A stretch of 64,000 nucleotides of DNA from Stygiobacter sp. RIFOXYC2_FULL_38_25 (GTDB taxonomy: Bacteria > Bacteroidota > Ignavibacteria > Ignavibacteriales > Melioribacteraceae), in assembly GCA_001803165.1 (NCBI GenBank), contig MHAZ01000014.1:1-64000 (forward strand). Direction: 5' to 3'. Below the pieces are notes generated by a model. That model did no database searches. It was not told where the DNA came from and was given only the letters and a program-made list of their open reading frames with translations. A program made the translations under genes and the position numbers. Positions 1 through 64,000 of this stretch are shown here, in pieces. Within the stretch, counting starts at the first letter, position 1, and every line of letters starts with the position of its first letter.

Positions 1-495
1 ATAAGAAGCGCCAGCAAAATCAATACTGAATGATGAACCGCCTACATCGAATGTAGCACTGCTTAATGCTGTTGATCCATCTGTACTTGCCAATAATTGA
101 GTACCATTGATGTTGGTGTTTTTCAAGATAGAATCAATTTCACCAGCCAATGTTCTGATATCTTTGGCAATTGATGCACTGTCTTTCAACGGATCATCTG
201 CATCTACTTGTTTTGCTTTGATCTGATTTAGCTTATCATTTACCTGTTGTAATGCAGATTCTGCTGTAGCTAAATAGTTCTTTGCAGATGAAATGTTGTT
301 TAGCTGTGCTTTCTGTGTAAGTGTTTGAGCTTCCAACTTTTTACCAACGTTGTAACCAGATGTATCATCTGCTACGCTGTTAATTTTCTTTGTGGTTGCT
401 AAACGGAGCTGTGCTTTTTCGGTTTGTGCATTAACTTTTGCTAATGCGTTGTAGGCTTGAAGTGCGCCTAAATTGGTGTTTACTGAGAATGCCAT
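1..495 (-). CDS. fliC: Flagellin, N-terminal part (cut by the window edge)
   Basis: Reverse translation from the ATG at 495 gives MAFSVNTNLGALQAYNAL followed by a heptad-rich helix with QLRLATTKKINSVADDTSGY, the conserved D0/D1 N-terminal region of flagellin, the filament subunit exported through the flagellar type III apparatus. About 165 codons are visible; the variable centre and C-terminal D0 helix lie beyond the left edge. The start is fixed by a strong Shine-Dalgarno (AAGGAGGT) five bases upstream. It has its own sigma-28-type promoter and a hairpin leader (separate entries), and follows a glycosyltransferase operon that probably modifies it. Flagellin is confident; the gene symbol follows convention because the organism may have several flagellins. 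Confidence 0.95.
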   Translation of the reverse strand, partial: MAFSVNTNLGALQAYNALAKVNAQTEKAQLRLATTKKINSVADDTSGYNVGKKLEAQTLTQKAQLNNISSAKNYLATAESALQQVNDKLNQIKAKQVDADDPLKDSASIAKDIRTLAGEIDSILKNTNINGTQLLASTDGSTALSSATFDVGGSSFSIDFAGASY

Positions 496-522
496 GACTA
501 ACCTCCTTGTTATTTGTTTGTT

Positions 523-540
523 CCGAGCTTCCTTGCTCAG
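523..540 (-). promoter_or_regulatory. Hairpin in flagellin leader presenting GGA: candidate CsrA site
   Basis: In the mRNA sense the leader reads CTGAGC-AAGGAA-GCTCGG, a 6-bp stem (one G-U pair) with a six-base loop containing AGGA. A second GGA is the Shine-Dalgarno itself (501-507), about 26 bases downstream. CsrA dimers are known to bridge a GGA in a hairpin loop and a GGA at the ribosome site, as in the hag leader of Bacillus subtilis. csrA and fliW are both in this window (19607-20226). The structure is seen in the sequence; its role is inferred. Confidence 0.6.
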
Positions 541-572
541 TTTTTGTTAAGAACAGTCATTTCTCAATACTA

Positions 573-599
573 CTATCGAATCACCTTATAAAAAGTTTA
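573..599 (-). promoter_or_regulatory. Sigma-28 (FliA) type promoter of flagellin gene
   Basis: On the minus strand TAAACTTT, eleven bases, then TTCGATAG. The family consensus is TAAAGTTT-N11-GCCGATAA, so seven of eight -35 bases and five of eight -10 bases match with exact spacing. The predicted start of transcription near 565 gives a leader of about 70 bases. A FliA-type sigma factor is encoded at 32766-33398. This is the only convincing sigma-28 promoter found in the intergenic regions. Confidence 0.8.
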
Positions 600-616
600 G
601 TCTTTTCTTTACCCGT

Positions 617-2146
617 TTATAACGGAACAGTAGTTAACATCAACAATTTTCTCTTAAGCATTCTAACCCTTGTCATCACATCGGGAATATGAGAAAAGTA
701 CTTTTCCAACAACAATACCATTGGCTTAATTTTGTCTTCTTTTCCGAGCTTTAAGTAATAAGAAATCAAATAGAAAAACACTGCCGGATCAGTTTGGTTT
801 TCTTTCACAACACTTTCTAAAATTTCTATTGCTTCATCTATTTTGCCAAATTCTTCCAAAAGCCGTGCATCAAGTTTTCGTACTTCTAATGAATCCGGAA
901 AGTTTACGCGAAGCTTATCAACTATCAAAATTACTTGTTGTTTATATGGATTATTACCAAGCATGAACAAAAAGAAATTCAGATTATTCTTGTTAATCAG
1001 CCCAGTAATAGCATCTACCTCCTGTTTCGAAAATGCCGAATTGCTAAATATTTTTTGTACCGGTTCATAATTGTTAGTACCGTTAGTTTCATCGCGGGAT
1101 TGATATAAAGCGAATAACTCTTTTTGATAAAAATGATAGTTAGCATTATTCTTTGTTTGTAGAGCAAGAATTAATCCGTAATAAATTACTTCTTCAGGAT
1201 CGAGCAAGACGCAAAGAACAACATCCAAGCCCTTAACAAGTAAAGCTTGATTTAATACATAAGCGCGTTTGCATTTATCCTCAGCCAAATTTAACTCCCC
1301 CTTACGGTGAGAAATCTTTGAAGCAAGCAAAAATGAGAATGGTTGTTTATCATCCACTTTCAACGAATATGCTATATATTTTTCGGCATCTGGTGCTTTG
1401 AAATTTTTATGTGCTATCAAAGCTAATGATGCATAACACTGTGCGCGGTATTGCCTATCTAATTTTGCAGACTCACTTGCAATTTTGAAATACATAGAAG
1501 CATTTTCATCATCACCCAAAACATTGTACGTCTGTGCTAATTGAAAAGCATAATAAGCATCTTTGTTCGCACTGTATTCTTCCAGCAGCAAAGGCAAATT
1601 GCGCGCGGCTTTTTTCTGTTTGTCTTCAACAGAAACATTGTAACCAATATGATGGATTAAGATGGAACTTCTCGATAGTGTATAATCGCAATAAGTTAAA
1701 GACGGTACAATTTGTTCGTGAACTTTTCCAACAAACTTTATTTCCGGCGAGTTTGCAAATAAACGAACGTAAGACATAGAATTATCGCGGCTCTCTTCCC
1801 GATCAATACTTTTTACAGTGCAGTAATATCCAACCCTTTGAGATGTGCCGATTATACGTTTTAATTCATGGATGGAATTTGCATCCATTCTTTCGTCTGC
1901 GTCCAAATAAAGAATCCATTCACCGGTGGATTTACCTAAAGCAAAATTTCGGGCAGCAGAGAAATCGTTTACCCATTCAAAATTGTAAACCTTAGCTCCG
2001 TAACTTTCTGCAATTTTTATTGTATCGTCAGTCGAACCGGTATCTATAATTATAATTTCATCTGCAATATCTTTTACAGACTCAAGGCAGTCCTTGATAT
2101 ATTTTTCTTCATTTTTAACAATCATTGATAATGTTAAGCGGGGCAT
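617..2146 (-). CDS. Family 2 glycosyltransferase with C-terminal TPR repeats
   Basis: 509 residues. The N-terminal 220 or so form a GT-A fold transferase: LSMIVKNEE at the start, IIIDTGSTDDT (33-42) for nucleotide binding, and the metal-binding YLDADE (80-85). The remainder is helical with TPR-like repeats, which in related enzymes grip a protein substrate. It is the last gene of the sugar operon, directly abutting the giant glycosyltransferase upstream (no intergenic base) and ending about 20 bases before the flagellin promoter. Transfer of sugar to flagellin Ser/Thr is the likely job. The position supports this, but acceptor and donor cannot be read from sequence. Confidence 0.85.
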   Translation of the reverse strand: MPRLTLSMIVKNEEKYIKDCLESVKDIADEIIIIDTGSTDDTIKIAESYGAKVYNFEWVNDFSAARNFALGKSTGEWILYLDADERMDANSIHELKRIIGTSQRVGYYCTVKSIDREESRDNSMSYVRLFANSPEIKFVGKVHEQIVPSLTYCDYTLSRSSILIHHIGYNVSVEDKQKKAARNLPLLLEEYSANKDAYYAFQLAQTYNVLGDDENASMYFKIASESAKLDRQYRAQCYASLALIAHKNFKAPDAEKYIAYSLKVDDKQPFSFLLASKISHRKGELNLAEDKCKRAYVLNQALLVKGLDVVLCVLLDPEEVIYYGLILALQTKNNANYHFYQKELFALYQSRDETNGTNNYEPVQKIFSNSAFSKQEVDAITGLINKNNLNFFLFMLGNNPYKQQVILIVDKLRVNFPDSLEVRKLDARLLEEFGKIDEAIEILESVVKENQTDPAVFFYLISYYLKLGKEDKIKPMVLLLEKYFSHIPDVMTRVRMLKRKLLMLTTVPL

Positions 2147-5100
2147 TTAAACCTCTAATAAAAGTGTATTGTGTGATAATTCTAAACCGAGTAAGGAATT
2201 TACTTTGTTCAGCGCTTCAACAGCTTTTTGATTATTTGCATCATTTTTAACCGACCATTCAAACATAGTTTTTGCTGCATCATTCACTTCTGCTTCTAAA
2301 AATACTTGCCCAAGTCCATAACAAGCTGTTGATGATTGAGGATTCTCTACCAGCTCCTTTTCAAAGTAACTTTTCGCTGTTTCCAGATCATTCATATATA
2401 AGGAAACATTGCCGGCTAGATTTAATAATTCAGCATAAACTTCCGGGTTTGTTTCTTCACCAAACATATTGAGAGCTTGTTCTATATGTTTCAGCGCCTG
2501 CTTTAAATTATTTCCCTTTATATAGTAATTTGATTCTGCTATGAGAGCATCTATCGAAGCAGAATTTATCTCGTCATTTGCGGTTTTTATTTCATCGGTA
2601 AAGTCTGAGCGCGAATAATCTTTGTAAGTGTTAAGCAGCTTTTGTTTTGTTCTATCTTGAATACCTTGACCGAAAAGATTTTCAACAGCGCTGATAAAAT
2701 AGTTTACCGATTTGTATTCGGAATACTCGAGTGACGTGGCAAAAGCATTTTCTAAAATACTTTCGTAATCAAAGTTTAGATATTGAGTATCGAGTAATTT
2801 GCTGATCAACCCGGCAGAATCTCCATGATCAATTAGGAATGAGTTAAATCCATCTTTGCAAAAACTTTCAGCTCCCATATTTTTTGTTGAAATAACCGGC
2901 GTGCCGCAAGCCATTCCTTCCAAGAGCGGCAAAGAAAATCCTTCATACCACGATGTACATATAACCGCCCTAACACGGCGAATTAAATCGGCAACTTTAT
3001 CGCTTGACTGCCTCATCAATAATTCAACTTTGCAACTCAATTCTAATTCAAGCTTCTCTCGTATCTCCCCGGAGTCTTGTAATTCGAAACCTAAGACAAT
3101 GTACAATCTCAAATCATCAATCTTCAAATGAGAATTTTGAACAGTTCTTATTACATGCGTGAGGAAATGAAATCCCTTTAGCAAATGTTTAGGATTGCCC
3201 ACAAACGCAATAGCTCTCTCTTTTGAGCCTAATTGGAAATTTGGGTAAAATATTTTGTGATCTACTCCGTTCGGAACGTACTCTGTTTCTCTGCCAAATT
3301 TTTCTCTAAATAAATCATAAATATGTTTTGAAACGACAATATTTTTTACCGGAACAGCGTGAAGTTCGGTTAATACATGTTTATCGCTTCTCATTTCCTC
3401 ATAAGTTGTTCCGTAATGGTAACCTTCGTAACCTTGACAAATATGTACAATCTTTTCTAATGGTACATAGTTTAGCACCATAGGAACATCATAAATACTA
3501 AATACGAAGAGTTTGCTGAATGAGCTTCCATCAAGTTTGGAATTTTCTTTTAACTGAATAAACTTTACCGATATTTCAGCCCAATCCGGTTTCGGCGAAT
3601 AAGAATACAATGTAACATCTACACCGAGCGTTATCATCCACTTTATGTACTTGAACAGAATCTTTGAACCGCCTCCAATTACAGATGCGCTTGCAATGAA
3701 AAACGCAACACGATTGTTAGAACCGGTTTCTACTTTATGATTTCTCTGAGCGTTAAACTCCGCCAAATCTAGACCAAGGTTTTTATCGTTATATAGTAAC
3801 CCAACTTTACAAGACGGACAAATGAATTTATTTTCCGAATAGCCGGCTTTCATTTCATATTCAAGATTAATCTTCGCTAACGAACCACATTCCGGGCACT
3901 TAAATGAAATCTTGTGCAGAACGGAATTTGCAAACGAGTTTCCGGGCTGTATAAACCAAGATTGAATCAGAGAAGGATTTAATTCTTTATGTTGTTCAAC
4001 TTCAGGATAGCCCAAAACTTTCGGCTGAAACTTTTTGCAGCCGATTAAATCAGCAGCTGATTGCGAAGAAATTTTATTGAAATATGTTTCGATTGCTTTG
4101 GCTTGCTTCTGATCGCCTCGTTCCAACAGCTCATCAACATACTCCATTCCGTTTGCGACAAAATCATATCTATTTGTAGAAGGAATCTTTTTGGCTAAGA
4201 ATTTATCCATCAGCTTACGGACTTCCGGATGTAACGTGTGCGCAAAGTAGAAAGCAACTATCTCAGTAATCTTTTCGCGTATTTTCGTTCTTAGCTGCAC
4301 CGGCTGCTTGTTAATCCACGACAAAGTTTTATCAATTAAAGCGGTTGTAAATCCGGCTTTATAAATAAATGCGTTGTCTTTGGTTGTTACTAAGATAATT
4401 TCATTTACCGCCTTCAACACATTCTGTGGAATTGATAAATCAAGAAACGGAAATAGCTCTTCAAAAGTGTGACTGTTAAGAAATTTGAACAGAGATCTTG
4501 TTGAATCCAGAACGCCGCCTTCAACAAAAGTATTTGTTGTTTGAGTTGGATGAATCCTGGTAACACAAGTACGCTTATCAATAAAGTGAATTTGATATTT
4601 TGCCGCAATTCTAAGCCACATATCAAAATCTTGTCCTTGCCGTAAAGCCTCATCGAAGACACCTACATTTTGAAAGACAGATTTATTTATTGCGATAGAA
4701 TTGCCGTGAACATAGTTTGCCCAGAAAAATCTTGTTACTTGAAATTCCATATCCGGAATGTCAAGCCAAAGTCCTTGCTTAATTTTTTGACCAGTCTGCT
4801 GAAGATAAATAAACCAATGACTGATGAAGAACTTAATATCAGGATACTCAGTGACAGCGTTATAATGGTGTTCAAGTTTATCGGCTTCATACCAATCATC
4901 GGAAGAGAGCCAGCAAATCCACTCGCCTCTAGCGTTTTCAATTCCTACATTTAAGGCAGTTGCAACGCCGCCGTTTTCTTTGTGAAATGCTCTAAATCTC
5001 TTATCAAGTAATAGATATTTATCAATTACTTCTTTAGTGTTATCAGTACTGCCATCATTAACAATTACCGCTTCCCAATTAGTAAAAGTCTGCGCAAGCA

Positions 5101-8100
5101 ATGTATCTAATGCCGTACCTAAGTATTGATCTTGGTTATAAGTCGGAACTATCACCGAAAAGAATGGCGGTCTTTCAACAACCGGCTTTAATACTTTTTG
5201 TTCTGCGAATAATCTTGCACGAGAGATTAACGCTTTCCATTGCTCAACCATTCCCGCAATAGTAAGTTTCTTCTCGAACATCATTTTTCTTGGAGAAAAT
5301 TTTTCAGAAGAAACTTTAGTTAAGCCAATTTCAAAGTCTTCTCCAAAGCATCCAATCCGGGCGCGTTCTTCTTCGGTAAAGTCGGCAAAAATTCCGGTGT
5401 TTCTCATTATCACGGGCAAATCGCAAAAGCAAGCTTCGATTGCGGCAAGGCATTGTGTTTCAACTGGTGAACCAAGAATAAAGAAATCCGCACAGTTAAG
5501 AAGCTTTGCCAATTTTTCTTGATCTATCCTATTAAATGTTCTGCAATTTTTTTTCTCGTACTGCTTGTTATCCTTCGAAACAATTATCCAGAATATCTCA
5601 TTATGATTATCAATTACGTTTTTAACTTTTTTCCAGCCTTTAACTTCACTAAGATCGCCGACAAATATTCCAACTTTACTGTTGGGGATATCAAATTCAT
5701 TTCTGACTATTTCTTTATTTGTTGGAGAAAACAATTCGTCGTCAACGCCAATCGGAATTATTTCGAAATCATATTCGGGGTAAGAAGCGGCGGTAACTTT
5801 TGAATTAGTTACCAAGATATTTGCTTGTTTAACATTAATCTCCTGCTGAAACGATTTCCGTCCCATCGCCCGCAAATTGTCTTGCAAATAAAGTATTGTG
5901 AAATGATCTTTATCTATCAAGTCAATGAATGAAGCGTTCTGAATAATGACAGAACTTTCCGGATAATTTTTCTTTATATGTAATCGTGCCGCTTTTTCAA
6001 AATCTTGTGTGACATTAAGAGAATCCATATCAACGCCAACAGAATTGGGAAGATTTGAGAGCAGAAAACCCCACATTGTTTTCTCACCCATTCTTCCCAA
6101 CAAGTAATCGTTGCTGATGATTGTCCTCACTTCATTTTCTTGCTCGCTACTTCCACTTTCGCTTGAGTCCATTTCCCCACATTGAAAGTGATAAACAACT
6201 GAATCATATGATGTAGTATGAGCAATTCCATTCTCGGCTAACTTTTGCATAATCACTACATCGCCACTAACACATGGTTGACCTTGCTTTGCTATTTCAG
6301 GATTAAAGATATTTGTTTCAGGAACTACATTTCCTTCCGGATAGCCGCCAACTTTTAAGAAATCATCTTTTCTAATGAGCAGCGGCATGAATAAGCCGCC
6401 ATCTTTTAATTCATCTTCTCTTACCTCTGCAACAAATTCTTGGAATGCCGTCCCACTATAATCACCAACCAATCTTCCAAAGTTTTTGCTGATTGCATGA
6501 TCGCCGGAGAGAAGTTTACCCGATTCAACTAATCTTGAAGCGACACAATTCTTACCGTTAAGCTTGTTGAAAAGATTTTCAACCCAGTTTTCTGAAAAAG
6601 CCATATCGCTATTGATGAACAATAGATAATCACCCTTTGCCATTTGAGCGGAGTAATTCCATGCACGGTAAACATTGTTGATGTACCATTCTGTTTTTTG
6701 TTCGGATGAATTATTCCAGATATAATGTGGTATGTAGTTTTGATCAAGGTATTGTAGAACGGATTCGTTTGCATCATTTGCCACAAAATAAAATTCTTTG
6801 TCGCTAAGATCCGTATATTTTAGTACTTGCTCGTAAACGAACTTTAGCCATTCGGTGCTCTTGTAAATCAAACATACGATGGAAATTCTTGGCTTGAAAA
6901 CTTCCTCTTTATATTCTTCAAGAGTTGCCAGCGCTTTGCTGAAACTTCTCTGTGATGGCTGTGCATCGTCGGTGAATAAACCGGCCGGATAAATTTGCTG
7001 ATCAACTTTTTCTAAACTTAATGTGCTTTCATCAAGCAGTCTTTCCAATGCCCAGCCGGTTTGTTCGTGTGAGCGGTAAACAAGATATTTGAAAGCCAAT
7101 GAACGGTCGGAAGCAAAACCATAATGTATAACTCCAACGCGATCTGTTTTTTCAATAGTCTTTATCGAATGAGGATACTGCTGCTGATGCAAACCGGGAT
7201 CAGTTTCATTAAACATGATTTCCGGAGTCACGCGCCATAAGCGCACAAACCAGCCAAGGTCGTATGAGTTATCTATTCGCTTCCATGAATTGCTGCGCCA
7301 CAGATTTATTTCATGAAAACTGATTCCATCAAGATTATTTTCATCGGCATATTTACATAGATTTTGCAATTCATCTTTTGCGTTTGCCGTCAGCACTTCA
7401 TCGGCATCCATCCAAAGAATAAAATCCGGCTTAAGCTTCAATGCATATTCAAGTAATATTTTTTTATGGCTTACTTCATTCTCGAAATCGTTTTCACCAG
7501 CTCTTAAAGTAAAAACGGCTTTGTCTAACATATATTCATAACTGCCGTCTGTGCTTCCATCATCATAAACTACAAGCGCATCACAAACCGGCTGAATGTA
7601 TTTCCAGAAGCGTTCGAGGTTTTGTTTGCGTAGTTCATTAAATATTTGCGTTATAACTACAATCTTATAAGCAGTATTTGTCTTGAAGTTTTCAGTGTGT
7701 TCAGCTTCTAACCATGGTAGATGCTGGTTCCTTTTTCTACACAGAGTTAAGCCCGGATGCATTGGCAGAGTCATCATTTCATAAAGTTCTGTTTCTTTTG
7801 ATAACTCTTCAATTGCTTTGTATCCATCTCCGCAATAACCCGGTTGAGTGTATTCTGCATTTTTCGGATAACTATCATGCAAAAGTATTATGCCATCATC
7901 TTTTACAAATGGAAAGAAATTCCAAAAATCCTTTAACACAGATTCTTTAGAATGATCGGCATCTATAAACAACATATCTATTAAGATTGGGTTCTGCTTC
8001 AGTGCTTCGGCAAAATTGTCTGTAGTTGAGTGAATGAAAGTAGCCTTTTCGGAATCTTGCATCCATTTGCCGGCTTCAGCAGAAATATCAACACCAATAA

Positions 8101-8245
8101 GAGTTTCAGCATAAGGGATTACCCCATTAAACAACTCGCATTGGTATAAGCCAAGCTCAACATAAACTTTGGGTCTAAACTGAGCGGCTAAGTTGATAAT
8201 AAAATCTTCATGCCAATTTTCTTTTCTCTCAATAGTTTGCTGCAT
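2147..8245 (-). CDS. Giant multidomain glycosyltransferase with N-terminal methyltransferase
   Basis: 2032 residues, apparently a chain of fused enzymes. Order: class I SAM methyltransferase (about 20-170; VELGLYQCELF, then FIDADHSK at 94-101); GT2 domain (about 193-440; DDGSTDG 228-234, MDADE 279-283); second GT2-like domain (about 450-720); GT4-like domain (about 750-1010; GIFVGDLSEVKGW near 855); third GT2 (about 1030-1300; SVIVPTYNQDQ, VNDGSTD); a zinc-ribbon-like CPECG...CPSC pair (about 1450-1480); second GT4 domain (about 1510-1850; EGFSLPLLEGMACGTPV near 1775); TPR repeats to the C-terminus. It probably builds and transfers a multi-sugar, perhaps O-methylated, glycan on flagellin. The reading frame is intact. 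Domain boundaries are estimates. Confidence 0.85.
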   Translation of the reverse strand: MQQTIERKENWHEDFIINLAAQFRPKVYVELGLYQCELFNGVIPYAETLIGVDISAEAGKWMQDSEKATFIHSTTDNFAEALKQNPILIDMLFIDADHSKESVLKDFWNFFPFVKDDGIILLHDSYPKNAEYTQPGYCGDGYKAIEELSKETELYEMMTLPMHPGLTLCRKRNQHLPWLEAEHTENFKTNTAYKIVVITQIFNELRKQNLERFWKYIQPVCDALVVYDDGSTDGSYEYMLDKAVFTLRAGENDFENEVSHKKILLEYALKLKPDFILWMDADEVLTANAKDELQNLCKYADENNLDGISFHEINLWRSNSWKRIDNSYDLGWFVRLWRVTPEIMFNETDPGLHQQQYPHSIKTIEKTDRVGVIHYGFASDRSLAFKYLVYRSHEQTGWALERLLDESTLSLEKVDQQIYPAGLFTDDAQPSQRSFSKALATLEEYKEEVFKPRISIVCLIYKSTEWLKFVYEQVLKYTDLSDKEFYFVANDANESVLQYLDQNYIPHYIWNNSSEQKTEWYINNVYRAWNYSAQMAKGDYLLFINSDMAFSENWVENLFNKLNGKNCVASRLVESGKLLSGDHAISKNFGRLVGDYSGTAFQEFVAEVREDELKDGGLFMPLLIRKDDFLKVGGYPEGNVVPETNIFNPEIAKQGQPCVSGDVVIMQKLAENGIAHTTSYDSVVYHFQCGEMDSSESGSSEQENEVRTIISNDYLLGRMGEKTMWGFLLSNLPNSVGVDMDSLNVTQDFEKAARLHIKKNYPESSVIIQNASFIDLIDKDHFTILYLQDNLRAMGRKSFQQEINVKQANILVTNSKVTAASYPEYDFEIIPIGVDDELFSPTNKEIVRNEFDIPNSKVGIFVGDLSEVKGWKKVKNVIDNHNEIFWIIVSKDNKQYEKKNCRTFNRIDQEKLAKLLNCADFFILGSPVETQCLAAIEACFCDLPVIMRNTGIFADFTEEERARIGCFGEDFEIGLTKVSSEKFSPRKMMFEKKLTIAGMVEQWKALISRARLFAEQKVLKPVVERPPFFSVIVPTYNQDQYLGTALDTLLAQTFTNWEAVIVNDGSTDNTKEVIDKYLLLDKRFRAFHKENGGVATALNVGIENARGEWICWLSSDDWYEADKLEHHYNAVTEYPDIKFFISHWFIYLQQTGQKIKQGLWLDIPDMEFQVTRFFWANYVHGNSIAINKSVFQNVGVFDEALRQGQDFDMWLRIAAKYQIHFIDKRTCVTRIHPTQTTNTFVEGGVLDSTRSLFKFLNSHTFEELFPFLDLSIPQNVLKAVNEIILVTTKDNAFIYKAGFTTALIDKTLSWINKQPVQLRTKIREKITEIVAFYFAHTLHPEVRKLMDKFLAKKIPSTNRYDFVANGMEYVDELLERGDQKQAKAIETYFNKISSQSAADLIGCKKFQPKVLGYPEVEQHKELNPSLIQSWFIQPGNSFANSVLHKISFKCPECGSLAKINLEYEMKAGYSENKFICPSCKVGLLYNDKNLGLDLAEFNAQRNHKVETGSNNRVAFFIASASVIGGGSKILFKYIKWMITLGVDVTLYSYSPKPDWAEISVKFIQLKENSKLDGSSFSKLFVFSIYDVPMVLNYVPLEKIVHICQGYEGYHYGTTYEEMRSDKHVLTELHAVPVKNIVVSKHIYDLFREKFGRETEYVPNGVDHKIFYPNFQLGSKERAIAFVGNPKHLLKGFHFLTHVIRTVQNSHLKIDDLRLYIVLGFELQDSGEIREKLELELSCKVELLMRQSSDKVADLIRRVRAVICTSWYEGFSLPLLEGMACGTPVISTKNMGAESFCKDGFNSFLIDHGDSAGLISKLLDTQYLNFDYESILENAFATSLEYSEYKSVNYFISAVENLFGQGIQDRTKQKLLNTYKDYSRSDFTDEIKTANDEINSASIDALIAESNYYIKGNNLKQALKHIEQALNMFGEETNPEVYAELLNLAGNVSLYMNDLETAKSYFEKELVENPQSSTACYGLGQVFLEAEVNDAAKTMFEWSVKNDANNQKAVEALNKVNSLLGLELSHNTLLLEV

Positions 8246-8246
8246 G

Positions 8247-9068
8247 TTACGCTTCCTTTAATTGGAAAAACTCCCTCATTACTTTTACTTGATCTTCAAT
8301 TGTTTTCACCGACACATTTTTTGTGAGATCATAAATACTTGTCATACTTCTATCAACCGCGTCTTTTGCTTCGGTCGCGTTTATTTTGGAATAATTCAAT
8401 TCATACACATCGTTAAAAATATTGAGCAGCTCGAATTTGTTTACAGTATTCGGAGAGTGGATGTGAAAGATTCCTTTCTGATACAAATTTTGCTTCAAGA
8501 TATTTTCTATTACTTCAGCTAAGTATAAGGTTGTAACACCATTCCATAGATGATTTGTAAATCCGTTAACCTCTTTTCCGGCTTGGCTTTTAGCCCATTC
8601 AAGCAGTGAGCGGCTCTGTCCATTCTCTTCGCCGATTATTGAAGTACGAAGAACCATGCAATCTTTATTTTCGCCGGCGTTTTTAGTCATACCATAAGTG
8701 TCATCCGCATCAAAGAGAGAGCTTTCATCATAATTCCCTTTTTTGCCTGTATAGACACAATCTGTTGTAATGTGAAAACACTTAATTCCCCTCTCGCTTG
8801 TCATTCTTGCTAAATTTCTTGGGAAGATTGAATTCACTCTTAATGCTTGCTCAATTGGGAATTTGCCAATTGTCGGTTTAATCAATCCGGCACAATTAAT
8901 TACAACATCAATTCCTTCAAGAAACGGAATAAAATTTTCGTGCGGTTCTGTTCCAATATCAAAATCACTTCTGGTGAGTTTCTTAACATCATAACCTTTC
9001 GAGATAAAATATTCCGAAACAGCGTAGCCAAGCATTCCGGTTGAACCGGTAACTAAAACTTTTTCCAT
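8247..9068 (-). CDS. RmlD-type dTDP-4-dehydrorhamnose reductase-like SDR
   Basis: 273 residues, extended short-chain dehydrogenase. A Rossmann motif GSTGMLGYAV lies near the N-terminus, then INCAGL, TTDCVYTGKKG (typical of RmlD-like proteins) and the catalytic Y-x-x-x-K as YGMTK. RmlD reduces the 4-keto group of dTDP-4-keto-6-deoxy sugars with NAD(P)H in the cytoplasm. The gene sits two bases from its neighbours in the sugar operon, next to an RmlC-like cupin, so the pair probably makes a deoxysugar donor for the glycosyltransferases downstream. No RmlA or RmlB homologue lies in the window; the exact sugar is unknown. Confidence 0.8.
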   Translation of the reverse strand: MEKVLVTGSTGMLGYAVSEYFISKGYDVKKLTRSDFDIGTEPHENFIPFLEGIDVVINCAGLIKPTIGKFPIEQALRVNSIFPRNLARMTSERGIKCFHITTDCVYTGKKGNYDESSLFDADDTYGMTKNAGENKDCMVLRTSIIGEENGQSRSLLEWAKSQAGKEVNGFTNHLWNGVTTLYLAEVIENILKQNLYQKGIFHIHSPNTVNKFELLNIFNDVYELNYSKINATEAKDAVDRSMTSIYDLTKNVSVKTIEDQVKVMREFFQLKEA

Positions 9069-9069
9069 A

Positions 9070-9522
9070 TTAACGCTCCTCTACTTTCCATGGATCCCAA
9101 TAGTGAGATTCAAATCTGATATCGTCATTTAATCCTTCTTGTAAAGTTTTATTAGAGAATACCATGATCTGGGTATTTTCATTTAACGACATATGACCAT
9201 TTGCATAGCCTTCGGGAATAAACAAAATTGACGGGCTTTTATCGCTTAACACGAAGCGCCATACTTTTGCCTGCTTAGAAGGATTTTCCCAATTATCAAT
9301 TTTTACACAACAAACTAATGATGCCCCTTTTGTTGCTATAACGTATTTAGATTCAATTTTATGCCCGTGCCAGGCACGTATAAAACCTTTGTTATGATTT
9401 TCAATAGAATAAAACCTTCTTATTTTTTCACCCGAGAAATCAAAATCATTTACAAAGCTAACCGACCCGCGATCATCTACGGCTAAGCCGCCTTTGAATA
9501 ATTTTGGAGTAATTTCTTCCAT
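9070..9522 (-). CDS. RmlC/FdtA-like cupin sugar-nucleotide epimerase or isomerase
   Basis: 150 residues, a single cupin. DDRGSVSFVNDF at the N-terminus, RAWHGHKIESKYV with the candidate catalytic His, and LFIPEGYANGHMSL are the pattern of dTDP-4-dehydrorhamnose 3,5-epimerase and the related 3,4-ketoisomerases. At 150 residues it is shorter than RmlC (about 180), closer to FdtA/WxcM-type isomerases. Its ATG overlaps the stop of the upstream epimerase (ATGA). It likely converts a 4-keto-6-deoxy dTDP-sugar before reduction by the SDR encoded next. Epimerase versus isomerase is undecided. Confidence 0.75.
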   Translation of the reverse strand: MEEITPKLFKGGLAVDDRGSVSFVNDFDFSGEKIRRFYSIENHNKGFIRAWHGHKIESKYVIATKGASLVCCVKIDNWENPSKQAKVWRFVLSDKSPSILFIPEGYANGHMSLNENTQIMVFSNKTLQEGLNDDIRFESHYWDPWKVEER

Positions 9523-10496
9523 CAGGCTGCCTCTACTTCTTTAAATTTTTCTCTCAGCAATTCTTCGTAATGTTCCTTTAAGTAAGCTTGATTTGAATAG
9601 CGTGGGCTTTTCAAATCTTTAATGCGTTTTGTTTCCACAAGATATTTTAACTCCTCGATACCTTCATCAATGGAATGAATTGATCTGAAGCCGAAAACTT
9701 CTTCTGCTTTTTTAGCAGAAACTCTATAGTTACGGGTATCCTGAAAAGGCATATCTGTCGTTTCAATTGATAAATCCGGGAAATGCATTCTAACTTGATA
9801 AGCCAAATCGCTGATGCGGACATTTTGGCGTGCAAGATTGTAAACTCCTTTGTGCTCAGATTCGAGATTCATATGTACAGCGCGTGCAACATCTTTTACA
9901 TGAAGTAGCGGGCGGAATTGATCGCCGCCGAATACACCGATTTGTCCTTCTACATAAGCACGAACAGTTAAAATGTTTACAACAAGGTCCAATCTGATTC
10001 TTGAGTAGAGATCACCAACACCAAAGAGAGTTCCAAGACGGAAAATGATTGCGTTTTTATGTTTTAGAAATTTCTCTGCGTTTAGTTTTGTTTCAGCATA
10101 AAGGGAAAGAGGATTTGTTCCAGATGTTTCACTTAGCTCTAAATTCTGAGCGCCGTAAACCGAACAAGTTGACATGAAAACAATTCTGCCATCGTAATTA
10201 TCCGCAAGCCATGCAACTGAATCTTGATTGATTGCGCGGGTTAATTCCGGATTAAGCTGGCAAGCTCCATCGCCAACAATTGCAGCAAGCCAAACAACAG
10301 CATCAGCCCATTTTAAGTGTGGTTTCAATTTTTCATGATCACGCACATCGCCATGAACAAAATCAACCGGCTTTCTAAAAGAGTCTTCGTACAAGAGAGC
10401 GTCATATACTCTTACATTATAATTTGATTGCTGTATTAAATCTGTAATAGCTCCGCCTACATAACCGGCACCGCCAACTATTAGTACGTTTTTCAT
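9522..10496 (-). CDS. NAD-dependent nucleotide-sugar epimerase/dehydratase (extended SDR)
   Basis: 324 residues from the ATG at 10496. GGAGYVGGAI is the nucleotide-binding glycine motif, MSTCSVYGA and YAETK supply the catalytic Ser/Thr and Tyr-x-x-x-Lys, and LLHVKDVARA is typical of GalE/RmlB-like enzymes. A longer frame starts at 10559, but 10496 forms an ATGA overlap with the upstream stop, has an AAGGA ribosome site and puts the Rossmann motif at the N-terminus, so it is preferred. The enzyme likely makes an activated sugar for flagellin glycosylation; substrate unknown. Confidence 0.85.
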   Translation of the reverse strand: MKNVLIVGGAGYVGGAITDLIQQSNYNVRVYDALLYEDSFRKPVDFVHGDVRDHEKLKPHLKWADAVVWLAAIVGDGACQLNPELTRAINQDSVAWLADNYDGRIVFMSTCSVYGAQNLELSETSGTNPLSLYAETKLNAEKFLKHKNAIIFRLGTLFGVGDLYSRIRLDLVVNILTVRAYVEGQIGVFGGDQFRPLLHVKDVARAVHMNLESEHKGVYNLARQNVRISDLAYQVRMHFPDLSIETTDMPFQDTRNYRVSAKKAEEVFGFRSIHSIDEGIEELKYLVETKRIKDLKSPRYSNQAYLKEHYEELLREKFKEVEAA

Positions 10497-11569
10497 TTCT
10501 GTAGTTCCTTTTTTAAAATGCTCACAATTTTGTCTGATGTCTTGCCGTCTCCAAGCCATTTCAATTGAGCCGGAGATATTGAATAGTTCTTAAAGAATGA
10601 AACTGTTTCCGAAACCATTTTGCTTATTGGTCTGTCTTCTCCAACCATTATGCTGTTTCCTTGTTCAACCGATTCCGGTCTTTCAGTTGCTTTACGTGGA
10701 ACGGCAACCGGAACTCCGAGCAGCGGGCATTCTTCCTGGCTTGTTCCCGAATCGGAAATTATTCCGTAAGCGTTGTATTGAAGATTTAAGTAGTCAAGAA
10801 AACCATAAGGACCAACAAGCGAGATATTCTTTTTGTCTTTAAGAAGTTTATACTTCTCAATCATTTTGGCAGCGCGGTTAAACTTAACAAGCTTTACTTC
10901 CATGTTAAGTTTTAGCCCAACTGTATTGATGTAATCTAATATGTGATTGAACTGCTGATGAGTTTTTAAATTTTCCGTTCTGTGAACATCCGCGACTACA
11001 AAATCTTTTGAGCGCTTGCCGGTTGGCTTATACTGTTTAACTATTTCAACTATTGTATTTCCAACAACGTGTATCTGTTTTGGATTTTTATTTTCCGCGA
11101 TAAGTCTTTCTTTATATAAAGGTGTGTAAACAAAAACGGAATCGGAAACGTAATCGCAAATAACACGGTTAACTTCTTCCGGCATTCTTCTATCGTAAGA
11201 ACGCATTCCTCCTTCTATGTGCCCAATCTTGTATCCTTCTTTGAATAACGGAGCGCTTACAAGTACGGAGTTTGAATCACCAAGAAAGAGAATTATTTCC
11301 GGGTTTATTTTTTTCTTCTTCAACAGATGGATAACTTCTTTTGAGAGATAGGAAAGTTGCTCGTAGTGGTTAGTGCTGTTCTTACCGGTTTCTAATGTAA
11401 AATCCGGTTTGCGGATTTTTAATTCACTAAAAAATATCTTGCTTAACGAATCATCGTAATGCTGACCTGTATGAACCATGATATGATTAAAATTCTGATC
11501 TAATTTTTCAAAAACCTTACTCATGCGAATGAAATCCGGGCGGATTCCGGTAATGGTTACAATCTGCAT
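10493..11569 (-). CDS. wecB: UDP-N-acetylglucosamine 2-epimerase (non-hydrolysing)
   Basis: 358 residues, full length for the family. It opens with IVTITGIRPDFIRMSKVF and has VHTGQHYDD, GHIEGGMRSYDRRMPEEVNR, VVGNTIVE and the C-terminal SDSGTSQEECPLLGVPV, all hallmarks of WecB/NeuC-type epimerases that convert UDP-GlcNAc to UDP-ManNAc in the cytoplasm. Some residues vary from WecB (ITGIRPD for TGTRPE), so the substrate may be a modified hexosamine. It is the first gene of the sugar/glycosyltransferase operon, with a sigma-54-type promoter ending 26 bases upstream and an AAAAAAGGGTG ribosome site. Confidence 0.85.
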   Translation of the reverse strand: MQIVTITGIRPDFIRMSKVFEKLDQNFNHIMVHTGQHYDDSLSKIFFSELKIRKPDFTLETGKNSTNHYEQLSYLSKEVIHLLKKKKINPEIILFLGDSNSVLVSAPLFKEGYKIGHIEGGMRSYDRRMPEEVNRVICDYVSDSVFVYTPLYKERLIAENKNPKQIHVVGNTIVEIVKQYKPTGKRSKDFVVADVHRTENLKTHQQFNHILDYINTVGLKLNMEVKLVKFNRAAKMIEKYKLLKDKKNISLVGPYGFLDYLNLQYNAYGIISDSGTSQEECPLLGVPVAVPRKATERPESVEQGNSIMVGEDRPISKMVSETVSFFKNYSISPAQLKWLGDGKTSDKIVSILKKELQK

Positions 11570-11594
11570 TAATCACCCTTTTTTCGAGTGATTT

Positions 11595-11610
11595 TGCAAC
11601 TATCATACCA
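11595..11610 (-). promoter_or_regulatory. Sigma-54 promoter of sugar/glycosyltransferase operon
   Basis: Minus strand TGGTATGATAGTTGCA: the invariant -24 GG and -12 GC are separated by exactly ten bases, with TTGCA at -12 (consensus TGGCAC-N5-TTGCA). The GC lies 27 bases before the wecB ATG, giving a short leader with the AAAAAAGGG ribosome site. It is paired with an upstream palindrome at 11670-11685. Confidence 0.8.
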
Positions 11611-11669
11611 TGATAACTTCTCTTTATTAGCTGAAATTTCGCTTTTTTTAATACTCTAATAGATGGATA

Positions 11670-11685
11670 AGGCTAATATTAGCCA
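11670..11685. promoter_or_regulatory. Upstream activator palindrome for sigma-54 promoter
   Basis: AGGCTAATATTAGCCA, with a perfect 14-base palindrome GGCTAATATTAGCC at 11671-11684, followed by GTTG. Its centre is 69 bp upstream of the -24 GG of the wecB promoter. It is the best copy of a motif found before all four sigma-54-type promoters in the window. The rest of the 223-base gap between 11570 and 11792 shows no gene and no clear terminator. Confidence 0.7.
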
Positions 11686-11792
11686 GTTGGTCTTGTTCGG
11701 AAATTGTACTTCACAGAACAGGAAACGCCGGAATAATTAGGAGCGGCAAAGGAAGAAAGGGATGAAAAATGTGGGCGCGGTTTAAATACTTT

Positions 11793-13634
11793 TTAGCTTT
11801 GGGCGAAAATCTTGATTAGGTCTGCGGTTGTGTTTTCAATTTTTTGATTTGCAGCAGCCATTTGTTCTTTTTCAGCAGCAGCTCTTTGCCCTTTCATTTC
11901 TTCGGCTCTTTTTTTGTGCAGTTGGATACTGACGTTCATGTTCTCAACCATAATTTTTTCTTTATGCTGAGATGTTTCTTTTATGTCTGCTATTGTATGC
12001 TCTTTTTCAATTCGCAAGTAATTCAGCTTCCTCTGTAACTTGGATTTAACATCAAATCTCTCCATTACAATTACGCCAGCCATAGCTATAGAAATCAGTA
12101 CACCAAGCAAAAAACTAATTGCGCCCCACTTTGAACCGGAAATAAGAACCTGAGCAAAAATAGAGTTGAATTCCGAAGCATTATCAACAACGCGGTTTGA
12201 ATAGCTGCTCATTCCTCCAATAAAAAAAACAATAAACGCAATTACAGTATTATAAGTCATGTTGTTTGCTAAAGAAATACGCGGATTGTAGCGGTCCATA
12301 TTTGGGAGCTGCTCGATTTTTTCCTCGAGTATTTTGGCTTCGGAATCATAGTTGGCTTGCAAGTTCTTTATGGCTTCGCTAAGCATTTCTTTTGATTTGA
12401 CTTTGAAACTCTCTAATTCTTCCAATAAGTGTTTTTCAGCGCTTAAATTGTCTTTGATAACAACATCATACGAAGCGAGACTCTCTTTAACTTCAGCGTA
12501 AAACTTTTCCTTAACTTTTGATACAATACCCTCAACTATCGAATTTAACTTTTTACGGAATTCCGGATACGCTGCCAACAGCAAAGTACTCCTTGATCTT
12601 GAGTAAACCGGAATGATTTTTTCTGTGAAGGCAAATGTTTTAGTTATTTCTTCATCATAGTATTCATCTAATTTTTTCTTTTTAATCTTTTCAAGATTTT
12701 CTTTACACTTCTCCAGTAAATCCCCTTCCAAAGGTCTATGTTCATTTAATATCAACTGGATAGAATCATGTGCCTTCGCAAAATCTTTATCATAAAAGAC
12801 ATTATAGATAAAAGCATTCCTAAAAAAGTAATTAAACATTCCCGCATTGTTGGTCTTTAGAGCAATGCTCAATCTTTGAACATCATATTCAAACACTTCA
12901 CGCAAATGGTAGGTAGCTAAATCTTCATTGTCCAAATTAATTTCTGATAGCGCCGCATAAATCTTTGCCGTGCAACCCTGGCTTTTTATTTCAATAGCAT
13001 CTTTGAAAGCTGCGTTAGCGCTTACATAGTCATTCTCTTTAAGATGAAGAAACCCGGTGTACAATTTCAGAATATATTTTATCTCAGCTTTTGTGTGCTC
13101 GTTAATCCTAAGTGTGTTAATTAAGTCGAATGTTTCTGTAAACATTTCCAAAGCTTTAGTGGGACTGTAATACGTGCTTTGATAAGTAAAGATGATCCCC
13201 TTCAAAATCATTTTGAAGAAATTATGTTTGTTAACATCCCGCTCAATGAAATTGATTGTAGTTGTAGAATAATATTCTCTTTCGCTTTTAAGTTTAGTGG
13301 TAGCCCAGCGGGAATAATTTTCCTTCATCTGCTTATGAAGTTCCGTATATGCAATTCCCTTGAAGTTGAACTTCATAAATTCTTCAATTTGTGTAAGCAA
13401 TGAAGATTCAAAAATCCAGAACAGAGGAGCTTCGTTGTAGGAAATAAAAATTTCTTTTATCTCTGCCGGCAAATCGAGGGAGAAGAATCTAATGCTTTCC
13501 TTTATTAGTGCTATTGGGTCACTGTCATTCCTTGGTGCAATCTGGAAGTGATCTTTGCCAATCTTAATAAACTTGGAAAGAAGCATTTCGCTTCCGATTG
13601 CCGGGTTGCTATATTTTTCTTGAACCAGTGCCAT
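11793..13634 (-). CDS. Unknown TPR / coiled-coil membrane protein at motility operon end
   Basis: 613 residues; family not recognised. About 1-350 is helical, with a TPR-like stretch near 180-300 (KLYTGFLHLKENDYVSANAAF). A coiled coil runs about 360-460, followed by two hydrophobic segments (YNTVIAFIVFFIGGM, about 468-485, and WGAISFLLGVLISIAMAGVI, about 508-530) and a second charged coiled coil to the end. No signal peptide. The topology suggests a membrane hairpin with both large parts in the cytoplasm. It lies nine bases after a histidine kinase gene and ends the run that starts with fliA, so a link to motility signalling is inferred only from position. Confidence 0.7.
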   Translation of the reverse strand: MALVQEKYSNPAIGSEMLLSKFIKIGKDHFQIAPRNDSDPIALIKESIRFFSLDLPAEIKEIFISYNEAPLFWIFESSLLTQIEEFMKFNFKGIAYTELHKQMKENYSRWATTKLKSEREYYSTTTINFIERDVNKHNFFKMILKGIIFTYQSTYYSPTKALEMFTETFDLINTLRINEHTKAEIKYILKLYTGFLHLKENDYVSANAAFKDAIEIKSQGCTAKIYAALSEINLDNEDLATYHLREVFEYDVQRLSIALKTNNAGMFNYFFRNAFIYNVFYDKDFAKAHDSIQLILNEHRPLEGDLLEKCKENLEKIKKKKLDEYYDEEITKTFAFTEKIIPVYSRSRSTLLLAAYPEFRKKLNSIVEGIVSKVKEKFYAEVKESLASYDVVIKDNLSAEKHLLEELESFKVKSKEMLSEAIKNLQANYDSEAKILEEKIEQLPNMDRYNPRISLANNMTYNTVIAFIVFFIGGMSSYSNRVVDNASEFNSIFAQVLISGSKWGAISFLLGVLISIAMAGVIVMERFDVKSKLQRKLNYLRIEKEHTIADIKETSQHKEKIMVENMNVSIQLHKKRAEEMKGQRAAAEKEQMAAANQKIENTTADLIKIFAQS

Positions 13635-13642
13635 AACAATTT

Positions 13643-15493
13643 TTACACAGAAAGTGGAAATGATACGGTGATTTTTGTTCCTTTATTTTTTTCACTCACA
13701 ATGTCAAACTTGCCGCCCATTAGTATAGTCAGCTTGTACGCAATTGTTAGTCCCAAACCGGCACCTTCAAAAGGACGGGTATAACCTTCTATTTCTTGAG
13801 TGAATGGTTTGAGCAGCCTTTCAATTTGGGATGGTTCTATGCCAACGCCGGTATCGGAAATTGTTAACTCAACTACACCGTTATGAGACTTCGTTCCAAT
13901 ATAAACATAGCCTTCATTCGTATATTTAATTGCGTTATCAACCAGCGAGTGAACAATTTTTTCATATTTAACCCAGTCCACTTCTATCACACAGCTTTCT
14001 TCAGTTAAGTCAATTATGAATTCTAATGTGTTCTTATGAGCGTCTTGTAAAAATTTCTCATGGATGTTCCTTACAACATGATTGCAGTTCAAATCAACAT
14101 TATCAAGCTCAACTTCGCCGGATTCAATCTGAGAAACTTCTATGATGTTAGTGAAAAGATTGAGAGCTCTGCCAAGCACTTCTTTCATAGAGGTCATTAA
14201 TTCACGCACCATTTCAAGATCATGGCTTTCAATACTCTCATCAATTATTTCCGAAAAGCCGACTACTGCATTAAAAGGGGTGCGAATTTCGTGCGACATA
14301 TTAGCAAGAAAATCCGATTTCATTTTGTTCAGCTGCATTTCTTTATGGTAAGCTTTTTTGAGCTGCTGGCTATACAAAATTTCTTCGGTGATGTCCTTCA
14401 TTGTTATAATGAAGAGGCTGGAGACTTTCTCCTTTTCCGGGACTGACGTGATTTTACAATTGTATTCCCTCATATCAACATGTTTATAATTGAACTCGGA
14501 ATAAGAATCCCGATGCGCCGTTAATTGATTAATAGAATTATAAATCTCACCCGACAGTTCTTCCGGAATAAAATCCTCTATTTTCATTAGGGATATTTTA
14601 TTTTTATCGAGCCCGAAGATTTTGCAAAAGTTATCATTAGCGTTGTCAAATAACGCAGATGAGCCGACTCGTTCTACAATCAGAAGCAAATCCGAAATAT
14701 TGTCTATTATTAATTTTTGCTTCTTCTCGGAGCGTTCAATAACTCTGGCTTGATTGATATGCTCGGTTAAATTGCTTGCAATCAGAATGTAATTCGGACT
14801 CTGCCGGTCAACCTCAAAAACCGGGTTGAGTATAAACTCCCAATATTCAACCGGATATTTTTTATGAAAACAAACCAGTTTTTTCCAAACTTGTTTATTG
14901 ATTAGAGCTAATAAAAGTTCTTCTGATTCCTTTGGTGTTAAATGGTCGCCGATAATTTCGAGAAGGTCTTTGTTGTAAATGTTTTCTATTTCTTTGGATA
15001 GAACAACTTCGAATGATTTAGACACATACGAAACTTTTCTGAACTCATCTAAAATCATTAACGGCAACTTGCCGTGATCCAATGCATTGTGCAACGAAGT
15101 AATTTTATTTTCGAGCTTATTTCTTTGTTCCAACGACTCAATTGACAAAACGAAATACTGATTCAGCTTAATGAAAACGCGCTCTATTCTTACAAAGTAA
15201 TTTTTTACTAAAGCATCAGAATCGTTGGAAAGAGTAACATCTACAGAAATGTTTTTGTATCTGCTTTCGTGAAATCCTTTTACCAGATAGACAAATTCGG
15301 GATTCGAATTCATTGCAGAGACATCATCGCCTGCGTCCAAATTGAAAGTAGTTTTAAACGATTCGTTGCAATAGACAATCCTCAGATCAAGATCAACAAT
15401 GATCAGAGGACTATTGTTCGGCAGTTCGGTGTAGTTTTGAAAATCTACTTCCGTTTCCGCCGGCTGTATGCGTTGGTTATTAGAGTATGTCAT
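13643..15493 (-). CDS. Soluble PAS-domain sensor histidine kinase
   Basis: 616 residues, no transmembrane segment. Three PAS-like regions (about 25-125, 135-250 and 260-370) precede a complete kinase core: H-box MSHEIRTPFNAVVGFSEI with the phosphoacceptor His near 400, N-box VDNAIKYTNEG near 519, G1 DTGVGIEPSQ and G2 GAGLGLTIAYKL. A coiled coil links the last PAS to the H-box. There is no receiver domain, so phosphate must go to a partner; receiver proteins are encoded upstream at 16193-17237 and 18888-19604. It probably senses a cytoplasmic signal and feeds motility. Confidence 0.9.
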   Translation of the reverse strand: MTYSNNQRIQPAETEVDFQNYTELPNNSPLIIVDLDLRIVYCNESFKTTFNLDAGDDVSAMNSNPEFVYLVKGFHESRYKNISVDVTLSNDSDALVKNYFVRIERVFIKLNQYFVLSIESLEQRNKLENKITSLHNALDHGKLPLMILDEFRKVSYVSKSFEVVLSKEIENIYNKDLLEIIGDHLTPKESEELLLALINKQVWKKLVCFHKKYPVEYWEFILNPVFEVDRQSPNYILIASNLTEHINQARVIERSEKKQKLIIDNISDLLLIVERVGSSALFDNANDNFCKIFGLDKNKISLMKIEDFIPEELSGEIYNSINQLTAHRDSYSEFNYKHVDMREYNCKITSVPEKEKVSSLFIITMKDITEEILYSQQLKKAYHKEMQLNKMKSDFLANMSHEIRTPFNAVVGFSEIIDESIESHDLEMVRELMTSMKEVLGRALNLFTNIIEVSQIESGEVELDNVDLNCNHVVRNIHEKFLQDAHKNTLEFIIDLTEESCVIEVDWVKYEKIVHSLVDNAIKYTNEGYVYIGTKSHNGVVELTISDTGVGIEPSQIERLLKPFTQEIEGYTRPFEGAGLGLTIAYKLTILMGGKFDIVSEKNKGTKITVSFPLSV

Positions 15494-15495
15494 AG

Positions 15496-16146
15496 TTACA
15501 GTTTTGTTATCTGAACTTTACGCAAGAGCAAACTATCGTTTTGATTTTGTGCGCCGGCAGTAAAATTATATTTGATAGAAAGATATTTTTCCAAGAATGC
15601 TACTAAACAAGAATTCAAATAATTGAACTCGACTTGCAGCAACTCGCTTCTCTGATAAAACCTCTTTTTCACTTCTGTTGTTTCCGAATTCAAACTGTAT
15701 GTTAAATTTTCAAGATCAACAAAATCTTGAACCAGCGCTGTCAGTTCCGGCAAAACAATTCTCGAGCCGGGTCTTTCTCTTTGATCTGAAACAGCACTTA
15801 TGATTTGCATAAACGTATCGTACACTTTTGTAAAACTGTCAACTTTCTTTCTCACTTCATATTCCATGCTGTGAGATATTAAAATATCCGGCTGTCCAAC
15901 ATGAGCGGTGAACTCGAAGCCGTCAAAATCGAAAACGATGACATACTTTTCTTTTTCGTTGCTAAGTTTTTTTAACCGCCAGTGAACACTGCTTAAAAAT
16001 GCTGTTGCGGGAGAAAGAGAGATGGAATCGCTAAACGACGATTGCAGTGTTGAAAGAAACTGCGAACTTCGTTGGTAGCGCCCGGACTTAGATGTAGATT
16101 TTTTATAGTCCGAACCCGGGGATATATTTTCAATTCGTTCTAGCAT
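15496..16146 (-). CDS. Unknown 216-residue protein in phosphorelay cluster
   Basis: Not recognised. The N-terminus (1-45) is Ser-rich and basic. Residues 50-100 look like a small beta domain (KYVIVFDFDGFEFTAHVG), followed by long amphipathic helices to the end. There is no signal peptide, membrane segment or obvious catalytic motif. It lies between the REC-DHp protein gene (46-base gap upstream) and the histidine kinase gene (two-base gap downstream), which suggests it works with them. The frame is long, intact and well packed against its neighbours, so it is a real gene. Confidence 0.65.
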   Translation of the reverse strand: MLERIENISPGSDYKKSTSKSGRYQRSSQFLSTLQSSFSDSISLSPATAFLSSVHWRLKKLSNEKEKYVIVFDFDGFEFTAHVGQPDILISHSMEYEVRKKVDSFTKVYDTFMQIISAVSDQRERPGSRIVLPELTALVQDFVDLENLTYSLNSETTEVKKRFYQRSELLQVEFNYLNSCLVAFLEKYLSIKYNFTAGAQNQNDSLLLRKVQITKL

Positions 16147-16192
16147 GCCTAATTCTCCGCCTTATTATCGGAAGAATTGGCAGAAAATTGAA

Positions 16193-16846
16193 TTAGTTGG
16201 TTTTTATCATCTTGTTGCCTTCAAAATAGCTCACTGTTTCCGCATTTTGAAGATGAATAAGTTCGTTTACGAATGTACGAATTCTTGAAATTGAGGCGTT
16301 AATATTGCCCAGGTCTTCACCCAATTTGTTCTTTTCCGTTTCGGTCAGTTCGTTTTCGATATTTTTTAACGAAAGGACAAGGCTGCTTAACGGATTGTTG
16401 ATTTTGTGACCAATAGTGCAAGCCATCTCAATCACAGCTTTCGAGTGTTCAATATTTCGTAATTCAGCTTGGAGGTTAAAAATTCGGATTCCCGATCTTA
16501 TGCGTGCAAGCAATTCTTGGTTTTCTACCGGCTTAACCAAAAAGTCGTCTGCACCAACATCAAGACCCATAATCCTATCTTTTAATGAAGAGCGTGCGGT
16601 AAGAATAATAAAATATGTCAGCTTAAATTTATCATCGCCTTTAAGAATGTTGCACAGTGCCAATCCATCCAAAACCGGCATAGTCCAATCAGCAACAATA
16701 ACTTTGGGAACAAAATTTTTAAGGACTTCCAATGCGTCTTGCCCGTTAACAGCAGTAATTACATCGTAATTATTACGCGAAAGAAGTTTTTCGAGAATGA
16801 ACCGGGTATCTTTCTCGTCTTCTACTATTAGTACTTTATCTTTCAT
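16193..16846 (-). CDS. Receiver domain fused to lone HisKA-like (DHp) domain
   Basis: 217 residues from the ATG at 16846; a TTG nine bases further up is an alternative start. Residues 1-120 are a receiver domain (LIVEDEKDTRF, acceptor Asp in VADWTMPVLDG, LVKPVENQ). After a short helix comes GHKINNPLSSLVLSL, an H-box-like sequence with His near 150, and a second helix (NINASISRIRTFVNELIHL). These two helices resemble a DHp dimerisation domain, but no ATP-binding domain follows. It may act as a phosphotransfer protein or be phosphorylated by the nearby kinase. It overlaps the upstream receiver gene by about eleven bases. Confidence 0.8.
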   Translation of the reverse strand: MKDKVLIVEDEKDTRFILEKLLSRNNYDVITAVNGQDALEVLKNFVPKVIVADWTMPVLDGLALCNILKGDDKFKLTYFIILTARSSLKDRIMGLDVGADDFLVKPVENQELLARIRSGIRIFNLQAELRNIEHSKAVIEMACTIGHKINNPLSSLVLSLKNIENELTETEKNKLGEDLGNINASISRIRTFVNELIHLQNAETVSYFEGNKMIKTN

Positions 16847-17237
16847 TTGGGGCAAACACCAGTTTATTTATTTTGTTAACTAGTTGATTGTAGTCTGTTA
16901 TAGGTTTAATAAGATAATCATCAGCCATGCTTTCCTCAAGAACGTTTTCGCCAAAGCTGTTAACCGGATAAGCGGTAATAAGTAGAATCGGCATTGCCAG
17001 TTGAGGATAATTTGTTTTTATGTAGCGCGAAAACCGAATTCCATCAATTCTCATCCCGTTCAAATATGTATTTCTAAGATTTATATCCATGATTATTAAA
17101 TCAACATTACCGGAGATAATTTCGTTTAATATATCTGTTCCGTCTTCTTTTATAACCACTTCGCTCTTAATTTTCTTAAAGAACAAGCGGTAGAAATCTT
17201 GCAAAAATATATCGTCTTCAACAATTAAAACCCGCAT
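16836..17237 (-). CDS. Single-domain response regulator (CheY-like)
   Basis: 133 residues, receiver domain only. It has the acidic pair VEDD near residue 8, acceptor Asp in LIIMDINLRN, LLITAYP and the lysine in YLIKPITD. No output domain. A longer loop than usual follows the acceptor Asp (RNTYLNGMRIDG). It is encoded between motB and the REC-DHp gene and probably relays phosphate among the proteins of this cluster or acts on the motor. Its partner is not certain. Confidence 0.88.
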   Translation of the reverse strand: MRVLIVEDDIFLQDFYRLFFKKIKSEVVIKEDGTDILNEIISGNVDLIIMDINLRNTYLNGMRIDGIRFSRYIKTNYPQLAMPILLITAYPVNSFGENVLEESMADDYLIKPITDYNQLVNKINKLVFAPNER

Positions 17238-17245
17238 ACCTGTTC

Positions 17246-18025
17246 CTATTTTACTTCCTTAAATTTTACCGTAATACTGATTCTCCTATTTACAAAACTG
17301 AAAGGATCGGCCGCATCTCTTAATCTTGTATCGGCATAGCCTCGTACTTCATCAATTTGTTTTTCATGCAATCCGCCGAAAACCAAAGCTCTCTTTGCTG
17401 AAAGAGCCCGTTCCGAGCTGAGCTCAAAATTTGTAAAACCAACACCGTTATTTTTGAATTGATGAGCGTCAGTATGTCCTTCAACTACAATTTTGTTTGG
17501 CATTTTGGAAACTTCACCGCCGATTTTTTCAATCAATTTTTTCGCATCCCTTTTTAGCTGCGAAGTTCCTATTTCAAAAAAAACATCGTTCTCATTATCC
17601 GTTAATTCAATCTTCAAGCCTTCCTTAACCATTTCCATCTTAACTAGATTCGAAAAGCCGCTTAAGTTGGTATCTTTTTGTAATTCGTCCATTAGTTTTT
17701 CTTGCATCTTTTTAAATTCTTCCTTCTGCATCTCTCTAACTTTTTCTTCTTCGGAAAGTGTTATGCTTGGAATTTGAGAAGGACCGGCGCCTTTTCCATC
17801 AAACAAACTTTTGCTTTTTGTAGAAAACCCAACCGGGTCTTTAAAATAACCGGCTACAGCTTCTTTAACTTCCGGTTTGGCATTCAATATCCAAAGAACA
17901 ATAAACAAAGCCATCATTGCTGTAACAAAATCCGCGTATGCAACTTTCCAAGCACCGCCATGATGACCGCCGTGCCCCTTTTTTACCTTCTTAACAATGA
18001 TTGGGGATTCGCCGGAGCCTTCCAT
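17246..18025 (-). CDS. motB: Flagellar stator protein MotB (proton-type)
   Basis: 259 residues. A basic, Gly/His-rich N-terminus (KKVKKGHGGHHGGAWK) leads to one transmembrane helix with the ion-carrying Asp (VAYADFVTAMMALFIVLWIL). After a linker comes an OmpA/MotB peptidoglycan-binding domain (VVEGHTDAHQF, ELSSERALSAKRAL, GYADTRL, VNRRISI). The YADF-TAMMAFF pattern matches proton-type MotB. It pairs with MotA encoded directly upstream; their codons overlap by one base. It is one of two stator pairs in this operon. Confidence 0.93.
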   Translation of the reverse strand: MEGSGESPIIVKKVKKGHGGHHGGAWKVAYADFVTAMMALFIVLWILNAKPEVKEAVAGYFKDPVGFSTKSKSLFDGKGAGPSQIPSITLSEEEKVREMQKEEFKKMQEKLMDELQKDTNLSGFSNLVKMEMVKEGLKIELTDNENDVFFEIGTSQLKRDAKKLIEKIGGEVSKMPNKIVVEGHTDAHQFKNNGVGFTNFELSSERALSAKRALVFGGLHEKQIDEVRGYADTRLRDAADPFSFVNRRISITVKFKEVK

Positions 18026-18879
18026 TATTTCTTTCCTCTAAGCGAATTTTCAAGTTCCACAAATGTTGGTCTCTGATCTAAAAAGATTGATCTCCTTGCT
18101 ATCTCTGCCGCTACAAATGGCGGATTACCTTTAGCGTAAGCAAGAATATATGACTTAATAATTTGCAAGTCTTGTACACTTTCTTCCATCGAGTGAGCAA
18201 TATTAGCTGCTAACGGATTTACAAAACCGTAAGCCAAAAGAACACCCAAAAAAGTACCAACCAAAGCCGCCGCAACGTGATGACCCACAGCTTCAGCTCC
18301 GGCATTAATAGAACTCATCGTTACAATAATTCCCAGTACAGCGGCAACAATACCTAATCCGGGGAGCGAATCTCCAACTCTTGCAAGTCCTTCAAATACC
18401 GGCTTGTTTTCTTTTTCATAAGTTTCAATTTCAGCGTCCATCAATCCATCAAGTTCATGAGGCGGAACGGAGCCGGCGAGCATAACTTTCATTGTATCGC
18501 AGAAAAAGCTTTTGCGGTAATCATCATGAATAAATTTTTCGGCTTTCTTTAGAATATCACTTTTCTCCGGAGCTTCGATATGTTTTTCTATTGCGAGCAA
18601 ACCCTCGCGCTGTGCTATGAGAAATAAATCGCTAAATGCTTTTAGCATTTGCATGTAATCTTGTTTCGTGTTGCCGTGGCTTCCAAATGATTTTGTAATG
18701 GCACCCATTATTTTTTTAATCAACGAAAGAGGAGAAGCAATTAATAAGCTTCCTATAGCAGCACCGCCAATTGTAATAAACTCGGAAATCTGAATTAGCA
18801 AAACAAGGTTTCCGCCGGCTATGGTGAACCCGGCAACTACAGACGCTAACACAACTACAATTCCAATTATTACAAACAT
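18025..18879 (-). CDS. motA: Flagellar stator protein MotA (proton-type)
   Basis: 284 residues with four membrane helices: an N-terminal pair (MFVIIGIVVVLASVVAGFT; ITIGGAAIGSLLIASP) and a C-terminal pair (VGDSLPGLGIVAAVLGIIVTM; VAAALVGTFLGVLLAYGFV). The large cytoplasmic loop between them contacts FliG. The opening, with TIAGGNLVLL-QISEFITIGGAAIGS, is very like enterobacterial MotA. It forms the stator ion channel with the adjacent MotB. Gene order is REC-Hpt, motA, motB. Confidence 0.93.
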   Translation of the reverse strand: MFVIIGIVVVLASVVAGFTIAGGNLVLLIQISEFITIGGAAIGSLLIASPLSLIKKIMGAITKSFGSHGNTKQDYMQMLKAFSDLFLIAQREGLLAIEKHIEAPEKSDILKKAEKFIHDDYRKSFFCDTMKVMLAGSVPPHELDGLMDAEIETYEKENKPVFEGLARVGDSLPGLGIVAAVLGIIVTMSSINAGAEAVGHHVAAALVGTFLGVLLAYGFVNPLAANIAHSMEESVQDLQIIKSYILAYAKGNPPFVAAEIARRSIFLDQRPTFVELENSLRGKK

Positions 18880-18887
18880 TTGATTCC

Positions 18888-19604
18888 CTATTTAGCTAAA
18901 CTTGTTTCGATTTCAGTTAAACTTCCAAGAAGGGTTTGGCATTTAGTATCAATTTCCTTCCATGTGCTTTGCGGCGAAAGAACAACGCCTTCTACATCCC
19001 GGCACAGTTCGGATATGTTTGTGTAGCCAACCGTTCCGCTTGATCCTTTTAATTCATGAATTACCAGCTTAAGCAGTTCTTTATTCTTGTTTGCCAAAGA
19101 CTGTATAATATTTTCTTTTTTCTGAACAAGCGTTGTAGTAAAATATTTTTTAAGCTCTCTATTCATCTGATCTTTTTCATAAGAAGAAAGCTGCGCAAGT
19201 TTTTTTGTGCTTGCTAAAAAATTGTTTCCAAGCACATCGTTAATTGCTTTAATCAGTACTTCTTTTGTTAAAGGCTTCGATACAATTTTTTCAGCGCCGG
19301 CTTCCATTGCAGCAAGGACATTGGATTTATCCGTGTGTCCGCTGATTATAATTACAGGAATGTGTTTTAAGTCTTCCAAAACTTTTAGAACTCGAAGAAG
19401 TCGTATTCCATCTAAATTCGGCATTAATAAATCAAGAAAGATTAGCTGTGGTTTAATTTCTACTGCGCTTTGCAAGCCTTCCAAACCGTCGTTGCAAGTA
19501 AGAACTTCCAAATCGTACTCAGAAAGAAATTTCTTGAGTGAATTGCGGATTACATCCGCATCGTCAATAACAAGAATTTTAATTTTTTCGTTTTCGATGT
19601 TCAT
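18888..19604 (-). CDS. Receiver plus histidine phosphotransfer (Hpt) protein
   Basis: 238 residues. The N-terminal receiver (1-125) has LVIDDADVIRNS, acceptor Asp in LIFLDLLMPNLDG, and KPLTKE. The C-terminal helical domain contains VIHELKGSSGTVGY, the Hpt motif with its phospho-His near 187. Such proteins pass phosphate between a kinase and a final receiver. Genes at 13643-17237 downstream supply a kinase and two receivers, and the motor genes motAB lie between. It follows csrA by two bases. Confidence 0.88.
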   Translation of the reverse strand: MNIENEKIKILVIDDADVIRNSLKKFLSEYDLEVLTCNDGLEGLQSAVEIKPQLIFLDLLMPNLDGIRLLRVLKVLEDLKHIPVIIISGHTDKSNVLAAMEAGAEKIVSKPLTKEVLIKAINDVLGNNFLASTKKLAQLSSYEKDQMNRELKKYFTTTLVQKKENIIQSLANKNKELLKLVIHELKGSSGTVGYTNISELCRDVEGVVLSPQSTWKEIDTKCQTLLGSLTEIETSLAK

Positions 19605-19606
19605 AC

Positions 19607-19840
19607 TTACACTTTTTTGATTTTGTATTTCTGCAAATCTACGCTTGGGGCTGCGCTAACTTTAGATGCTTCAATTAAACTTTCTTTTACTTTCTCATAA
19701 ACTTCACCGCGTAAGATCTGGACACTCTTAGGAGCGTCAATTCCTATCTTTACTTGATTATCGGAGATTGAGATGATTTTGATAGTGATATCAGAACCAA
19801 ATTTTATCTCCTCATTGTTTTTTCTTGTTAAGACTAACAT
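19607..19840 (-). CDS. csrA: CsrA translational regulator
   Basis: 77 residues, starting MLVLTRKNNEEIKFG, the signature of CsrA/RsmA, with I-x-I-D-A-P (GIDAPKSVQILRGEVYEKV). It is slightly longer than most (about 61-75) with a Lys-rich tail. CsrA dimers bind GGA motifs in mRNA and repress translation; in many bacteria a main target is flagellin mRNA, and FliW antagonises it. fliW is the next gene upstream, five bases away, the usual pairing. Candidate targets in this window are the flagellin and flgE leaders. Confidence 0.95.
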   Translation of the reverse strand: MLVLTRKNNEEIKFGSDITIKIISISDNQVKIGIDAPKSVQILRGEVYEKVKESLIEASKVSAAPSVDLQKYKIKKV

Positions 19841-19845
19841 ATGCC

Positions 19846-20226
19846 CTACTCGGTAAATAAGTTGTAGTAAACCGGATATTTATCCGCATCAATTATTTTT
19901 TGGAACCCTTTTCTCTCATCCTGGTTAATGTAAACCGGGGCTTTTAAGTTTACGGTTATTTTGAGCGGATCGGGATTCATTACCACAATACCAAAAGCTT
20001 CATAGCTTTCTTCTTGCGGATAGGTTTCATCAATTATGCGAACCCCGAACATTGGAAATGCGAGTTCCGGGTTTTCGACCGAATTGATCCAGTAAAATAT
20101 ACTATCATCCGGTTTAATAAAGACGAATTCCTTCAGCTCTTCAAAACCAAAGAGACCGCCTTCAAATGTTAGAACTTTGTCTTCGGCAAATTCTACTTCG
20201 CCAAAATGATAAGTCTTGATTTTCAT
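19846..20226 (-). CDS. fliW: FliW flagellar assembly factor, CsrA antagonist
   Basis: 126 residues. VLTFEGGLFGFEELKEFVFI near the N-terminus and NLKAPVYIN in the second half are FliW hallmarks. FliW binds free flagellin in the cytoplasm and, when flagellin is low, binds CsrA and lifts repression of flagellin translation. It lies next to csrA and just downstream of a motAB-type pair. Length and motifs are normal. Confidence 0.93.
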   Translation of the reverse strand: MKIKTYHFGEVEFAEDKVLTFEGGLFGFEELKEFVFIKPDDSIFYWINSVENPELAFPMFGVRIIDETYPQEESYEAFGIVVMNPDPLKITVNLKAPVYINQDERKGFQKIIDADKYPVYYNLFTE

Positions 20227-20232
20227 ATTAAC

Positions 20233-21039
20233 TCACTTTAGAATTACTAAATCTACTCTTCTGTTTTTTGCTCTTGCTTCCGGCGTATCGTTTGGATCGC
20301 GCGGACGGTATTCCGCATAACCAACAATTGAAACTTTATCAGGATCTAACCCTTCTTCATTAATCAAATAATACGCAGTTGAAAGCGCCCGGTCAACAGA
20401 TAAATGCCAATTCGAAGGATAGCGCGGAGTGCTTATCGGCGTATTATCCGTGTGCCCTTCAATCCGAACATCATTCGGAATTGATTTGATTACGTTTGCA
20501 AGTTGTTTAAGAACATTTTTAGATGCTTCATTCAGCATCGCTTGTCCGGACGGAAAGAGTACATCATCCAGAATGTGAACTACAATTCCTCTTTCACTTT
20601 CTTCCATCTGAATCGCTTTAGAATAATCCGATTCGGCAATTAATTTGCTTAGTTGATCGCTTAAACTTTCCTTTGGCCCGCTAACTACTTTTGCTTCCGG
20701 CTTTGAAGGAACAACAGATTCGTTACCGAGAAAATTTCCAAAGGCAGCAGCAATTCCTTTATACTTTCCTACATCAATAATAGAGATAGTATATAAAATA
20801 ATAAACAATCCTAACAGCAGTGTAATAAGATCTGCATAAGTAATTAAATACCTATCCTTATCGCCTTCCTCGTGCAAAAAAGAATCATCGGCATCTAAGC
20901 CGCTAATTTTTCTTGCTGCTCTCTTTGCGGAAGCATTCCTATCAATCTTGCTTTCATTATTGAAGGTATCTCTCCGCTCTGTAGAGTTAGAACTGCTTCC
21001 AAAGAAAGTTCCATCATGTTTTTCTCCTCGGAATGACAT
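20233..21039 (-). CDS. Second MotB-type stator protein, sodium-type features
   Basis: 268 residues from the ATG at 21039. One membrane helix carries the channel Asp (LITYADLITLLLGLFIILYTI, about 65-85), followed by an OmpA-like domain (RIEGHTDNTPI, WHLSVDRALSTAYYLI, GYAEYRPRD, NRRVDLVI). The ADLITLLL pattern is closer to PomB/MotS (sodium) than to the proton-type protein at 17246. The start is doubtful: this ATG lies 145 bases inside the upstream motA-like gene. The next in-frame start-like codon is a TTG at 20877, which leaves only eight residues before the membrane helix. Confidence 0.85.
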   Translation of the reverse strand: MSFRGEKHDGTFFGSSSNSTERRDTFNNESKIDRNASAKRAARKISGLDADDSFLHEEGDKDRYLITYADLITLLLGLFIILYTISIIDVGKYKGIAAAFGNFLGNESVVPSKPEAKVVSGPKESLSDQLSKLIAESDYSKAIQMEESERGIVVHILDDVLFPSGQAMLNEASKNVLKQLANVIKSIPNDVRIEGHTDNTPISTPRYPSNWHLSVDRALSTAYYLINEEGLDPDKVSIVGYAEYRPRDPNDTPEARAKNRRVDLVILK

Positions 21040-21674
21040 CTCTTTAATCTATCTCCTATCGGTAACCAAATTAAGTTTGCGCTAAACACTCCCCAAAGTG
21101 TAGCAATAAAAGCTGTAGCTATATTTTTAATTAATAAGTTGGGGTCTTCGCCGGCACTGGCTAAAGTCATTATCAAACTAATTACCGTTCCAATAATTCC
21201 CATAGTTGGCGCATAGCCGCCCATCTTTGTAAAGATATTTATGTTTGAAAAGTGCCTTTCCTGCATCGCTTTCATTTCGAGCTGGGCTAACAATTGAAGC
21301 GATTCGGCATCAGTTCCATCTAAAACAAATTTTGTCATCTTTCTAGGGAAAAGGTCATCAAATTTTTTGAGGTCCTTCTCAATCATAAGAAGTCCCTCTT
21401 TTCTGGCTTTGATTGAAAGCTCAACAAAAGTTGTAATTATTCTTCCAATATCGTAGCTCTTTGGAAAGTAAGCGATCTTTATCAGTTTAGGAATCATTGC
21501 AAACTTATCCAAGCCGAAGCCCATTATTATTGCGGCAAACGTTCCACCAAAAACAATAAATATTGCTGAGATAATAAAGAGCGCTTGAAACGATCCTCCT
21601 TCTAAGAAGAAAGTTCCGAAGACGGAAGAAATACCGAGAGCAAATCCTATAAATGTTCCAATTTTTTTTGTCAT
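20895..21674 (-). CDS. Second MotA-type stator protein (PomA/MotP-like)
   Basis: 259 residues with four membrane helices and a cytoplasmic loop. The opening GTFIGFALGISSVFGTFFLEGGS, then IFIVFGGTFAAIIMGF, and the later YAPTMGIIGTVISLIMTLA and IATAFIATLWGVFSANLIWLP match PomA/MotP-type stator subunits. The conserved C-terminal ALTLQSGE-P region is present, so the frame is real to its end at 20895. It overlaps flgL by four bases (ATGA) and its partner motB-like gene by up to 145 bases. Ion type is inferred from similarity pattern only. Confidence 0.9.
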   Translation of the reverse strand: MTKKIGTFIGFALGISSVFGTFFLEGGSFQALFIISAIFIVFGGTFAAIIMGFGLDKFAMIPKLIKIAYFPKSYDIGRIITTFVELSIKARKEGLLMIEKDLKKFDDLFPRKMTKFVLDGTDAESLQLLAQLEMKAMQERHFSNINIFTKMGGYAPTMGIIGTVISLIMTLASAGEDPNLLIKNIATAFIATLWGVFSANLIWLPIGDRLKRCHSEEKNMMELSLEAVLTLQSGEIPSIMKARLIGMLPQREQQEKLAA

Positions 21675-22549
21675 AAGAAATTAAACACCGATTGTGGAAA
21701 CGAGTTAGACAATAATTTAGAAGAAATCTGGAGTAAATAATCTTGCTGCTGAAGTTCCATTACAAGTTTAGCCGGATCAATTTCTTGAACGCGGGTAAGC
21801 ATTTCCGTGTAGTTATCGGTTTGTCCGTTCAGCACAGTTATGATGTTATCCAATCTATTTATTTTCTCACCGCCGAGTGATTGAACATCCAAAATTTCTT
21901 GGTAAGCGTTTGTTAATGCTAATTTTTGCGCGTCGGTTGGCGCATTGCCGGCTTCCAATGCATCTATTACATCGTTAATTGCTTCGAACATTCCGCTTTC
22001 CAAAACTTGATCTCCGGGAATATTCATTGCTTCTTTAATATTGCCGGAAAGTTGAACATTAACTTCGCCGGAATGATCGAGAGCAGAAACTACTGCTTTT
22101 CCGCCGGCATCTATTGTAACCGGTTCTGCGGAATAATCTGTTCCGCCGAATAAATATCTATCACCATGTTTTGCATTTACATTTTGAACTATTGCCGAGA
22201 GTGAATTTTTAATTGATTGAGCAATTGTATCATAGTTACCCTGGTTCATTACATTGCCGGAGTTAGTTACTGCCGTCATAATGTTTTGCATTTCCGTTGT
22301 AACTTGATCCAAAGCTTTTAGACTCTGATCAATAAAATCTTGTGCGCTTTGCGCATTCTTAGCATAGGTTTTAGTTCTTCTAATCTGAGAATCCAGCTTG
22401 ATTGATTCCAGCGAACCGGCAATATCATCCGATAGTTTATCAATCTTGCTGTTGGTTGCAAGCTGAGTAGAAAGTTTCATTTTCTTTTCGGAAATCTTAC
22501 TCTGCGTGTATAAATATCTATCGGTCATTAATCCTTCGGTAACTCTCAT
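21671..22549 (-). CDS. flgL: Flagellar hook-filament junction protein FlgL
   Basis: 292 residues. It starts MRVTEGLMTDRYLYTQ and continues with a flagellin-like N-terminal helix (KMKLSTQLATNSKIDKLSDD) and DRYLFGGTDYSAEPV, both typical of FlgL (HAP3), the adaptor between FlgK and the filament. The usual flagellin-like C-terminal helix is present (ITVLNGQTDNYTEMLTRVQEID). It lies downstream of flgK with an eight-base gap, the canonical order. Confidence 0.92.
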   Translation of the reverse strand: MRVTEGLMTDRYLYTQSKISEKKMKLSTQLATNSKIDKLSDDIAGSLESIKLDSQIRRTKTYAKNAQSAQDFIDQSLKALDQVTTEMQNIMTAVTNSGNVMNQGNYDTIAQSIKNSLSAIVQNVNAKHGDRYLFGGTDYSAEPVTIDAGGKAVVSALDHSGEVNVQLSGNIKEAMNIPGDQVLESGMFEAINDVIDALEAGNAPTDAQKLALTNAYQEILDVQSLGGEKINRLDNIITVLNGQTDNYTEMLTRVQEIDPAKLVMELQQQDYLLQISSKLLSNSFPQSVFNFL

Positions 22550-22556
22550 AACTCAC

Positions 22557-23954
22557 CTATAATGCCATGTTAAGAATTGTTTCTAAAAGTTCGTCTGCTA
22601 TCTTAATCAATTTTGCCGCGGCTTCGTAAGAACGCTGGTATTTCATTACGTTTGTCATTTCTTCATCAATAGATACACCTGAGTAGGACATTTTTTGTGC
22701 TTCTAAATTTTGTAAAACTAAGTCGCCGGATTGTATTGCGTTATCGGCAGATACCTTATCCATACCAATATTATTTAGTATCTCAGAATATTTATCAAGA
22801 AAAGATGCTTCGCCTAATTCGGAAAATTTGGTTTTTGAAAGCTCTGCTATTTGCGTTGCTATCTCGCTGTTGCCATCGCTGCCGGCAACAGAAGAAGCTG
22901 CAATATTTTTAGGACTTTGCAAGATTGATGAATTTATGGTCATCTTGCCATCAACAAACGCATTTACAATGGAACCGTCAGCGGCAACTTCTCCGAAGAA
23001 TGGAATACCGGTATTTGAAGTTCCGCCATAAACCAACGTATTACCGTTTATGTGTACATCGTTCACTTTATCTACAAAAGTTTGCGCAAGCGTTTCATAA
23101 TCTGTTTTGTACTGGTTAATCTTGTTAGAATAAATATCCGAGATAGCATAAAGCTCGCCACCATTAACAACCGCTACAGTAGATTCATTTCCCTTCTGAG
23201 TAAGCCTCATTTGTCCGTTGATAATAGAAATTTGAAACTCATTATAAGATGATTGATCTGCACCGTAAACACCGCCAACATTTACCTGCACAGCTCCGTA
23301 AGTATTTTTATTAACAGAGACGTTTACCAATTGGCTCAAAGAATCAATCAACTTATCGCGTTGGTCCTTCAAATCGTTCGATTCCACACCGCGAACTTCC
23401 GATTCATAAACTTTCTGGTTAAGTCCGTGAATCTCTTTTAAGTATCCATTAATCTGTTCTACTTGAACATTAGCTTCTTTTTGAATTAAATATTGAATTT
23501 CGCTAAAGCCATCAATTTGATCTTTAAAGCGCTCGCTAAGCTGCTTGCTTTTCTTAACAACATTAAGCCTAAGCTGTGTAGATGTTGGATTAGTTGAAAG
23601 CTCATCCCAAGAATTAAAGAATTCCGTAAAGTAAGTTGATAATCCGTCTTCCGATGGTTCACCAATAATGGCTTCCAGTTTCTCTAAAATTTCAGAACGC
23701 TTTGTACTATCGGAGTAAGATGATTGGTACTTTCTTAACTGCCCGTCAAGAATTTCGTTTCGAATACGCGAAATGTCTTGAATTTTTACGCCGGCGCCTT
23801 GTCCATTATTAACAGTTTCCGAAGCGAGAACTACTTTTTGTCTGGAGTAATCCGGGCTGCCTGCGTTAGAAATATTTTGAGAAGCTATATCAATTGCACT
23901 TTGATATGTACTCATTGTTCTAACGGATAAATCCAGTAACCTGCCGACACTCAT
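22557..23954 (-). CDS. flgK: Flagellar hook-associated protein FlgK
   Basis: 465 residues. The N-terminus has the rod/hook-family helix (ALxxAIDIASQNISNAGSPDYSRQKVVL) and the C-terminus a helix with VSIDEEMTNVMKYQRSYEAAAKLI, the matching D0 motifs of FlgK (HAP1). The N-terminal third also has the long YLIQKEANVQVEQING coiled segment of FlgK. It caps the hook before FlgL and filament. It is encoded just after its chaperone gene flgN, one base apart. Confidence 0.94.
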   Translation of the reverse strand: MSVGRLLDLSVRTMSTYQSAIDIASQNISNAGSPDYSRQKVVLASETVNNGQGAGVKIQDISRIRNEILDGQLRKYQSSYSDSTKRSEILEKLEAIIGEPSEDGLSTYFTEFFNSWDELSTNPTSTQLRLNVVKKSKQLSERFKDQIDGFSEIQYLIQKEANVQVEQINGYLKEIHGLNQKVYESEVRGVESNDLKDQRDKLIDSLSQLVNVSVNKNTYGAVQVNVGGVYGADQSSYNEFQISIINGQMRLTQKGNESTVAVVNGGELYAISDIYSNKINQYKTDYETLAQTFVDKVNDVHINGNTLVYGGTSNTGIPFFGEVAADGSIVNAFVDGKMTINSSILQSPKNIAASSVAGSDGNSEIATQIAELSKTKFSELGEASFLDKYSEILNNIGMDKVSADNAIQSGDLVLQNLEAQKMSYSGVSIDEEMTNVMKYQRSYEAAAKLIKIADELLETILNMAL

Positions 23955-23955
23955 T

Positions 23956-24408
23956 TTAGACTCTCTTGTTTACAATTGCGCGCTTGTTTGGACCAACAAG
24001 CATCATCATAGTTTCTTTAATCATATTACGCGAAAAATCAATTACATCTTTTAACTGTGTGTTCGTACTTTTTATGCGCTTCACTTTATCTCTTAAAGAA
24101 CTTCTCACCGCGTTAAGTTCTTTTAGATCACTACCAAAATGTTTACCGCCCTGGTCAATTAAACTTTCCAAAGTGTTTGCACTTAGATTGAGATTGAAAC
24201 TTTGAGCAAGTTCTTTAACAACTTTAATACGGGCTGTTTCTTCCCGCTCAACATTTCGCAAGATTTTCTGTTCCTCACCTATTGCGCTTTCAAGAGTTGT
24301 GTAGTCGTTCTTCATGATTGCTTGTTTCTGCATGTCAAGTGCGTCTATTAATAGGCTTAAGTTTGCCTCTTGTGTTTTTAACGATGCAAGTAAATGTTTT
24401 GTGCTCAT
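23956..24408 (-). CDS. flgN: FlgN-type export chaperone for FlgK/FlgL
   Basis: 150 residues, almost wholly alpha-helical, with no signal peptide. The pattern SLLIDALDMQKQAIMKNDYTTLESAIGEEQKILRNVEREE is that of FlgN, the cytoplasmic chaperone that keeps hook-associated proteins export-ready. Position directly upstream of flgK and four-base overlap with the flgJ-like gene support this. The sequence family is weakly conserved, so context carries much of the call. Confidence 0.82.
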   Translation of the reverse strand: MSTKHLLASLKTQEANLSLLIDALDMQKQAIMKNDYTTLESAIGEEQKILRNVEREETARIKVVKELAQSFNLNLSANTLESLIDQGGKHFGSDLKELNAVRSSLRDKVKRIKSTNTQLKDVIDFSRNMIKETMMMLVGPNKRAIVNKRV

Positions 24409-25226
24409 TGTTCACTCTCTTTGAAATGATCTAAGTAACCAAGTACTTTATTTATATAATTCTTTGTTTCATCAAACGGCGGAACGCCTTTATACTTTTC
24501 AACATTTTGGGGACCTGCATTGTAAGCCGCCAGGGCAAGCTTCACATCACCACTATATTGTCGAAGCATTTGAGCGAAATATTTAGTGCCGCCGAGGATA
24601 TTTTCTCGTGGATTAAAGACATTGCGCACACCCATATCCGATGCAGTTGAATCTATCAATTGCATCAGACCCTTCGCTTTTGCGCCGGAAACAGCCTTAT
24701 TGTTAGCCGCTGATTCCGTCATGATAATTGATTTGATGATGTTCTTGTCAATTCCATAAGTATTTGATGCTTCGTCTATATGTTTTTCGTAATTATTTAA
24801 TCGTTCCGATGCCGAATTGCTCGGCTGAACTTTTGTTGAATCCGACGGAGCTGTTGTATTGTGAATCTTAACCGGATTAATTCTCTCAGAAAGTTTATTA
24901 CGGATTTCTGCCGGCATTTCTTCACCGGTTATTTTTTTGTATAATTTTTCTGCCACACCCAAACCTTTTGTTTCAGACATCTTAGTAGCAATCTCTTGCT
25001 CGAACATTGTATCGAACATATCGTTGCCGTAACCATCTTCGCTGCTGCCGAACATTCCATCAGTTGTCTTGTTCATACTTTTCAGCATCATAGAAGTTAG
25101 CAAGCCCTCAAACTGTTTAGCCGCGGAAGCAATTTTCTGTTTCTGCTTCGCATCGTAGCGCGAGTTTGTCTCAAGCTGCTTAGCAAGATGTTTCTCATTC
25201 CCTATTTTGAGTGTAATTTCGCTCAT
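24405..25226 (-). CDS. flgJ: FlgJ-like rod cap protein fused to SLT lytic transglycosylase
   Basis: 273 residues. The N-terminal part (about 20-110) is the rod-binding domain: KIASAAKQFEGLLTSMMLKSM and EIATKMSETKGLGVAEKLYKKI. The C-terminal part (about 150-265) is a lytic transglycosylase SLT domain: IDKNIIKSIIMTESAANNKAVS with the catalytic Glu, AKGLMQLIDSTASDMGV, NILGGTKYFAQML, ALAAYNAGPQNVEKY. Enterobacterial FlgJ instead carries a GH73 glucosaminidase. There is no signal peptide, as expected for export by the flagellar apparatus. It would cut peptidoglycan for the growing rod. Confidence 0.9.
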   Translation of the reverse strand: MSEITLKIGNEKHLAKQLETNSRYDAKQKQKIASAAKQFEGLLTSMMLKSMNKTTDGMFGSSEDGYGNDMFDTMFEQEIATKMSETKGLGVAEKLYKKITGEEMPAEIRNKLSERINPVKIHNTTAPSDSTKVQPSNSASERLNNYEKHIDEASNTYGIDKNIIKSIIMTESAANNKAVSGAKAKGLMQLIDSTASDMGVRNVFNPRENILGGTKYFAQMLRQYSGDVKLALAAYNAGPQNVEKYKGVPPFDETKNYINKVLGYLDHFKESEQ

Positions 25227-25227
25227 C

Positions 25228-26325
25228 TTACATCACAATTAATTCTGCTATTAATGCGCCGGCTTCTTTTAATGCTTGGAAGATTGCAATTATATCTCTC
25301 GGCGAAACCTTTAGTGAATTAAGCGCAGCAGCAACTTCCTGAACATTGCTTGCGCCTTGAATTGCAATTGTACTTGTTGAATCTTGCTGAACATTCGGAA
25401 TCTGATTGTTCATCGCAACAGTTTTGCCTTGTGAGAAAGCATTTGGCTGAGAAATGATTGGATAGTTACGGATGTTGATATTTAAACTACCGTGAGTAAT
25501 AGTAACCGGCTGAATTTTTACACTTTGCCCGGAAACTATTGTGCCGGTTCTTTCATTAAGAACTACGCGCGCCACGTCATCAACTGTTACAACTAAGTTT
25601 TCCAATTCTGAATAGAAACTGATCAAATTATTTTGTCTGTCTTGTGGAATTGTAACTTTAACTTCAGCAGCGTCTTGAGCTTTAGCCGCTTCGTTTCCAA
25701 ATTTTGTATTGAGAGCGTTTGCAATGTTTTGGGCGGTAGTAAAATCCGGTTCTTTTAGGAATACCGAAACTTCACCGGTTTCAAAATCATTAATAGTTAT
25801 TGCTTCTTTTAGCGAACCGCCGCGGGGAACTCTTCCGGCAAGTGTGTGATTCTTCGAAACTCTATTTCCGCTTGGAGTATTGATATCATAACCGCCAACT
25901 GAAATTGAACCCTGCGCGAAACCGTAAACTTGTCCGTTAATTCCGGAAAGCGGCGTCATAAGCAAAGTTCCGCCTTGCAGACTTGTAGCATCACCAAGAG
26001 ATGAAACAACAACGTCAAACTCAGCACCGGCTTTCAAGCTTCCGTTAAGTGTTGCAGTTACTATAACTGCCGCAACGTTTTTAGTTTTCAAATCAATCTG
26101 AGGAACAGTAATACCAAAACGTTTTAGCATGCTTGTTACTGATTGAATCGTAAACGATGAACGGTAGCTGTCGCCGGTTCCGGCTAAACCAACTGTTAAA
26201 CCGTAACCAATAATTTGCTCTGTGCTTTTTCCATTTAGATAAGCTACATCTTTAATGCGCTGAGCCAAGGTTAAATTGGCAAGCAGTAAAAACAAAGCTA
26301 AGTATGTAAAAATTTTCATTTTCAT
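25228..26325 (-). CDS. flgI: Flagellar P-ring protein FlgI
   Basis: 365 residues from the ATG at 26325, which has AGGTG at the right distance and begins a Sec signal peptide (MKMKIFTYLALFLLLANLTLA). A longer frame from 26367 would bury the signal peptide, so it is rejected. IKDVAYLNGKSTEQIIGYGLTVGLAGTGDS, LKNVAAVIVTATL-like and SLQGGTLLMTPLSGINGQVY are FlgI signatures. It forms the periplasmic P-ring around the rod in the peptidoglycan layer. It follows flgH by eight bases. Confidence 0.94.
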   Translation of the reverse strand: MKMKIFTYLALFLLLANLTLAQRIKDVAYLNGKSTEQIIGYGLTVGLAGTGDSYRSSFTIQSVTSMLKRFGITVPQIDLKTKNVAAVIVTATLNGSLKAGAEFDVVVSSLGDATSLQGGTLLMTPLSGINGQVYGFAQGSISVGGYDINTPSGNRVSKNHTLAGRVPRGGSLKEAITINDFETGEVSVFLKEPDFTTAQNIANALNTKFGNEAAKAQDAAEVKVTIPQDRQNNLISFYSELENLVVTVDDVARVVLNERTGTIVSGQSVKIQPVTITHGSLNINIRNYPIISQPNAFSQGKTVAMNNQIPNVQQDSTSTIAIQGASNVQEVAAALNSLKVSPRDIIAIFQALKEAGALIAELIVM

Positions 26326-26333
26326 TTTATCAC

Positions 26334-26909
26334 CTAAAAAAGCCAATGAAACAACTTTGTAAGCCATCCTGGTTTCTGCGCGCTGTCAATTAATCCGCTA
26401 CCTTCAAAAGAAATTTCCGCTTCGGATATGTTGTGAGAGTAAACTGAGTTATCCGCGTTAATATCAGACTGGCGGATAACGCCTTTAATAAGAACAACTT
26501 GTTCTTCGCCATTGATTGTAATTTTTTTACTGCCGCGGATCATCATGTTGCCGTTAGCAAGAACAGAATCTACTACTGCGCTAATCTTTGTTCGTATGCT
26601 GCCGGTAGTTTGTGTAGAACCGCTTCCTGTAAAATCGTTCTTAGTTCCAAGGCTTGCATCAGCGTTTGGGAGTTTGGTTGCACCAACAGCACCCGAAGCA
26701 GAAAAGCCAATGTCACTTGATCTACCAGAAGATGTTTCGGAATTGTTTGATGCTTGCGTAGATTCCAAAACAACTATTGTTACCGCATCGCCCGGCATTG
26801 CCGCTTTGTTATCGGAAAAGAGAGAGAATTGAGCGTTGCGTCTCATGTTCTGTCCAAATAAAGCAGATGAAAAACATAATATCACGAGTAATAAACTTGT
26901 TCGTTTCAT
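26334..26909 (-). CDS. flgH: Flagellar L-ring protein FlgH, without lipobox
   Basis: 191 residues. A Sec signal peptide (MKRTSLLLVILCFSSALFGQ) leads to the FlgH core: SLFSDNKAAMPGDAVTIVVLES, SSGRSSDIGFSASG, FTGSGSTQTTGSIRTKISAVV, NGNMMIRGSKKITINGEEQ, GVIRQSDINADNSVYSHNI. FlgH forms the outer-membrane L-ring. Most FlgH proteins are lipoproteins; here the only early Cys is preceded by Leu and followed by Phe, inside the hydrophobic core, so no proper lipobox is present. It lies between flgA and flgI, one and eight bases away. Confidence 0.93.
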   Translation of the reverse strand: MKRTSLLLVILCFSSALFGQNMRRNAQFSLFSDNKAAMPGDAVTIVVLESTQASNNSETSSGRSSDIGFSASGAVGATKLPNADASLGTKNDFTGSGSTQTTGSIRTKISAVVDSVLANGNMMIRGSKKITINGEEQVVLIKGVIRQSDINADNSVYSHNISEAEISFEGSGLIDSAQKPGWLTKLFHWLF

Positions 26910-26910
26910 T

Positions 26911-27555
26911 TTATTCTACCAACGTTAAGTTGTACTTATCAATTACTTTTGCTTTGAAAATTTTATTGTTTGCCTGCACGTTGATAATATCTCCGGGGCA
27001 GCCATCTTGTCTTGTTACGGCATCTATTGTTACATCAACACCATTTTTACCGGCGTGAACAATTACTTTTTCACCTTTGTTGATTACAGGAATCAACTCA
27101 ACTAATTCTTTTGTAAGGACCGTTCCTTCTTTAACAAGAACTTTACTTCTGTATAATGATAAATCTTGCTCTCCAACCAAATTGCCGTCAAGCGAAGCAA
27201 TATCTTCTAATTTTCTTTCGAACATTGTTGCGAAGAGATTTTCACCAGCGCTAATTTTTTGTGCCGTTACAAAAACCGTCTTATATAATTTTACTCTCAC
27301 TGTTAGAAGTGCGGCACTAACATTATTTTTTTCATCGTAGATTTTTACCGGAACGTAAGCGTAGTTCTTAACCAAACGGAAAGACTTCTCATTGTTGATT
27401 TCCATTCTCTTGAAACCTTTGGGCTTTTGAATAACTTGGTATTCGAACTTTTCATACGAACCAAGCTTGCTCAGCAAGTAAGATTTCAATTCATCTTCAA
27501 ACGGTTTAGCTTGAAGTGTTACAAAACCAAGCAATATGAAAAGAAGAAACTTCAT
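26911..27555 (-). CDS. flgA: P-ring assembly chaperone FlgA (SAF domain)
   Basis: 214 residues. A short Sec signal peptide (MKFLLFILLGFVTLQA) precedes a helical stretch and a SAF-type beta domain: VFVTAQKISAGENLFATMFERKLED, VGEQDLSLYRSKVLVKEGTVLTKELVELIPVI, GEKVIVHAGKNGVDVTIDAVTRQDGCPGDIINVQ. The last block (G-x-x-G-D-I-I-x-V) is highly conserved in FlgA, the periplasmic chaperone for FlgI polymerisation. The order flgG-flgA-flgH-flgI is canonical. Confidence 0.92.
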   Translation of the reverse strand: MKFLLFILLGFVTLQAKPFEDELKSYLLSKLGSYEKFEYQVIQKPKGFKRMEINNEKSFRLVKNYAYVPVKIYDEKNNVSAALLTVRVKLYKTVFVTAQKISAGENLFATMFERKLEDIASLDGNLVGEQDLSLYRSKVLVKEGTVLTKELVELIPVINKGEKVIVHAGKNGVDVTIDAVTRQDGCPGDIINVQANNKIFKAKVIDKYNLTLVE

Positions 27556-27561
27556 TTCAGA

Positions 27562-28362
27562 TTATGCTCTCTTTAAGTTATTTGCCATTGTCATCATTTC
27601 TTCTACAGTCTTTACGGTTTTAGAATTTATTTCGTAAGCGCGCTGGGCTGCAATCATCGAAATCATTTCTTCAACTATATCAACGTTGGACGCTTCCAAA
27701 AATCCTTGATGAATTTCACCAAAACCTTGATCGCCGGCTGTGCCGAGAATTGGCTGACCTGAAGCCGGGGTTTCTCCGTATAGGTTATCGCCCAAAGCTG
27801 TTAAGCCGCCGTTGTTCATGAAGCGTGCAAGTTCAATACTACCAAGAGGAACAGTATTGCCGCCGGCTTCGTTGGCTGTTACGGTACCATCTTTATTAAC
27901 TGTAACTGATTGAACATCGCTGTTAAGTGTGAATCCCGGTTCTAAAACATTTCCGCCATTGGTAATAATTTTACCATCGGCATTAATTTTAAAAGCACCA
28001 TCGCGCGTGTAAGCAAAAGTTCCATCCGCTCTACGCACTTGAAAAAAGCCATCGCCTTGAATAGCCAAATCAAATTGGTTATTGGTTGCAGTAATATCGC
28101 CTTGCATAAAAATCTTTGTAGATGCGGCAGGCTTAACACCGTTACCAATCTGAATTTTGGAAGTAGTTGTATCTTCAACTCCCGGCGTAGATGAAGTTAG
28201 CGGATTAATGTGAACTTCTTGATACATCAAATCCTGGAAATCCGCTTTGTTCTTTTTAAAGCCGGTTGTGTTAATGTTCGCAATGTTGTTTGATACAACT
28301 TCTATGTTTATCTGTTGCGCGTACATTCCGCTTGCTGCTGTTCTTAATGCTCTGGTTGACAT
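27562..28362 (-). CDS. flgG: Flagellar distal rod protein FlgG
   Basis: 266 residues, normal for FlgG. It starts MSTRALRTAASGMYAQQINIEVVSNNIANINTTGFKK (split here by description: N-terminal rod helix then ANxNTTGFK) and has DGFFQVRRADGTFAYTRDG and the C-terminal QGFLEASNVDIVEEMISMI with AQRAYEINSKTVKTVEEM. FlgG polymerises as the distal rod crossing periplasm and outer membrane. It follows flgF by a 20-base gap that contains its ribosome site. Confidence 0.92.
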   Translation of the reverse strand: MSTRALRTAASGMYAQQINIEVVSNNIANINTTGFKKNKADFQDLMYQEVHINPLTSSTPGVEDTTTSKIQIGNGVKPAASTKIFMQGDITATNNQFDLAIQGDGFFQVRRADGTFAYTRDGAFKINADGKIITNGGNVLEPGFTLNSDVQSVTVNKDGTVTANEAGGNTVPLGSIELARFMNNGGLTALGDNLYGETPASGQPILGTAGDQGFGEIHQGFLEASNVDIVEEMISMIAAQRAYEINSKTVKTVEEMMTMANNLKRA

Positions 28363-28382
28363 TTTATTCTCCTAATTCTTTC

Positions 28383-29093
28383 TTAAACTTTTCCAATCTC
28401 ATTTGCATGACCGAGAGAAGAATCGAGCGCGGCAATAACTTTTTGAGCGGTTTCATATTCTTTATTAATTGAGATCATTGATTCCATTTCCAAAATTGGA
28501 TTACTGTTGCTTTCTTCCAGAAAACCTTGAGAGATTTGATAACTTCCTTCTTCGGCAGCACGTGATTCCTGCTCTCCCATTAAAAAGTTAGAGCCGCCGC
28601 CGCGCATCAAATTTTCATCATCTTCAACCTTAAGTACCAACAATGTATCAACCGTGTGCTCACCAATTTTAATTTCTCCACCTTTATTAATAGAGATTAC
28701 GGAATCTTTGGCAAGCAGAGATTCTTCAATTGAGATTTCACCATTCTGACCAATTACTTTTAAGCCGTTTGCGTTAACTAAAAATCCTTCATCGTTCAGT
28801 TTGAATCTACCATCGCGGGTTAATTCTTTCTGCCCATCCTCACCTTTAACTACAAAGAATCCATCACCGGAGATTGCTAAATCAAGAGGATTTGATGTTT
28901 GGAGTATATCGCCTTGAAGCTGGCTTGTAACTTTGCGGATTGATACTTCGCCATAAGAATTCAAAATTTCAGTAAACGGAACTTCCCGTTTGTATCCGGT
29001 AGTGCCAAGGTTTGCAAGGTTATTCGCAATAACATCTATGTTCTTGATTCTATGTTCTAAACTTCTTCCGGCAGTGTAAATTCCTTTTATCAT
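28383..29093 (-). CDS. flgF: Flagellar proximal rod protein FlgF
   Basis: 236 residues from the ATG at 29093, which is seven codons inside a longer frame (29114). The inner ATG has GAGG upstream and gives the usual MIKGIYTAGRSL opening. It has the rod-family D0 motifs: IDVIANNLANLGTTGYKRE at the N-terminus and QGFLEESNSNPILEMESMI with EYETAQKVI at the C-terminus, and DGFFVVKGEDGQKELTRDG between. Order before flgG and length call it FlgF; FlgF and FlgG are close paralogues. Confidence 0.9.
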   Translation of the reverse strand: MIKGIYTAGRSLEHRIKNIDVIANNLANLGTTGYKREVPFTEILNSYGEVSIRKVTSQLQGDILQTSNPLDLAISGDGFFVVKGEDGQKELTRDGRFKLNDEGFLVNANGLKVIGQNGEISIEESLLAKDSVISINKGGEIKIGEHTVDTLLVLKVEDDENLMRGGGSNFLMGEQESRAAEEGSYQISQGFLEESNSNPILEMESMISINKEYETAQKVIAALDSSLGHANEIGKV

Positions 29094-29100
29094 TTCATCC

Positions 29101-29691
29101 TCACATTTTTCCAACTTCGTAAAGTTTCAATCTTGCAGCTAAAAGCAATTCGCCTTTGGAAAGATTAAGCTGTCTTGCTCTTTTGCCAATCTGTCCGTCC
29201 GATTGCTTAAACAGTTCTAAATTTTCTTTTAATACTCTTCTCGTTTTGGCAAGTTTTGGATTCTCTTTAGAGCCGCCAACTCTTTCTTCGCGCATTAGCC
29301 CGATCTTCTTTTTTAAAGCTTTCGTTGATGTACGTGTAAATGAAAGTATAAATCTGCGTACGAAAACGAAGCCGAGTATTAAAACTGAAATAAGTGCGAA
29401 TGTTTTGTATTGCCACGGCTGGGTCATTATGAAATCAAAGAAAGGATTGGCATTTGCTTGTGCTGATTTTTCTTTTTCAATCTTAGCCGGTTTCTCCACT
29501 ACATTGGTTACCACAACAATCGGTTTTGGATTTAACTTTTCTTGAAGTTGTTTTTCTATTGCAGCAGCCATTTGTTTATCAACAAGCGCGTGCAAATCAA
29601 TAGAATCTTTGGAGGCAAATGCGGTAGTATCAGCCTTTTGAGCAAAGCCTATTGTAGAAATCAAAACGATTATTGCTAATGTCTTTTTCAT
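29101..29691 (-). CDS. Unknown membrane-anchored protein upstream of flgF
   Basis: 196 residues; family not recognised. A signal peptide-like start (MKKTLAIIVLISTIGFA) is followed by a linker rich in Lys and Pro, a transmembrane helix near 95-112 (YKTFALISVLILGFVFV) and a basic cytoplasmic tail ending with a small helical unit (RARQLNLSKGELLLAARLKL) that resembles a helix-turn-helix. The layout somewhat recalls SwrB of Bacillus subtilis, which promotes flagellar export-gate assembly and has a membrane anchor with a small C-terminal helical unit, but that is speculation. It overlaps the pseudokinase gene by four bases and stops just before flgF. Confidence 0.65.
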   Translation of the reverse strand: MKKTLAIIVLISTIGFAQKADTTAFASKDSIDLHALVDKQMAAAIEKQLQEKLNPKPIVVVTNVVEKPAKIEKEKSAQANANPFFDFIMTQPWQYKTFALISVLILGFVFVRRFILSFTRTSTKALKKKIGLMREERVGGSKENPKLAKTRRVLKENLELFKQSDGQIGKRARQLNLSKGELLLAARLKLYEVGKM

Positions 29692-31001
29692 ACGGCTAAT
29701 TTTCTTTTTAGTGGAAATAATAAATGAATTATTGTTCCCTTAAGCGGAAGAGAATTAAACTCAGCAGAGCCTTCGTTCTTTTTCATAAGTTCGTGAATCA
29801 ACTTAACTGTTACGTTAAATTTTGAATCGCCTTCTGCAGCTAAACCTTCAATGTGCTCGGTTGTGAATACCGAGAGCACAATTCTTTCTTTGATGTACTT
29901 TGTTTGGATTATGAATGCGCCACCCTTTTGTGAAGCTGCTTTCAGTAATGAAAACACACTTGTAAGCAGCTGCTTAATTTCATTTGGGTTGGAAAGCACC
30001 GGCGGAATGTTATCTTCGAGATCAAGTTCACAATCAATGCCGAGATTTTGCAAAGTAGCGTTGATTACATTTCTAAATTCTTTTACAATTTTGTTCAGAT
30101 TGCACGATTGCGAGTTTTGCGTTTTCGGTTTATTCAATCCGGCAAACTTGGTTAATCTGTTTGTTAGCTCGCTTACTTTACCAACTTGCTTTTTTATGTT
30201 CTCTGTAATTTCAGCATCAACTTTTGGATAATCGTTTTCAATCATTTCCGAAAGGGATAAGATTACTTGAAGCGGCTCGCCAAGTTCTTCCAGCAACCCT
30301 TCCGCCATGTTGCCAATTGTATTTATATCAAAATCGTTCTGAACTTTAGATTGATATACATGCAGCTCTTGATACAGCTTGTTAATTGAGTGTTTCTGGC
30401 GAAGAGAAATAATCATTGGAACAATAATGCCGAGAATGATTTGAATGGAATTATTTTCGAGTGAATCATCGGCAACTTTTGCAGCTGAAGTATATAAAGA
30501 AAGTACCCCGTAACCGGTGCGTGCATCGTAAATCGGGAAGAGCATTTGGTTTAGCTTGGCACCGTTAATTGTATAAGCTGATAAATCCGGAATAATTGTA
30601 GGCTTGTGCGATTCGAATACCCATTCAAGTATGCCCTCTTTTAACGCTTTGTTTACTGAGTTAATGTGAGCCGGGTTAGCGTTTTTGTTCAACGGAACTA
30701 AATTTCTGTTTCCGTCTGTGTACAAAAAGATTTCAACTTCTTTTGATTGTAGAATTCTCTTTACAAACTCTTGCGTCAATAGATGAATTTCAGTTAGACC
30801 CTGAGCAAGCTGCATTTTCTTCTGGAAGGCAGATAAGTTCTGCACAAAAAAAGAATATTTCTCCAAAAGGTTTTGATTACTCTTATGGTTTTCGAAACTG
30901 AGCAATCTTAGATCACCTTTCGCTTCAGAATTTTTTGTGAAATACTGAAGCGACTTATGAAATGATTCATAGCGCTCTGTTTTTTCTTTAATTAGTCTCA
31001 T
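29688..31001 (-). CDS. Degenerate GAF-type histidine kinase (pseudokinase)
   Basis: 437 residues, no membrane segments. A GAF-like region spans about 75-205. A DHp-like segment follows (GNMAEGLLEELGEPLQVILSLSEM, about 230-255), but the phosphoacceptor His of the H-box is replaced by Glu, near 238. The ATPase-like region (about 310-430) keeps the fold pattern (NEIKQLLTSVFSLLKAAS; KLIHELMKKNEG) but lacks the N-box Asn, the DxGxG G1 motif and a clear G2 motif. It probably binds a partner rather than phosphorylating. It lies among fliA, HDOD genes and rod genes, suggesting a regulatory or assembly-sensing role. Confidence 0.75.
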   Translation of the reverse strand: MRLIKEKTERYESFHKSLQYFTKNSEAKGDLRLLSFENHKSNQNLLEKYSFFVQNLSAFQKKMQLAQGLTEIHLLTQEFVKRILQSKEVEIFLYTDGNRNLVPLNKNANPAHINSVNKALKEGILEWVFESHKPTIIPDLSAYTINGAKLNQMLFPIYDARTGYGVLSLYTSAAKVADDSLENNSIQIILGIIVPMIISLRQKHSINKLYQELHVYQSKVQNDFDINTIGNMAEGLLEELGEPLQVILSLSEMIENDYPKVDAEITENIKKQVGKVSELTNRLTKFAGLNKPKTQNSQSCNLNKIVKEFRNVINATLQNLGIDCELDLEDNIPPVLSNPNEIKQLLTSVFSLLKAASQKGGAFIIQTKYIKERIVLSVFTTEHIEGLAAEGDSKFNVTVKLIHELMKKNEGSAEFNSLPLKGTIIHLLFPLKRKLAV

Positions 31002-31879
31002 ATCAAATACTTTAGCGATTCTAATTGCGCTTTCAGCGGTTCACGGTATCCTTCGATAAAGTGAGCAAGTTCAGTTAAATCTTTTACGTGTAATGTTGAG
31101 AATATGTGATGATCAAGTTCTGCAATCGTATCCATCTTCAATTCACCCATTTTCAACATTTGAGTCATGTAATCTGCAAGATGAATAACCGAAGCTAATG
31201 TTGGTGCTTGTTGCGATAAATAGGGCTGATGATGATATTTTACCACGTCGGAAATCAATTCGGGAATGTTCCAATACTTCAAAAGCGATTCGCCGATTTC
31301 TCCGTGAGATAATCCCAGTACTTGCAATTCGGCATCGTTGTAAGAAATACCATTAGCTACCAAATCGTGAATTGCAACGAAATCCGAATGCATAAATCTG
31401 TGAACAACTGAAATTCCGAGATCGTGCAGCAGTCCGGCAATGAAAGCCTCGCCATGTTTTTCCAAACCTAAATCCATTGCCAACTTCTTAGCAATAGTTG
31501 CCGTTAAATAAGAATGCATCCAAAAAACTTTTTGATCCAGATATTGATCGCTCTTGTTCTTCATTGATTCCATAAGTGAAAGTGCGGAAACTATATTTCT
31601 AATTTCATCGTATCCCAAGATCATAATCGCAAATTCTATTGACGACACACGTTTCGATAAACCATAGAAGGGCGAGTTTGCTATAGTTAATATTTTCAGC
31701 ACTACGCTTTGGTCTTTGGAAATTGCTTTTGAAAGCGTATGCGGACTTGTGTTTAAGTCGTTCAACAATTGGAGAACTTCTTGCAAGATTTTAGGCAGTG
31801 GTGCAAGTGTGTTCACCTTTTTCAGAATTAATTCTGTTCTTTCCCTCTTTTGATTCAAATCAGTTGTTCCGGTTGCCAT
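30998..31879 (-). CDS. HDOD domain protein, copy 1
   Basis: 293 residues, essentially one HDOD domain (about 20-220): LAPLPKILQEVLQLLND, DQSVVLKILTIANSPFYGLSKRVSSIEFAIMILG (in two parts), AGLLHDLGISVV, LGLSHGEIGESLLKYWNIP, VVKYHHQP and VIHLADYMTQ. HDOD proteins are HD-related regulators without a known enzymatic activity that appear in signalling and motility clusters. It is a clear tandem paralogue of the next gene upstream (31886-32773). It overlaps the pseudokinase gene by four bases. Confidence 0.88.
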   Translation of the reverse strand: MATGTTDLNQKRERTELILKKVNTLAPLPKILQEVLQLLNDLNTSPHTLSKAISKDQSVVLKILTIANSPFYGLSKRVSSIEFAIMILGYDEIRNIVSALSLMESMKNKSDQYLDQKVFWMHSYLTATIAKKLAMDLGLEKHGEAFIAGLLHDLGISVVHRFMHSDFVAIHDLVANGISYNDAELQVLGLSHGEIGESLLKYWNIPELISDVVKYHHQPYLSQQAPTLASVIHLADYMTQMLKMGELKMDTIAELDHHIFSTLHVKDLTELAHFIEGYREPLKAQLESLKYLI

Positions 31880-31885
31880 AACGAC

Positions 31886-32773
31886 TCACATTATTTTATT
31901 GTTTTCTGTTATTGATTCTAAATGACTCTTAAACAAAGGTTCATAAGTCTGTATGAACGTGTCTAAGTATTCTATGTTGCCAAAACCAAGGATATCAATT
32001 ACATTTTCGTCGAACTGTAAATTGTTATCCCACTTGAAGGTTCCTATGTTCAGTCTCTGCGTCATGTAATCTGCTAAATGAACTAACGATGCAAGAACTT
32101 TTCCATTTTCCGCTAAAGAAGGCTGATGATGATAGAGAACAGATTCAATTATGTATGGAGGAAAGTTCCATTTTTCTAATAAGAATTCTGCAATATCCTG
32201 ATGAGTAAAGCCAAGCACTTCAAGCTCTGCATTGAAGTGGCTGATCTGCTGTTCTTCAACAAGCTTGATAATCTTATCAAAGTCGTTTTTCATATAGCGC
32301 TGAAGAACAACTAAGCCAAGATCGTGCAGCAAGCCAGCTGTAAAAACTTCTCCCGATTTTGGATAGCGTAAATCATCGGCAATTCTTTTTGCTGCCGTAG
32401 CAGTTAATAAAGAATGACTCCAATAAGCATGATGATCCCAGGTAGAAGTATTTCTGCTTTTGAAGGCTTCAACAAGCGAAAGAGCAACAAGAATGTTTCT
32501 CATATGCTCAAAGCCAATGATTACAACTGCAAACTCTATTGTAGAAACTCTTCTTGGCAAACCATACAGAGGCGAGTTTGCAACAGCAAGAATTTTTGTA
32601 ACAATAGCTTGATCTCTTGAAATCACCTTGCAGAGATCTGCTGCGCTGGTTCTATCACTATCCAAAAGGATTGAAACTTCTGTAATTATTTGCGGAACCG
32701 ATGGCAGTGTTCCAATATTTGAGAGATGTTTTTTAATTCTCTCTTTTGTATCCGGGTTCTTTATCTCAAGCAT
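31886..32773 (-). CDS. HDOD domain protein, copy 2
   Basis: 295 residues. Same architecture as copy 1: LPSVPQIITEVSILLDSD, DQAIVTKILAVANSPLYGLPRRVSTIEFAVVIIG (two parts), AGLLHDLGLVVLQRYM, LGFTHQDIAEFLLEKWNFPPYI, YHHQP, LVHLADYMTQRL. The two copies align along their whole length with many shared blocks, so they arose by tandem duplication. The start overlaps the end of fliA by eight bases, so translation is probably coupled. Function is not predictable beyond regulation linked to flagella. Confidence 0.88.
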   Translation of the reverse strand: MLEIKNPDTKERIKKHLSNIGTLPSVPQIITEVSILLDSDRTSAADLCKVISRDQAIVTKILAVANSPLYGLPRRVSTIEFAVVIIGFEHMRNILVALSLVEAFKSRNTSTWDHHAYWSHSLLTATAAKRIADDLRYPKSGEVFTAGLLHDLGLVVLQRYMKNDFDKIIKLVEEQQISHFNAELEVLGFTHQDIAEFLLEKWNFPPYIIESVLYHHQPSLAENGKVLASLVHLADYMTQRLNIGTFKWDNNLQFDENVIDILGFGNIEYLDTFIQTYEPLFKSHLESITENNKIM

Positions 32774-33398
32774 TATATTCAGCCAGTCTTAGTTTTAGGG
32801 AATTAAGAATTCTAGAATGAATTTGTGAAACTCTTGAAACTGTTATACTCAACACTTGTGCAATTTCTTTATAGTTAAGATCTTCATAGTAGTATAAGCT
32901 GAGGATTGTTCTTTCGCGCTCGTTCAATTCTTTAATCATATCGAGCAATCTTTGTTTTAAATCTTTTTTCTCTAAAATGAAATCCGGTTTTTCCGCATCA
33001 CTTGGAAGCATTTCGTAAAGCTGCATTCCGTCATCTTCGCCAACAGATTGATTAACAGATAATGTAGAAGTTGGGAATATTGTGGTTGCGTCAGGATCAA
33101 GTACCGGTTCAAATTTTTCGCTGTACTTGCGAAGTTCATCATATATTTTGCCGCGAATACGCTGAATGGCATAAGTCTCGAACTTTGTTCCGTAGTCCGG
33201 ATCGAAACGGTCTATAGCTTCACTCAAACCTTCAATTCCGAATTGGAAATAATCGCGTCTATCCAGCAAAGCACTCTGAATTAAGTTAGTTCTGTGAATA
33301 ACATAATGTACAAGATTCACATAATTCAACACGATTTGCTTTTTCAATTCCGGTGTTGGTTGTTGCTTGTACGAAGCCCAAAGCGCTGTGTTACTCAT
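32766..33398 (-). CDS. fliA: Sigma factor FliA (sigma-28)
   Basis: 210 residues, with sigma regions 2 and 4 and no region 1.1. Region 2: LVHYVIHRTN, DYFQFGIEGLSEAIDRFDPDYGTKFETYAIQRIRG (in two parts, with the core-binding and -10 recognition helices). Region 4: LNERERTILSLYYYEDLNYKEIAQVLSITVSRVSQIHSRI. It directs late flagellar genes from TAAA-N15-CGATA promoters such as that at 573-599. It overlaps the small membrane protein gene by eight bases and is driven by the sigma-54-type promoter at 33656. No anti-sigma FlgM was found here. Confidence 0.94.
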   Translation of the reverse strand: MSNTALWASYKQQPTPELKKQIVLNYVNLVHYVIHRTNLIQSALLDRRDYFQFGIEGLSEAIDRFDPDYGTKFETYAIQRIRGKIYDELRKYSEKFEPVLDPDATTIFPTSTLSVNQSVGEDDGMQLYEMLPSDAEKPDFILEKKDLKQRLLDMIKELNERERTILSLYYYEDLNYKEIAQVLSITVSRVSQIHSRILNSLKLRLAEYNA

Positions 33399-33627
33399 GA
33401 TCTTTATTTCCTGCTAAATTATCTGATATGTCGCCTAACTTGCTTAACGAGTTGTTATTGATAGCTTTGATTAAGCCGATAACAATTAAGCTAAGCATGG
33501 TTGTAACTAAGATGAAAATTGCGAAGGAATTCAAAAGAACTTTTTCAATAACTAAGCCGCGTTGTGTGAAGAAGATAACCGAGAAGAAGAAAACCAAAAG
33601 CCCAAACTGTAACACTATCTTATTCAT
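33391..33627 (-). CDS. Small two-helix membrane protein before fliA
   Basis: 78 residues; not recognised. Two predicted membrane helices (QFGLLVFFFSVIFFTQRGL about 7-25, and LNSFAIFILVTTMLSLIVIGLI about 32-53), then a short polar tail. It has its own ribosome site (AGGAAACA) and is the first gene after the sigma-54-type promoter, overlapping fliA by eight bases. The tight coupling suggests either a motility role or simply a leader that sets fliA translation. The reading frame looks genuine from composition and start signals. Confidence 0.65.
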   Translation of the reverse strand: MNKIVLQFGLLVFFFSVIFFTQRGLVIEKVLLNSFAIFILVTTMLSLIVIGLIKAINNNSLSKLGDISDNLAGNKDHE

Positions 33628-33655
33628 TGTTTCCTACGCTTTTTCCAGTTGGAAT

Positions 33656-33671
33656 TGCAAACCCTATACCA
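33656..33671 (-). promoter_or_regulatory. Sigma-54 promoter of fliA operon
   Basis: Minus strand TGGTATAGGGTTTGCA, with -24 GG and -12 GC ten bases apart and TTTGCA at -12, close to the best consensus. The GC is 30 bases before the ATG at 33627. It lies in the 107-base gap after flhG. Its activator palindrome (33754-33769) is inside the 3' end of flhG. Confidence 0.85.
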
Positions 33672-33734
33672 TTTCCTATAAAGTTGAAAAGTGAGGAAAA
33701 GCTTGAAAAAGTAACTAAAATCGAGTCTTTTGGG

Positions 33735-34577
33735 TTAGATAATCTGTCTGGAATGGTTATTATTAGCCACTTGAGTGATAGTGCTGAATCTCTTAACAAT
33801 AGAGGAAATTTCACCGGCTGGCTGGCTCTGAGGCGCAACTTCTACCAAAAGTTCTTGATGCACTATTGACTTGTGAACTGCAGAATCAAAACTGATTGAG
33901 CCGAGGAAGTTTGGCTCTTCACCGAGAAAGTGTTTAGAGGCAACTGATAAGTTAGCGAAAGCGGCACCGGCATCTTCTTCATCGCTGCACTTGTTTACAA
34001 CTACAAGTTTCTCACCGGCATAATTAGATGAATTCAAAAGTTTGATTATAACGTAAGCATCCATAACCGCCGTAGGTTCCGGCGAAGTTACAATGATATT
34101 ATAATCTGAGCGAACTAACTGATGAAGAGTAAGATGATCAGCTCCGGCGGAAGAATCGAGAATTATGAAATCGTAATCGTCTGAAATTCTGCTGAGAGAA
34201 ATGAAGAGGTAATCCAAAACCTCTTTGCTAACACGAGGATAATCTTCTCTGCCGGAATCGCCAAAAACAAGATCGAGATTCTTGTTGTATTTGAAGACTA
34301 TTTCCCGCAAAGATTTCTTTTGTTCGAAAAATTCCGAGATAACTTCTTGTGTAGCTTGGTTAAGAAGAATGTTGAGATTAGAAAAATTGAGATCGAGATC
34401 TACAAGCAAAACTTTTTTGCCTAAGTTGGAAAGCTGGTAAGCAAAGTTTGCCGCAAAGAATGTCTTGCCGGTTCCGCCTTTACCGGAACAGATGGAAACA
34501 ATCTTGGAAGCCGGGAATTGCTTTTCTCTTTCCTCGAGCTGCCTAAGTTGTATAAGCCGTGATGCCTGTCCATTCAT
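33735..34577 (-). CDS. flhG: FlhG (FleN/YlxH) MinD-like ATPase, flagellar number control
   Basis: 280 residues. An N-terminal activator helix with QLRQLEEREKQF (FlhG uses such a DQxxxLR-like segment to stimulate FlhF), then deviant Walker A CSGKGGTGKTFFAANFA near 33-43, DLDLNFSNLNILL, and IILDSSAGADHLTLHQL. MinD-like ATPases with this gene neighbour limit flagellar number, working with FlhF. The start overlaps flhF by four bases. The 3' end carries the activator palindrome of the downstream promoter, so coding and regulatory signals overlap there. Confidence 0.92.
   Translation of the reverse strand: MNGQASRLIQLRQLEEREKQFPASKIVSICSGKGGTGKTFFAANFAYQLSNLGKKVLLVDLDLNFSNLNILLNQATQEVISEFFEQKKSLREIVFKYNKNLDLVFGDSGREDYPRVSKEVLDYLFISLSRISDDYDFIILDSSAGADHLTLHQLVRSDYNIIVTSPEPTAVMDAYVIIKLLNSSNYAGEKLVVVNKCSDEEDAGAAFANLSVASKHFLGEEPNFLGSISFDSAVHKSIVHQELLVEVAPQSQPAGEISSIVKRFSTITQVANNNHSRQII
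33754..33769. promoter_or_regulatory. Upstream activator palindrome inside flhG
   Basis: TGGTTATTATTAGCCA, 14 of 16 bases matching TGGCTAATATTAGCCA, followed by CTTG. Its centre is 92 bp upstream of the -24 GG of the promoter at 33656. It falls in codons near the end of flhG (the NNNHS region of the protein). Confidence 0.6.
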
Positions 34578-35689
34578 TTGTATAGTTTGCCGCTGTAAAT
34601 CAAGTTTGCGAGAAACGCCGGATTCACAGAAAGAATATCATCCGGAATTACTTGTCCATTGGTTAAAAACATTACCGGCGCGTTGTGTGTAACTGCCAAG
34701 TTCATAATGTTGCCGTAAGCTACAGCTTCATCAATCTTAGAGAAAATGACCGAAGTATATTTTAACGGTTTGAACTTTTCAGCCACATCATTCAATGTAC
34801 GTGTAGAGCTTGTAGCATTTGCAACTAAAATTGTTTCATCAACCTGTGCAGCATCTAAATATTTTCTGATCTGCTCAAGGTTTTCTTTAGCTTTTTGGCT
34901 TCTACCAACTGTATCAATAAAGATTAGATCTTTACCTTTGAACTTCTTAACCAACTTTGGAATTTCTTCGGCTTCATAAGCAACAGCCATTTCGATATCG
35001 CTTATTTCCGAAAAGATACGAAGCTGGTCAATCGCGCCGAGTCTGTAAGTATCAATAGAGATCAAGCCTACTTTTAGCTTGTGAATAATCTTAGAGATAA
35101 CTGCAAGCTTTGCGATGCAAGTTGTTTTACCAACTCCGGTAGGACCAACAAGAGCAATTTTAGTTGTTTTGTTTTTGCTAACCTTAAATGTTGTGGTTGG
35201 TATCATAGAAGCCAAACTTGAAAGCAAATAGTTTTCCAGGTTTGAGCCTTCGATAAAGCTTGCTGAATCGCGAAGATGTTTTGTTAGCGATTTAATAATA
35301 GTTTTGGATACTTCGCGCTGCTCGAGAGTATCGGCTATCTCATCAATCTCTTTTTCTAATTGTTTGCTCGGCGCAGCTTTTTCAACTTTTGGTTTCCTTT
35401 CATCGCCGGCGGCTTTGCTTCCCGCATGTGGATTAATCTTTCTCGTTAACTTTTCCAACTCAGCCTGAAAATTATCAATAGCGTCAAATTCATCTCTGGA
35501 TGGTTTTACAGATTTAGCCGGTGCCGGCTGGTCAATTCCAGCAGTAATTTCATACATCTTTTTCATGCCGTAACGTTTATCGTTTTCAATCACACGGGTT
35601 CCAAGTATTAACGCTTCGCCGCCGAGTTCATTCTTCATTTGTAAGGTAGCTTCTTTAAGAGATGGCGCTACGTACTTCTTAATTTGCAT
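34574..35689 (-). CDS. flhF: FlhF SRP-type GTPase, flagellar placement
   Basis: 371 residues from the ATG at 35689, which has GAGG upstream and gives the canonical opening MQIKKYVAPSLKEA; a seven-codon longer frame is rejected. B domain (to about 100) is basic and variable. The NG domain has G1 ALVGPTGVGKTTCIAKLA, ISIDTYRLGAIDQLRIFSEI, IFIDTVGRSQKAKENL and IFSKIDEAVAYGNIMNLA. FlhF recruits the first flagellar ring proteins to the assembly site and is controlled by FlhG. It overlaps flhA by eleven bases. Confidence 0.94.
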   Translation of the reverse strand: MQIKKYVAPSLKEATLQMKNELGGEALILGTRVIENDKRYGMKKMYEITAGIDQPAPAKSVKPSRDEFDAIDNFQAELEKLTRKINPHAGSKAAGDERKPKVEKAAPSKQLEKEIDEIADTLEQREVSKTIIKSLTKHLRDSASFIEGSNLENYLLSSLASMIPTTTFKVSKNKTTKIALVGPTGVGKTTCIAKLAVISKIIHKLKVGLISIDTYRLGAIDQLRIFSEISDIEMAVAYEAEEIPKLVKKFKGKDLIFIDTVGRSQKAKENLEQIRKYLDAAQVDETILVANATSSTRTLNDVAEKFKPLKYTSVIFSKIDEAVAYGNIMNLAVTHNAPVMFLTNGQVIPDDILSVNPAFLANLIYSGKLYK

Positions 35690-37733
35690 TGTTAACCTCA
35701 ATCTTGCCAATAAATTCCAGTTCTACATTTGCCGGAAGTTCTGAATACGAAAGAATTGACCAATCCGGGAAACTGCTGTTGATTAATCTATAAAAGTATG
35801 GACGAATTGTTGCTGATGTAATTAATATTGGCGGATAGCCGAGCGAATTAAATTTATCTGCTGCAGCCCGCAACTGAACATTTAGTTCGCGTAAAACCGT
35901 TGGATGCAAACCAAGCGTTACAATGTTATCCTTTTGTGCTTGCAAAGATTTTGTGATTGAGCCTTCCAGCGTTTCGCTCAATGCTGCCGCGTGAATTATT
36001 CCATTGTGATCGCGGTAAATGTTGGAAATGGTTTCGCCAATTGTGTGGCGAACGTATTCGGTTAACACATCAACATTTTTTGTTGTCTTGGAATAATCTA
36101 TCAAAGCTTCTAAGATTTGCACAAAGTCCTTAATAGGAATATTCTCTTTGAGCAGGTTCTGCAAAACTTTTTGAATCGTTCCGAGATTCAATATATCCGG
36201 GTTGATTTCTTCAACAACAGCCGCGTATTCTTTCTTAATGTTTTCGAGAAGCTGTTTAACATCTTGCCGCGTTAAAATTCTTTCAAAATTTCTCTTTAAC
36301 ACTTCTTGCAAGTGAGTTGTAATTACTGATATACAATCAACAACTGTAAAGCCGAGCATTTCTGCTTTTTCTTTTTCTTCAACTGTAATCCAATAGCTCT
36401 GCAAACCAAAAGCCGGATCGGTAGTTGGCAAACCATTTACAGTTTCGTTAATGGCTCCGGGATTCATTGCGAGCATTCTATCCGGATAAATTTCGTAGCT
36501 GGAAATAACGTTGCCCTTAATCTTAATAATATATTCGTTGGGAGAAAGTTGTAGATTATCTCTCACACGAACCGGCGGAATGAGTACACCAAAATCCAGC
36601 GCAATTAATTTTCTCGTAGAAGAGATTTTCTGGAATAAATTGCCCCCTTGTTTTTCATCAACCAAACTGATTAACCCATAACCAATTTCCACTTCAATCG
36701 GATCAACTTGCAAATACTGTTCAACTTTTTCTTCTGGTGGCGCTTCCGGCGATGAAGATTCAACAGCTTCAACTACCGGTGCTGCATTTAATCTATTCTT
36801 TTTAGTTACAAAAGAAATAGTTCCCATTACTATGCTTAAGAAAACGAATGGAAGTGTTGGCATTCCGGGAATGAGTGCAAACATAAATGAAGCCCCGGAA
36901 ACTGTTCCAAGCACACGGGGATTTGAAAACAATTGTGTTTTCATTTGGAAATCAAGCGCAGTTCCGCTTGCGCTTCTTGTTACAACCAAACCGGCAGCAG
37001 TAGAAATAATCAACGCCGGAATTTGAGAAACTAGACCATCACCAATTGTTAATATTGTATAACTTTGAATAGCATCAGTGAATTCCATTCCACGTTGAGC
37101 CATACCAATAATAAAACCACCAACAATGTTAACCGCAGCAATTATTAATCCGGCAACTGCATCTCCCTTAACAAACTTGCTGGCACCATCCATAGCACCG
37201 TAAAATTCTGCTTCGCGGGAGATTATTTCTCTCCTCTTTCTAGCATCGGCTTCGGTAATTAAGCCAGTATTCAAATCGGCATCAATAGCCATTTGCTTGC
37301 CCGGCATAGCATCCAATGTGAAACGCGCTGCAACTTCAGAAATTCTTCCGGAACCTTTTACGATCACTATAAACTGAATAACCACCAAGATGATGAATAC
37401 GATAAAACCAACTACATAATTTCCGCCAACGACAAATGTTCCAAACGATTCAATAACTTTTCCGGCATAGCCTTCTATTAAAATCAAACGGGTTGAGCTG
37501 ATGTTCAAACCAAGACGGAAAAGTGTAAGCACAAGCAGCAATCCCGGAAAGATGGAAATATCTAAAGGTGAGTTTATGTAAAGGGAAACAATCATCACCA
37601 AAACGGAAAGTGTTATGTTAAGCGCGAGCAAGAAATCCAGCATTCCCGCCGGAAGCGGAATCAACATTAAACCGAGCATTAGGATTAAACCAAATGCAAG
37701 AATTACATCGCTATTTTTACCAATGCTATTCAT
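35679..37733 (-). CDS. flhA: Flagellar export gate protein FlhA
   Basis: 684 residues from the ATG at 37733; a TTG four codons upstream is an alternative that would overlap flhB. Eight membrane helices fill the N-terminal half, with the FHIPEP-type region (GRISEVAARFTLDAMPGKQMAIDADL and TGLITEADARKRREII) between. The C-terminal half is the soluble nonamer-forming domain with QDVKQLLENIKKEY. FlhA couples proton flow to type III export of flagellar proteins. Order flhB-flhA-flhF-flhG is canonical. Confidence 0.95.
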   Translation of the reverse strand: MNSIGKNSDVILAFGLILMLGLMLIPLPAGMLDFLLALNITLSVLVMIVSLYINSPLDISIFPGLLLVLTLFRLGLNISSTRLILIEGYAGKVIESFGTFVVGGNYVVGFIVFIILVVIQFIVIVKGSGRISEVAARFTLDAMPGKQMAIDADLNTGLITEADARKRREIISREAEFYGAMDGASKFVKGDAVAGLIIAAVNIVGGFIIGMAQRGMEFTDAIQSYTILTIGDGLVSQIPALIISTAAGLVVTRSASGTALDFQMKTQLFSNPRVLGTVSGASFMFALIPGMPTLPFVFLSIVMGTISFVTKKNRLNAAPVVEAVESSSPEAPPEEKVEQYLQVDPIEVEIGYGLISLVDEKQGGNLFQKISSTRKLIALDFGVLIPPVRVRDNLQLSPNEYIIKIKGNVISSYEIYPDRMLAMNPGAINETVNGLPTTDPAFGLQSYWITVEEKEKAEMLGFTVVDCISVITTHLQEVLKRNFERILTRQDVKQLLENIKKEYAAVVEEINPDILNLGTIQKVLQNLLKENIPIKDFVQILEALIDYSKTTKNVDVLTEYVRHTIGETISNIYRDHNGIIHAAALSETLEGSITKSLQAQKDNIVTLGLHPTVLRELNVQLRAAADKFNSLGYPPILITSATIRPYFYRLINSSFPDWSILSYSELPANVELEFIGKIEVNNAN

Positions 37734-37737
37734 TATG

Positions 37738-38820
37738 TTAGACAATGCTTCTTCTTTTTCTAATATTTTTCATTTGATAGATGTAAGCAAGAATCTGCGC
37801 TACGGCTTTGAAAAGTTTAGTCGGAATTTCATCTCCAACTTCGCAAGATTTGTACAATGCACGTGCAAGTTGTACATCTTCGTGAAGCGGAACATTATGT
37901 TCGGTCGCAATCTTTTTAATCTTTTGAGCTAATTCATCCATTCCCTTTGCAACAACTTTTGGTGCGCCGTCTTTGGTCATTTCATATTTAATTGCTACTG
38001 CAAAGTGAGTTGGGTTTGTAACAACAACATCAGCAGTTGGAACGTCCTTCATCATTCTTTTGAAAGCCATCTTAAACATTTGTTTGCGAATTCTCTGCTT
38101 TATTTCCGGGTCGCCTTCCGATTGCTTATGCTCATCTTTAACTTCCTGCTTAGACATCATCATATCTTTCTTGAATTTCACTTTCTGAAAAATAAAATCC
38201 GAGCCGGCGATTAAGGCGTAGAACAAAACTATTTTCCATACAAGCGAGAATGAAGAATCAACCATAAAAGCAACTGTATCTTCAACCGATAGTTCTGCCA
38301 GTTGGAAAGAGTCTTCAACTAACTTTGCTAAAATTGAGTATGTAAAAGCAGCGATTATTGTAAGCTTAACTACAGATTTAATTAGTTCTACAGCAGAGCG
38401 GGAAGAAAAAAGCATATTCTTTGCGTTTTCAAATAAGTTAAACCGGCTAAGCTTCGGCTGGAAAGCTTTTCCGGAAAACTTAAAACCAATTTGTGCTACG
38501 TTGCTTACAAACGATACAACCATAATTGCCAAAATAACCGGAGCCGTAACAGAGAAGAAAAACAACGCCCATTTTATGAAATATGTTTGCAGCATTGTTT
38601 TGTTCAAATCTAGTGTATCTAGTGAAGCAAACAAATCGCGGGAGAATTCCGAAAACTTTTCGCCAAAGGTTCCGCGAGTAATGTAAAGCATAATCAAACC
38701 GGAGCCGAATACTGCTAGGGAATTAACCTCCATACTCTTAGCAACCTTGCCTTCGTCTCTGGCATCGCTAAGTTTCTTCGAGGTTGGTTCTTCGGTTTTA
38801 TCTTTGCCGTCGTCTGCCAT
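37738..38820 (-). CDS. flhB: Flagellar export switch protein FlhB
   Basis: 360 residues. EEPTSKKLSDARDEGKVAKSMEVNS opens the protein, four membrane helices follow, and the cytoplasmic domain has VVTNPTHFAVAIKYE near 268, the NPTH autocleavage site that switches export from rod/hook to filament substrates under FliK control. The C-terminus extends about 90 residues beyond NPTH, normal. One base separates it from fliR. Confidence 0.95.
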   Translation of the reverse strand: MADDGKDKTEEPTSKKLSDARDEGKVAKSMEVNSLAVFGSGLIMLYITRGTFGEKFSEFSRDLFASLDTLDLNKTMLQTYFIKWALFFFSVTAPVILAIMVVSFVSNVAQIGFKFSGKAFQPKLSRFNLFENAKNMLFSSRSAVELIKSVVKLTIIAAFTYSILAKLVEDSFQLAELSVEDTVAFMVDSSFSLVWKIVLFYALIAGSDFIFQKVKFKKDMMMSKQEVKDEHKQSEGDPEIKQRIRKQMFKMAFKRMMKDVPTADVVVTNPTHFAVAIKYEMTKDGAPKVVAKGMDELAQKIKKIATEHNVPLHEDVQLARALYKSCEVGDEIPTKLFKAVAQILAYIYQMKNIRKRRSIV

Positions 38821-38821
38821 T

Positions 38822-39598
38822 CTACACGCTCATTGCATTCAACATTTGAGAAAGCTGGTCTTCATAACCTTGCAGCATGTTTTTAATTACATAGATATAT
38901 AACGGAACAAGAACTGAAAGGAATACTAATCCTAAACCAATCTTTAACGGCTGAGTGATATACATAATTTGTATTTGCGGAATCACTCTTGCAATAATTC
39001 CTTCTGCAATGTGAACCAGCAAAAAGGAAACAACAACCGGCGCGGCAATTTTCATTGCAATAGCAAACACAGAAAAGGAGTATTTAATAATCAGCCCGAT
39101 TAGCGGCTCTGTGATTGTATATTTTGCAACAGGAACAATCTTAAAAGAAGCAACGGTAGCGCTGATTAAGTAATGGTGCCCGTTTATAATAATGAACAAC
39201 ATCATGCTTCCGTAAAAAATAACTTCGCCAACAACGTTATTGCTGGTTTCTTGGGAAGGATCTAAAACTTCAGCCATCGTAAGACCCATATCAAAGCCAA
39301 TCATATGTCCGGCGTATGAAATTCCGTAAAAAACAAAATTGATAACCGTTCCGATAATTGTTCCGGTGATTATTTCTTTTATCGCGGCTAAGAAAATCGA
39401 AGCGAGATTTACATCCAAAACAATTTTTGATTTGTCCACTGTTAGAAAAGTTATATAGGCTACAACAAATGCAATAAATATTCTCGTAATGGTGGGAATT
39501 GAATTATGACCAAGAACCGGCGCTGCAATCATCATAGCAAGGATTCGCAGAAACATGAGCAGTACAATCAGAAAATCGCCGATTAGAATTTCTTTCAT
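38822..39598 (-). CDS. fliR: Flagellar export gate protein FliR
   Basis: 258 residues with about six membrane helices. FLRILAMMIAAPVLGHNSIPTITRIFIAFVVAY and GHMIGFDMGLTMAEVLDPSQETSNNVVGE are FliR signatures. Together with FliP and FliQ it forms the core of the export gate in the MS ring. It overlaps fliQ by four bases (ATGA) and is followed by flhB. Confidence 0.94.
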   Translation of the reverse strand: MKEILIGDFLIVLLMFLRILAMMIAAPVLGHNSIPTITRIFIAFVVAYITFLTVDKSKIVLDVNLASIFLAAIKEIITGTIIGTVINFVFYGISYAGHMIGFDMGLTMAEVLDPSQETSNNVVGEVIFYGSMMLFIIINGHHYLISATVASFKIVPVAKYTITEPLIGLIIKYSFSVFAIAMKIAAPVVVSFLLVHIAEGIIARVIPQIQIMYITQPLKIGLGLVFLSVLVPLYIYVIKNMLQGYEDQLSQMLNAMSV

Positions 39599-39864
39599 CT
39601 CAAAACACTCTCGAACATTGTAAACATTTTAACCGTAATAGCAACCATCTTATCAATAATCCACGGAAGTAAAAAAATAATTACGGCTACTGTAGCAATT
39701 AACTTTGGGACAAATGTTAATGTCATTTCCTGAATTGAAGTAGCGGCTTGAAAAATCGAAATAAAAATTCCCACAATAAGAGAAACTCCCAGAATCGGAA
39801 GCAGGATTATAAACGTTGTAAAGAAAACATCTTTCAACACTTCAATGATTAGTTCTTCGGTCAT
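39595..39864 (-). CDS. fliQ: Flagellar export gate protein FliQ
   Basis: 89 residues, exactly the family length, with two membrane helices. ILLPILGVSLIVGIFISIFQAATSIQEMTLTFVPKLIA is the conserved FliQ block, followed by the second helix. It works in the FliPQR gate. The start shares a base with the fliP stop. Confidence 0.95.
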   Translation of the reverse strand: MTEELIIEVLKDVFFTTFIILLPILGVSLIVGIFISIFQAATSIQEMTLTFVPKLIATVAVIIFLLPWIIDKMVAITVKMFTMFESVLR

Positions 39865-40625
39865 TAATGAAAACTCCTTACAAGTGAAGAAACAATCAAA
39901 TTCCAGCCATCAACAAGAATGAACAACAAAATTTTGAACGGAAGTGAGATCATCATTGGCGGCATCATCATCATGCCCATAGACATTAAAATGCTCGAGA
40001 CAATCATATCAACCATGATAAAAGGAATAAAAAGGAAGAAGCCCATTATAAATCCGGCGCGGAGTTCGCTCAGAACAAATGCAGGAATTAAAATATAAGT
40101 AGCAACGTCATTTCGTGTGGCAGGTCTTGCTTGCTGAGAGAGTCCAATAAATAATTCCAAATCTTCATCGCGTACATTCTTAAACATGAACTGGCGGATT
40201 GGTTCAATTCCTTTATCGTAAGCTTGCTGTGTAGTTAGTTTATTATCCATTAACGGTTTTAATGCTTCGTCGTTTACCTTATTCCATGTTGGAGCCATCA
40301 CAAAAAAAGTAAGGAAGAGCGCCACTCCAGCCAGGAGTTGAGAAGGAGGCATCTGTTGCGTTCCTAGTGCGCTCTTCAAAAAATGAAATACGATTATGAT
40401 TCTCAAATACGATGTAGTCATTATTACAATTGAAGGCGCCAGTGAAAGGATCGTCATCATCAAAAGAATTTGCAGAGTTACGGAAACATCGCCACCATCT
40501 TTTGCAGTGCCTACATCCAAATTAATTTTAGGAAAAGGAATGGTTTGTTGTGCCTGCTGGGCTTGAGTTTGAATTGCAAACACTAGAAGTAACAGAATTA
40601 CAACAGCTAAAAATTTCTTGCTCAT
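39864..40625 (-). CDS. fliP: Flagellar export gate protein FliP
   Basis: 253 residues. A cleavable signal peptide (FLAVVILLLLVFAIQTQAQ) is followed by the FliP core: LQILLMMTILSLAPSIVIMTTSYLRIIIVF, LGTQQMPPSQLLAGVALFLTFFVM, FIMVDMIVSSILMSMGMMMM and PPMMISLPFKILLF. FliP pentamers nucleate the export gate. It overlaps fliO by four bases. Confidence 0.95.
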   Translation of the reverse strand: MSKKFLAVVILLLLVFAIQTQAQQAQQTIPFPKINLDVGTAKDGGDVSVTLQILLMMTILSLAPSIVIMTTSYLRIIIVFHFLKSALGTQQMPPSQLLAGVALFLTFFVMAPTWNKVNDEALKPLMDNKLTTQQAYDKGIEPIRQFMFKNVRDEDLELFIGLSQQARPATRNDVATYILIPAFVLSELRAGFIMGFFLFIPFIMVDMIVSSILMSMGMMMMPPMMISLPFKILLFILVDGWNLIVSSLVRSFH

Positions 40626-40963
40626 TTCATACCCAAATTTTGCTTAAGTATTTCTACAAAGTTGCCTTTGGGTCCGGATTCACTATCGGCATCGCCGGCA
40701 AACTCGGAATATTCTAATTCTTTAAGTACTGTTATGTTGTTTTCGCTGATACCCAGAACAAGCAGTTTGTCTTTAATTCTAACAAGTGATAAATATTTTT
40801 TAGGAAGAATCAGCTGGTTGTGAACAACATCAACGTGGAGGTTTTTTAATTTTTTACCCGACATAGAGAAAGAATACTTTCTAACCAAAACTAAAACGCC
40901 GTACAACATCCCGAGTACGGCTAAAAGTGGTATAATTGATTTTAGTATATCGAAGAATGACAT
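40622..40963 (-). CDS. fliO: Flagellar export accessory protein FliO
   Basis: 113 residues. One N-terminal membrane helix (IIPLLAVLGMLYGVLVLVRKY), then a small beta-rich cytoplasmic domain with LILPKKYLSLVRIKDKLLVLGISENNITVL, the FliO pattern. FliO helps FliP pentamer assembly. Order fliN-fliO-fliP is canonical. Sequence identity in this family is always low, so position supports the call. Confidence 0.88.
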   Translation of the reverse strand: MSFFDILKSIIPLLAVLGMLYGVLVLVRKYSFSMSGKKLKNLHVDVVHNQLILPKKYLSLVRIKDKLLVLGISENNITVLKELEYSEFAGDADSESGPKGNFVEILKQNLGMK

Positions 40964-41340
40964 TATAAAATATCCTTTACTCTATTTGCCGGGTCAACAA
41001 GATTGGTTATTCTTATTCCAAAGTGTTTATCAATAACTACAACTTCGCCTTCAGCAATCTTTTTATTGTTTACAAAGACATCTACCGGTTCGCTTGCAAG
41101 TTTATCAAGCTCTATAACATAACCTCGTTCAAGCTCTAAAATGTCTTTAATCTGCATTTGAGTTCTTCCAAGTTCTATGTAAACATTCATAGGGAGGTCT
41201 TTTAGAAAATGAAGTTTATCGTTGTAAACTCCGCTGGATTGAGTCGAATCATCAAACTCTTCAAACTGAGCTAAAGCGCTTGCAGCTTTCTGGTTAGTCA
41301 ATTCATTATCGTTCATATTATTCAAGTCGTTGTTTTCCAT
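40963..41340 (-). CDS. fliN: Flagellar motor switch protein FliN
   Basis: 125 residues. About 45 polar residues precede the SPOA domain: LKDLPMNVYIELGRTQMQIKDILELERGYVIELDKLASEPVDVFVNNKKIAEGEVVVID in sequence (given here as its opening and close). FliN forms the C-ring base with FliM and binds FliH-FliI. The Asn/Asp-rich N-terminal tail is poorly conserved. It abuts fliO with one shared base and follows fliM after nine bases. Confidence 0.93.
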   Translation of the reverse strand: MENNDLNNMNDNELTNQKAASALAQFEEFDDSTQSSGVYNDKLHFLKDLPMNVYIELGRTQMQIKDILELERGYVIELDKLASEPVDVFVNNKKIAEGEVVVIDKHFGIRITNLVDPANRVKDIL

Positions 41341-41349
41341 CTTAAAACC

Positions 41350-42336
41350 TCAAAAGGATTTATGTTCTTCTAATAATTTCTTAGTTACTTTAATTGCTTT
41401 TTTATTATTGGAAACTCCTACTCTTCCCAAGAAAAGAAGCTGCGAGCCGGTTCTCACTTTTTGATCATCACTGACTTTTGTTTCCAAACGGATAATATCT
41501 CCGTTCTGCATTTCCAGAAGTTCGCGTACCGAGAGCATAGAAGTACCAAGCTCAACTTTAATGGGAACGGATGTTTTGGAAAGATGATGAGTAACTACAT
41601 CGCGTGCGGTTTGCCCATAGTGTTTAATTGCACGTACCGATGACAATTTTTGAGAAGATAATCTTGCAAGTATGTTATCGAATGCGAATGTAGCGTAGCA
41701 AATGTTCATCAAGTAGGATTGTTCGCCAATCAGTATTTCAAAAGAGATAAGAAGAACGGATTCACTTTGCGATGTTATTTGCGCAAAATCTATATCCGGT
41801 TCAAAACGTTCAATAACAAATTCCATATTATCAATTGTCTGCCAGGCTTTTTTCAAATCTTGCATTACACGTTCAACAACTACTCTCAAAACTTTCTGTT
41901 CAATTGGTGTGATAATCTTTGTCTGCTTTGAACCAAGACCATTACCGCCGAGAAGTTTATCAACCAATGAAAGAGCCAGATCGTTGTTTAGTTCGAGAAT
42001 ACCTTTTACATCTGTGTCTTTAACATCAAACGTAAAAAGGCAAGCCGGATTTGAAACAGAGAGGACATACTCGGAATAGTAAATTTGATCAACGGAAGTA
42101 ACGTTGATGTTTACAACCGTTTGAAGTTTTGTTACAAGAAACGAACTGAAACTTTCAGCAAAGTTTTCAAAGATGCTTCTTAGAACCCGAAGCTGATTTT
42201 TTGATATTCTGTTTGGCAAACGGAAATCAAAAAGAATTGCTTCTTTTTCCGAAGAAGATTCTATCTTCTGTTCTGAGCCGCTTTTAATGTTATTAAGCAG
42301 CGCATCAATTTCTTGTTGTGATAATATCTCTGCCAT
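41350..42336 (-). CDS. fliM: Flagellar motor switch protein FliM
   Basis: 328 residues. The N-terminus ILSQQEIDALLNNI is the CheY-P-binding peptide. The middle domain has RNQ-like ISKNQLRVLRSIFENFAESF and GKILGG-type LVDKLLGGNG segments, and the C-terminal SPOA domain covers VPIKVELGTSMLSVRELLEMQNGDIIRLE. It forms the C-ring middle layer and reverses the motor on CheY-P binding. One base separates it from fliL. Confidence 0.95.
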   Translation of the reverse strand: MAEILSQQEIDALLNNIKSGSEQKIESSSEKEAILFDFRLPNRISKNQLRVLRSIFENFAESFSSFLVTKLQTVVNINVTSVDQIYYSEYVLSVSNPACLFTFDVKDTDVKGILELNNDLALSLVDKLLGGNGLGSKQTKIITPIEQKVLRVVVERVMQDLKKAWQTIDNMEFVIERFEPDIDFAQITSQSESVLLISFEILIGEQSYLMNICYATFAFDNILARLSSQKLSSVRAIKHYGQTARDVVTHHLSKTSVPIKVELGTSMLSVRELLEMQNGDIIRLETKVSDDQKVRTGSQLLFLGRVGVSNNKKAIKVTKKLLEEHKSF

Positions 42337-42337
42337 G

Positions 42338-42904
42338 TTATTGCAAGATGTATTTACTGAAATAAATAGTGTTGATTTTTACTTCCGGCATAACCTTGTG
42401 AAGCTTCTGTACAATCTCTGTTCTTAGTGTATCCCGGTAAGCCATATTGCCAAGCTGCGATAAATCTTTGCTGCTCATTACAGATAGAGCCGCGTCTTTT
42501 AGTAGAACATCTTTTGCTTCCATTTCTTTCTTGTTTTCTTCGGTTGGAACATCAAAACCAAGCGAAACCATTAACAATCTTCTTCCATCGGTTCCGGCAG
42601 GATTAACAATCTGATCTTGAATCTCATAAATAAACTTTCCGAACTCAGTAGGTTTTGCTTCCTTAACTACATGAGTTGAGTCTTTCTTTCCGGCTTTGCC
42701 ATCTTCTGCGCCAGTACCGTTAGCATGCATCTTATTCAACAAAAAGTTGGCTGTAATAAAATAGACAGCAACCAACTGAACTATAAAAAGAGGCAGTCCA
42801 AATAGAAGTATTTTGATATTGAAACCTTTTTTCTCAGTTACATCGGCTGGGAGATCTACTGGGGGTGGTGCACCGGGTTTTTCAAGTTTTTCCATTTTCT
42901 GCAC
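42338..42904 (-). CDS. fliL: Flagellar basal-body protein FliL
   Basis: 188 residues from a GTG at 42904; an ATG three codons later (42895) is the alternative. The GTG keeps the promoter-to-start distance (29 bases) like the other three sigma-54 promoters here. A Pro-rich cytoplasmic N-terminus and one membrane helix (ILLFGLPLFIVQLVAVYFI) are followed by a stomatin-like periplasmic domain, VSLGFDVPTEENKKEMEAKDVLLKDAALSVMSSKD in pattern, and RTEIVQKLHKVMPEVKINTIYFSKYILQ at the end. FliL encircles the stator. First gene of the fliL-flhG operon. Confidence 0.92.
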   Translation of the reverse strand: MQKMEKLEKPGAPPPVDLPADVTEKKGFNIKILLFGLPLFIVQLVAVYFITANFLLNKMHANGTGAEDGKAGKKDSTHVVKEAKPTEFGKFIYEIQDQIVNPAGTDGRRLLMVSLGFDVPTEENKKEMEAKDVLLKDAALSVMSSKDLSQLGNMAYRDTLRTEIVQKLHKVMPEVKINTIYFSKYILQ

Positions 42905-42931
42905 TTTTTGTTTGATTAACGCATATATTTT

Positions 42932-42947
42932 TTCAATTGCTATGCCA
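42932..42947 (-). promoter_or_regulatory. Probable sigma-54 promoter of fliL operon
   Basis: Minus strand TGGCATAGCAATTGAA. The -24 TGGCA is perfect and spacing is right, but the -12 element reads TTGAA rather than TTGCA, losing the conserved C. It lies 29 bases from the fliL GTG, in line with the three better promoters, and has an activator-like site upstream. It may be weaker or need more help. Confidence 0.6.
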
Positions 42948-42997
42948 TGCGCTAATGTCCAAAATTTGCCGGTTTTTTCTATTGGGAAATTGTTGAA

Positions 42998-43013
42998 TGG
43001 CTAATATTCAACA
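42998..43013. promoter_or_regulatory. Upstream activator site of fliL promoter, half degenerate
   Basis: TGGCTAATATTCAACA: the left eleven bases match the TGGCTAATATTAGCCA motif exactly, the right arm is changed, and CTTG follows as at 33754. Its centre is 60 bp upstream of the -24 GG. The same bases also form part of a second palindrome, TGTTGAAT-N7-ATTCAACA (42991-43013). Confidence 0.55.
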
Positions 43014-43064
43014 CTTGGGCTTTTCTCAGCATTGTTTTCCACAGCTATTCTGTCGGGTTATTTA

Positions 43065-43125
43065 GTAGCCGCAAGCTTCAGCTTGCGTTTCCTATATAAA
43101 ACCGCAACTTGAAAGCTGCGCCTAC
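43065..43125. repeat. BIME-like pair of inverted REP elements with GTAG feet
   Basis: On the plus strand GTAG then CGCAAGCT-TC-AGCTTGCG, a perfect 8-bp hairpin (43070-43087). On the minus strand from 43125 GTAG then CGCAGCTT-TC-AAGTTGCG, an 8-bp stem with one G-U. The two units face each other across about 13 bases of AT-rich spacer. A 5' GTAG foot before a short hairpin, in head-to-head pairs, is the known form of REP elements mobilised by RAYT (TnpA-REP) transposases. No such transposase is in the window. Confidence 0.65.
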
Positions 43126-43249
43126 CAACTTTTTATAATTTTCACAAAGCTTCATTTGAGTAAAGATTATCCGAAAGAATTCTAACGATAATCCAAAACT
43201 ATATATGCCGAGTTGGCTTTTCTCTGCAAAGATTCTTTGGTGTTGGTTT

Positions 43250-43308
43250 TAAAAGGAAAGAGGCTGTAACCTTCCAAAATTTTGAGTTTTGGTTACAGCC
43301 CTTTTTTA
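43250..43308 (-). terminator. Terminator after flgE operon
   Basis: A perfect 10-bp stem, GGCTGTAACC (43262-43271) and GGTTACAGCC (43291-43300), with an inner CCAAAA/TTTTGG that extends the stem after a small bulge. In the minus direction it is followed by a T-rich TCTTTCCTTTT; in the plus direction by CTTTTTT, so it could work both ways. It starts about 35 bases after the flgE stop. Confidence 0.85.
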
Positions 43309-43333
43309 GGTATGTACTGAAGGACCTAGAAAA

Positions 43334-45001
43334 TTATCTAATCAAATTTGTAATCTCTTGGAGTAAAGTATCTGCCGTTGTAATAACTCTCGCGTTAGCC
43401 TGGAAACCTCTCTGAGATACAATCATCTTTGTGAATTCTTCCGAGAGATCAACGTTTGATTGTTCAAGCGCACCGGATTGAACTGTTGTGTTTGTTTCTT
43501 CGCCTAATGTGCTGATAAGTGGCTCACCGCTATTTGCATAAGCCGAGTACATATTATCACCGGTGCTGATAAGACCATTCAAGTTTGTAAAAGTAGCAGT
43601 CATAATTTGTGCTAAAGTTTGTGAACTTCCATTTGAGAAAATACCCACAATGTTTCCGTATTGATCAATATTTAAGTTGGATAATGTAGAAGCTGGTGAA
43701 CCATCTTGAGATAATGCGCTGATTACAGAACTTGCAGAAGTTTGAGTTACACCGCTAAATCCTTCACCAAAATCAAGTTTCATTATAACTTCGTTAGCGC
43801 CGTTTGGTTTAAATGAGAATTCTGGATTGTTTGGCGAAATGTTAGCTGGATCTAATGTACCATCAGGATTAAACGTTATTTGCCCTCTATAAATTGAAGG
43901 TTGTCCATTGTAAGTACTAGTACCTGGTACTGATGCAACAAAAGTCCATTCATTTTCACCTATCTTTGAATATTTCATCGTTACTTGATGTGCTGATCCT
44001 AAAGAATCGTAAACCGTAACCGAGCCGCTTACCACATTTGGAATTCTATTATTATCAGCAGAAGCGCTTAGAGTACTTGTACTTGCATTTTGTGTAACAA
44101 TAGTCGCATCGAATGTAAATTGAATTTCCGAAGAAGGAATACTAACCAAGTTGTTTGTGCCATCAAATAAAGCAACTGAAGCCGCATTCATTTTCATAGT
44201 ACCAGTACCATCGTCAGCAAATACTAAATTCGCTATGCTTCCGCTATCCAATGTTGCACCTGTGCTATCTACTACACTCCAGTTATACGTATAAGTATCT
44301 GCAGCTGTTTTTTCGAAATTAGAGACAAAGTCAAAGCTATCTCCGTAAATGTTATAAACCTTAACCGTACTATCGCTGGTACTTTCGCCAACAGCTAAAG
44401 CTGATGAATTGATATTACCTCTTTGCAAAACATTTTCTGTTCTTGTAATAGCGCTGTTACTTTTTAAGTTGCCGCCCCATTTAATTTCTGTAGTGGCAAT
44501 AGCTGGTAGTTTCATGTTGGTATCAATAGCAATATCTTCTAAATTATTACCCGGGGGTATAACACCATCAGCGCTTGCAACTTTACCTTGAACAACTGCA
44601 CCATTTTGTGGACTTACTAATTTGCCGTTTGCATCAAAAACAAATGCGCCTGCACGTGAATAAAATTTTTGTCCATTATTTTTTAATACGAACATTCCAT
44701 CGCCCTGCAATGCCAAATCAGTTGTAATGCCGGTTCTTTCGAATGTTCCTTGGTTCCAGTTACGGTCAATAGAATTAATTTTTGTGCCAAGTCCAATTTG
44801 ATAAGAGTTTGTGCCACCTGATGTATCTGTTGGGTTTGTACCGGCTTTTACAAATTGATTAAAAGTATCGCTGAATGTAACGCGTGAGCCTTTGAAACCG
44901 ATTGTGTTAACGTTGGAAATGTTATTGCCGATAACGTCCATCATTGATTGATGATTACGTAAACCGGAAACGCCTGCGAAAAGTGATGTTAAGAGTGCCA
45001 T
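43334..45001 (-). CDS. flgE: Flagellar hook protein FlgE
   Basis: 555 residues. N-terminal D0: LLTSLFAGVSGLRNHQSMMDVIGNNISNVNTIGFKGSRV in pattern, opening with the hook-family helix and NVNTIGFK. Later DGMFVLKNNGQKFYSRAG and the C-terminal SGALEQSNVDLSEEFTKMI with QRGFQANARVITTADTLLQEI. The insert between about 150 and 430 (Ser/Thr-rich surface domains) makes it longer than the enterobacterial hook protein (about 400). It is the last gene of the flgB operon, with an unusual GC-rich leader of 93 bases. Confidence 0.95.
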   Translation of the reverse strand: MALLTSLFAGVSGLRNHQSMMDVIGNNISNVNTIGFKGSRVTFSDTFNQFVKAGTNPTDTSGGTNSYQIGLGTKINSIDRNWNQGTFERTGITTDLALQGDGMFVLKNNGQKFYSRAGAFVFDANGKLVSPQNGAVVQGKVASADGVIPPGNNLEDIAIDTNMKLPAIATTEIKWGGNLKSNSAITRTENVLQRGNINSSALAVGESTSDSTVKVYNIYGDSFDFVSNFEKTAADTYTYNWSVVDSTGATLDSGSIANLVFADDGTGTMKMNAASVALFDGTNNLVSIPSSEIQFTFDATIVTQNASTSTLSASADNNRIPNVVSGSVTVYDSLGSAHQVTMKYSKIGENEWTFVASVPGTSTYNGQPSIYRGQITFNPDGTLDPANISPNNPEFSFKPNGANEVIMKLDFGEGFSGVTQTSASSVISALSQDGSPASTLSNLNIDQYGNIVGIFSNGSSQTLAQIMTATFTNLNGLISTGDNMYSAYANSGEPLISTLGEETNTTVQSGALEQSNVDLSEEFTKMIVSQRGFQANARVITTADTLLQEITNLIR

Positions 45002-45094
45002 GTTGATCCTCCTTGGATTGATCCGGCATCAGTCGGTCAGCCAGATCTGGAGCGTCCTTGGAAGGTCCCGCTCCGTTATATTATTATTTGTTAA
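45002..45094 (-). promoter_or_regulatory. GC-rich structured leader of flgE with repeated GGA
   Basis: 93 bases between the upstream stop and the flgE ATG, markedly GC-rich from 45011 to 45075 in an AT-rich region. In the mRNA sense it has GGAGCG...CGCTCC (6-bp stem, 45049-45054 with 45069-45074), the palindrome CCAGATCTGG (45041-45050) overlapping one arm so both cannot form at once, and ATCC-AAGGA-GGAT enclosing the AAGGAGG ribosome site. Six GGA trinucleotides occur. This suggests an RNA switch or CsrA-type control of hook protein translation; no known riboswitch class was recognised. Confidence 0.55.
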
Positions 45095-45478
45095 TTATAA
45101 CGCAAATACTACACTATCAATATTTGTAAAAACGCTTTCGTTAGAATTTGCTACTTCGATTGCTGTTACAACCGTTTTATTTGGAATATTTACTATGAAT
45201 GCTGTTTTGTCCATCATTATTAATGAATCTTTACTTCCTTTTGATTCAGCCTTAGAAACTGCATCTTTAATTTTTCCTAATTCTGTTTCGCTTAACTGTA
45301 TGTTTCTGGATTCAAGGCGTTTCATTGCATGATTCGAAAATTTTATTTTCTCAAGTTCTTCTTTGAAAATCGCATCGAACTGATTAGCAGTTTCTCTGCC
45401 GGTTCTTCTCGTTACAATTTCTTCGTTTCCTACAATAGGAATAAACGGAACGGAGATTCCATTAATCTCTGCCATCAT
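45095..45478 (-). CDS. Flagellar operon protein, TIGR02530-like
   Basis: 127 residues. The centre KIKFSNHAMKRLESRNIQLSETELGKIKDAVSKAESKGSKDSLIMMDKTAFIVNIPNKTVVTAI (in pattern: SxHAxxRLxxRNI, then MDxxAFIVNIxNxTVITAI) matches the small conserved protein found between flgD and flgE in many diderm and Gram-positive flagellar operons. Its role is not settled; export or hook assembly is suspected. Two adjacent ATG codons could start it: 45478 overlaps the flgD stop, 45475 has the better spacing from GGAGGT. Confidence 0.85.
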   Translation of the reverse strand: MMAEINGISVPFIPIVGNEEIVTRRTGRETANQFDAIFKEELEKIKFSNHAMKRLESRNIQLSETELGKIKDAVSKAESKGSKDSLIMMDKTAFIVNIPNKTVVTAIEVANSNESVFTNIDSVVFAL

Positions 45479-46158
45479 TTACCTCCACTTGTTGAATTGA
45501 GAATTTCAAGAATATCGGCGATAGAATACTCGGCTCCGTTGATCTTAAGTACAGCGCCGTTTTCCGTAAAACGAACGCCGTCAATCACACCAGCCTTAAA
45601 AGTATCTATTGTCAAAACTTCGCCTTTCATATTCTTTGCTTCCACTTCGAATGTATATTTACCATTAGGTAATTTGTCACCATTATTATCGGTGCAATCC
45701 CAGGAAAGTTTATTGCTTCCAACCGCATTTGGAATATTTTCTATCTGACTTACTAACGCGCCTTTTTCATTGTAGATCTTAATCTTTGTTGCTTGAGCAT
45801 TTGTAGGTAAAGTATAACCTATTGTAATATTGTCTTGTCCGGCAACTTGAACTTCGTTTCCGCCTATTTTAGCTTCTTTACCAATCAATGTTGCAACCAT
45901 TGTATTGTTGATTGATTCAGTTAAGAGCAAGTTGGAATTCATGCTTTCTTTAATAGAAGTATTAAGATTTGCTAATTGCTCAAGTGAAGAAAACTCTGCT
46001 AATTGCGAAGCATAAGCAGTACCATCCATTGGATTAAGCGGATCCTGATTCTTTAACTGCTCAATCATGAGTTTCAAAAAATCATCTTTACCGAGAGCGC
46101 TTTTATTTGCAGATACTGTTGATGTTTGATTTGTTGTATTGTTTACAGTATTAATCAT
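45475..46158 (-). CDS. flgD: Hook assembly cap protein FlgD
   Basis: 227 residues. The N-terminal LGKDDFLKLMIEQLKNQDPLNPMDGTAYASQLAEFSSLEQLANL (in pattern LGKDDFLKLM, NQDPLNPMDG, QLAEFSSLEQ) is diagnostic of FlgD. The C-terminal part has a FlgD Ig/Tudor-like domain (WDCTDNNGDKLPNGKYTFEV). FlgD is exported, caps the growing hook and is lost afterwards. Order fliK-flgD-flgE is canonical. Confidence 0.94.
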   Translation of the reverse strand: MINTVNNTTNQTSTVSANKSALGKDDFLKLMIEQLKNQDPLNPMDGTAYASQLAEFSSLEQLANLNTSIKESMNSNLLLTESINNTMVATLIGKEAKIGGNEVQVAGQDNITIGYTLPTNAQATKIKIYNEKGALVSQIENIPNAVGSNKLSWDCTDNNGDKLPNGKYTFEVEAKNMKGEVLTIDTFKAGVIDGVRFTENGAVLKINGAEYSIADILEILNSTSGGK

Positions 46159-46169
46159 CTCTCAATTCC

Positions 46170-48989
46170 TTATGCTGTGTATTCGTAAGTATTATAGCCC
46201 ATCTTTTTCTTAGATTCGTTCAGCGTAGTTTCTTCTATCACATCCTCTTTTTCATCGCGTGATAATGATTTCTTCTTTTGTGTAAACATCTTTTGGTTTT
46301 TCTGATCGTCCGCTAAGCTTACGTTTACATTTGTAAGAGGCACACCTGCAGACTGCATGTTCTGTTTAAGCTGCTCAATATTAGATTGGACAAATTGTTT
46401 TACCTGTTCATTCTCAACTTCAATCTTTGTAACAATCTGGTTCTCAATCATATCAACAGTCAGTTTCACCTTGCCAAGATTTTCCGGCGTTAGCTGCAAA
46501 GTCATAGTTTGCTTTTCGCCTTGCAAAATCAGCTTAGAAAACTCAGGCATAATTTCTTGCTGCTTTATAGTCTTAAACTGCTCATGAGCTTGCTTTGCTT
46601 CTACTTGCGGCTTAAGATTTTCTATTTCAAAATTCTTATCCGTAGGAGCTACTTGATTTAAATGATTCTTAAACGTTTCGGAAGAGCTTGACTTGCTGTT
46701 TTCTTTATCGCTTTGCTGATTAGTCTGCAGCTCTGATGTTTGCTTTGTTTCTTTTGTATTTACTGCCGGCTGTTCTTTAGAATCAATTTCCGTCTTTCCT
46801 TGGGTTGCTTTTTCTTTTGTTGTTGTTGAAGATGCTTCTACATTAACATTAGCTGCAACTTGCTCACTTTTTTCATTTTTTAGATTAACAGTTTTTGTTG
46901 TTTCGGCAACTATTTTTTCCTCTTTCAGATAAACATGTTCAGTATCATTAGCCTTTACTTCCTTAGATAAGCTATTCTCGGTTTGAGGTTTTGCTTCAAC
47001 TTCGTCTTTGCCGGATTTTTCAACCTTTATGCTAGCCTTAGCTGAAACTTTAACGAGCAGCTTACCTTCACTAAAAACCTCATTGACTTTTTTCTCAATT
47101 TCAGGTTGGGCTGTTTGTTTGTTCACTGCAATTGTTTCTTCCGCTTTTGCAGATTCAACCGTATCGTTTGTTAAACTTATGTTTTCTCTAATTGTTTGTT
47201 CTTCAACAGTTACTTTCGGCTGAGCAACTTGATTAACATTCTTTAGGGCTAAAAATTCTTCTTTGGAAACAAGCTTCGGTCTGTTTTCAAATTTCTTAAA
47301 TGAAGTTTCTTTAGTGGATTCTGTAGTGATCGTTTTATCGTTAGATAATACTTCTTTCTTTGGAGTAACCTTTTCTTTTACAACTAAATCTTCATCCGCA
47401 ACTTTTTCTTGCGCAACATGCTCGCCGGCAACAGCTTCTATATTTTCAAGTGGATTTGTACTTGCACTCTCTTTTGTTTTTGCCGGTTCGGTTACGCCTT
47501 CATTCTCAAACATAACGTTAGCAGAAGTTTTGTTTTCTACTACATGAGTATTTTCTACTGTAGCAGATTTTTCAATAACTGCATCCATCTGTTTTGGAAA
47601 CTTAGTGCTTGCGCTTGGACTTTCTTTTACATCTGCTCTTTCAACTGCTTCATCATTTTCAGCCGATTGATAAGTTGCGTCTTTACCGCTATTTGTTTCT
47701 TCAGCAACACGAACACTCGGTTGAGTTTCAGCAGCAATTTTCTGCCCGGAAGACTCCGTCGTTTTAGCAGTAACTTTTATTGATGAATCAGTTTGAGCTT
47801 CTTTTAGATTGCTCTCATATTTTATTTCTTTAATCTCGCCGTTTGCTGTAAAACTCCTGAACACTGATTTTTCTTCGTCAGTTAATCCTTCCATCAAATC
47901 ATTTAAGGAGGCTGATGATGATTTATCGCTTACAATGTTTTCTTTTGTCGTACCAACTAAGATGCTTGGTTCGCTTTGTTTTTGTTCCGCAGATTTTGCG
48001 GTAGTATTATTTTCAACAAGCTTTGTTTCTGATTCGTGATTAAGTTGTTCCAAGTTTTGTATTTCCAATACCTCAGACTGACCGGTAACATTTTTATTAG
48101 GAATAGCCGTATCATCTGTAAGTAATTTATCGTCTTGTTGAAATAACTTATTAACAGTAAAAAATTCAGCTTGTGTGTTGCTGTTAACCGAAATTATTGG
48201 AGAATTTAATTGAGCATTGGTTTGCGGAGTTTCAATTTTTATTATCTCTGCTTTATAAAAAACTTTTTCATTTACTTCGGTTTTCGTCTCTTCGATAGGA
48301 ATAGTTTCTACTGTTTCCTCTACTGCACTCTCTTCAAATAGAGATAAATCTTTTTCAACAAGTTCGGAATCATTCTTCGATGAAAACGGAATGTTTTGTA
48401 ACAATCCTTCATTGACAATCAGTTTATTAACAAAGCTGAACTCATCAGTTAGAACTTTGCTGGTGTAGTTTTCATCAACTTTAATGGGATTTAACGTAAC
48501 GGAAAGTTTATTCGAGCCGCTTTTGTAAGAGACTGTTAACTGTTTGGAAATTTCACTGCTGTTATTTATTTCATTCAAGGGAATTAATGAAAAGCTTGTT
48601 CCATCAATAAATTTACTTGTCAACTCAACTAATTTTTCTTCCGGTAAAATAAACTGAAGCTTTGTAATATCGGCATCTTCAATTTTGTGCTTAGTTTCAG
48701 TCGGTTGCAGTTCTGCGTTCTGAGAAATGAGTGATGCAATCAATTGAGTTAAGCTGGTAAACTCTTCCGGAGAAACTTTAATAACGTTTTCGGTTGGCGC
48801 AAATATTTCCAGAGTTGATTCCGTCTTGCCGGCTTCAAGTACAGTTACATTCTGCGCTGCATTTTCTTGTTCGCAAACTTTAATAATGTCTTGAAACAAA
48901 AATGGATTTGTAACAGACTTTTTAGAACCAATAGTTAGAGAGGATTCGGTTTCGGCTAGTTTCTCTATGAAAAAATTGCTAAAGTTCAT
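46170..48989 (-). CDS. fliK: Hook-length control protein FliK (very long)
   Basis: 939 residues, over twice the usual 400-450. The C-terminal Flg_hook domain is clear at about 820-895: MTLQLTPENLGKVKLTVDMIENQIVTKIEVEN in pattern and QLKQNMQSAGVPLTNVNVSL. The long N-terminal and middle part is low-complexity, rich in Glu, Lys, Thr, Ser and Val, with no hydrophobic core, as expected of an exported unfolded ruler. FliK measures hook length and triggers the FlhB switch. Its length suggests a long hook if ruler length scales as in Salmonella. It overlaps the motE-like gene by one base. Confidence 0.88.
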   Translation of the reverse strand: MNFSNFFIEKLAETESSLTIGSKKSVTNPFLFQDIIKVCEQENAAQNVTVLEAGKTESTLEIFAPTENVIKVSPEEFTSLTQLIASLISQNAELQPTETKHKIEDADITKLQFILPEEKLVELTSKFIDGTSFSLIPLNEINNSSEISKQLTVSYKSGSNKLSVTLNPIKVDENYTSKVLTDEFSFVNKLIVNEGLLQNIPFSSKNDSELVEKDLSLFEESAVEETVETIPIEETKTEVNEKVFYKAEIIKIETPQTNAQLNSPIISVNSNTQAEFFTVNKLFQQDDKLLTDDTAIPNKNVTGQSEVLEIQNLEQLNHESETKLVENNTTAKSAEQKQSEPSILVGTTKENIVSDKSSSASLNDLMEGLTDEEKSVFRSFTANGEIKEIKYESNLKEAQTDSSIKVTAKTTESSGQKIAAETQPSVRVAEETNSGKDATYQSAENDEAVERADVKESPSASTKFPKQMDAVIEKSATVENTHVVENKTSANVMFENEGVTEPAKTKESASTNPLENIEAVAGEHVAQEKVADEDLVVKEKVTPKKEVLSNDKTITTESTKETSFKKFENRPKLVSKEEFLALKNVNQVAQPKVTVEEQTIRENISLTNDTVESAKAEETIAVNKQTAQPEIEKKVNEVFSEGKLLVKVSAKASIKVEKSGKDEVEAKPQTENSLSKEVKANDTEHVYLKEEKIVAETTKTVNLKNEKSEQVAANVNVEASSTTTKEKATQGKTEIDSKEQPAVNTKETKQTSELQTNQQSDKENSKSSSSETFKNHLNQVAPTDKNFEIENLKPQVEAKQAHEQFKTIKQQEIMPEFSKLILQGEKQTMTLQLTPENLGKVKLTVDMIENQIVTKIEVENEQVKQFVQSNIEQLKQNMQSAGVPLTNVNVSLADDQKNQKMFTQKKKSLSRDEKEDVIEETTLNESKKKMGYNTYEYTA

Positions 48990-49579
48990 CAGTTCACACT
49001 TATTAATCTAGTCACAACTTCCGGCTTGAATTCTGATAAAACTTCAGCCGCTTTCTTTTTTCTCATCCTGAGTATCAAGTCCCTTGCTATATTATCGGAA
49101 TACCCGAGAATAACTTTAGCAACTTTTTTACTATCCATTGCTTCGTATAATTTTACCGTTTCTTTTACCCAATTTTTATAAATCGAATCTTTGCTGGCAG
49201 TCTGTTTGAAATTTGTTTTGGGAATCGTGGGATCTTCCGTTACCGGCACTTGTTCAATTTGTTTTTTCTGAGTTGGTTTAGCTTCGGCAATAATTGTTTT
49301 TGCTTTTTCTTCTACTGGTTTAGTTACAGGCTGAGTTTTAACTGTTGAATCCGGTGCAACTTCTAAGGAATCTTTGACTACTGCTGTTGAATCAGTTTTA
49401 AGCGAATCTACTTTAGCTACATCCAACGGTTTTTTATCTTTTTTTGCCGGCTGATGTGTTTCAGGTGTGAAATCAAACGCAAAAATATTTTTGTATTGAG
49501 AATTCAAAAAGAAGAGCGCCCCGGTAACTAATGCAAAGGCTAACAAAAATATTACACCGTAAATAATTAAATTTTTCAC
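48989..49579 (-). CDS. MotE-like flagellar protein with C-terminal MgtE_N-type helices
   Basis: 196 residues from a GTG at 49579. One N-terminal membrane helix (LIIYGVIFLLAFALVTGALFFL), a Lys/Pro/Thr-rich linker, then a C-terminal helical domain (VKLYEAMDSKKVAKVILGYSDNIARDLILRMRKKKAAEVLSEFKPEVVTRL in pattern: YxxMDxxKVAKxI, RMRKKKAAEVL). This layout fits MotE, the periplasmic chaperone/stabiliser of motor proteins found between fliJ and fliK in many bacteria. The GTG overlaps the fliJ stop. Confidence 0.8.
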   Translation of the reverse strand: MKNLIIYGVIFLLAFALVTGALFFLNSQYKNIFAFDFTPETHQPAKKDKKPLDVAKVDSLKTDSTAVVKDSLEVAPDSTVKTQPVTKPVEEKAKTIIAEAKPTQKKQIEQVPVTEDPTIPKTNFKQTASKDSIYKNWVKETVKLYEAMDSKKVAKVILGYSDNIARDLILRMRKKKAAEVLSEFKPEVVTRLISVN

Positions 49580-50013
49580 GACTGTTCCCCGTTAAAATTT
49601 CTTAATGCTACTTCGTTAAGTGCTTTCAATTCGTTTTTTCTTTCTTCCGATAAATAATTCAGATAATCGTTTTCTTTGATTATCTCCAGCGACTTTATTT
49701 CTTTTTTTCTTTCCACCAACTCTTTCTGCTTCTCATCGCGTTTTTTGCTGCATACTTCAATTTTTCTTTCAACGGCTTCCATTTGTTGTTGAAGATGAGA
49801 GCTGTACATCTTCATGCTTTGGTAATCAGAAACTATGGTTGACTTTTCCAGCATTTGAATTGCAACACGTTTCTTTTCGTTTGTGAGATGTTTTAGCTCA
49901 AAACTCAAATCATCAATCTCTTTATTGATGCGCGAAATTTCTTCTTGAATCTTTTTTTCCAGCATCTCCTTAACATTCATTATAGACTGAAACTTGAATT
50001 TATACTTTGCCAT
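49576..50013 (-). CDS. fliJ: Flagellar export chaperone FliJ
   Basis: 145 residues, a continuous coiled coil: FQSIMNVKEMLEKKIQEEISRINKEIDDLSFELKHLTNEKKRV in pattern. FliJ binds inside the FliI hexamer and helps couple ATPase and FlhA export gate. FliJ sequences are weakly conserved, but length, coiled-coil form and position directly after fliI are all normal. Confidence 0.88.
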   Translation of the reverse strand: MAKYKFKFQSIMNVKEMLEKKIQEEISRINKEIDDLSFELKHLTNEKKRVAIQMLEKSTIVSDYQSMKMYSSHLQQQMEAVERKIEVCSKKRDEKQKELVERKKEIKSLEIIKENDYLNYLSEERKNELKALNEVALRNFNGEQS

Positions 50014-50020
50014 ATTTCAC

Positions 50021-51352
50021 CTACACTATCGGCGCTTCAATAATTTGATTTAATCTTTCAACTGATTGGTCGTATTTAGCTTGTTCAAAAACATCTTGCT
50101 TCAAAAAGCTTCTAAGTTGAGTAATTTTCGAAAGTGCGTGATCAATCTGGGGATTGCTTCCTTTTGCATATGCGCCAATGTTTATTAAATCTTCTGCTTC
50201 ACGGTAAGTAGCAAGTATTTCGTTAAACTTCATTGCTCTCTGGTAATGATCGCGGTCAATAATATCCGACATAACTCTGCTTACACTTTGTAAAGTATCT
50301 ATTGCCGGATATTGCCCTTTGTTAGCAAGTTTTCTTGAAAGCACAATGTGTCCATCTAATATTGAACGAACAGCATCGGCAATAGGCTCTGTCATATCAT
50401 CACCATCAACAAGAACAGTGTAAAGTCCGGTGATAGAGCCTTTATCGGTAGTACCCGCGCGCTCTAAAAGTTTTGGCAGCAATGCAAATACGGAAGGCGT
50501 ATAACCTTTAGTTGTTGGCGGCTCGCCAACTGTTAAACCAACTTCGCGCTGAGCCATTGCAAAGCGTGTAACGGAATCCATCATCAGCATTACATCCATT
50601 CCAAGCTCGCGGAAGTATTCCGCAATTGTTGTTGCCACATACGCGCCTTTCATTCTTATAAGCGGAGATTTATCACTGGTAGCACATACAACAACGGATT
50701 TAGCCAATCCTTCTTCACCGAGATCTCGTTCAATAAATTCTCTTACTTCTCGTCCGCGCTCGCCTATTAATGCAATTACATTTACATCTGCGCTTGTATT
50801 TCTTGCAATCATACCAAGCGTAACACTCTTGCCAACTCCGCTGCCGGCAAAAATTCCAACACGCTGACCTTTACCAATAGACAACAGCGCATCTATTGCT
50901 CTTATTCCGGTCTGGATTGGAGCGGCAATTCTTTTTCTATCTAACGGATTTGGCGGCTCGCGGTGTGCATCTCTAAACGAATGATAAGTGATTTCTCCTT
51001 TACCATCTATCGGATTGCCAAGCCCATCAATTACTCGACCTAATAATTCTCTTCCAATGCCGACATTAAAATTTTTGCCGGAAGCTTTTATTTCACATGC
51101 CGGAGAAATATTGTGTACTTCACCAATAGCAATGGACAAAACCTTTCCGTTTTTGAAACCAACAACTTCAGCTTTGCAAATTTCTATTCCGTTCTGATCT
51201 ACTATTGTGCAAATTTCACCAAGCACAGCATTCGGACCAACAGAAACAATAACCAATCCGATAACGTCAATAACTTTTCCGTTTACTCGAATTGCTTCCG
51301 CTCTATCAATTACTTTCTGATATTTATCCAAAAGCTGTTCGTAGATATACAT
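50021..51352 (-). CDS. fliI: Flagellar export ATPase FliI
   Basis: 443 residues. Walker A GIFAGSGVGKSVTLGMIARN near 165-180, Walker B VMLMMDSVTRFAMAQREVGL, and the type III ATPase block GEPPTTKGYTPSVFALLPKLLERAG in pattern, with GSITGLYTVLVDGDDMTEPIAD. FliI hydrolyses ATP to prepare substrates for export; homologue of the F1 beta subunit. Order fliH-fliI-fliJ is canonical, with a one-base gap after fliH and seven before fliJ. Confidence 0.95.
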   Translation of the reverse strand: MYIYEQLLDKYQKVIDRAEAIRVNGKVIDVIGLVIVSVGPNAVLGEICTIVDQNGIEICKAEVVGFKNGKVLSIAIGEVHNISPACEIKASGKNFNVGIGRELLGRVIDGLGNPIDGKGEITYHSFRDAHREPPNPLDRKRIAAPIQTGIRAIDALLSIGKGQRVGIFAGSGVGKSVTLGMIARNTSADVNVIALIGERGREVREFIERDLGEEGLAKSVVVCATSDKSPLIRMKGAYVATTIAEYFRELGMDVMLMMDSVTRFAMAQREVGLTVGEPPTTKGYTPSVFALLPKLLERAGTTDKGSITGLYTVLVDGDDMTEPIADAVRSILDGHIVLSRKLANKGQYPAIDTLQSVSRVMSDIIDRDHYQRAMKFNEILATYREAEDLINIGAYAKGSNPQIDHALSKITQLRSFLKQDVFEQAKYDQSVERLNQIIEAPIV

Positions 51353-51353
51353 T

Positions 51354-51968
51354 TTACAACAAGCTCTCTTCTAATTTTCTTTTTAGTTCCGTCAACTGTG
51401 TAGAGACTCTTGCATCAACATTTCCAATTTCCGTTTCAATCAAGCAGCCCCCCTTTTCAATGCGGTCGTCACCCTCAATTTTAATTTTGGTGAATGAACT
51501 GCTGTTAATCATATTCTTGCTATCAACAGAAAGCGCTTCAATATCTACCGGATTTAATTTCAATCGAACTTCGTTAGCGCCAATTATCTTGTTAATAGCA
51601 ATTCTTACGTTTTCGTTTATTACCGTTTTATTCTCAATTTCTCTTTGAACAATCTTCTTAGCCAATTCATAGGATGTCTCAATAACAAGTCTTTCAAAAG
51701 CTTTTTCCATTTCTAAAAGATTCTCGTCATACTGCTGAAGTATATTGTAAACCTCTTCGTACTTGCGGATGAGTTTGTTGGAATAATCTTGCTCAAGATC
51801 TCTTTTAGTTTTTTCTTGTCCTTCGCTAAAGCCCATCCGGTAATAATCATCAAGCTGTTTTTTCAGCAAATCCGGTTCGGTTTCTTCCTTGATATTGGAG
51901 GCTCCGATTCCGGCGACTTTAAATGTTGATTTAGCCGAATGTTTATTGAGCTTTATTACATCAGACAT
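51354..51968 (-). CDS. fliH: Flagellar export ATPase regulator FliH
   Basis: 204 residues from the ATG at 51968; an upstream GTG (51986) is less likely since the ATG has GGAAG at good distance and overlaps the fliG stop by eight bases. A polar N-terminus leads to a charged helix (LLKKQLDDYYRMGFSEGQEKTKRDLEQDYSNKLIRKYEEVY in pattern) and a C-terminal domain (IVQREIENKTVINENVRIAINKI, LKLNPVDIEAL, GGCLIETEIGNVDARVSTQLTEL) that matches FliH/YscL. It links FliI to FliN. Confidence 0.92.
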   Translation of the reverse strand: MSDVIKLNKHSAKSTFKVAGIGASNIKEETEPDLLKKQLDDYYRMGFSEGQEKTKRDLEQDYSNKLIRKYEEVYNILQQYDENLLEMEKAFERLVIETSYELAKKIVQREIENKTVINENVRIAINKIIGANEVRLKLNPVDIEALSVDSKNMINSSSFTKIKIEGDDRIEKGGCLIETEIGNVDARVSTQLTELKRKLEESLL

Positions 51969-53001
51969 AAACTTCTTCCGGACCACCGCGTAAGTTCAAG
52001 GAAATTTCACCTTGTTCTTCGAGCGCTTTAATCACATCTATAATTCTGGCTTGTGCGCCTTCAACTTCTTTCAGCTTAACCATTCCCATGTACTGCAATT
52101 CTTCTTTCAACAGATCGGCAGCACGCTCGGACATATTCTTGAAAATCTTATCGCGCAATTTGTCTTCTGCTGTTTTAAGTGACAGAGCAAGATCTTTTCT
52201 ATCAACTTCGCGAAGAATTTTTTGTATGTCTTTATCGGTGATGTTAACAATTTCATCAAAGATGAACATGAGGCGTTTTACTTCGTAAGAAGTTTCGGCA
52301 TCCATGTCTTCTAACTTTGTGAGAATATCTTTTGCCATTCCAACATTTGCTCTGTTAAGAATTGCCGCAAGGCATTTAGCTCCACCAAGTTTTCCAACAG
52401 ATTGGCTCATCGAAGCGCCGGCAATTTCATCAACCACATGTTCAATCTGTTTCAAGGTTTGGGGTGCAATTTTACCAAGAGTAGCAATTCTAAAAGCTAC
52501 ATCAACGCGCAATTCTTCAGATAATTCTTTCAAAGCGTTTGCTGTTTGATCAGGAGCTAACTGAGATAAAATAAGAGCCATCGTTTGCGGATGCTCTTTG
52601 TTCAAAAAATTAACAAGCTGAGCCGGCTCTGCTTTTTTCAAAACATCAAAACCCTTTAGTGTTGTTAACCTTTTTATTTTATCAATTATTTCGGAAGCTT
52701 TGGAAGGACCGTATGTTTTTTCCAGCACGGCTTGAGCGTAGTCTAATCCGCCTTCAAGAACGTATTCTCGGGCAGTTACCATATTGTAAAAATCAAAGAT
52801 TACGGAATCAACCGTTTTGGAAGAAACATTTTTAACCTTCGAAATTTCAGCGGTTATAATTTCAACATCCGCCGGGTCCAAATGTTTGAGAACGGAAGAG
52901 GCTGCTTCAACATTAAGAGCAACCATAAGCATTGCTGCTTTTTGTAATCCGTTTACTTCTTCTTTTCCCTCTGCAAGGGCAAGCTTATTATTAGGCCTCA
53001 T
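51961..53001 (-). CDS. fliG: Flagellar motor switch protein FliG
   Basis: 346 residues. LQKAAMLMVALNVEAASSVLKHLDPADVEIITAEI in pattern at the N-terminus; the ARM_M segment HPQTMALILSQLAPDQTANALKELSEELR; and the C-terminal torque helix MFIFDEIVNITDKDIQKILREVDRKDLALSLKTA, with the charged residues that meet MotA. It ends ISLNLRGGPEEVYV. It caps the MS ring and generates torque. It overlaps fliF by eleven bases. Confidence 0.95.
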   Translation of the reverse strand: MRPNNKLALAEGKEEVNGLQKAAMLMVALNVEAASSVLKHLDPADVEIITAEISKVKNVSSKTVDSVIFDFYNMVTAREYVLEGGLDYAQAVLEKTYGPSKASEIIDKIKRLTTLKGFDVLKKAEPAQLVNFLNKEHPQTMALILSQLAPDQTANALKELSEELRVDVAFRIATLGKIAPQTLKQIEHVVDEIAGASMSQSVGKLGGAKCLAAILNRANVGMAKDILTKLEDMDAETSYEVKRLMFIFDEIVNITDKDIQKILREVDRKDLALSLKTAEDKLRDKIFKNMSERAADLLKEELQYMGMVKLKEVEGAQARIIDVIKALEEQGEISLNLRGGPEEVYV

Positions 53002-54601
53002 CTTCGTGCATCCAAGCGTTTATTAGTTTTGCTGCATCCATTGGGTTTTTTGTTACATAGTTAACAATTCTTTCCTGCTGGTTTTTCTTTGCCAATGCGT
53101 CTTCGGAAATTTCATCTTCAATGTCTCCCATCGGCAATAACATTTTCTTCTTTTTGGGTGCCGGTAAATGCCCTGTACCGGATTTACTTTCGCCGTGAGC
53201 CGGTAAAGAACCGGCAGATTCACTTGCGAACGCATAATTGCCGGAACTTACTGTTCCTATAACTATCTTTTCATTCTTCAAACGTTTCATTAAACTTTTA
53301 AGAACGAACAGCGATGAAACTATTGCAACCAAAATGAAAACGAGATTGATGTATTCGTTTGCATCCGGAAGAGCAGACATTCCGGCTTCAGTTGTTGTTT
53401 CTTCAACCTTTGTTTCAAAAGGAATGTTTACAATTGAGAACTGATCGTTTCTTGTAGGGTCAATTCCAACTGCATTTTTTACTAAGTCTTCCAGTTTTTT
53501 AATTTGGTCAGCCGGTCTCGGGTCGAAAACTATTTTAGTTTTATTCCCTTCCTTTACTTCGCGCGGAATATCATTAATAACAGTAGCAACGCTTAATCGT
53601 TTTATGTTGCCGGTTCCTTCAACTACATTCTGCACTGTCTTGCTAATTTCGTAATTAGTTACTGCGTTTTCGTTTGCCGCCGAAGTTGTGTCGCTTTGCT
53701 GGCGACCGTTACTGGCGGTCTTGGCAATTCCTTCGCTTACAACAACTTGAGATTCCGGATCGAACTGCGTCATCGTTTTTTCAACTTGATCAAAATTAAT
53801 ATCCGCATTCACTTGAACCATTGCGTTTCCAAATCCAAGTACGTTATCCAAAATTGCTTGCGCTTTCTGTACAAGATGGTTTTCTACAGATTTTTTAATC
53901 TCATATTGTTTGGCAGATGCAAAAGCCATTGGTCCTTCTTCAGCATCGTTGCTTAAAATTCTTCCTTTGGTATCTATCACAGAAACTTTTGCCGGCTGTA
54001 AGCCTTCAACGCTTCCGCACATTAAGTTTACAATAGCTTGTATGTTCTCTTTAGATGGTGCGGAATTGTTTTTCAGTTTAATCACAACTGAAGCCGTTGG
54101 CTGCTTTTCTTCTTCTCTAAAAATTGTTCGCTTAGGCATAACAATTAAAACCTTAGCCCAGGAGATTCCTTCTTGCTGCTGAATTGTGCGGGCTATTTCT
54201 CCTTCGAGCGCACGTCTGTAATTTAGGTTCTGCATAAACTCCGACATTCCCATTGTTGATTTGTCGAAGATTTCGTAGCCAATAACTCCGGAGCTCGGAA
54301 TCCCTTTGGCTGCAAGGGTTAAACGAAGCTCGGCAACTTTTTCTCGCTGAACTTTAATTGTCTGCCCGTTGTCATCAATTTTGAACAAGACTTTCTGGCT
54401 GTTCAAATGCTCAACTACTTTACCGGCATCTTCTTGCGAAAGCCCGGAATATAAAGTTGAGTATGTAGGTTCGTTTAGAATCATCATTAGAACTGCAAGA
54501 AGAGCAACTGTAACAACAACGCCAACACCAAGCATAATTTTTTGCTTTGGGTTAAGTTTGCCTAAAATACCGGTCAATGCTTGCAATGGATTCGTATTCA
54601 T
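52991..54601 (-). CDS. fliF: Flagellar MS-ring protein FliF
   Basis: 536 residues with two membrane helices: about 22-42 (IMLGVGVVVTVALLAVLMMIL) and about 425-445 (YINLVFILVAIVSSLFVL). The N-terminal domain has YSTLYSGLSQEDAGKVVEHLNSQKV in pattern, MSEFMQNLNYRRALEGEIARTI and VKVLIVMPKR-like VLIVMPKRTIF. The C-terminal cytoplasmic tail ends NAWMHEDEA, the FliG-binding part. It forms the MS ring on which the flagellum is built. Confidence 0.95.
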   Translation of the reverse strand: MNTNPLQALTGILGKLNPKQKIMLGVGVVVTVALLAVLMMILNEPTYSTLYSGLSQEDAGKVVEHLNSQKVLFKIDDNGQTIKVQREKVAELRLTLAAKGIPSSGVIGYEIFDKSTMGMSEFMQNLNYRRALEGEIARTIQQQEGISWAKVLIVMPKRTIFREEEKQPTASVVIKLKNNSAPSKENIQAIVNLMCGSVEGLQPAKVSVIDTKGRILSNDAEEGPMAFASAKQYEIKKSVENHLVQKAQAILDNVLGFGNAMVQVNADINFDQVEKTMTQFDPESQVVVSEGIAKTASNGRQQSDTTSAANENAVTNYEISKTVQNVVEGTGNIKRLSVATVINDIPREVKEGNKTKIVFDPRPADQIKKLEDLVKNAVGIDPTRNDQFSIVNIPFETKVEETTTEAGMSALPDANEYINLVFILVAIVSSLFVLKSLMKRLKNEKIVIGTVSSGNYAFASESAGSLPAHGESKSGTGHLPAPKKKKMLLPMGDIEDEISEDALAKKNQQERIVNYVTKNPMDAAKLINAWMHEDEA

Positions 54602-54602
54602 G

Positions 54603-54896
54603 TTAAACAGGTATCCTTGTTAATTCTTTGAACATGTCAACTGCTTTGTTTCTAATTTCCATTAAGAGCTCGAGATTGGTTTTAGCTTTTTCGCCGGCAA
54701 TCATTACTTCGTGAAGTTCAACGCCGTTTCCGCTTACAAAATCTTGTATTGTGTTCTGGGAATCGAGTTGCGATTTGTTCACATCACTGATGAACCCGTT
54801 TAGAGTTTCTCCAAATCCTTCTATGCCGAATGATTTATTCTTTGCTGCCGGTTCAATTGTTTTGGGAAGTAAACTTCCAAGTCCTTCTATCTGCAT
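54603..54896 (-). CDS. fliE: Flagellar hook-basal body protein FliE
   Basis: 97 residues, the family length. The pattern FGETLNGFISDVNKSQLDSQNTIQDFVSGNGVELHEVMIAGEKAKTNLELLMEIRNKAVDMFKELTRIPV (given by its elements: helix, G-x-x-x-x-LHEVMIA, LELLMEIRNKAVDMFKEL) is diagnostic. FliE joins the MS ring to the rod. One base separates it from fliF and from the small unknown gene upstream. Confidence 0.94.
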   Translation of the reverse strand: MQIEGLGSLLPKTIEPAAKNKSFGIEGFGETLNGFISDVNKSQLDSQNTIQDFVSGNGVELHEVMIAGEKAKTNLELLMEIRNKAVDMFKELTRIPV

Positions 54897-54897
54897 T

Positions 54898-55134
54898 TTA
54901 TCCTCTCCTATCGAAAAGTGAACCTACATGCACTCCGGAAACTTTTCCTTTTGCATTGTAGAGTTGGTAGCCAAGCACTTCATCTTTTTGTTCGGGATAG
55001 AGATCAGCAAAGAATTTTTTCTCTTCAACAGAAATGCTTTCTGCTTTAGCTTTTTGAGCTGCTTCTGTTTTTGCCAATGCCGCTTTGAAATAAGCCGGCG
55101 AGTAATTGCCTATATTATTTGTAGAAACTTTCAT
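54898..55134 (-). CDS. Small unknown protein between flgC and fliE
   Basis: 78 residues from the ATG at 55134; a TTG one codon earlier is possible. Not recognised. It begins MKVSTNNIGNYSPAYFKAA, an exported-anti-sigma-like or rod-associated look, and ends with YQLYNAKGKVSGVHVGSLFDRRG. There is no membrane segment. It has its own GGAG and sits one to three bases from both neighbours, so it is translated with rod genes. The start recalls that of FlgM-type N-termini (V-NxIGxY) but nothing else supports an anti-sigma role. Confidence 0.65.
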   Translation of the reverse strand: MKVSTNNIGNYSPAYFKAALAKTEAAQKAKAESISVEEKKFFADLYPEQKDEVLGYQLYNAKGKVSGVHVGSLFDRRG

Positions 55135-55137
55135 CAA

Positions 55138-55641
55138 TTATATCTCCAATGAATCTTTAGCCATCTGTTTAGCTGAGTTTAATGCTTGCAAGTTTGCTTC
55201 GTAACTTCTTGTTGCCGCAATCATATCCACCATTTCGTTGATAACATTCACGTTGGACATTTCAACGTAACCGTCTTTATCTGCGTTTGGATGTTCCGGC
55301 ATGTAAACAACGTCGCCAGGTGTATTATCTATATCTTCTTTCATTTCTACTTTACCTTGGTCTGCCGATATGCTGAACTCTTGAGGCATGTTCATTTTAA
55401 CCATGTGGTTCGGATTGCTGGAATTCAGTTTAAATATTTGTCCTTCTATTTCTAAATTGGAAGCAAAATTTTTCTGCTCACCTTCTACTTTCAAAGTTTT
55501 TCTTTTATAAGGTTCACCGGTTTCTGTGCGTACATTATCGCTGTTGGCAATGTTCTGAGCAATAACATCCATTTTCTTTCTTTGTATAGCCATACCGCGA
55601 GCGCTAAAATTCAAACCAAATAAGCTGCCGCCAATTTTCAT
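55138..55641 (-). CDS. flgC: Flagellar proximal rod protein FlgC
   Basis: 167 residues. N-terminal rod helix and motif: FSARGMAIQRKKMDVIAQNIANSDNVRT in pattern, with PYKRKTLKVEG. C-terminal YVEMSNVNVINEMVDMIAATRSYEANLQALNSAKQM in pattern. A little longer than enterobacterial FlgC (134) by an acidic insert. It overlaps flgB by four bases. Confidence 0.94.
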   Translation of the reverse strand: MKIGGSLFGLNFSARGMAIQRKKMDVIAQNIANSDNVRTETGEPYKRKTLKVEGEQKNFASNLEIEGQIFKLNSSNPNHMVKMNMPQEFSISADQGKVEMKEDIDNTPGDVVYMPEHPNADKDGYVEMSNVNVINEMVDMIAATRSYEANLQALNSAKQMAKDSLEI

Positions 55642-56036
55642 ATTCTGCCTCCGCCGCCTTTAATAACATTCTGCATTGATCTGTAATACTCGCCAACTTT
55701 TTTTGATGCAAACTTGAACCGGAGTGTGTTTTCAGCTAACTCACTCATCTCACGTTCAATATTTACATTGTTGGAACCGGAAACCATTTCCTCGCTTTCA
55801 TCATTTACATATTCAAACTTTCCGCCGCTTGTAGATGGATCTTGAAGTGTGGAAATGTGGCGGTTGCTTGAAACTTTCATTAGTGAGTTGGAACTCTCGT
55901 TCAGAACTTCTTTGAAAATAACGTCTTGTCGTTTATAGCCTTCCGTAGCTAGGTTGGAAATATTTTTAGCAATCACACGGTTTTTCTCTGTGCAGTAGTC
56001 CAATAGATTGCTTAATAATTTTACTGAGGAAGCCAT
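55638..56036 (-). CDS. flgB: Flagellar proximal rod protein FlgB
   Basis: 132 residues, normal length. NRVIAKNISNLATEGYKRQDVIFKEVL at the N-terminus (in pattern NISNxxTxGYKRQD) and GSNNVNIEREMSELAENTLRFKFASKKVGEYYRSMQNVIKGG at the C-terminus (in pattern NNVNIEREMSELAEN). First gene of the large rod/MS-ring/hook operon. The ATG at 56036 follows AAAAGGG and a sigma-54-type promoter 30 bases upstream. Confidence 0.94.
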   Translation of the reverse strand: MASSVKLLSNLLDYCTEKNRVIAKNISNLATEGYKRQDVIFKEVLNESSNSLMKVSSNRHISTLQDPSTSGGKFEYVNDESEEMVSGSNNVNIEREMSELAENTLRFKFASKKVGEYYRSMQNVIKGGGGRI

Positions 56037-56041
56037 AATAC

Positions 56042-56090
56042 CCTTTTAGCTTTTTTGGAATTATTTGCCAAATTAATGCCAGCTAAAAGG
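56042..56090. repeat. 9-bp inverted repeat flanking flgB promoter
   Basis: CCTTTTAGC at 56042-56050 and its exact complement GCTAAAAGG at 56082-56090 bracket the sigma-54 element; the flgB-proximal arm includes the ribosome site. Only that arm is in the transcript, so this is a DNA-level symmetry and could be an operator. Confidence 0.45.
56066..56081 (-). promoter_or_regulatory. Sigma-54 promoter of flgB operon
   Basis: Minus strand TGGCATTAATTTGGCA: perfect -24 TGGCA, -12 GC ten bases from the GG, with one changed base in TTGCA. The GC is 31 bases before the flgB ATG. An activator palindrome lies 59 bp upstream of the -24 GG. Confidence 0.8.
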
Positions 56091-56130
56091 TTGAAAATTG
56101 TGCGAAAAGCGTGCTTTGATGTTTTTGGAG

Positions 56131-56146
56131 TGGCGAATAATAGCCA
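56131..56146. promoter_or_regulatory. Upstream activator palindrome for flgB promoter
   Basis: TGGCGAATAATAGCCA, with 14 of 16 bases matching TGGCTAATATTAGCCA and TGGC/GCCA arms intact, followed by ACTG. Fourth member of the set at 11670, 33754 and 42998. Confidence 0.65.
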
Positions 56147-56216
56147 ACTGATAAATCGTGGTCAGTTTAGACTTATATAAAATTAGAGTAGAATTTGTTT
56201 TCTGCGGAAAAAGAAA

Positions 56217-56245
56217 CCCCGGCTTTTTTCCGGGGCTCTTTGTTT
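56217..56245 (-). terminator. Terminator after secreted protein gene
   Basis: Stem CCCCGG (56217-56222) with CCGGGG (56230-56235) around a seven-base loop. In the minus direction AGCCCCGGAAAAAAGCCGGGG is followed by TTTCTTTTTCC. About 50 bases after the stop of the gene at 56295. It insulates the flgB activator site region from readthrough. Confidence 0.8.
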
Positions 56246-56294
56246 ATCTTTTTCGATAGCTGAGCGCTGATTGCCGAAAGCTGATGGTTAACCG

Positions 56295-57887
56295 CTATTT
56301 CACCAGCATCATTTTCTTTGCAACGATAGTTGTTGGAGTTGTTAAACGATAGAAATAAATTCCACTTGATAGAGACGCTGCATGCAACGTCTCAACGTTA
56401 AACCTAACTTTATAATTTCCTGCTTGTTTGAATTCATCAACTAATGTTGCCACTTCTTTTCCAAGCAGATTGTAAACCATTAGTGTTACATGTTCACTCT
56501 TTGGAATTGAGTAACTAATTACTGTCTCCGGATTAAATGGATTGGGATAATTTTGCTCTAAACTTATCTCTGTTGGAATTATTTTTCCTTTCTCGACGCC
56601 AACCATTACTGCTTTCCTTCCGAAGGCTAAACTATCATATGGCAAAGTTTTTAACAGCTTAACTTTGTTACGCATTATTGTTATACTTTCTTTATAATCT
56701 TTACCAAGCGCCGGAACCAGCGCCATCATTACCCACTGCGTATCATTGGGTGCTAAGTTAAATGGACCGGAAGAAAGATTAAAACCGGCACCGCCGCCTG
56801 AATTACCATAGCCCCAAAGCCAACCACTGTTTGTAACCGGATCACCACTGTAAGAGAATTTTGTTACGCTGTTGTTTGATGAATCCACTTTGGCTTTACC
56901 GGAAGGATAAAAGCCCCGCACAATGTTCCAAGCTTCTGTTCGTGAAAACGATGGTCGATCTACACCAGCCAAATATGGATAATCGTCATATATTGCTTGG
57001 AATGACGTTACATTCAAATTAGCAAAGTCATTTCTGAGTTGTCCTTTAAAAACCGCTTTTTTCTTGTAAGCCGGAACGGCTGGTCCAAATAAAAGAGTGT
57101 AGCCAATAGCAGGCTGTGGTTTTGTTTTATTTGACCACATATAACCCAAATTATTTGTTGTATCAACAGCAGGAAAATTTGCTGTTGCCATATCAAAATC
57201 AATATCTGTCCAAAACGAAAAGTACGCTGAATCAATTGGCAAAGTTCCCTTGTTAATAATTGTCCATTCAAAGAATACTGTATTGGAAAATAAATCCACT
57301 TCATCTTTGCTATTACCCTTCTTTGCATAGACCAGCTGATGTATCTCTAGCGGCATTATTGGTAACGAATCGGTGAAACTTGGAATTTGTTTTTTAACTG
57401 ATGGGAACATTGCGTTATAGGTACACCAAAGGGATTGATCTTGATATAGTTTAGGTTTTCCATCTTTAGTTTTTGGAGCTCCAAATTCGAAAGGCCATTC
57501 AGCATAATCTTTGTTTGTAGTGTTGTCACCTTTCGAAATTTTATAAATGCGGTATTTAAGCGAGTCTTCCGGCTTATACTGCATTGCCGCTTTGTTATTT
57601 ATAATTGGACCCGGCGAGTAATTTGTTCCCCATTGAGATATAGAGAGGTGAACTTTGTTATCAATTTTTCCAATTATCCAGGGACCATGATCATAGACAA
57701 TTGTTGAATCAAATGATAATATTTTCCAAACCCCACCGCCGAAAGCCACTGGTATTGCGCCAAGTTTGCCAATATTTTGTAATGCTAAATGAATGTTGTT
57801 TGAGTTTAGAATTTGAAGATTAATTCTGTTTTGGGAGAATAATAACGAAGCGGTAAACAATATTGTAAGTAAAATTATTTTTTTCAT
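56295..57887 (-). CDS. Secreted protein with T9SS C-terminal sorting domain
   Basis: 530 residues. Sec signal peptide (MKKIILLTILFTASLLFS), a central beta-rich region of unknown function with aromatic and Asp-rich loops (FWTDIDFDMATANF, YMWSNKT), and a C-terminal type A sorting domain of about 85 residues: LEQNYPNPFNPETVISYSIP, VYNLLGKEVATLVDE, SSGIYFYRL, KKMMLVK. Such proteins cross the outer membrane by the type IX system. It is seven bases downstream of another T9SS protein gene. Cargo role unknown; it is not a known flagellar part. Confidence 0.85.
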   Translation of the reverse strand: MKKIILLTILFTASLLFSQNRINLQILNSNNIHLALQNIGKLGAIPVAFGGGVWKILSFDSTIVYDHGPWIIGKIDNKVHLSISQWGTNYSPGPIINNKAAMQYKPEDSLKYRIYKISKGDNTTNKDYAEWPFEFGAPKTKDGKPKLYQDQSLWCTYNAMFPSVKKQIPSFTDSLPIMPLEIHQLVYAKKGNSKDEVDLFSNTVFFEWTIINKGTLPIDSAYFSFWTDIDFDMATANFPAVDTTNNLGYMWSNKTKPQPAIGYTLLFGPAVPAYKKKAVFKGQLRNDFANLNVTSFQAIYDDYPYLAGVDRPSFSRTEAWNIVRGFYPSGKAKVDSSNNSVTKFSYSGDPVTNSGWLWGYGNSGGGAGFNLSSGPFNLAPNDTQWVMMALVPALGKDYKESITIMRNKVKLLKTLPYDSLAFGRKAVMVGVEKGKIIPTEISLEQNYPNPFNPETVISYSIPKSEHVTLMVYNLLGKEVATLVDEFKQAGNYKVRFNVETLHAASLSSGIYFYRLTTPTTIVAKKMMLVK

Positions 57888-57894
57888 AACACAC

Positions 57895-59037
57895 CTATTT
57901 CAATAATAACATTTTTCTAGTTTGAACCGTATAATTTGTTTTGAAAATACAATAATAAATACCCGATGGTATTACCGAAGCGTTGAAATTAAACTTATAT
58001 AATCCCTTTGTATAAAAACCGTTCGCAAGCGTATATATCTTTCTTCCAAGAATATCATAAACATCTAGACTAATATTCCCGGAATCAGTTATTTCAAATT
58101 TTATTTCTGTGGTCGGGTTAAAAGGGTTGGGATAATTTTGGAAAAGATAATCTCTAAAGTCCTCTCTTTCAGTTGAAACTTGTATTTGGTTACTCTCTTC
58201 CGTCATTTTTGCGGGTATAATATTGATGCTTACTGTGTTTGAAGGTACTGAGTTTTTGTAGACATTTCTTTTACGAATTTGATAATACGCTATTGCACCT
58301 GTCCCGGTAAAGTACTCTGAATCATAATAAGAAGTTGCGTTACGACCTAATGTTGCTATTTGATCAAATCCGTCTGGTCCTCCAGAATACACAAGTGATC
58401 TGTAAACATCAACATTAGTCCAGAAATCTTGTTGATCATTATTATTCCAATATAGTTGAGGATGAATACCTCCGCTCGAATAAACGAACAGATTAGTAGG
58501 CGCTTGTGGTTCAAAGAGATCTGTTTCTTGTTCACAGCACATATGGGCTGTATAAATCCAAGATTCAACCAATTCATCATTGATCGACATATTATTCCAA
58601 GGAGGAGTAGAATTATTAAATCTAAATAATGAATTGGTGTAATTGAAAGTAACTTCTAAATCTGGCGTATTATTATAATCAATGCATGTTCTTAAATCGT
58701 AATAAAAATAAGCTAATAGACTGTCATTACTATTTTTAGCTGTAACTTTATATAATCCTTTGCCCATACCAGTTGTTTCGCCAGTTCTAAACCAGAATGA
58801 GTCGTAGGTATTTGAATATGACAATGTAAAATTTTGATAAGTATAATAACTATTAAGAACTAAATTATTTTGGAAGTCCCAGTGTGAAGTAGAAGGTACT
58901 TTTTCTGTTTCGAAAGTTAGCTCAACTTCTTGCGGTATGTTTAAGCCGAATATTTTTAATTCACCCAGCATAAGTACAGATTGCTGCGCATTAAGTAAAG
59001 TACAAACAAATAATAGTATCAAAAGTGTTGTTTTCAT
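57895..59037 (-). CDS. Second secreted T9SS-sorted protein
   Basis: 380 residues from the ATG at 59037, which has AGGAG five bases upstream and begins a signal peptide (MKTTLLILLFVCTLLNAQ); a frame running to 59121 is rejected. A fibronectin-like segment with APTNLFVYSSGGIHPQLYWNNNDQQDF in pattern (about 190-270) precedes the sorting domain: FQNYPNPFNPTTEIKFEI, VYDILGRKIYTLANG, IPSGIYYCIF, RKMLLLK. Partner of the preceding gene in an apparent two-gene unit between motility operons. Confidence 0.85.
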   Translation of the reverse strand: MKTTLLILLFVCTLLNAQQSVLMLGELKIFGLNIPQEVELTFETEKVPSTSHWDFQNNLVLNSYYTYQNFTLSYSNTYDSFWFRTGETTGMGKGLYKVTAKNSNDSLLAYFYYDLRTCIDYNNTPDLEVTFNYTNSLFRFNNSTPPWNNMSINDELVESWIYTAHMCCEQETDLFEPQAPTNLFVYSSGGIHPQLYWNNNDQQDFWTNVDVYRSLVYSGGPDGFDQIATLGRNATSYYDSEYFTGTGAIAYYQIRKRNVYKNSVPSNTVSINIIPAKMTEESNQIQVSTEREDFRDYLFQNYPNPFNPTTEIKFEITDSGNISLDVYDILGRKIYTLANGFYTKGLYKFNFNASVIPSGIYYCIFKTNYTVQTRKMLLLK

Positions 59038-59056
59038 TTTAGCTCCTATATGAGCG

Positions 59057-59085
59057 TTTTGCAAAGCCCAAAGTTGGTTTTGCAA
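59057..59085. repeat. Two TTTTGCAA boxes 21 bp apart before secreted-protein gene
   Basis: TTTTGCAA at 59057-59064 and again at 59078-59085, two helical turns apart and 20-48 bases before the start codon at 59037. Because TTGCAA is itself a palindrome, the pair also reads as an inverted repeat. The arrangement suits a dimeric repressor or activator; this is inference. Confidence 0.4.
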
Positions 59086-59413
59086 TGTATAGTCTCTGCT
59101 ATGTAGCTGTATTACTTTCATTTGAGCAGTCTATTATTAGCTTTACAAAAGAAAGATTCCATTTATAAACTGAATCAGTTCTTTTTACAGAAAATATAAG
59201 TGCTGTGCTGAAATTTATTTTTTACTTGGTGCTTTTTGTTTTTGCAGAGAACTATAGATGTGTTTTTAGAGACCCCAATTTTGCAGAGCCCCACCCTTTT
59301 TTATTGTTTTATTTTTCGCTTTCAACTTAAGGAAGGATTTTCGACGAAGCAAGAGAAAAAAAGTACACAGAAGATTTTTGTTGGTTCGATTTTATGGAAT
59401 AGTTATCGTAAAT

Positions 59414-59437
59414 GGGTTTCATTAATGAAACCCCTAC
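59414..59437 (-). repeat. REP-like palindrome with GTAG foot, possible terminator
   Basis: GGGTTTCATTAATGAAACCC is a perfect 20-base palindrome (59414-59433), preceded on the minus strand by GTAG (59434-59437). The GTAG-plus-hairpin form is the same as in the pair at 43065 though the stem differs, so it is a second REP-like family. It lies 16-39 bases after the chemotaxis operon and may end its transcript. Confidence 0.6.
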
Positions 59438-59452
59438 AAAGCTGCTTGGAAA

Positions 59453-59698
59453 TTACTCAGAGTAATCTAAGATGATGGATTTTGTTTGGCCGCAAGAGCA
59501 AATAAACTTGATCTCTTTAAGATTATCGTGCGCGTCTTTCTTAAGAAGAATTCTGATGCCGTCGGATTCATCTTCTTCAAGAGAAATTTTGGCTAAGCCT
59601 TTTATTTCCGCGGCGTCTGCTTTAATAAGATTGCCGGTTGTAGCTTTATTTTTTGCGAAGATATCTTTGAACAATGCATCTTCAAAATGATTTCCCAT
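59453..59698 (-). CDS. Small unknown protein at end of chemotaxis operon
   Basis: 81 residues; not recognised. It has no membrane segment. Residues 28-80 look like a small beta domain (IKGLAKISLEEDESDGIRILLKK, then EIKFICSCGQTKSIILDY) with a C-S-C pair that could bind metal or be redox active. It is one base downstream of cheB, so it is co-translated with chemotaxis proteins. Composition and phase with neighbours support a real gene. Confidence 0.65.
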   Translation of the reverse strand: MGNHFEDALFKDIFAKNKATTGNLIKADAAEIKGLAKISLEEDESDGIRILLKKDAHDNLKEIKFICSCGQTKSIILDYSE

Positions 59699-59699
59699 T

Positions 59700-60773
59700 T
59701 TACACCACCACTCTATTTATCATTTCCGGTATTTTTTCTGCCGGCAGAACAACATCAGCAAATCCGCCGTCAACAATTGCTTTCGGCATTCCATACACTA
59801 CACAGGATTCTTCATCTTGAGCGATTGCATATCCGCCGATTGATTTTAAATTTTTAACTGCTTCGTAACCGTCTTTGCCCATGCCGGTCATTATAATTCC
59901 AAGAGTATATTTTCCGTAAACGCCAACAACAGAATCCATCATAACATCAACAGAGGGGCGGTGAAGAGTGCCGCTTGGTTCCGGCGAAATTTCAATTGTT
60001 GCCGAGCTTAATGATGAGCCGCGCAGCTTCATGTGAAATCCGCCCGGCGCAATATAGATATAACCGTTTTTCACCGGCTCGCCATGCTCTGCTTCTTTTA
60101 CTTCCAACTTGCAACTGCCGTTTAATCTTTCAGCCAAAGACTTTGTAAACTTAGGGGGCATGTGCTGAACAATAAAAATTGGAACATTAATTTTTTCTGA
60201 AATCAACGGAAGAACTTTTTGAAGTGTGAAAGGACCGCCCGTCGAAATTCCAAGCGCAATAGCTCTGTAACCTGCACGTGGTAAATCTTTTAAGAAGCCG
60301 GTTACTCTTGGTCGAAAAGACGGAGTTGAAGAAATAGCTTTTATTCTATCGAGACGGGCTTTAAGAAGTTTTGTGCGCGCAATTTCTTTTACTTTGGTAA
60401 TTAAATCTTCTTTTATTTTGGAGATGTTAACGCTAACGTAAGACATTTCTTTCGGAATGAAATCAACAGCGCCAATTTCCAAAGCTTTTAATGTTGCTTG
60501 CGCTCCTTCTGTTGTTACAGAGCTTACCATTAAAACAGAAGTTGGGCACTGTGCCATTATTAATTTTAGTGCTGTAAGTCCATCCATCACGGGCATTTCA
60601 ACATCAAGGGTAATTACGTCGGGCTTAAGTTTATTTGCTAACTCTACACCTTCTTGTCCGTTGCGCGCAGTTCCAACAACACCAATACCCGGGTCGCTTT
60701 CCAGCATTATGGTAAGTGATTTCCGCATGAATGCGGAATCATCAATAATCAGCACTGAAACTTTGTCTCTCAA
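59700..60773 (-). CDS. cheB: CheB protein-glutamate methylesterase
   Basis: 357 residues from a TTG at 60773 that overlaps the cheA stop (TTGA); no ATG lies nearby in frame before the receiver motifs. Receiver domain (1-120): LIIDDSAFMRKSL, acceptor Asp in TLDVEMPVMDGLTAL. Methylesterase domain: LGISTGGPFTLQKVL with the catalytic Ser, FIVQHMPPKFTKSLAERL with His, and IIMTGMGKDGYEAVK with Asp. It removes methyl groups from chemoreceptors. No cheR, cheW or receptor gene is in the window. Confidence 0.94.
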   Translation of the reverse strand: MRDKVSVLIIDDSAFMRKSLTIMLESDPGIGVVGTARNGQEGVELANKLKPDVITLDVEMPVMDGLTALKLIMAQCPTSVLMVSSVTTEGAQATLKALEIGAVDFIPKEMSYVSVNISKIKEDLITKVKEIARTKLLKARLDRIKAISSTPSFRPRVTGFLKDLPRAGYRAIALGISTGGPFTLQKVLPLISEKINVPIFIVQHMPPKFTKSLAERLNGSCKLEVKEAEHGEPVKNGYIYIAPGGFHMKLRGSSLSSATIEISPEPSGTLHRPSVDVMMDSVVGVYGKYTLGIIMTGMGKDGYEAVKNLKSIGGYAIAQDEESCVVYGMPKAIVDGGFADVVLPAEKIPEMINRVVV

Positions 60774-62587
60774 GCGTTTGCTTCCAGCTTATTAAATAGT
60801 TCGTGAATATCCAAAATCATAACAACGGTTCCATCGCCCATAATTGTTGAGCCGGCTATTCCATCTATCTTGCCAAGATAGCTGCCGAGAGATTTGATTA
60901 CAACTTCCTGCTGACCAACAAGGTCGTCAACTTTAATTCCGTACCGTTTTTCTGCTATGCCAACTTCAACAACATACTGCCAGCCGTTTCTCTCTGCTTT
61001 CTGTCCGTTCAATTTTCCTTTCAACAATTCTTTGAGTGAAACAAGGGGAAGAATAGAATCCCTAACTTGTATAACTTCTTTTCCTTTGATGGAATAAATC
61101 TGTTCTGCGTTAACTCTAATAACTTCTATTACCGATCCAAGCGGTATTACAATAGTTTCATTGTACGCTTTTACAATCATTCCGGAAATGATAGCTAAAG
61201 TAAGAGGCAACTTAATAATAATTTTAGTTCCTTTGCCCAGCTCCGATTCAATATTAATTATACCGCGTAATTTGGAAACGTTTGTTTTAACAACATCCAT
61301 TCCCACACCGCGTCCGGAAACGTTTGATACTTTTTCTGCTGTTGAAAAGCCCGGCAAGAAAATTAGGTTGATTGCTTCTTGGCGTGTTAACTCTTTGGCT
61401 TTCTCTTTTGTTATTAATCCTTTGCCAACTGCTTTCTCTTTTAAAGCTTCTATATCTAAACCTTTGCCGTCATCTTCAATAGTAATTACAATATTGTTGC
61501 CGAGCTGTTCTGCGGCAAGTATTACAGTTCCCTTCGGATTTTTCCCAGCCGCAATTCTTACTTCAGGTTTTTCAACTCCGTGATCTACCGAGTTACGGAT
61601 AAGGTGAACCAGCGGATCGTTAATTTCTTCAATTAAGTTTTTATCTACTTCGGTCTCTTCACCTTTAATTACAAGTTCAACCTCTTTGTTCAAGTCTCTT
61701 GTAAGATCGCGAACCAATCTTGGGTAGCGGTTGAAAATTTTTGCAATCTTAATCATGCGCAGCTTCATTGCTACCAACTGCAATTCGGTTGTCATCAAAT
61801 CAATTTGCTTTGTTACTTCACCAAAATCGCGGACGTATCTATTGCCTTCGTTTTCAACCGAGAAATGAGTAGTAACCTGCGCTAAACGGTTGCGTCCCAA
61901 AACCATTTCGGAAACAATATCCAGTAAAGAATCCAATCTATCAACATCAACTCTAATTGTGTTTTCTTTTACAGGTGCGGCGGCGGCTTTCTCTATTGCT
62001 TCAACTTTTCTTTCTTCTTGTTTCGGCTTTTCCGGCTGAATTGTTTCTTTTGCAGTTTCTAATGCTGCTTCTCTGGCGGCGGCTTTTGCTTCTTCTTCTT
62101 CAAATTTCGCAAGCGCTTCTTGCGATACTTCCGCCTTAACTTGTACAACTTCTTCAGTTTTCTCGCTTTCAATTTCTCTTAACAGACCTTCGAGAATAAG
62201 GCAAACATTTTCTATAGCAACATTTTCATTCTGTTCGGTTTCAATTTTGTTAAGAAGTTCTTTTATCGTATCGAAGGCAAGAATAATTCCATCCATCAGA
62301 GCTTCGGAAAGGACCGCTTCACCCTTGCGGAGTTTATTGAGAATATCTTCGCACTTGTGAGTTACTTCCGGCAAAGCTTCCAAACCAAGAAAGCCCGAAG
62401 TTCCTTTAATTGTGTGGAAGGAACGGAATATTTGGTTGAGCAGTTCTTTGTCGTCCGGTTTTTTTTCTAATTCAAGAAGATCTACATCAAGTTTCTCAAG
62501 AATCTCCTTGGTCTCAACAATAAAGCTCTCAACAATCTCTTTCATCTCCGGATCGATGAGAGTCGGGTTTTTAGTTAACTGACTCAT
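60770..62587 (-). CDS. cheA: CheA chemotaxis histidine kinase
   Basis: 605 residues. P1 Hpt domain (about 15-120) with IFRSFHTIKGTSGFLG carrying the phospho-His near 55; a Glu/Lys/Ala-rich linker (about 145-205) where the CheY-binding P2 would be, but no clear P2 fold; P3 dimerisation (LDSLLDIVSEMVLGRNRLAQV); P4 kinase with HLIRNSVDHGVE, IEDDGKGLD, FLPGFSTAEKVSNVSGRGVGMDVV in pattern; P5 CheW-like domain to the end. It phosphorylates CheY and CheB. Missing P2 suggests direct transfer. It overlaps the CheZ-like gene by four bases. Confidence 0.94.
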   Translation of the reverse strand: MSQLTKNPTLIDPEMKEIVESFIVETKEILEKLDVDLLELEKKPDDKELLNQIFRSFHTIKGTSGFLGLEALPEVTHKCEDILNKLRKGEAVLSEALMDGIILAFDTIKELLNKIETEQNENVAIENVCLILEGLLREIESEKTEEVVQVKAEVSQEALAKFEEEEAKAAAREAALETAKETIQPEKPKQEERKVEAIEKAAAAPVKENTIRVDVDRLDSLLDIVSEMVLGRNRLAQVTTHFSVENEGNRYVRDFGEVTKQIDLMTTELQLVAMKLRMIKIAKIFNRYPRLVRDLTRDLNKEVELVIKGEETEVDKNLIEEINDPLVHLIRNSVDHGVEKPEVRIAAGKNPKGTVILAAEQLGNNIVITIEDDGKGLDIEALKEKAVGKGLITKEKAKELTRQEAINLIFLPGFSTAEKVSNVSGRGVGMDVVKTNVSKLRGIINIESELGKGTKIIIKLPLTLAIISGMIVKAYNETIVIPLGSVIEVIRVNAEQIYSIKGKEVIQVRDSILPLVSLKELLKGKLNGQKAERNGWQYVVEVGIAEKRYGIKVDDLVGQQEVVIKSLGSYLGKIDGIAGSTIMGDGTVVMILDIHELFNKLEANA

Positions 62588-63351
62588 TTTTTCGAAAATA
62601 GTTCGTCTATTTCTTTTTGTGATGGTTGACTTTGTGTATCGGCTACGAGAGAATCTGCCAGCACTTGTGAATTATGATCTCTATCGTATTTCGCATCGGG
62701 ATTGAATGCTAAATCGTTTGGCAGATTTATTCTATTATCAACTTTAGCATCAGCTTCTTCTTTTGGACCAATATCAAACAGAAGCGAAGAAAGTTTTGTT
62801 TGGATTGAATTCATTAAATGATTTGCCGAAGCCAATTGTTGTGCCGTTATATCCTGAACTTGCAAAGAGATTGTGATATTCATTAAGCCAGTTTGAATTT
62901 TATCTGCAAGATTGATTACAGCTGTATAGTCTTCGTGAATAACTTCGGGATCCAATCCGTTTGTAACTAATTCTTTTATATCAGGATCGTCCGGATATTT
63001 TTCACTCAACCGCTGAATGACCTTCTTTTGAATGTCCAACCTTGTTCTAAGGGATTCAAGTTTAGAAATGATAGTGACTAAATCATTAGAAGCGCCGTCA
63101 ACAACATCAAGAATTTCGGTTACGGCAACTTCAGTTGCATTTGTTACACTATTTATCTGTACTGCTGCTTTCGGCAGTTTATTTGTGCTGTCCAAAATTG
63201 ATTGATTCACATTCTCAAGAAGCGGAATAGTAGCTTTCATGAAATCAACAATCTTTTCAATAGTTGGAATTAATTTTTGCCCATACGCAAAAAAAGAATT
63301 CACGTCGCTTAATTTGTCGAACAGGCTCTGCATATTTTGTACTTGATCCAT
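62584..63351 (-). CDS. cheZ: CheZ-like CheY-P phosphatase with FliM-like C-terminal peptide
   Basis: 255 residues, helical. About 130-195 resembles the CheZ four-helix hairpin: ISLQVQDITAQQLASANHL has D-x-T-x-Q, matching DLTGQ where CheZ uses Asp and Gln to position CheY-P for hydrolysis. The protein ends SQPSQKEIDELFSKK, similar to the CheY-binding N-terminus of FliM here (LSQQEIDALL). The gene lies between cheY and cheA, the usual cheZ neighbourhood. Overall similarity is weak, so this is a remote call; an unrelated helical adaptor is the alternative. Confidence 0.65.
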   Translation of the reverse strand: MDQVQNMQSLFDKLSDVNSFFAYGQKLIPTIEKIVDFMKATIPLLENVNQSILDSTNKLPKAAVQINSVTNATEVAVTEILDVVDGASNDLVTIISKLESLRTRLDIQKKVIQRLSEKYPDDPDIKELVTNGLDPEVIHEDYTAVINLADKIQTGLMNITISLQVQDITAQQLASANHLMNSIQTKLSSLLFDIGPKEEADAKVDNRINLPNDLAFNPDAKYDRDHNSQVLADSLVADTQSQPSQKEIDELFSKK

Positions 63352-63359
63352 GTTAGCAC

Positions 63360-63743
63360 CTACGCAACGGGAGTTGCAATAATTTGTTCAATTTTCTCTC
63401 TAAGCACTTGTGGTGTAAATGGCTTAACAATATAATTGTTAACCTTAGCTTGAAGAGCTTCAACTATGTCTTCCTTCATTCCGCGTGTTGTTACCATTAA
63501 GATTGGCAAAGTTTCATACTTTGGATTAGCACGAACTGCTTTAACTAAATCCAGCCCGGTTAGATCGGGCATGTTCCAATCGGTTATAATAAAATTTATT
63601 GAATCATCTGCTTGCAGTTTAGTAAGAGCTTCTCTCCCGTCGCCGGCTTCAACAAACGCTTCGTGCCCAATTTGCTTAAGAGAGTTAAGAACAATTCTAC
63701 GCATTGTTACAGAATCATCCACAACCAAAAATTTAAGTGCCAT
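63360..63743 (-). CDS. cheY: CheY chemotaxis response regulator
   Basis: 127 residues, receiver only. LVVDDSVTMRRIVLNSLKQIG at the N-terminus, acceptor Asp in FIITDWNMPDLTGLDLV, Thr in MVTTRGMKEDI, and YIVKPFTPQVLREKI with the conserved Lys. This is the classic CheY pattern. When phosphorylated by CheA it binds FliM to switch rotation. It is eight bases upstream of the CheZ-like gene. Confidence 0.93.
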   Translation of the reverse strand: MALKFLVVDDSVTMRRIVLNSLKQIGHEAFVEAGDGREALTKLQADDSINFIITDWNMPDLTGLDLVKAVRANPKYETLPILMVTTRGMKEDIVEALQAKVNNYIVKPFTPQVLREKIEQIIATPVA

Positions 63744-63753
63744 GTTTATACCT

Positions 63754-64000
63754 TTAGTTTAAATATTTCGAAACTTCGTAAGCTACTCTTTTCGGGTCGA
63801 ACGGTTTAACCAGGTAAGAATTAGCTCCGCATTCCAGACCTCTTTGAATATCTTCAGTTGCACCTAACGAAGAAAGCACAATGATCGGTACTTCTTTATA
63901 TTCAAGATTATTTCTGATTGAGGTAATTAATTCAAATCCATCAACATTTGGCATGTTAAGGTCTGTAATAACCAGATCAACTTTCTGTGTCGGAAGAATT
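63754..64000 (-). CDS. CheY-like response regulator, 5' end outside window
   Basis: Partial; the first codons lie beyond 64000. The visible part reads LVITDLNMPNVDGFELITS with the acceptor Asp, then IVLSSLGATEDI, GANSYLVKPFDPKRVAYEVSKYL, the C-terminal half of a receiver domain. It ends eleven bases before cheY, so it belongs to the same operon. An internal ATG at 63954 falls in the middle of the receiver fold, after the acceptor Asp, and is not the start. Confidence 0.9.
   Translation of the reverse strand, partial: ILPTQKVDLVITDLNMPNVDGFELITSIRNNLEYKEVPIIVLSSLGATEDIQRGLECGANSYLVKPFDPKRVAYEVSKYLN

Follow-up and report, generated by a model that had tools for sequence, protein, structure and literature searches.

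CheZ and FliM have been described as sharing one face of CheY (PMC3774744), and one of the closest known counterparts of the protein analyzed here is the CheZ of Escherichia coli. CheZ proteins remote from the E. coli type have also been described. For example, Helicobacter pylori contains a remote CheZ orthologue (Lertsethtakarn and Ottemann 2010, as cited in PMC7750401). The protein in this study resembles it, as far as that citing account goes, in having a divergent sequence that is recognized by the DxxxQ phosphatase motif, and H. pylori belongs to another phylum. In addition, a CheZ is annotated in Roseithermus sacchariphilus (Rhodothermales), where its locus tag falls between the tags of CheA and a CheY (PMC7409140). 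It is likewise a CheZ beyond the Proteobacteria, and its listing in PMC7409140 is confined to an expression table.

The cheZ locus

The window is the whole 64,000-nucleotide stretch of DNA that was analyzed, and it belongs to a genome of 4.4 Mb with a completeness of 99.8%. The nearest named relatives were Ignavibacteria (a MAG at 92% identity, then Stygiobacter and Melioribacter at approximately 45-55%). The cheZ gene (62584..63351, minus strand) starts with ATG, encodes 255 amino acids and represents a divergent, ignavibacterial type of CheZ with a match to PF04344. The original prediction had described an Asp/Gln spacing and a SQKEIDELF tail in this reading frame, and both can be read directly as D167-x3-Q171 and residues 244-252. 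The gene order in the window is cheR, a receiver termed RR2, cheY, cheZ, cheA and cheB. The cheA gene (60770..62587, minus strand), which encodes Hpt, H-kinase_dim, HATPase and CheW domains, overlaps the stop of cheZ with its start by 4 bp (62584-62587), and cheY (63360..63743, minus strand; 127 amino acids, PF00072) encodes the predicted substrate of CheZ. Among the relatives, 77 of 78 have cheY ahead of cheZ, and 78 of 79 have cheA behind it. A CheZ-CheA fusion was suspected from one relative (L016) and was ruled out, as the apparent long frame crosses a stretch of N. A plasmid search with the window CheZ protein gave no matches.

Two other features were observed near these genes. In L035, the chemotaxis cluster has, ahead of cheR, a gene (10035-11459, minus strand) for a 474-residue protein with the look of HEAT-type repeats, and between the flagellar and che genes of the window (56295-59121, minus strand) two proteins have C-termini resembling type IX secretion sorting domains.

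The adjacent CheY keeps M17, N23, K26, W58, N59, K92, I95, Y106, V108, F111, T112 and K119 at the E. coli contact positions, and we take these 12 positions to be contacts of the CheZ core or of the peptide, from the CheY-CheZ and CheY-FliM complexes. It varies at A88, E89, A90, A99, A103 and K122 of the same face. RR2, the second receiver, lies directly upstream of cheY (63754-64000, extending to 64119 in L035) and is without N23, K26, W58, K92 and K119. Because CheY keeps the contact residues and RR2 has lost several of them, CheY is the likely substrate and RR2 a less likely one.

Assignment to the CheZ family

The window CheZ scored 30.8 bits against PF04344, for which the gathering threshold is 30.7 bits (E 3.4e-7), a margin of 0.1 bit; divergent-type relatives reach up to 47.6 bits. 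The NCBIfam CheZ equivalogs NF008368 and NF041271 remained below cut-off (24.2 bits against a required 257, and 17.6 bits against 350), which puts the protein outside these equivalogs and not outside the family. When 27 homologues from the phylum were compared with six proteobacterial-type CheZ sequences by hhalign, the probability was 96.6% and the E value 5.5e-10, with D143 and Q147 of E. coli placed on D167 and Q171. A further hhalign comparison with six proteobacterial-type CheZ gave an E value of 3.1e-7, again with the catalytic residues aligned. With just the E. coli CheZ on the other side, hhalign gave a weak result (15% probability), and the comparison became convincing once both sides were profiles. 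A PDB search with the single window sequence gave no significant match, and the whole-PDB search with a profile of 74 ignavibacterial sequences ranked the CheZ structure 1KMI first (E 3.7e-4). The view that this protein is a remote CheZ is thus upheld by a narrowly passed Pfam threshold and by profile-profile comparison; judged from its sequence, the protein is an ignavibacterial CheZ of divergent type.

The putative catalytic residues D167 and Q171 lie in the segment LQVQDITAQQ (residues 163-172; 62836..62865, minus strand), and both are invariant in 74 of 74 ignavibacterial sequences. The AlphaFold2 model, which was built with 74 sequences (mean pLDDT 72, pTM 0.43), has helices at residues 2-118, 123-132 and 135-194. 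These form a predicted long helical hairpin corresponding to the CheZ core (residues 2-194; 62770..63348, minus strand), which is followed by an unstructured linker and then by short helices at residues 226-238 and 245-253. CheZ is a dimeric four-helix bundle, and the monomer model is a long hairpin for which 1KMI was absent from the structure matches. The matches from Foldseek (best E 0.27) and from VIA-align (Z approximately 11) were unrelated long coiled coils, such as receptors and PI3K iSH2, and did not include 1KMI. For so generic a hairpin, the missing 1KMI is uninformative.

A generic hairpin, a CheZ structure unlisted among the matches and a Pfam cut-off that is barely exceeded would also suit a CheZ-like coiled-coil protein with some other role, in which the resemblances at D-x3-Q and SQxEIDxLF arose by convergence. 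The profile-profile E value of 5.5e-10 with aligned catalytic residues, the cheY-cheZ-cheA order, the association with FliM and a tail motif with just two occurrences in the genome all argue against this explanation, which we consider extremely improbable.

The window protein was the sole CheZ match in its genome. No member of the CheC, CheX and FliY families (PF04509, PF13690) was found above cut-off genome-wide, and the window CheZ itself matches neither model. It is the only recognizable CheY-P phosphatase in the genome. Among 395 sampled genomes of the phylum, FliM was present in 54 of the 56 genomes with a CheZ match and in 37 of the 339 without one (Fisher p approximately 3e-39, uncorrected for kinship). 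The original prediction had also stated that CheZ is little recorded outside the proteobacteria. This was only partly right: the 56 matching genomes all belong to this phylum, and a CheZ is annotated in Rhodothermales as noted above (PMC7409140). The 37 genomes with FliM and no CheZ match, for example in family f32, would therefore have another CheY-P phosphatase or none.

Other CheZ types were also seen in the phylum. Two genomes of the same class (L002 in G326 and L003 in G243) contain a CheZ near the gammaproteobacterial type, with 195 and 183 bits. Transfer is the probable origin of this CheZ. The same genus includes a third genome, G039, with FliM and no CheZ match. A shorter type of 211-224 amino acids, with the active site QFHDIV[ST]Q, was found in three genomes (L131 in G073, L133 in G018 and L132 in G289). 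It has a single C-terminal motif, which is SQADIDALF in L131 and L133 and NQDDIDDLF in L132.

The C-terminal motif and FliM

The C-terminus of the window CheZ contains a putative docking motif, SQKEIDELF (motif 2, residues 244-252; 62596..62622, minus strand), within the predicted helix at residues 245-253. Its proposed likeness to the N-terminus of FliM is confirmed. The only FliM of the genome (41350-42336, minus strand) carries the competing CheY-binding peptide SQQEIDALL at its N-terminus (42295..42321, minus strand). A degenerate DNA search for [ST]Qx[DE][IV]DxL[LF] on both strands gave two matches in the entire genome, which were the FliM N-terminus and the CheZ tail; the reversed control gave none, and approximately 0.4 matches per genome are expected by chance in a first-order Markov simulation. 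The match between the CheZ tail and FliM is not chance. Motif 2 is kept in 73 of 74 ignavibacterial sequences, and the tail motif carries 3.66 bits per column, compared with 3.45 for active-site residues 155-185 and 1.3-1.7 for variable regions.

It had further been claimed that classic CheZ binds CheY by a different peptide, which our comparison contradicts. E. coli CheZ (1KMI) ends in SQDQVDDLLDSLGF, and its motif SQDQVDDLL follows the frame Q-x2-[IV]-D-x-L-[LF], as in FliM. The other beta- and gammaproteobacterial CheZ sequences in the control set have an E. coli-like ending with one motif each. A FliM-like tail as the feature that sets the window CheZ apart from classic CheZ was ruled out by this E. 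coli tail of the same kind. With the E. coli tail in the FliM frame and a published shared face on CheY, competition between phosphatase and switch is therefore known biology.

Two genomes of one family (G074 and G236) have CheZ and no FliM, and both are without the canonical tail motif, versus 3 of 45 genomes with FliM (Fisher p 0.009, from two non-independent cases). No CheZ tail in these genomes has SQxEIDxLF (L121 in G074:C6, L006 in G236:C33); G074 has two close cheZ genes, and one of its CheZ proteins retains an upstream-type copy, HQSKIDEVV. This suggests that the CheZ of FliM-less genomes serves a non-flagellar chemosensory system. A canonical tail tied to flagellar CheY would fit these genomes, which are no proof of it.

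A second motif and tandem arrays

Two things had escaped the original prediction: a further motif copy upstream and the tandem arrays of relatives. The upstream copy is the degenerate SQVLADSLV (putative docking motif 1, residues 228-236; 62644..62670, minus strand), in the predicted helix at residues 226-238. Among 28,441 pairings of nine-column windows from the 74-sequence profile, that of motif 1 with motif 2 ranked first. When CheZ was searched with a profile built from 24 FliM motifs, motif 2 was the best site (16.1 bits) and motif 1 the second (11.1 bits). Q229 is present in 74 of 74 sequences and D233 in 71 of 74. With a relaxed pattern, exactly two motifs were found in 77 of 80 ignavibacterial CheZ sequences, and none of 100,000 shuffled tails had two. 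Motif 1 reads SQDEIDKLV, SQDEIDIMI and SQDDIDKMI in three relatives (L101, L111 and L115), and in three others (L005, L010 and L130) it is retained though motif 2 is lost. The A2 profile lays the E. coli tail on motif 1 and not on motif 2, and the Pfam match in the window protein reaches residue 253, at motif 2. On either alignment, one copy is left over.

Motif 1 is preceded by the conserved segment FNPDAKYD (residues 216-223; 62683..62706, minus strand) in an otherwise variable linker, with F216, A220 and Y222 invariant or nearly so in the 74 sequences. Because motif 1 is part of a longer conserved stretch that includes these residues, it may do something else.

Sister lineages of the same phylum have tandem runs of three to six motifs; in one such case SQDEIDALF recurs at 16-residue intervals. 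Five SQ[DE]EIDxLF units approximately 16 residues apart, plus the upstream copy, are present in L008 and L011; four canonical units plus one upstream copy in L026 and L019; and two plus one in L017 and L009. In L008 the DNA contains a 48-bp tandem repeat of 4.7 copies. Motif copy number varies inside one genus, since L008, L011, L017 and L026 all belong to genus g72. FliM in the array-bearing genomes has one N-terminal motif ending in LL, and the CheZ units end in LF. Exactly one motif was found in the control CheZ of E. coli, Burkholderia, Cupriavidus, Pantoea and Photobacterium, these controls being beta- and gammaproteobacterial CheZ from E. coli and plasmid records. No description of multi-copy CheZ tails was found in the literature searched, which left out most subscription journals. 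The doubled or multiplied tail thus looks new, and textbook single-tail CheZ offers no counterpart.

The protein might instead be an ordinary CheZ, in which the C-terminal SQKEIDELF alone docks CheY and the upstream QxxADxLV is structural or a dimer contact whose likeness is incidental or vestigial. This reading draws on the longer block FNPDAKYD...Q..AD.LV around motif 1, on the weaker score of motif 1 against the FliM profile and on a Pfam match that reaches motif 2. We consider it unlikely, although it deserves some weight, for several reasons. First, the two motifs are the best internal repeat of the protein. Secondly, motif 1 is SQDEIDKL-like in some relatives and outlasts motif 2 in others. 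Third, motif 1 is where the A2 profile puts the E. coli tail. Lastly, the arrays elsewhere indicate that extra copies are tolerated.

Discussion

Given the homology, the conserved residues, the duplicated motif and the genomic context, the window protein is probably a CheZ-type CheY-P phosphatase of ignavibacterial flagellar chemotaxis, with a flexible tail that would bear multiple CheY-docking sites. Both catalysis and the docking of CheY by either motif are predicted from the conserved residues, and extra copies may bring a kinetic benefit. The helical-hairpin core, which by analogy would form a four-helix bundle as a dimer, would offer D167 and Q171 to the active site of CheY and speed CheY-P hydrolysis. 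The flexible tail of approximately 60 residues would present two short amphipathic helices with the shared frame Q-x2-[AVI]-D-x-[LI]-[VIF], each docking on the alpha4-beta5-alpha5 face of CheY as the FliM N-terminus does. A dimer would then have four tethers and not two, with a larger local supply of CheY-P and more competition with the motor switch. Sister lineages have multiplied their last unit into as many as five copies in a row, for a total of six motifs.

A multivalent tail could also suit sequestration, in a CheZ homologue without phosphatase activity that acts as a CheY sink and competes with FliM. We regard such a sink as improbable, because few parts of the protein are as conserved as the region around D167 and Q171, the two residues being invariant in 74 sequences, and because the genome has no other recognized family of CheY-P phosphatases above cut-off.

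For the multivalent phosphatase, we tentatively propose a broader history, for which the chances are a little short of even. CheZ may have evolved in Ignavibacteria and their relatives into an enzyme with two to six FliM-like helices per chain, tandem duplication altering the number even within a genus, and this number would tune CheY-P capture, the cooperativity of dephosphorylation or the competition with the switch. If so, the number of CheZ tethers is a natural, countable variable, and genomes of one genus, whose CheZ proteins have two to five canonical copies (three to six motifs), would permit a direct test of docking-site number. Such a test could address how fast and how cooperatively CheY-P is dephosphorylated and how the balance with FliM is set, questions for which the one-tail enterobacterial enzyme has so far been used. 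In flagellated Ignavibacteria, the divergent CheZ is the usual candidate for the CheY-P phosphatase.

The window CheZ resembles E. coli CheZ (PF04344; 1KMI) in its D-x3-Q active-site helix, helical core, flexible linker and adjoining cheY, and in a C-terminal helix of the form SQ-x2-[IV]-D-x-L-[LF]. The two differ in several respects. Identity across the aligned core is approximately 20%, and the window CheZ has two copies of the motif whereas E. coli CheZ has one. The window tail ends in ..ELFSKK without the SLGF end and has the extra conserved FNPDAKYD, and cheZ is followed by cheA in the window but by the flhB-flhA genes in E. coli. The motif is shared with the N-terminal peptide of FliM (SQxEIDxLL), and the same face of CheY would be expected to bind both. 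In FliM, however, the motif is N-terminal and ends in LL, whereas the canonical CheZ copies of the phylum mostly end in LF.
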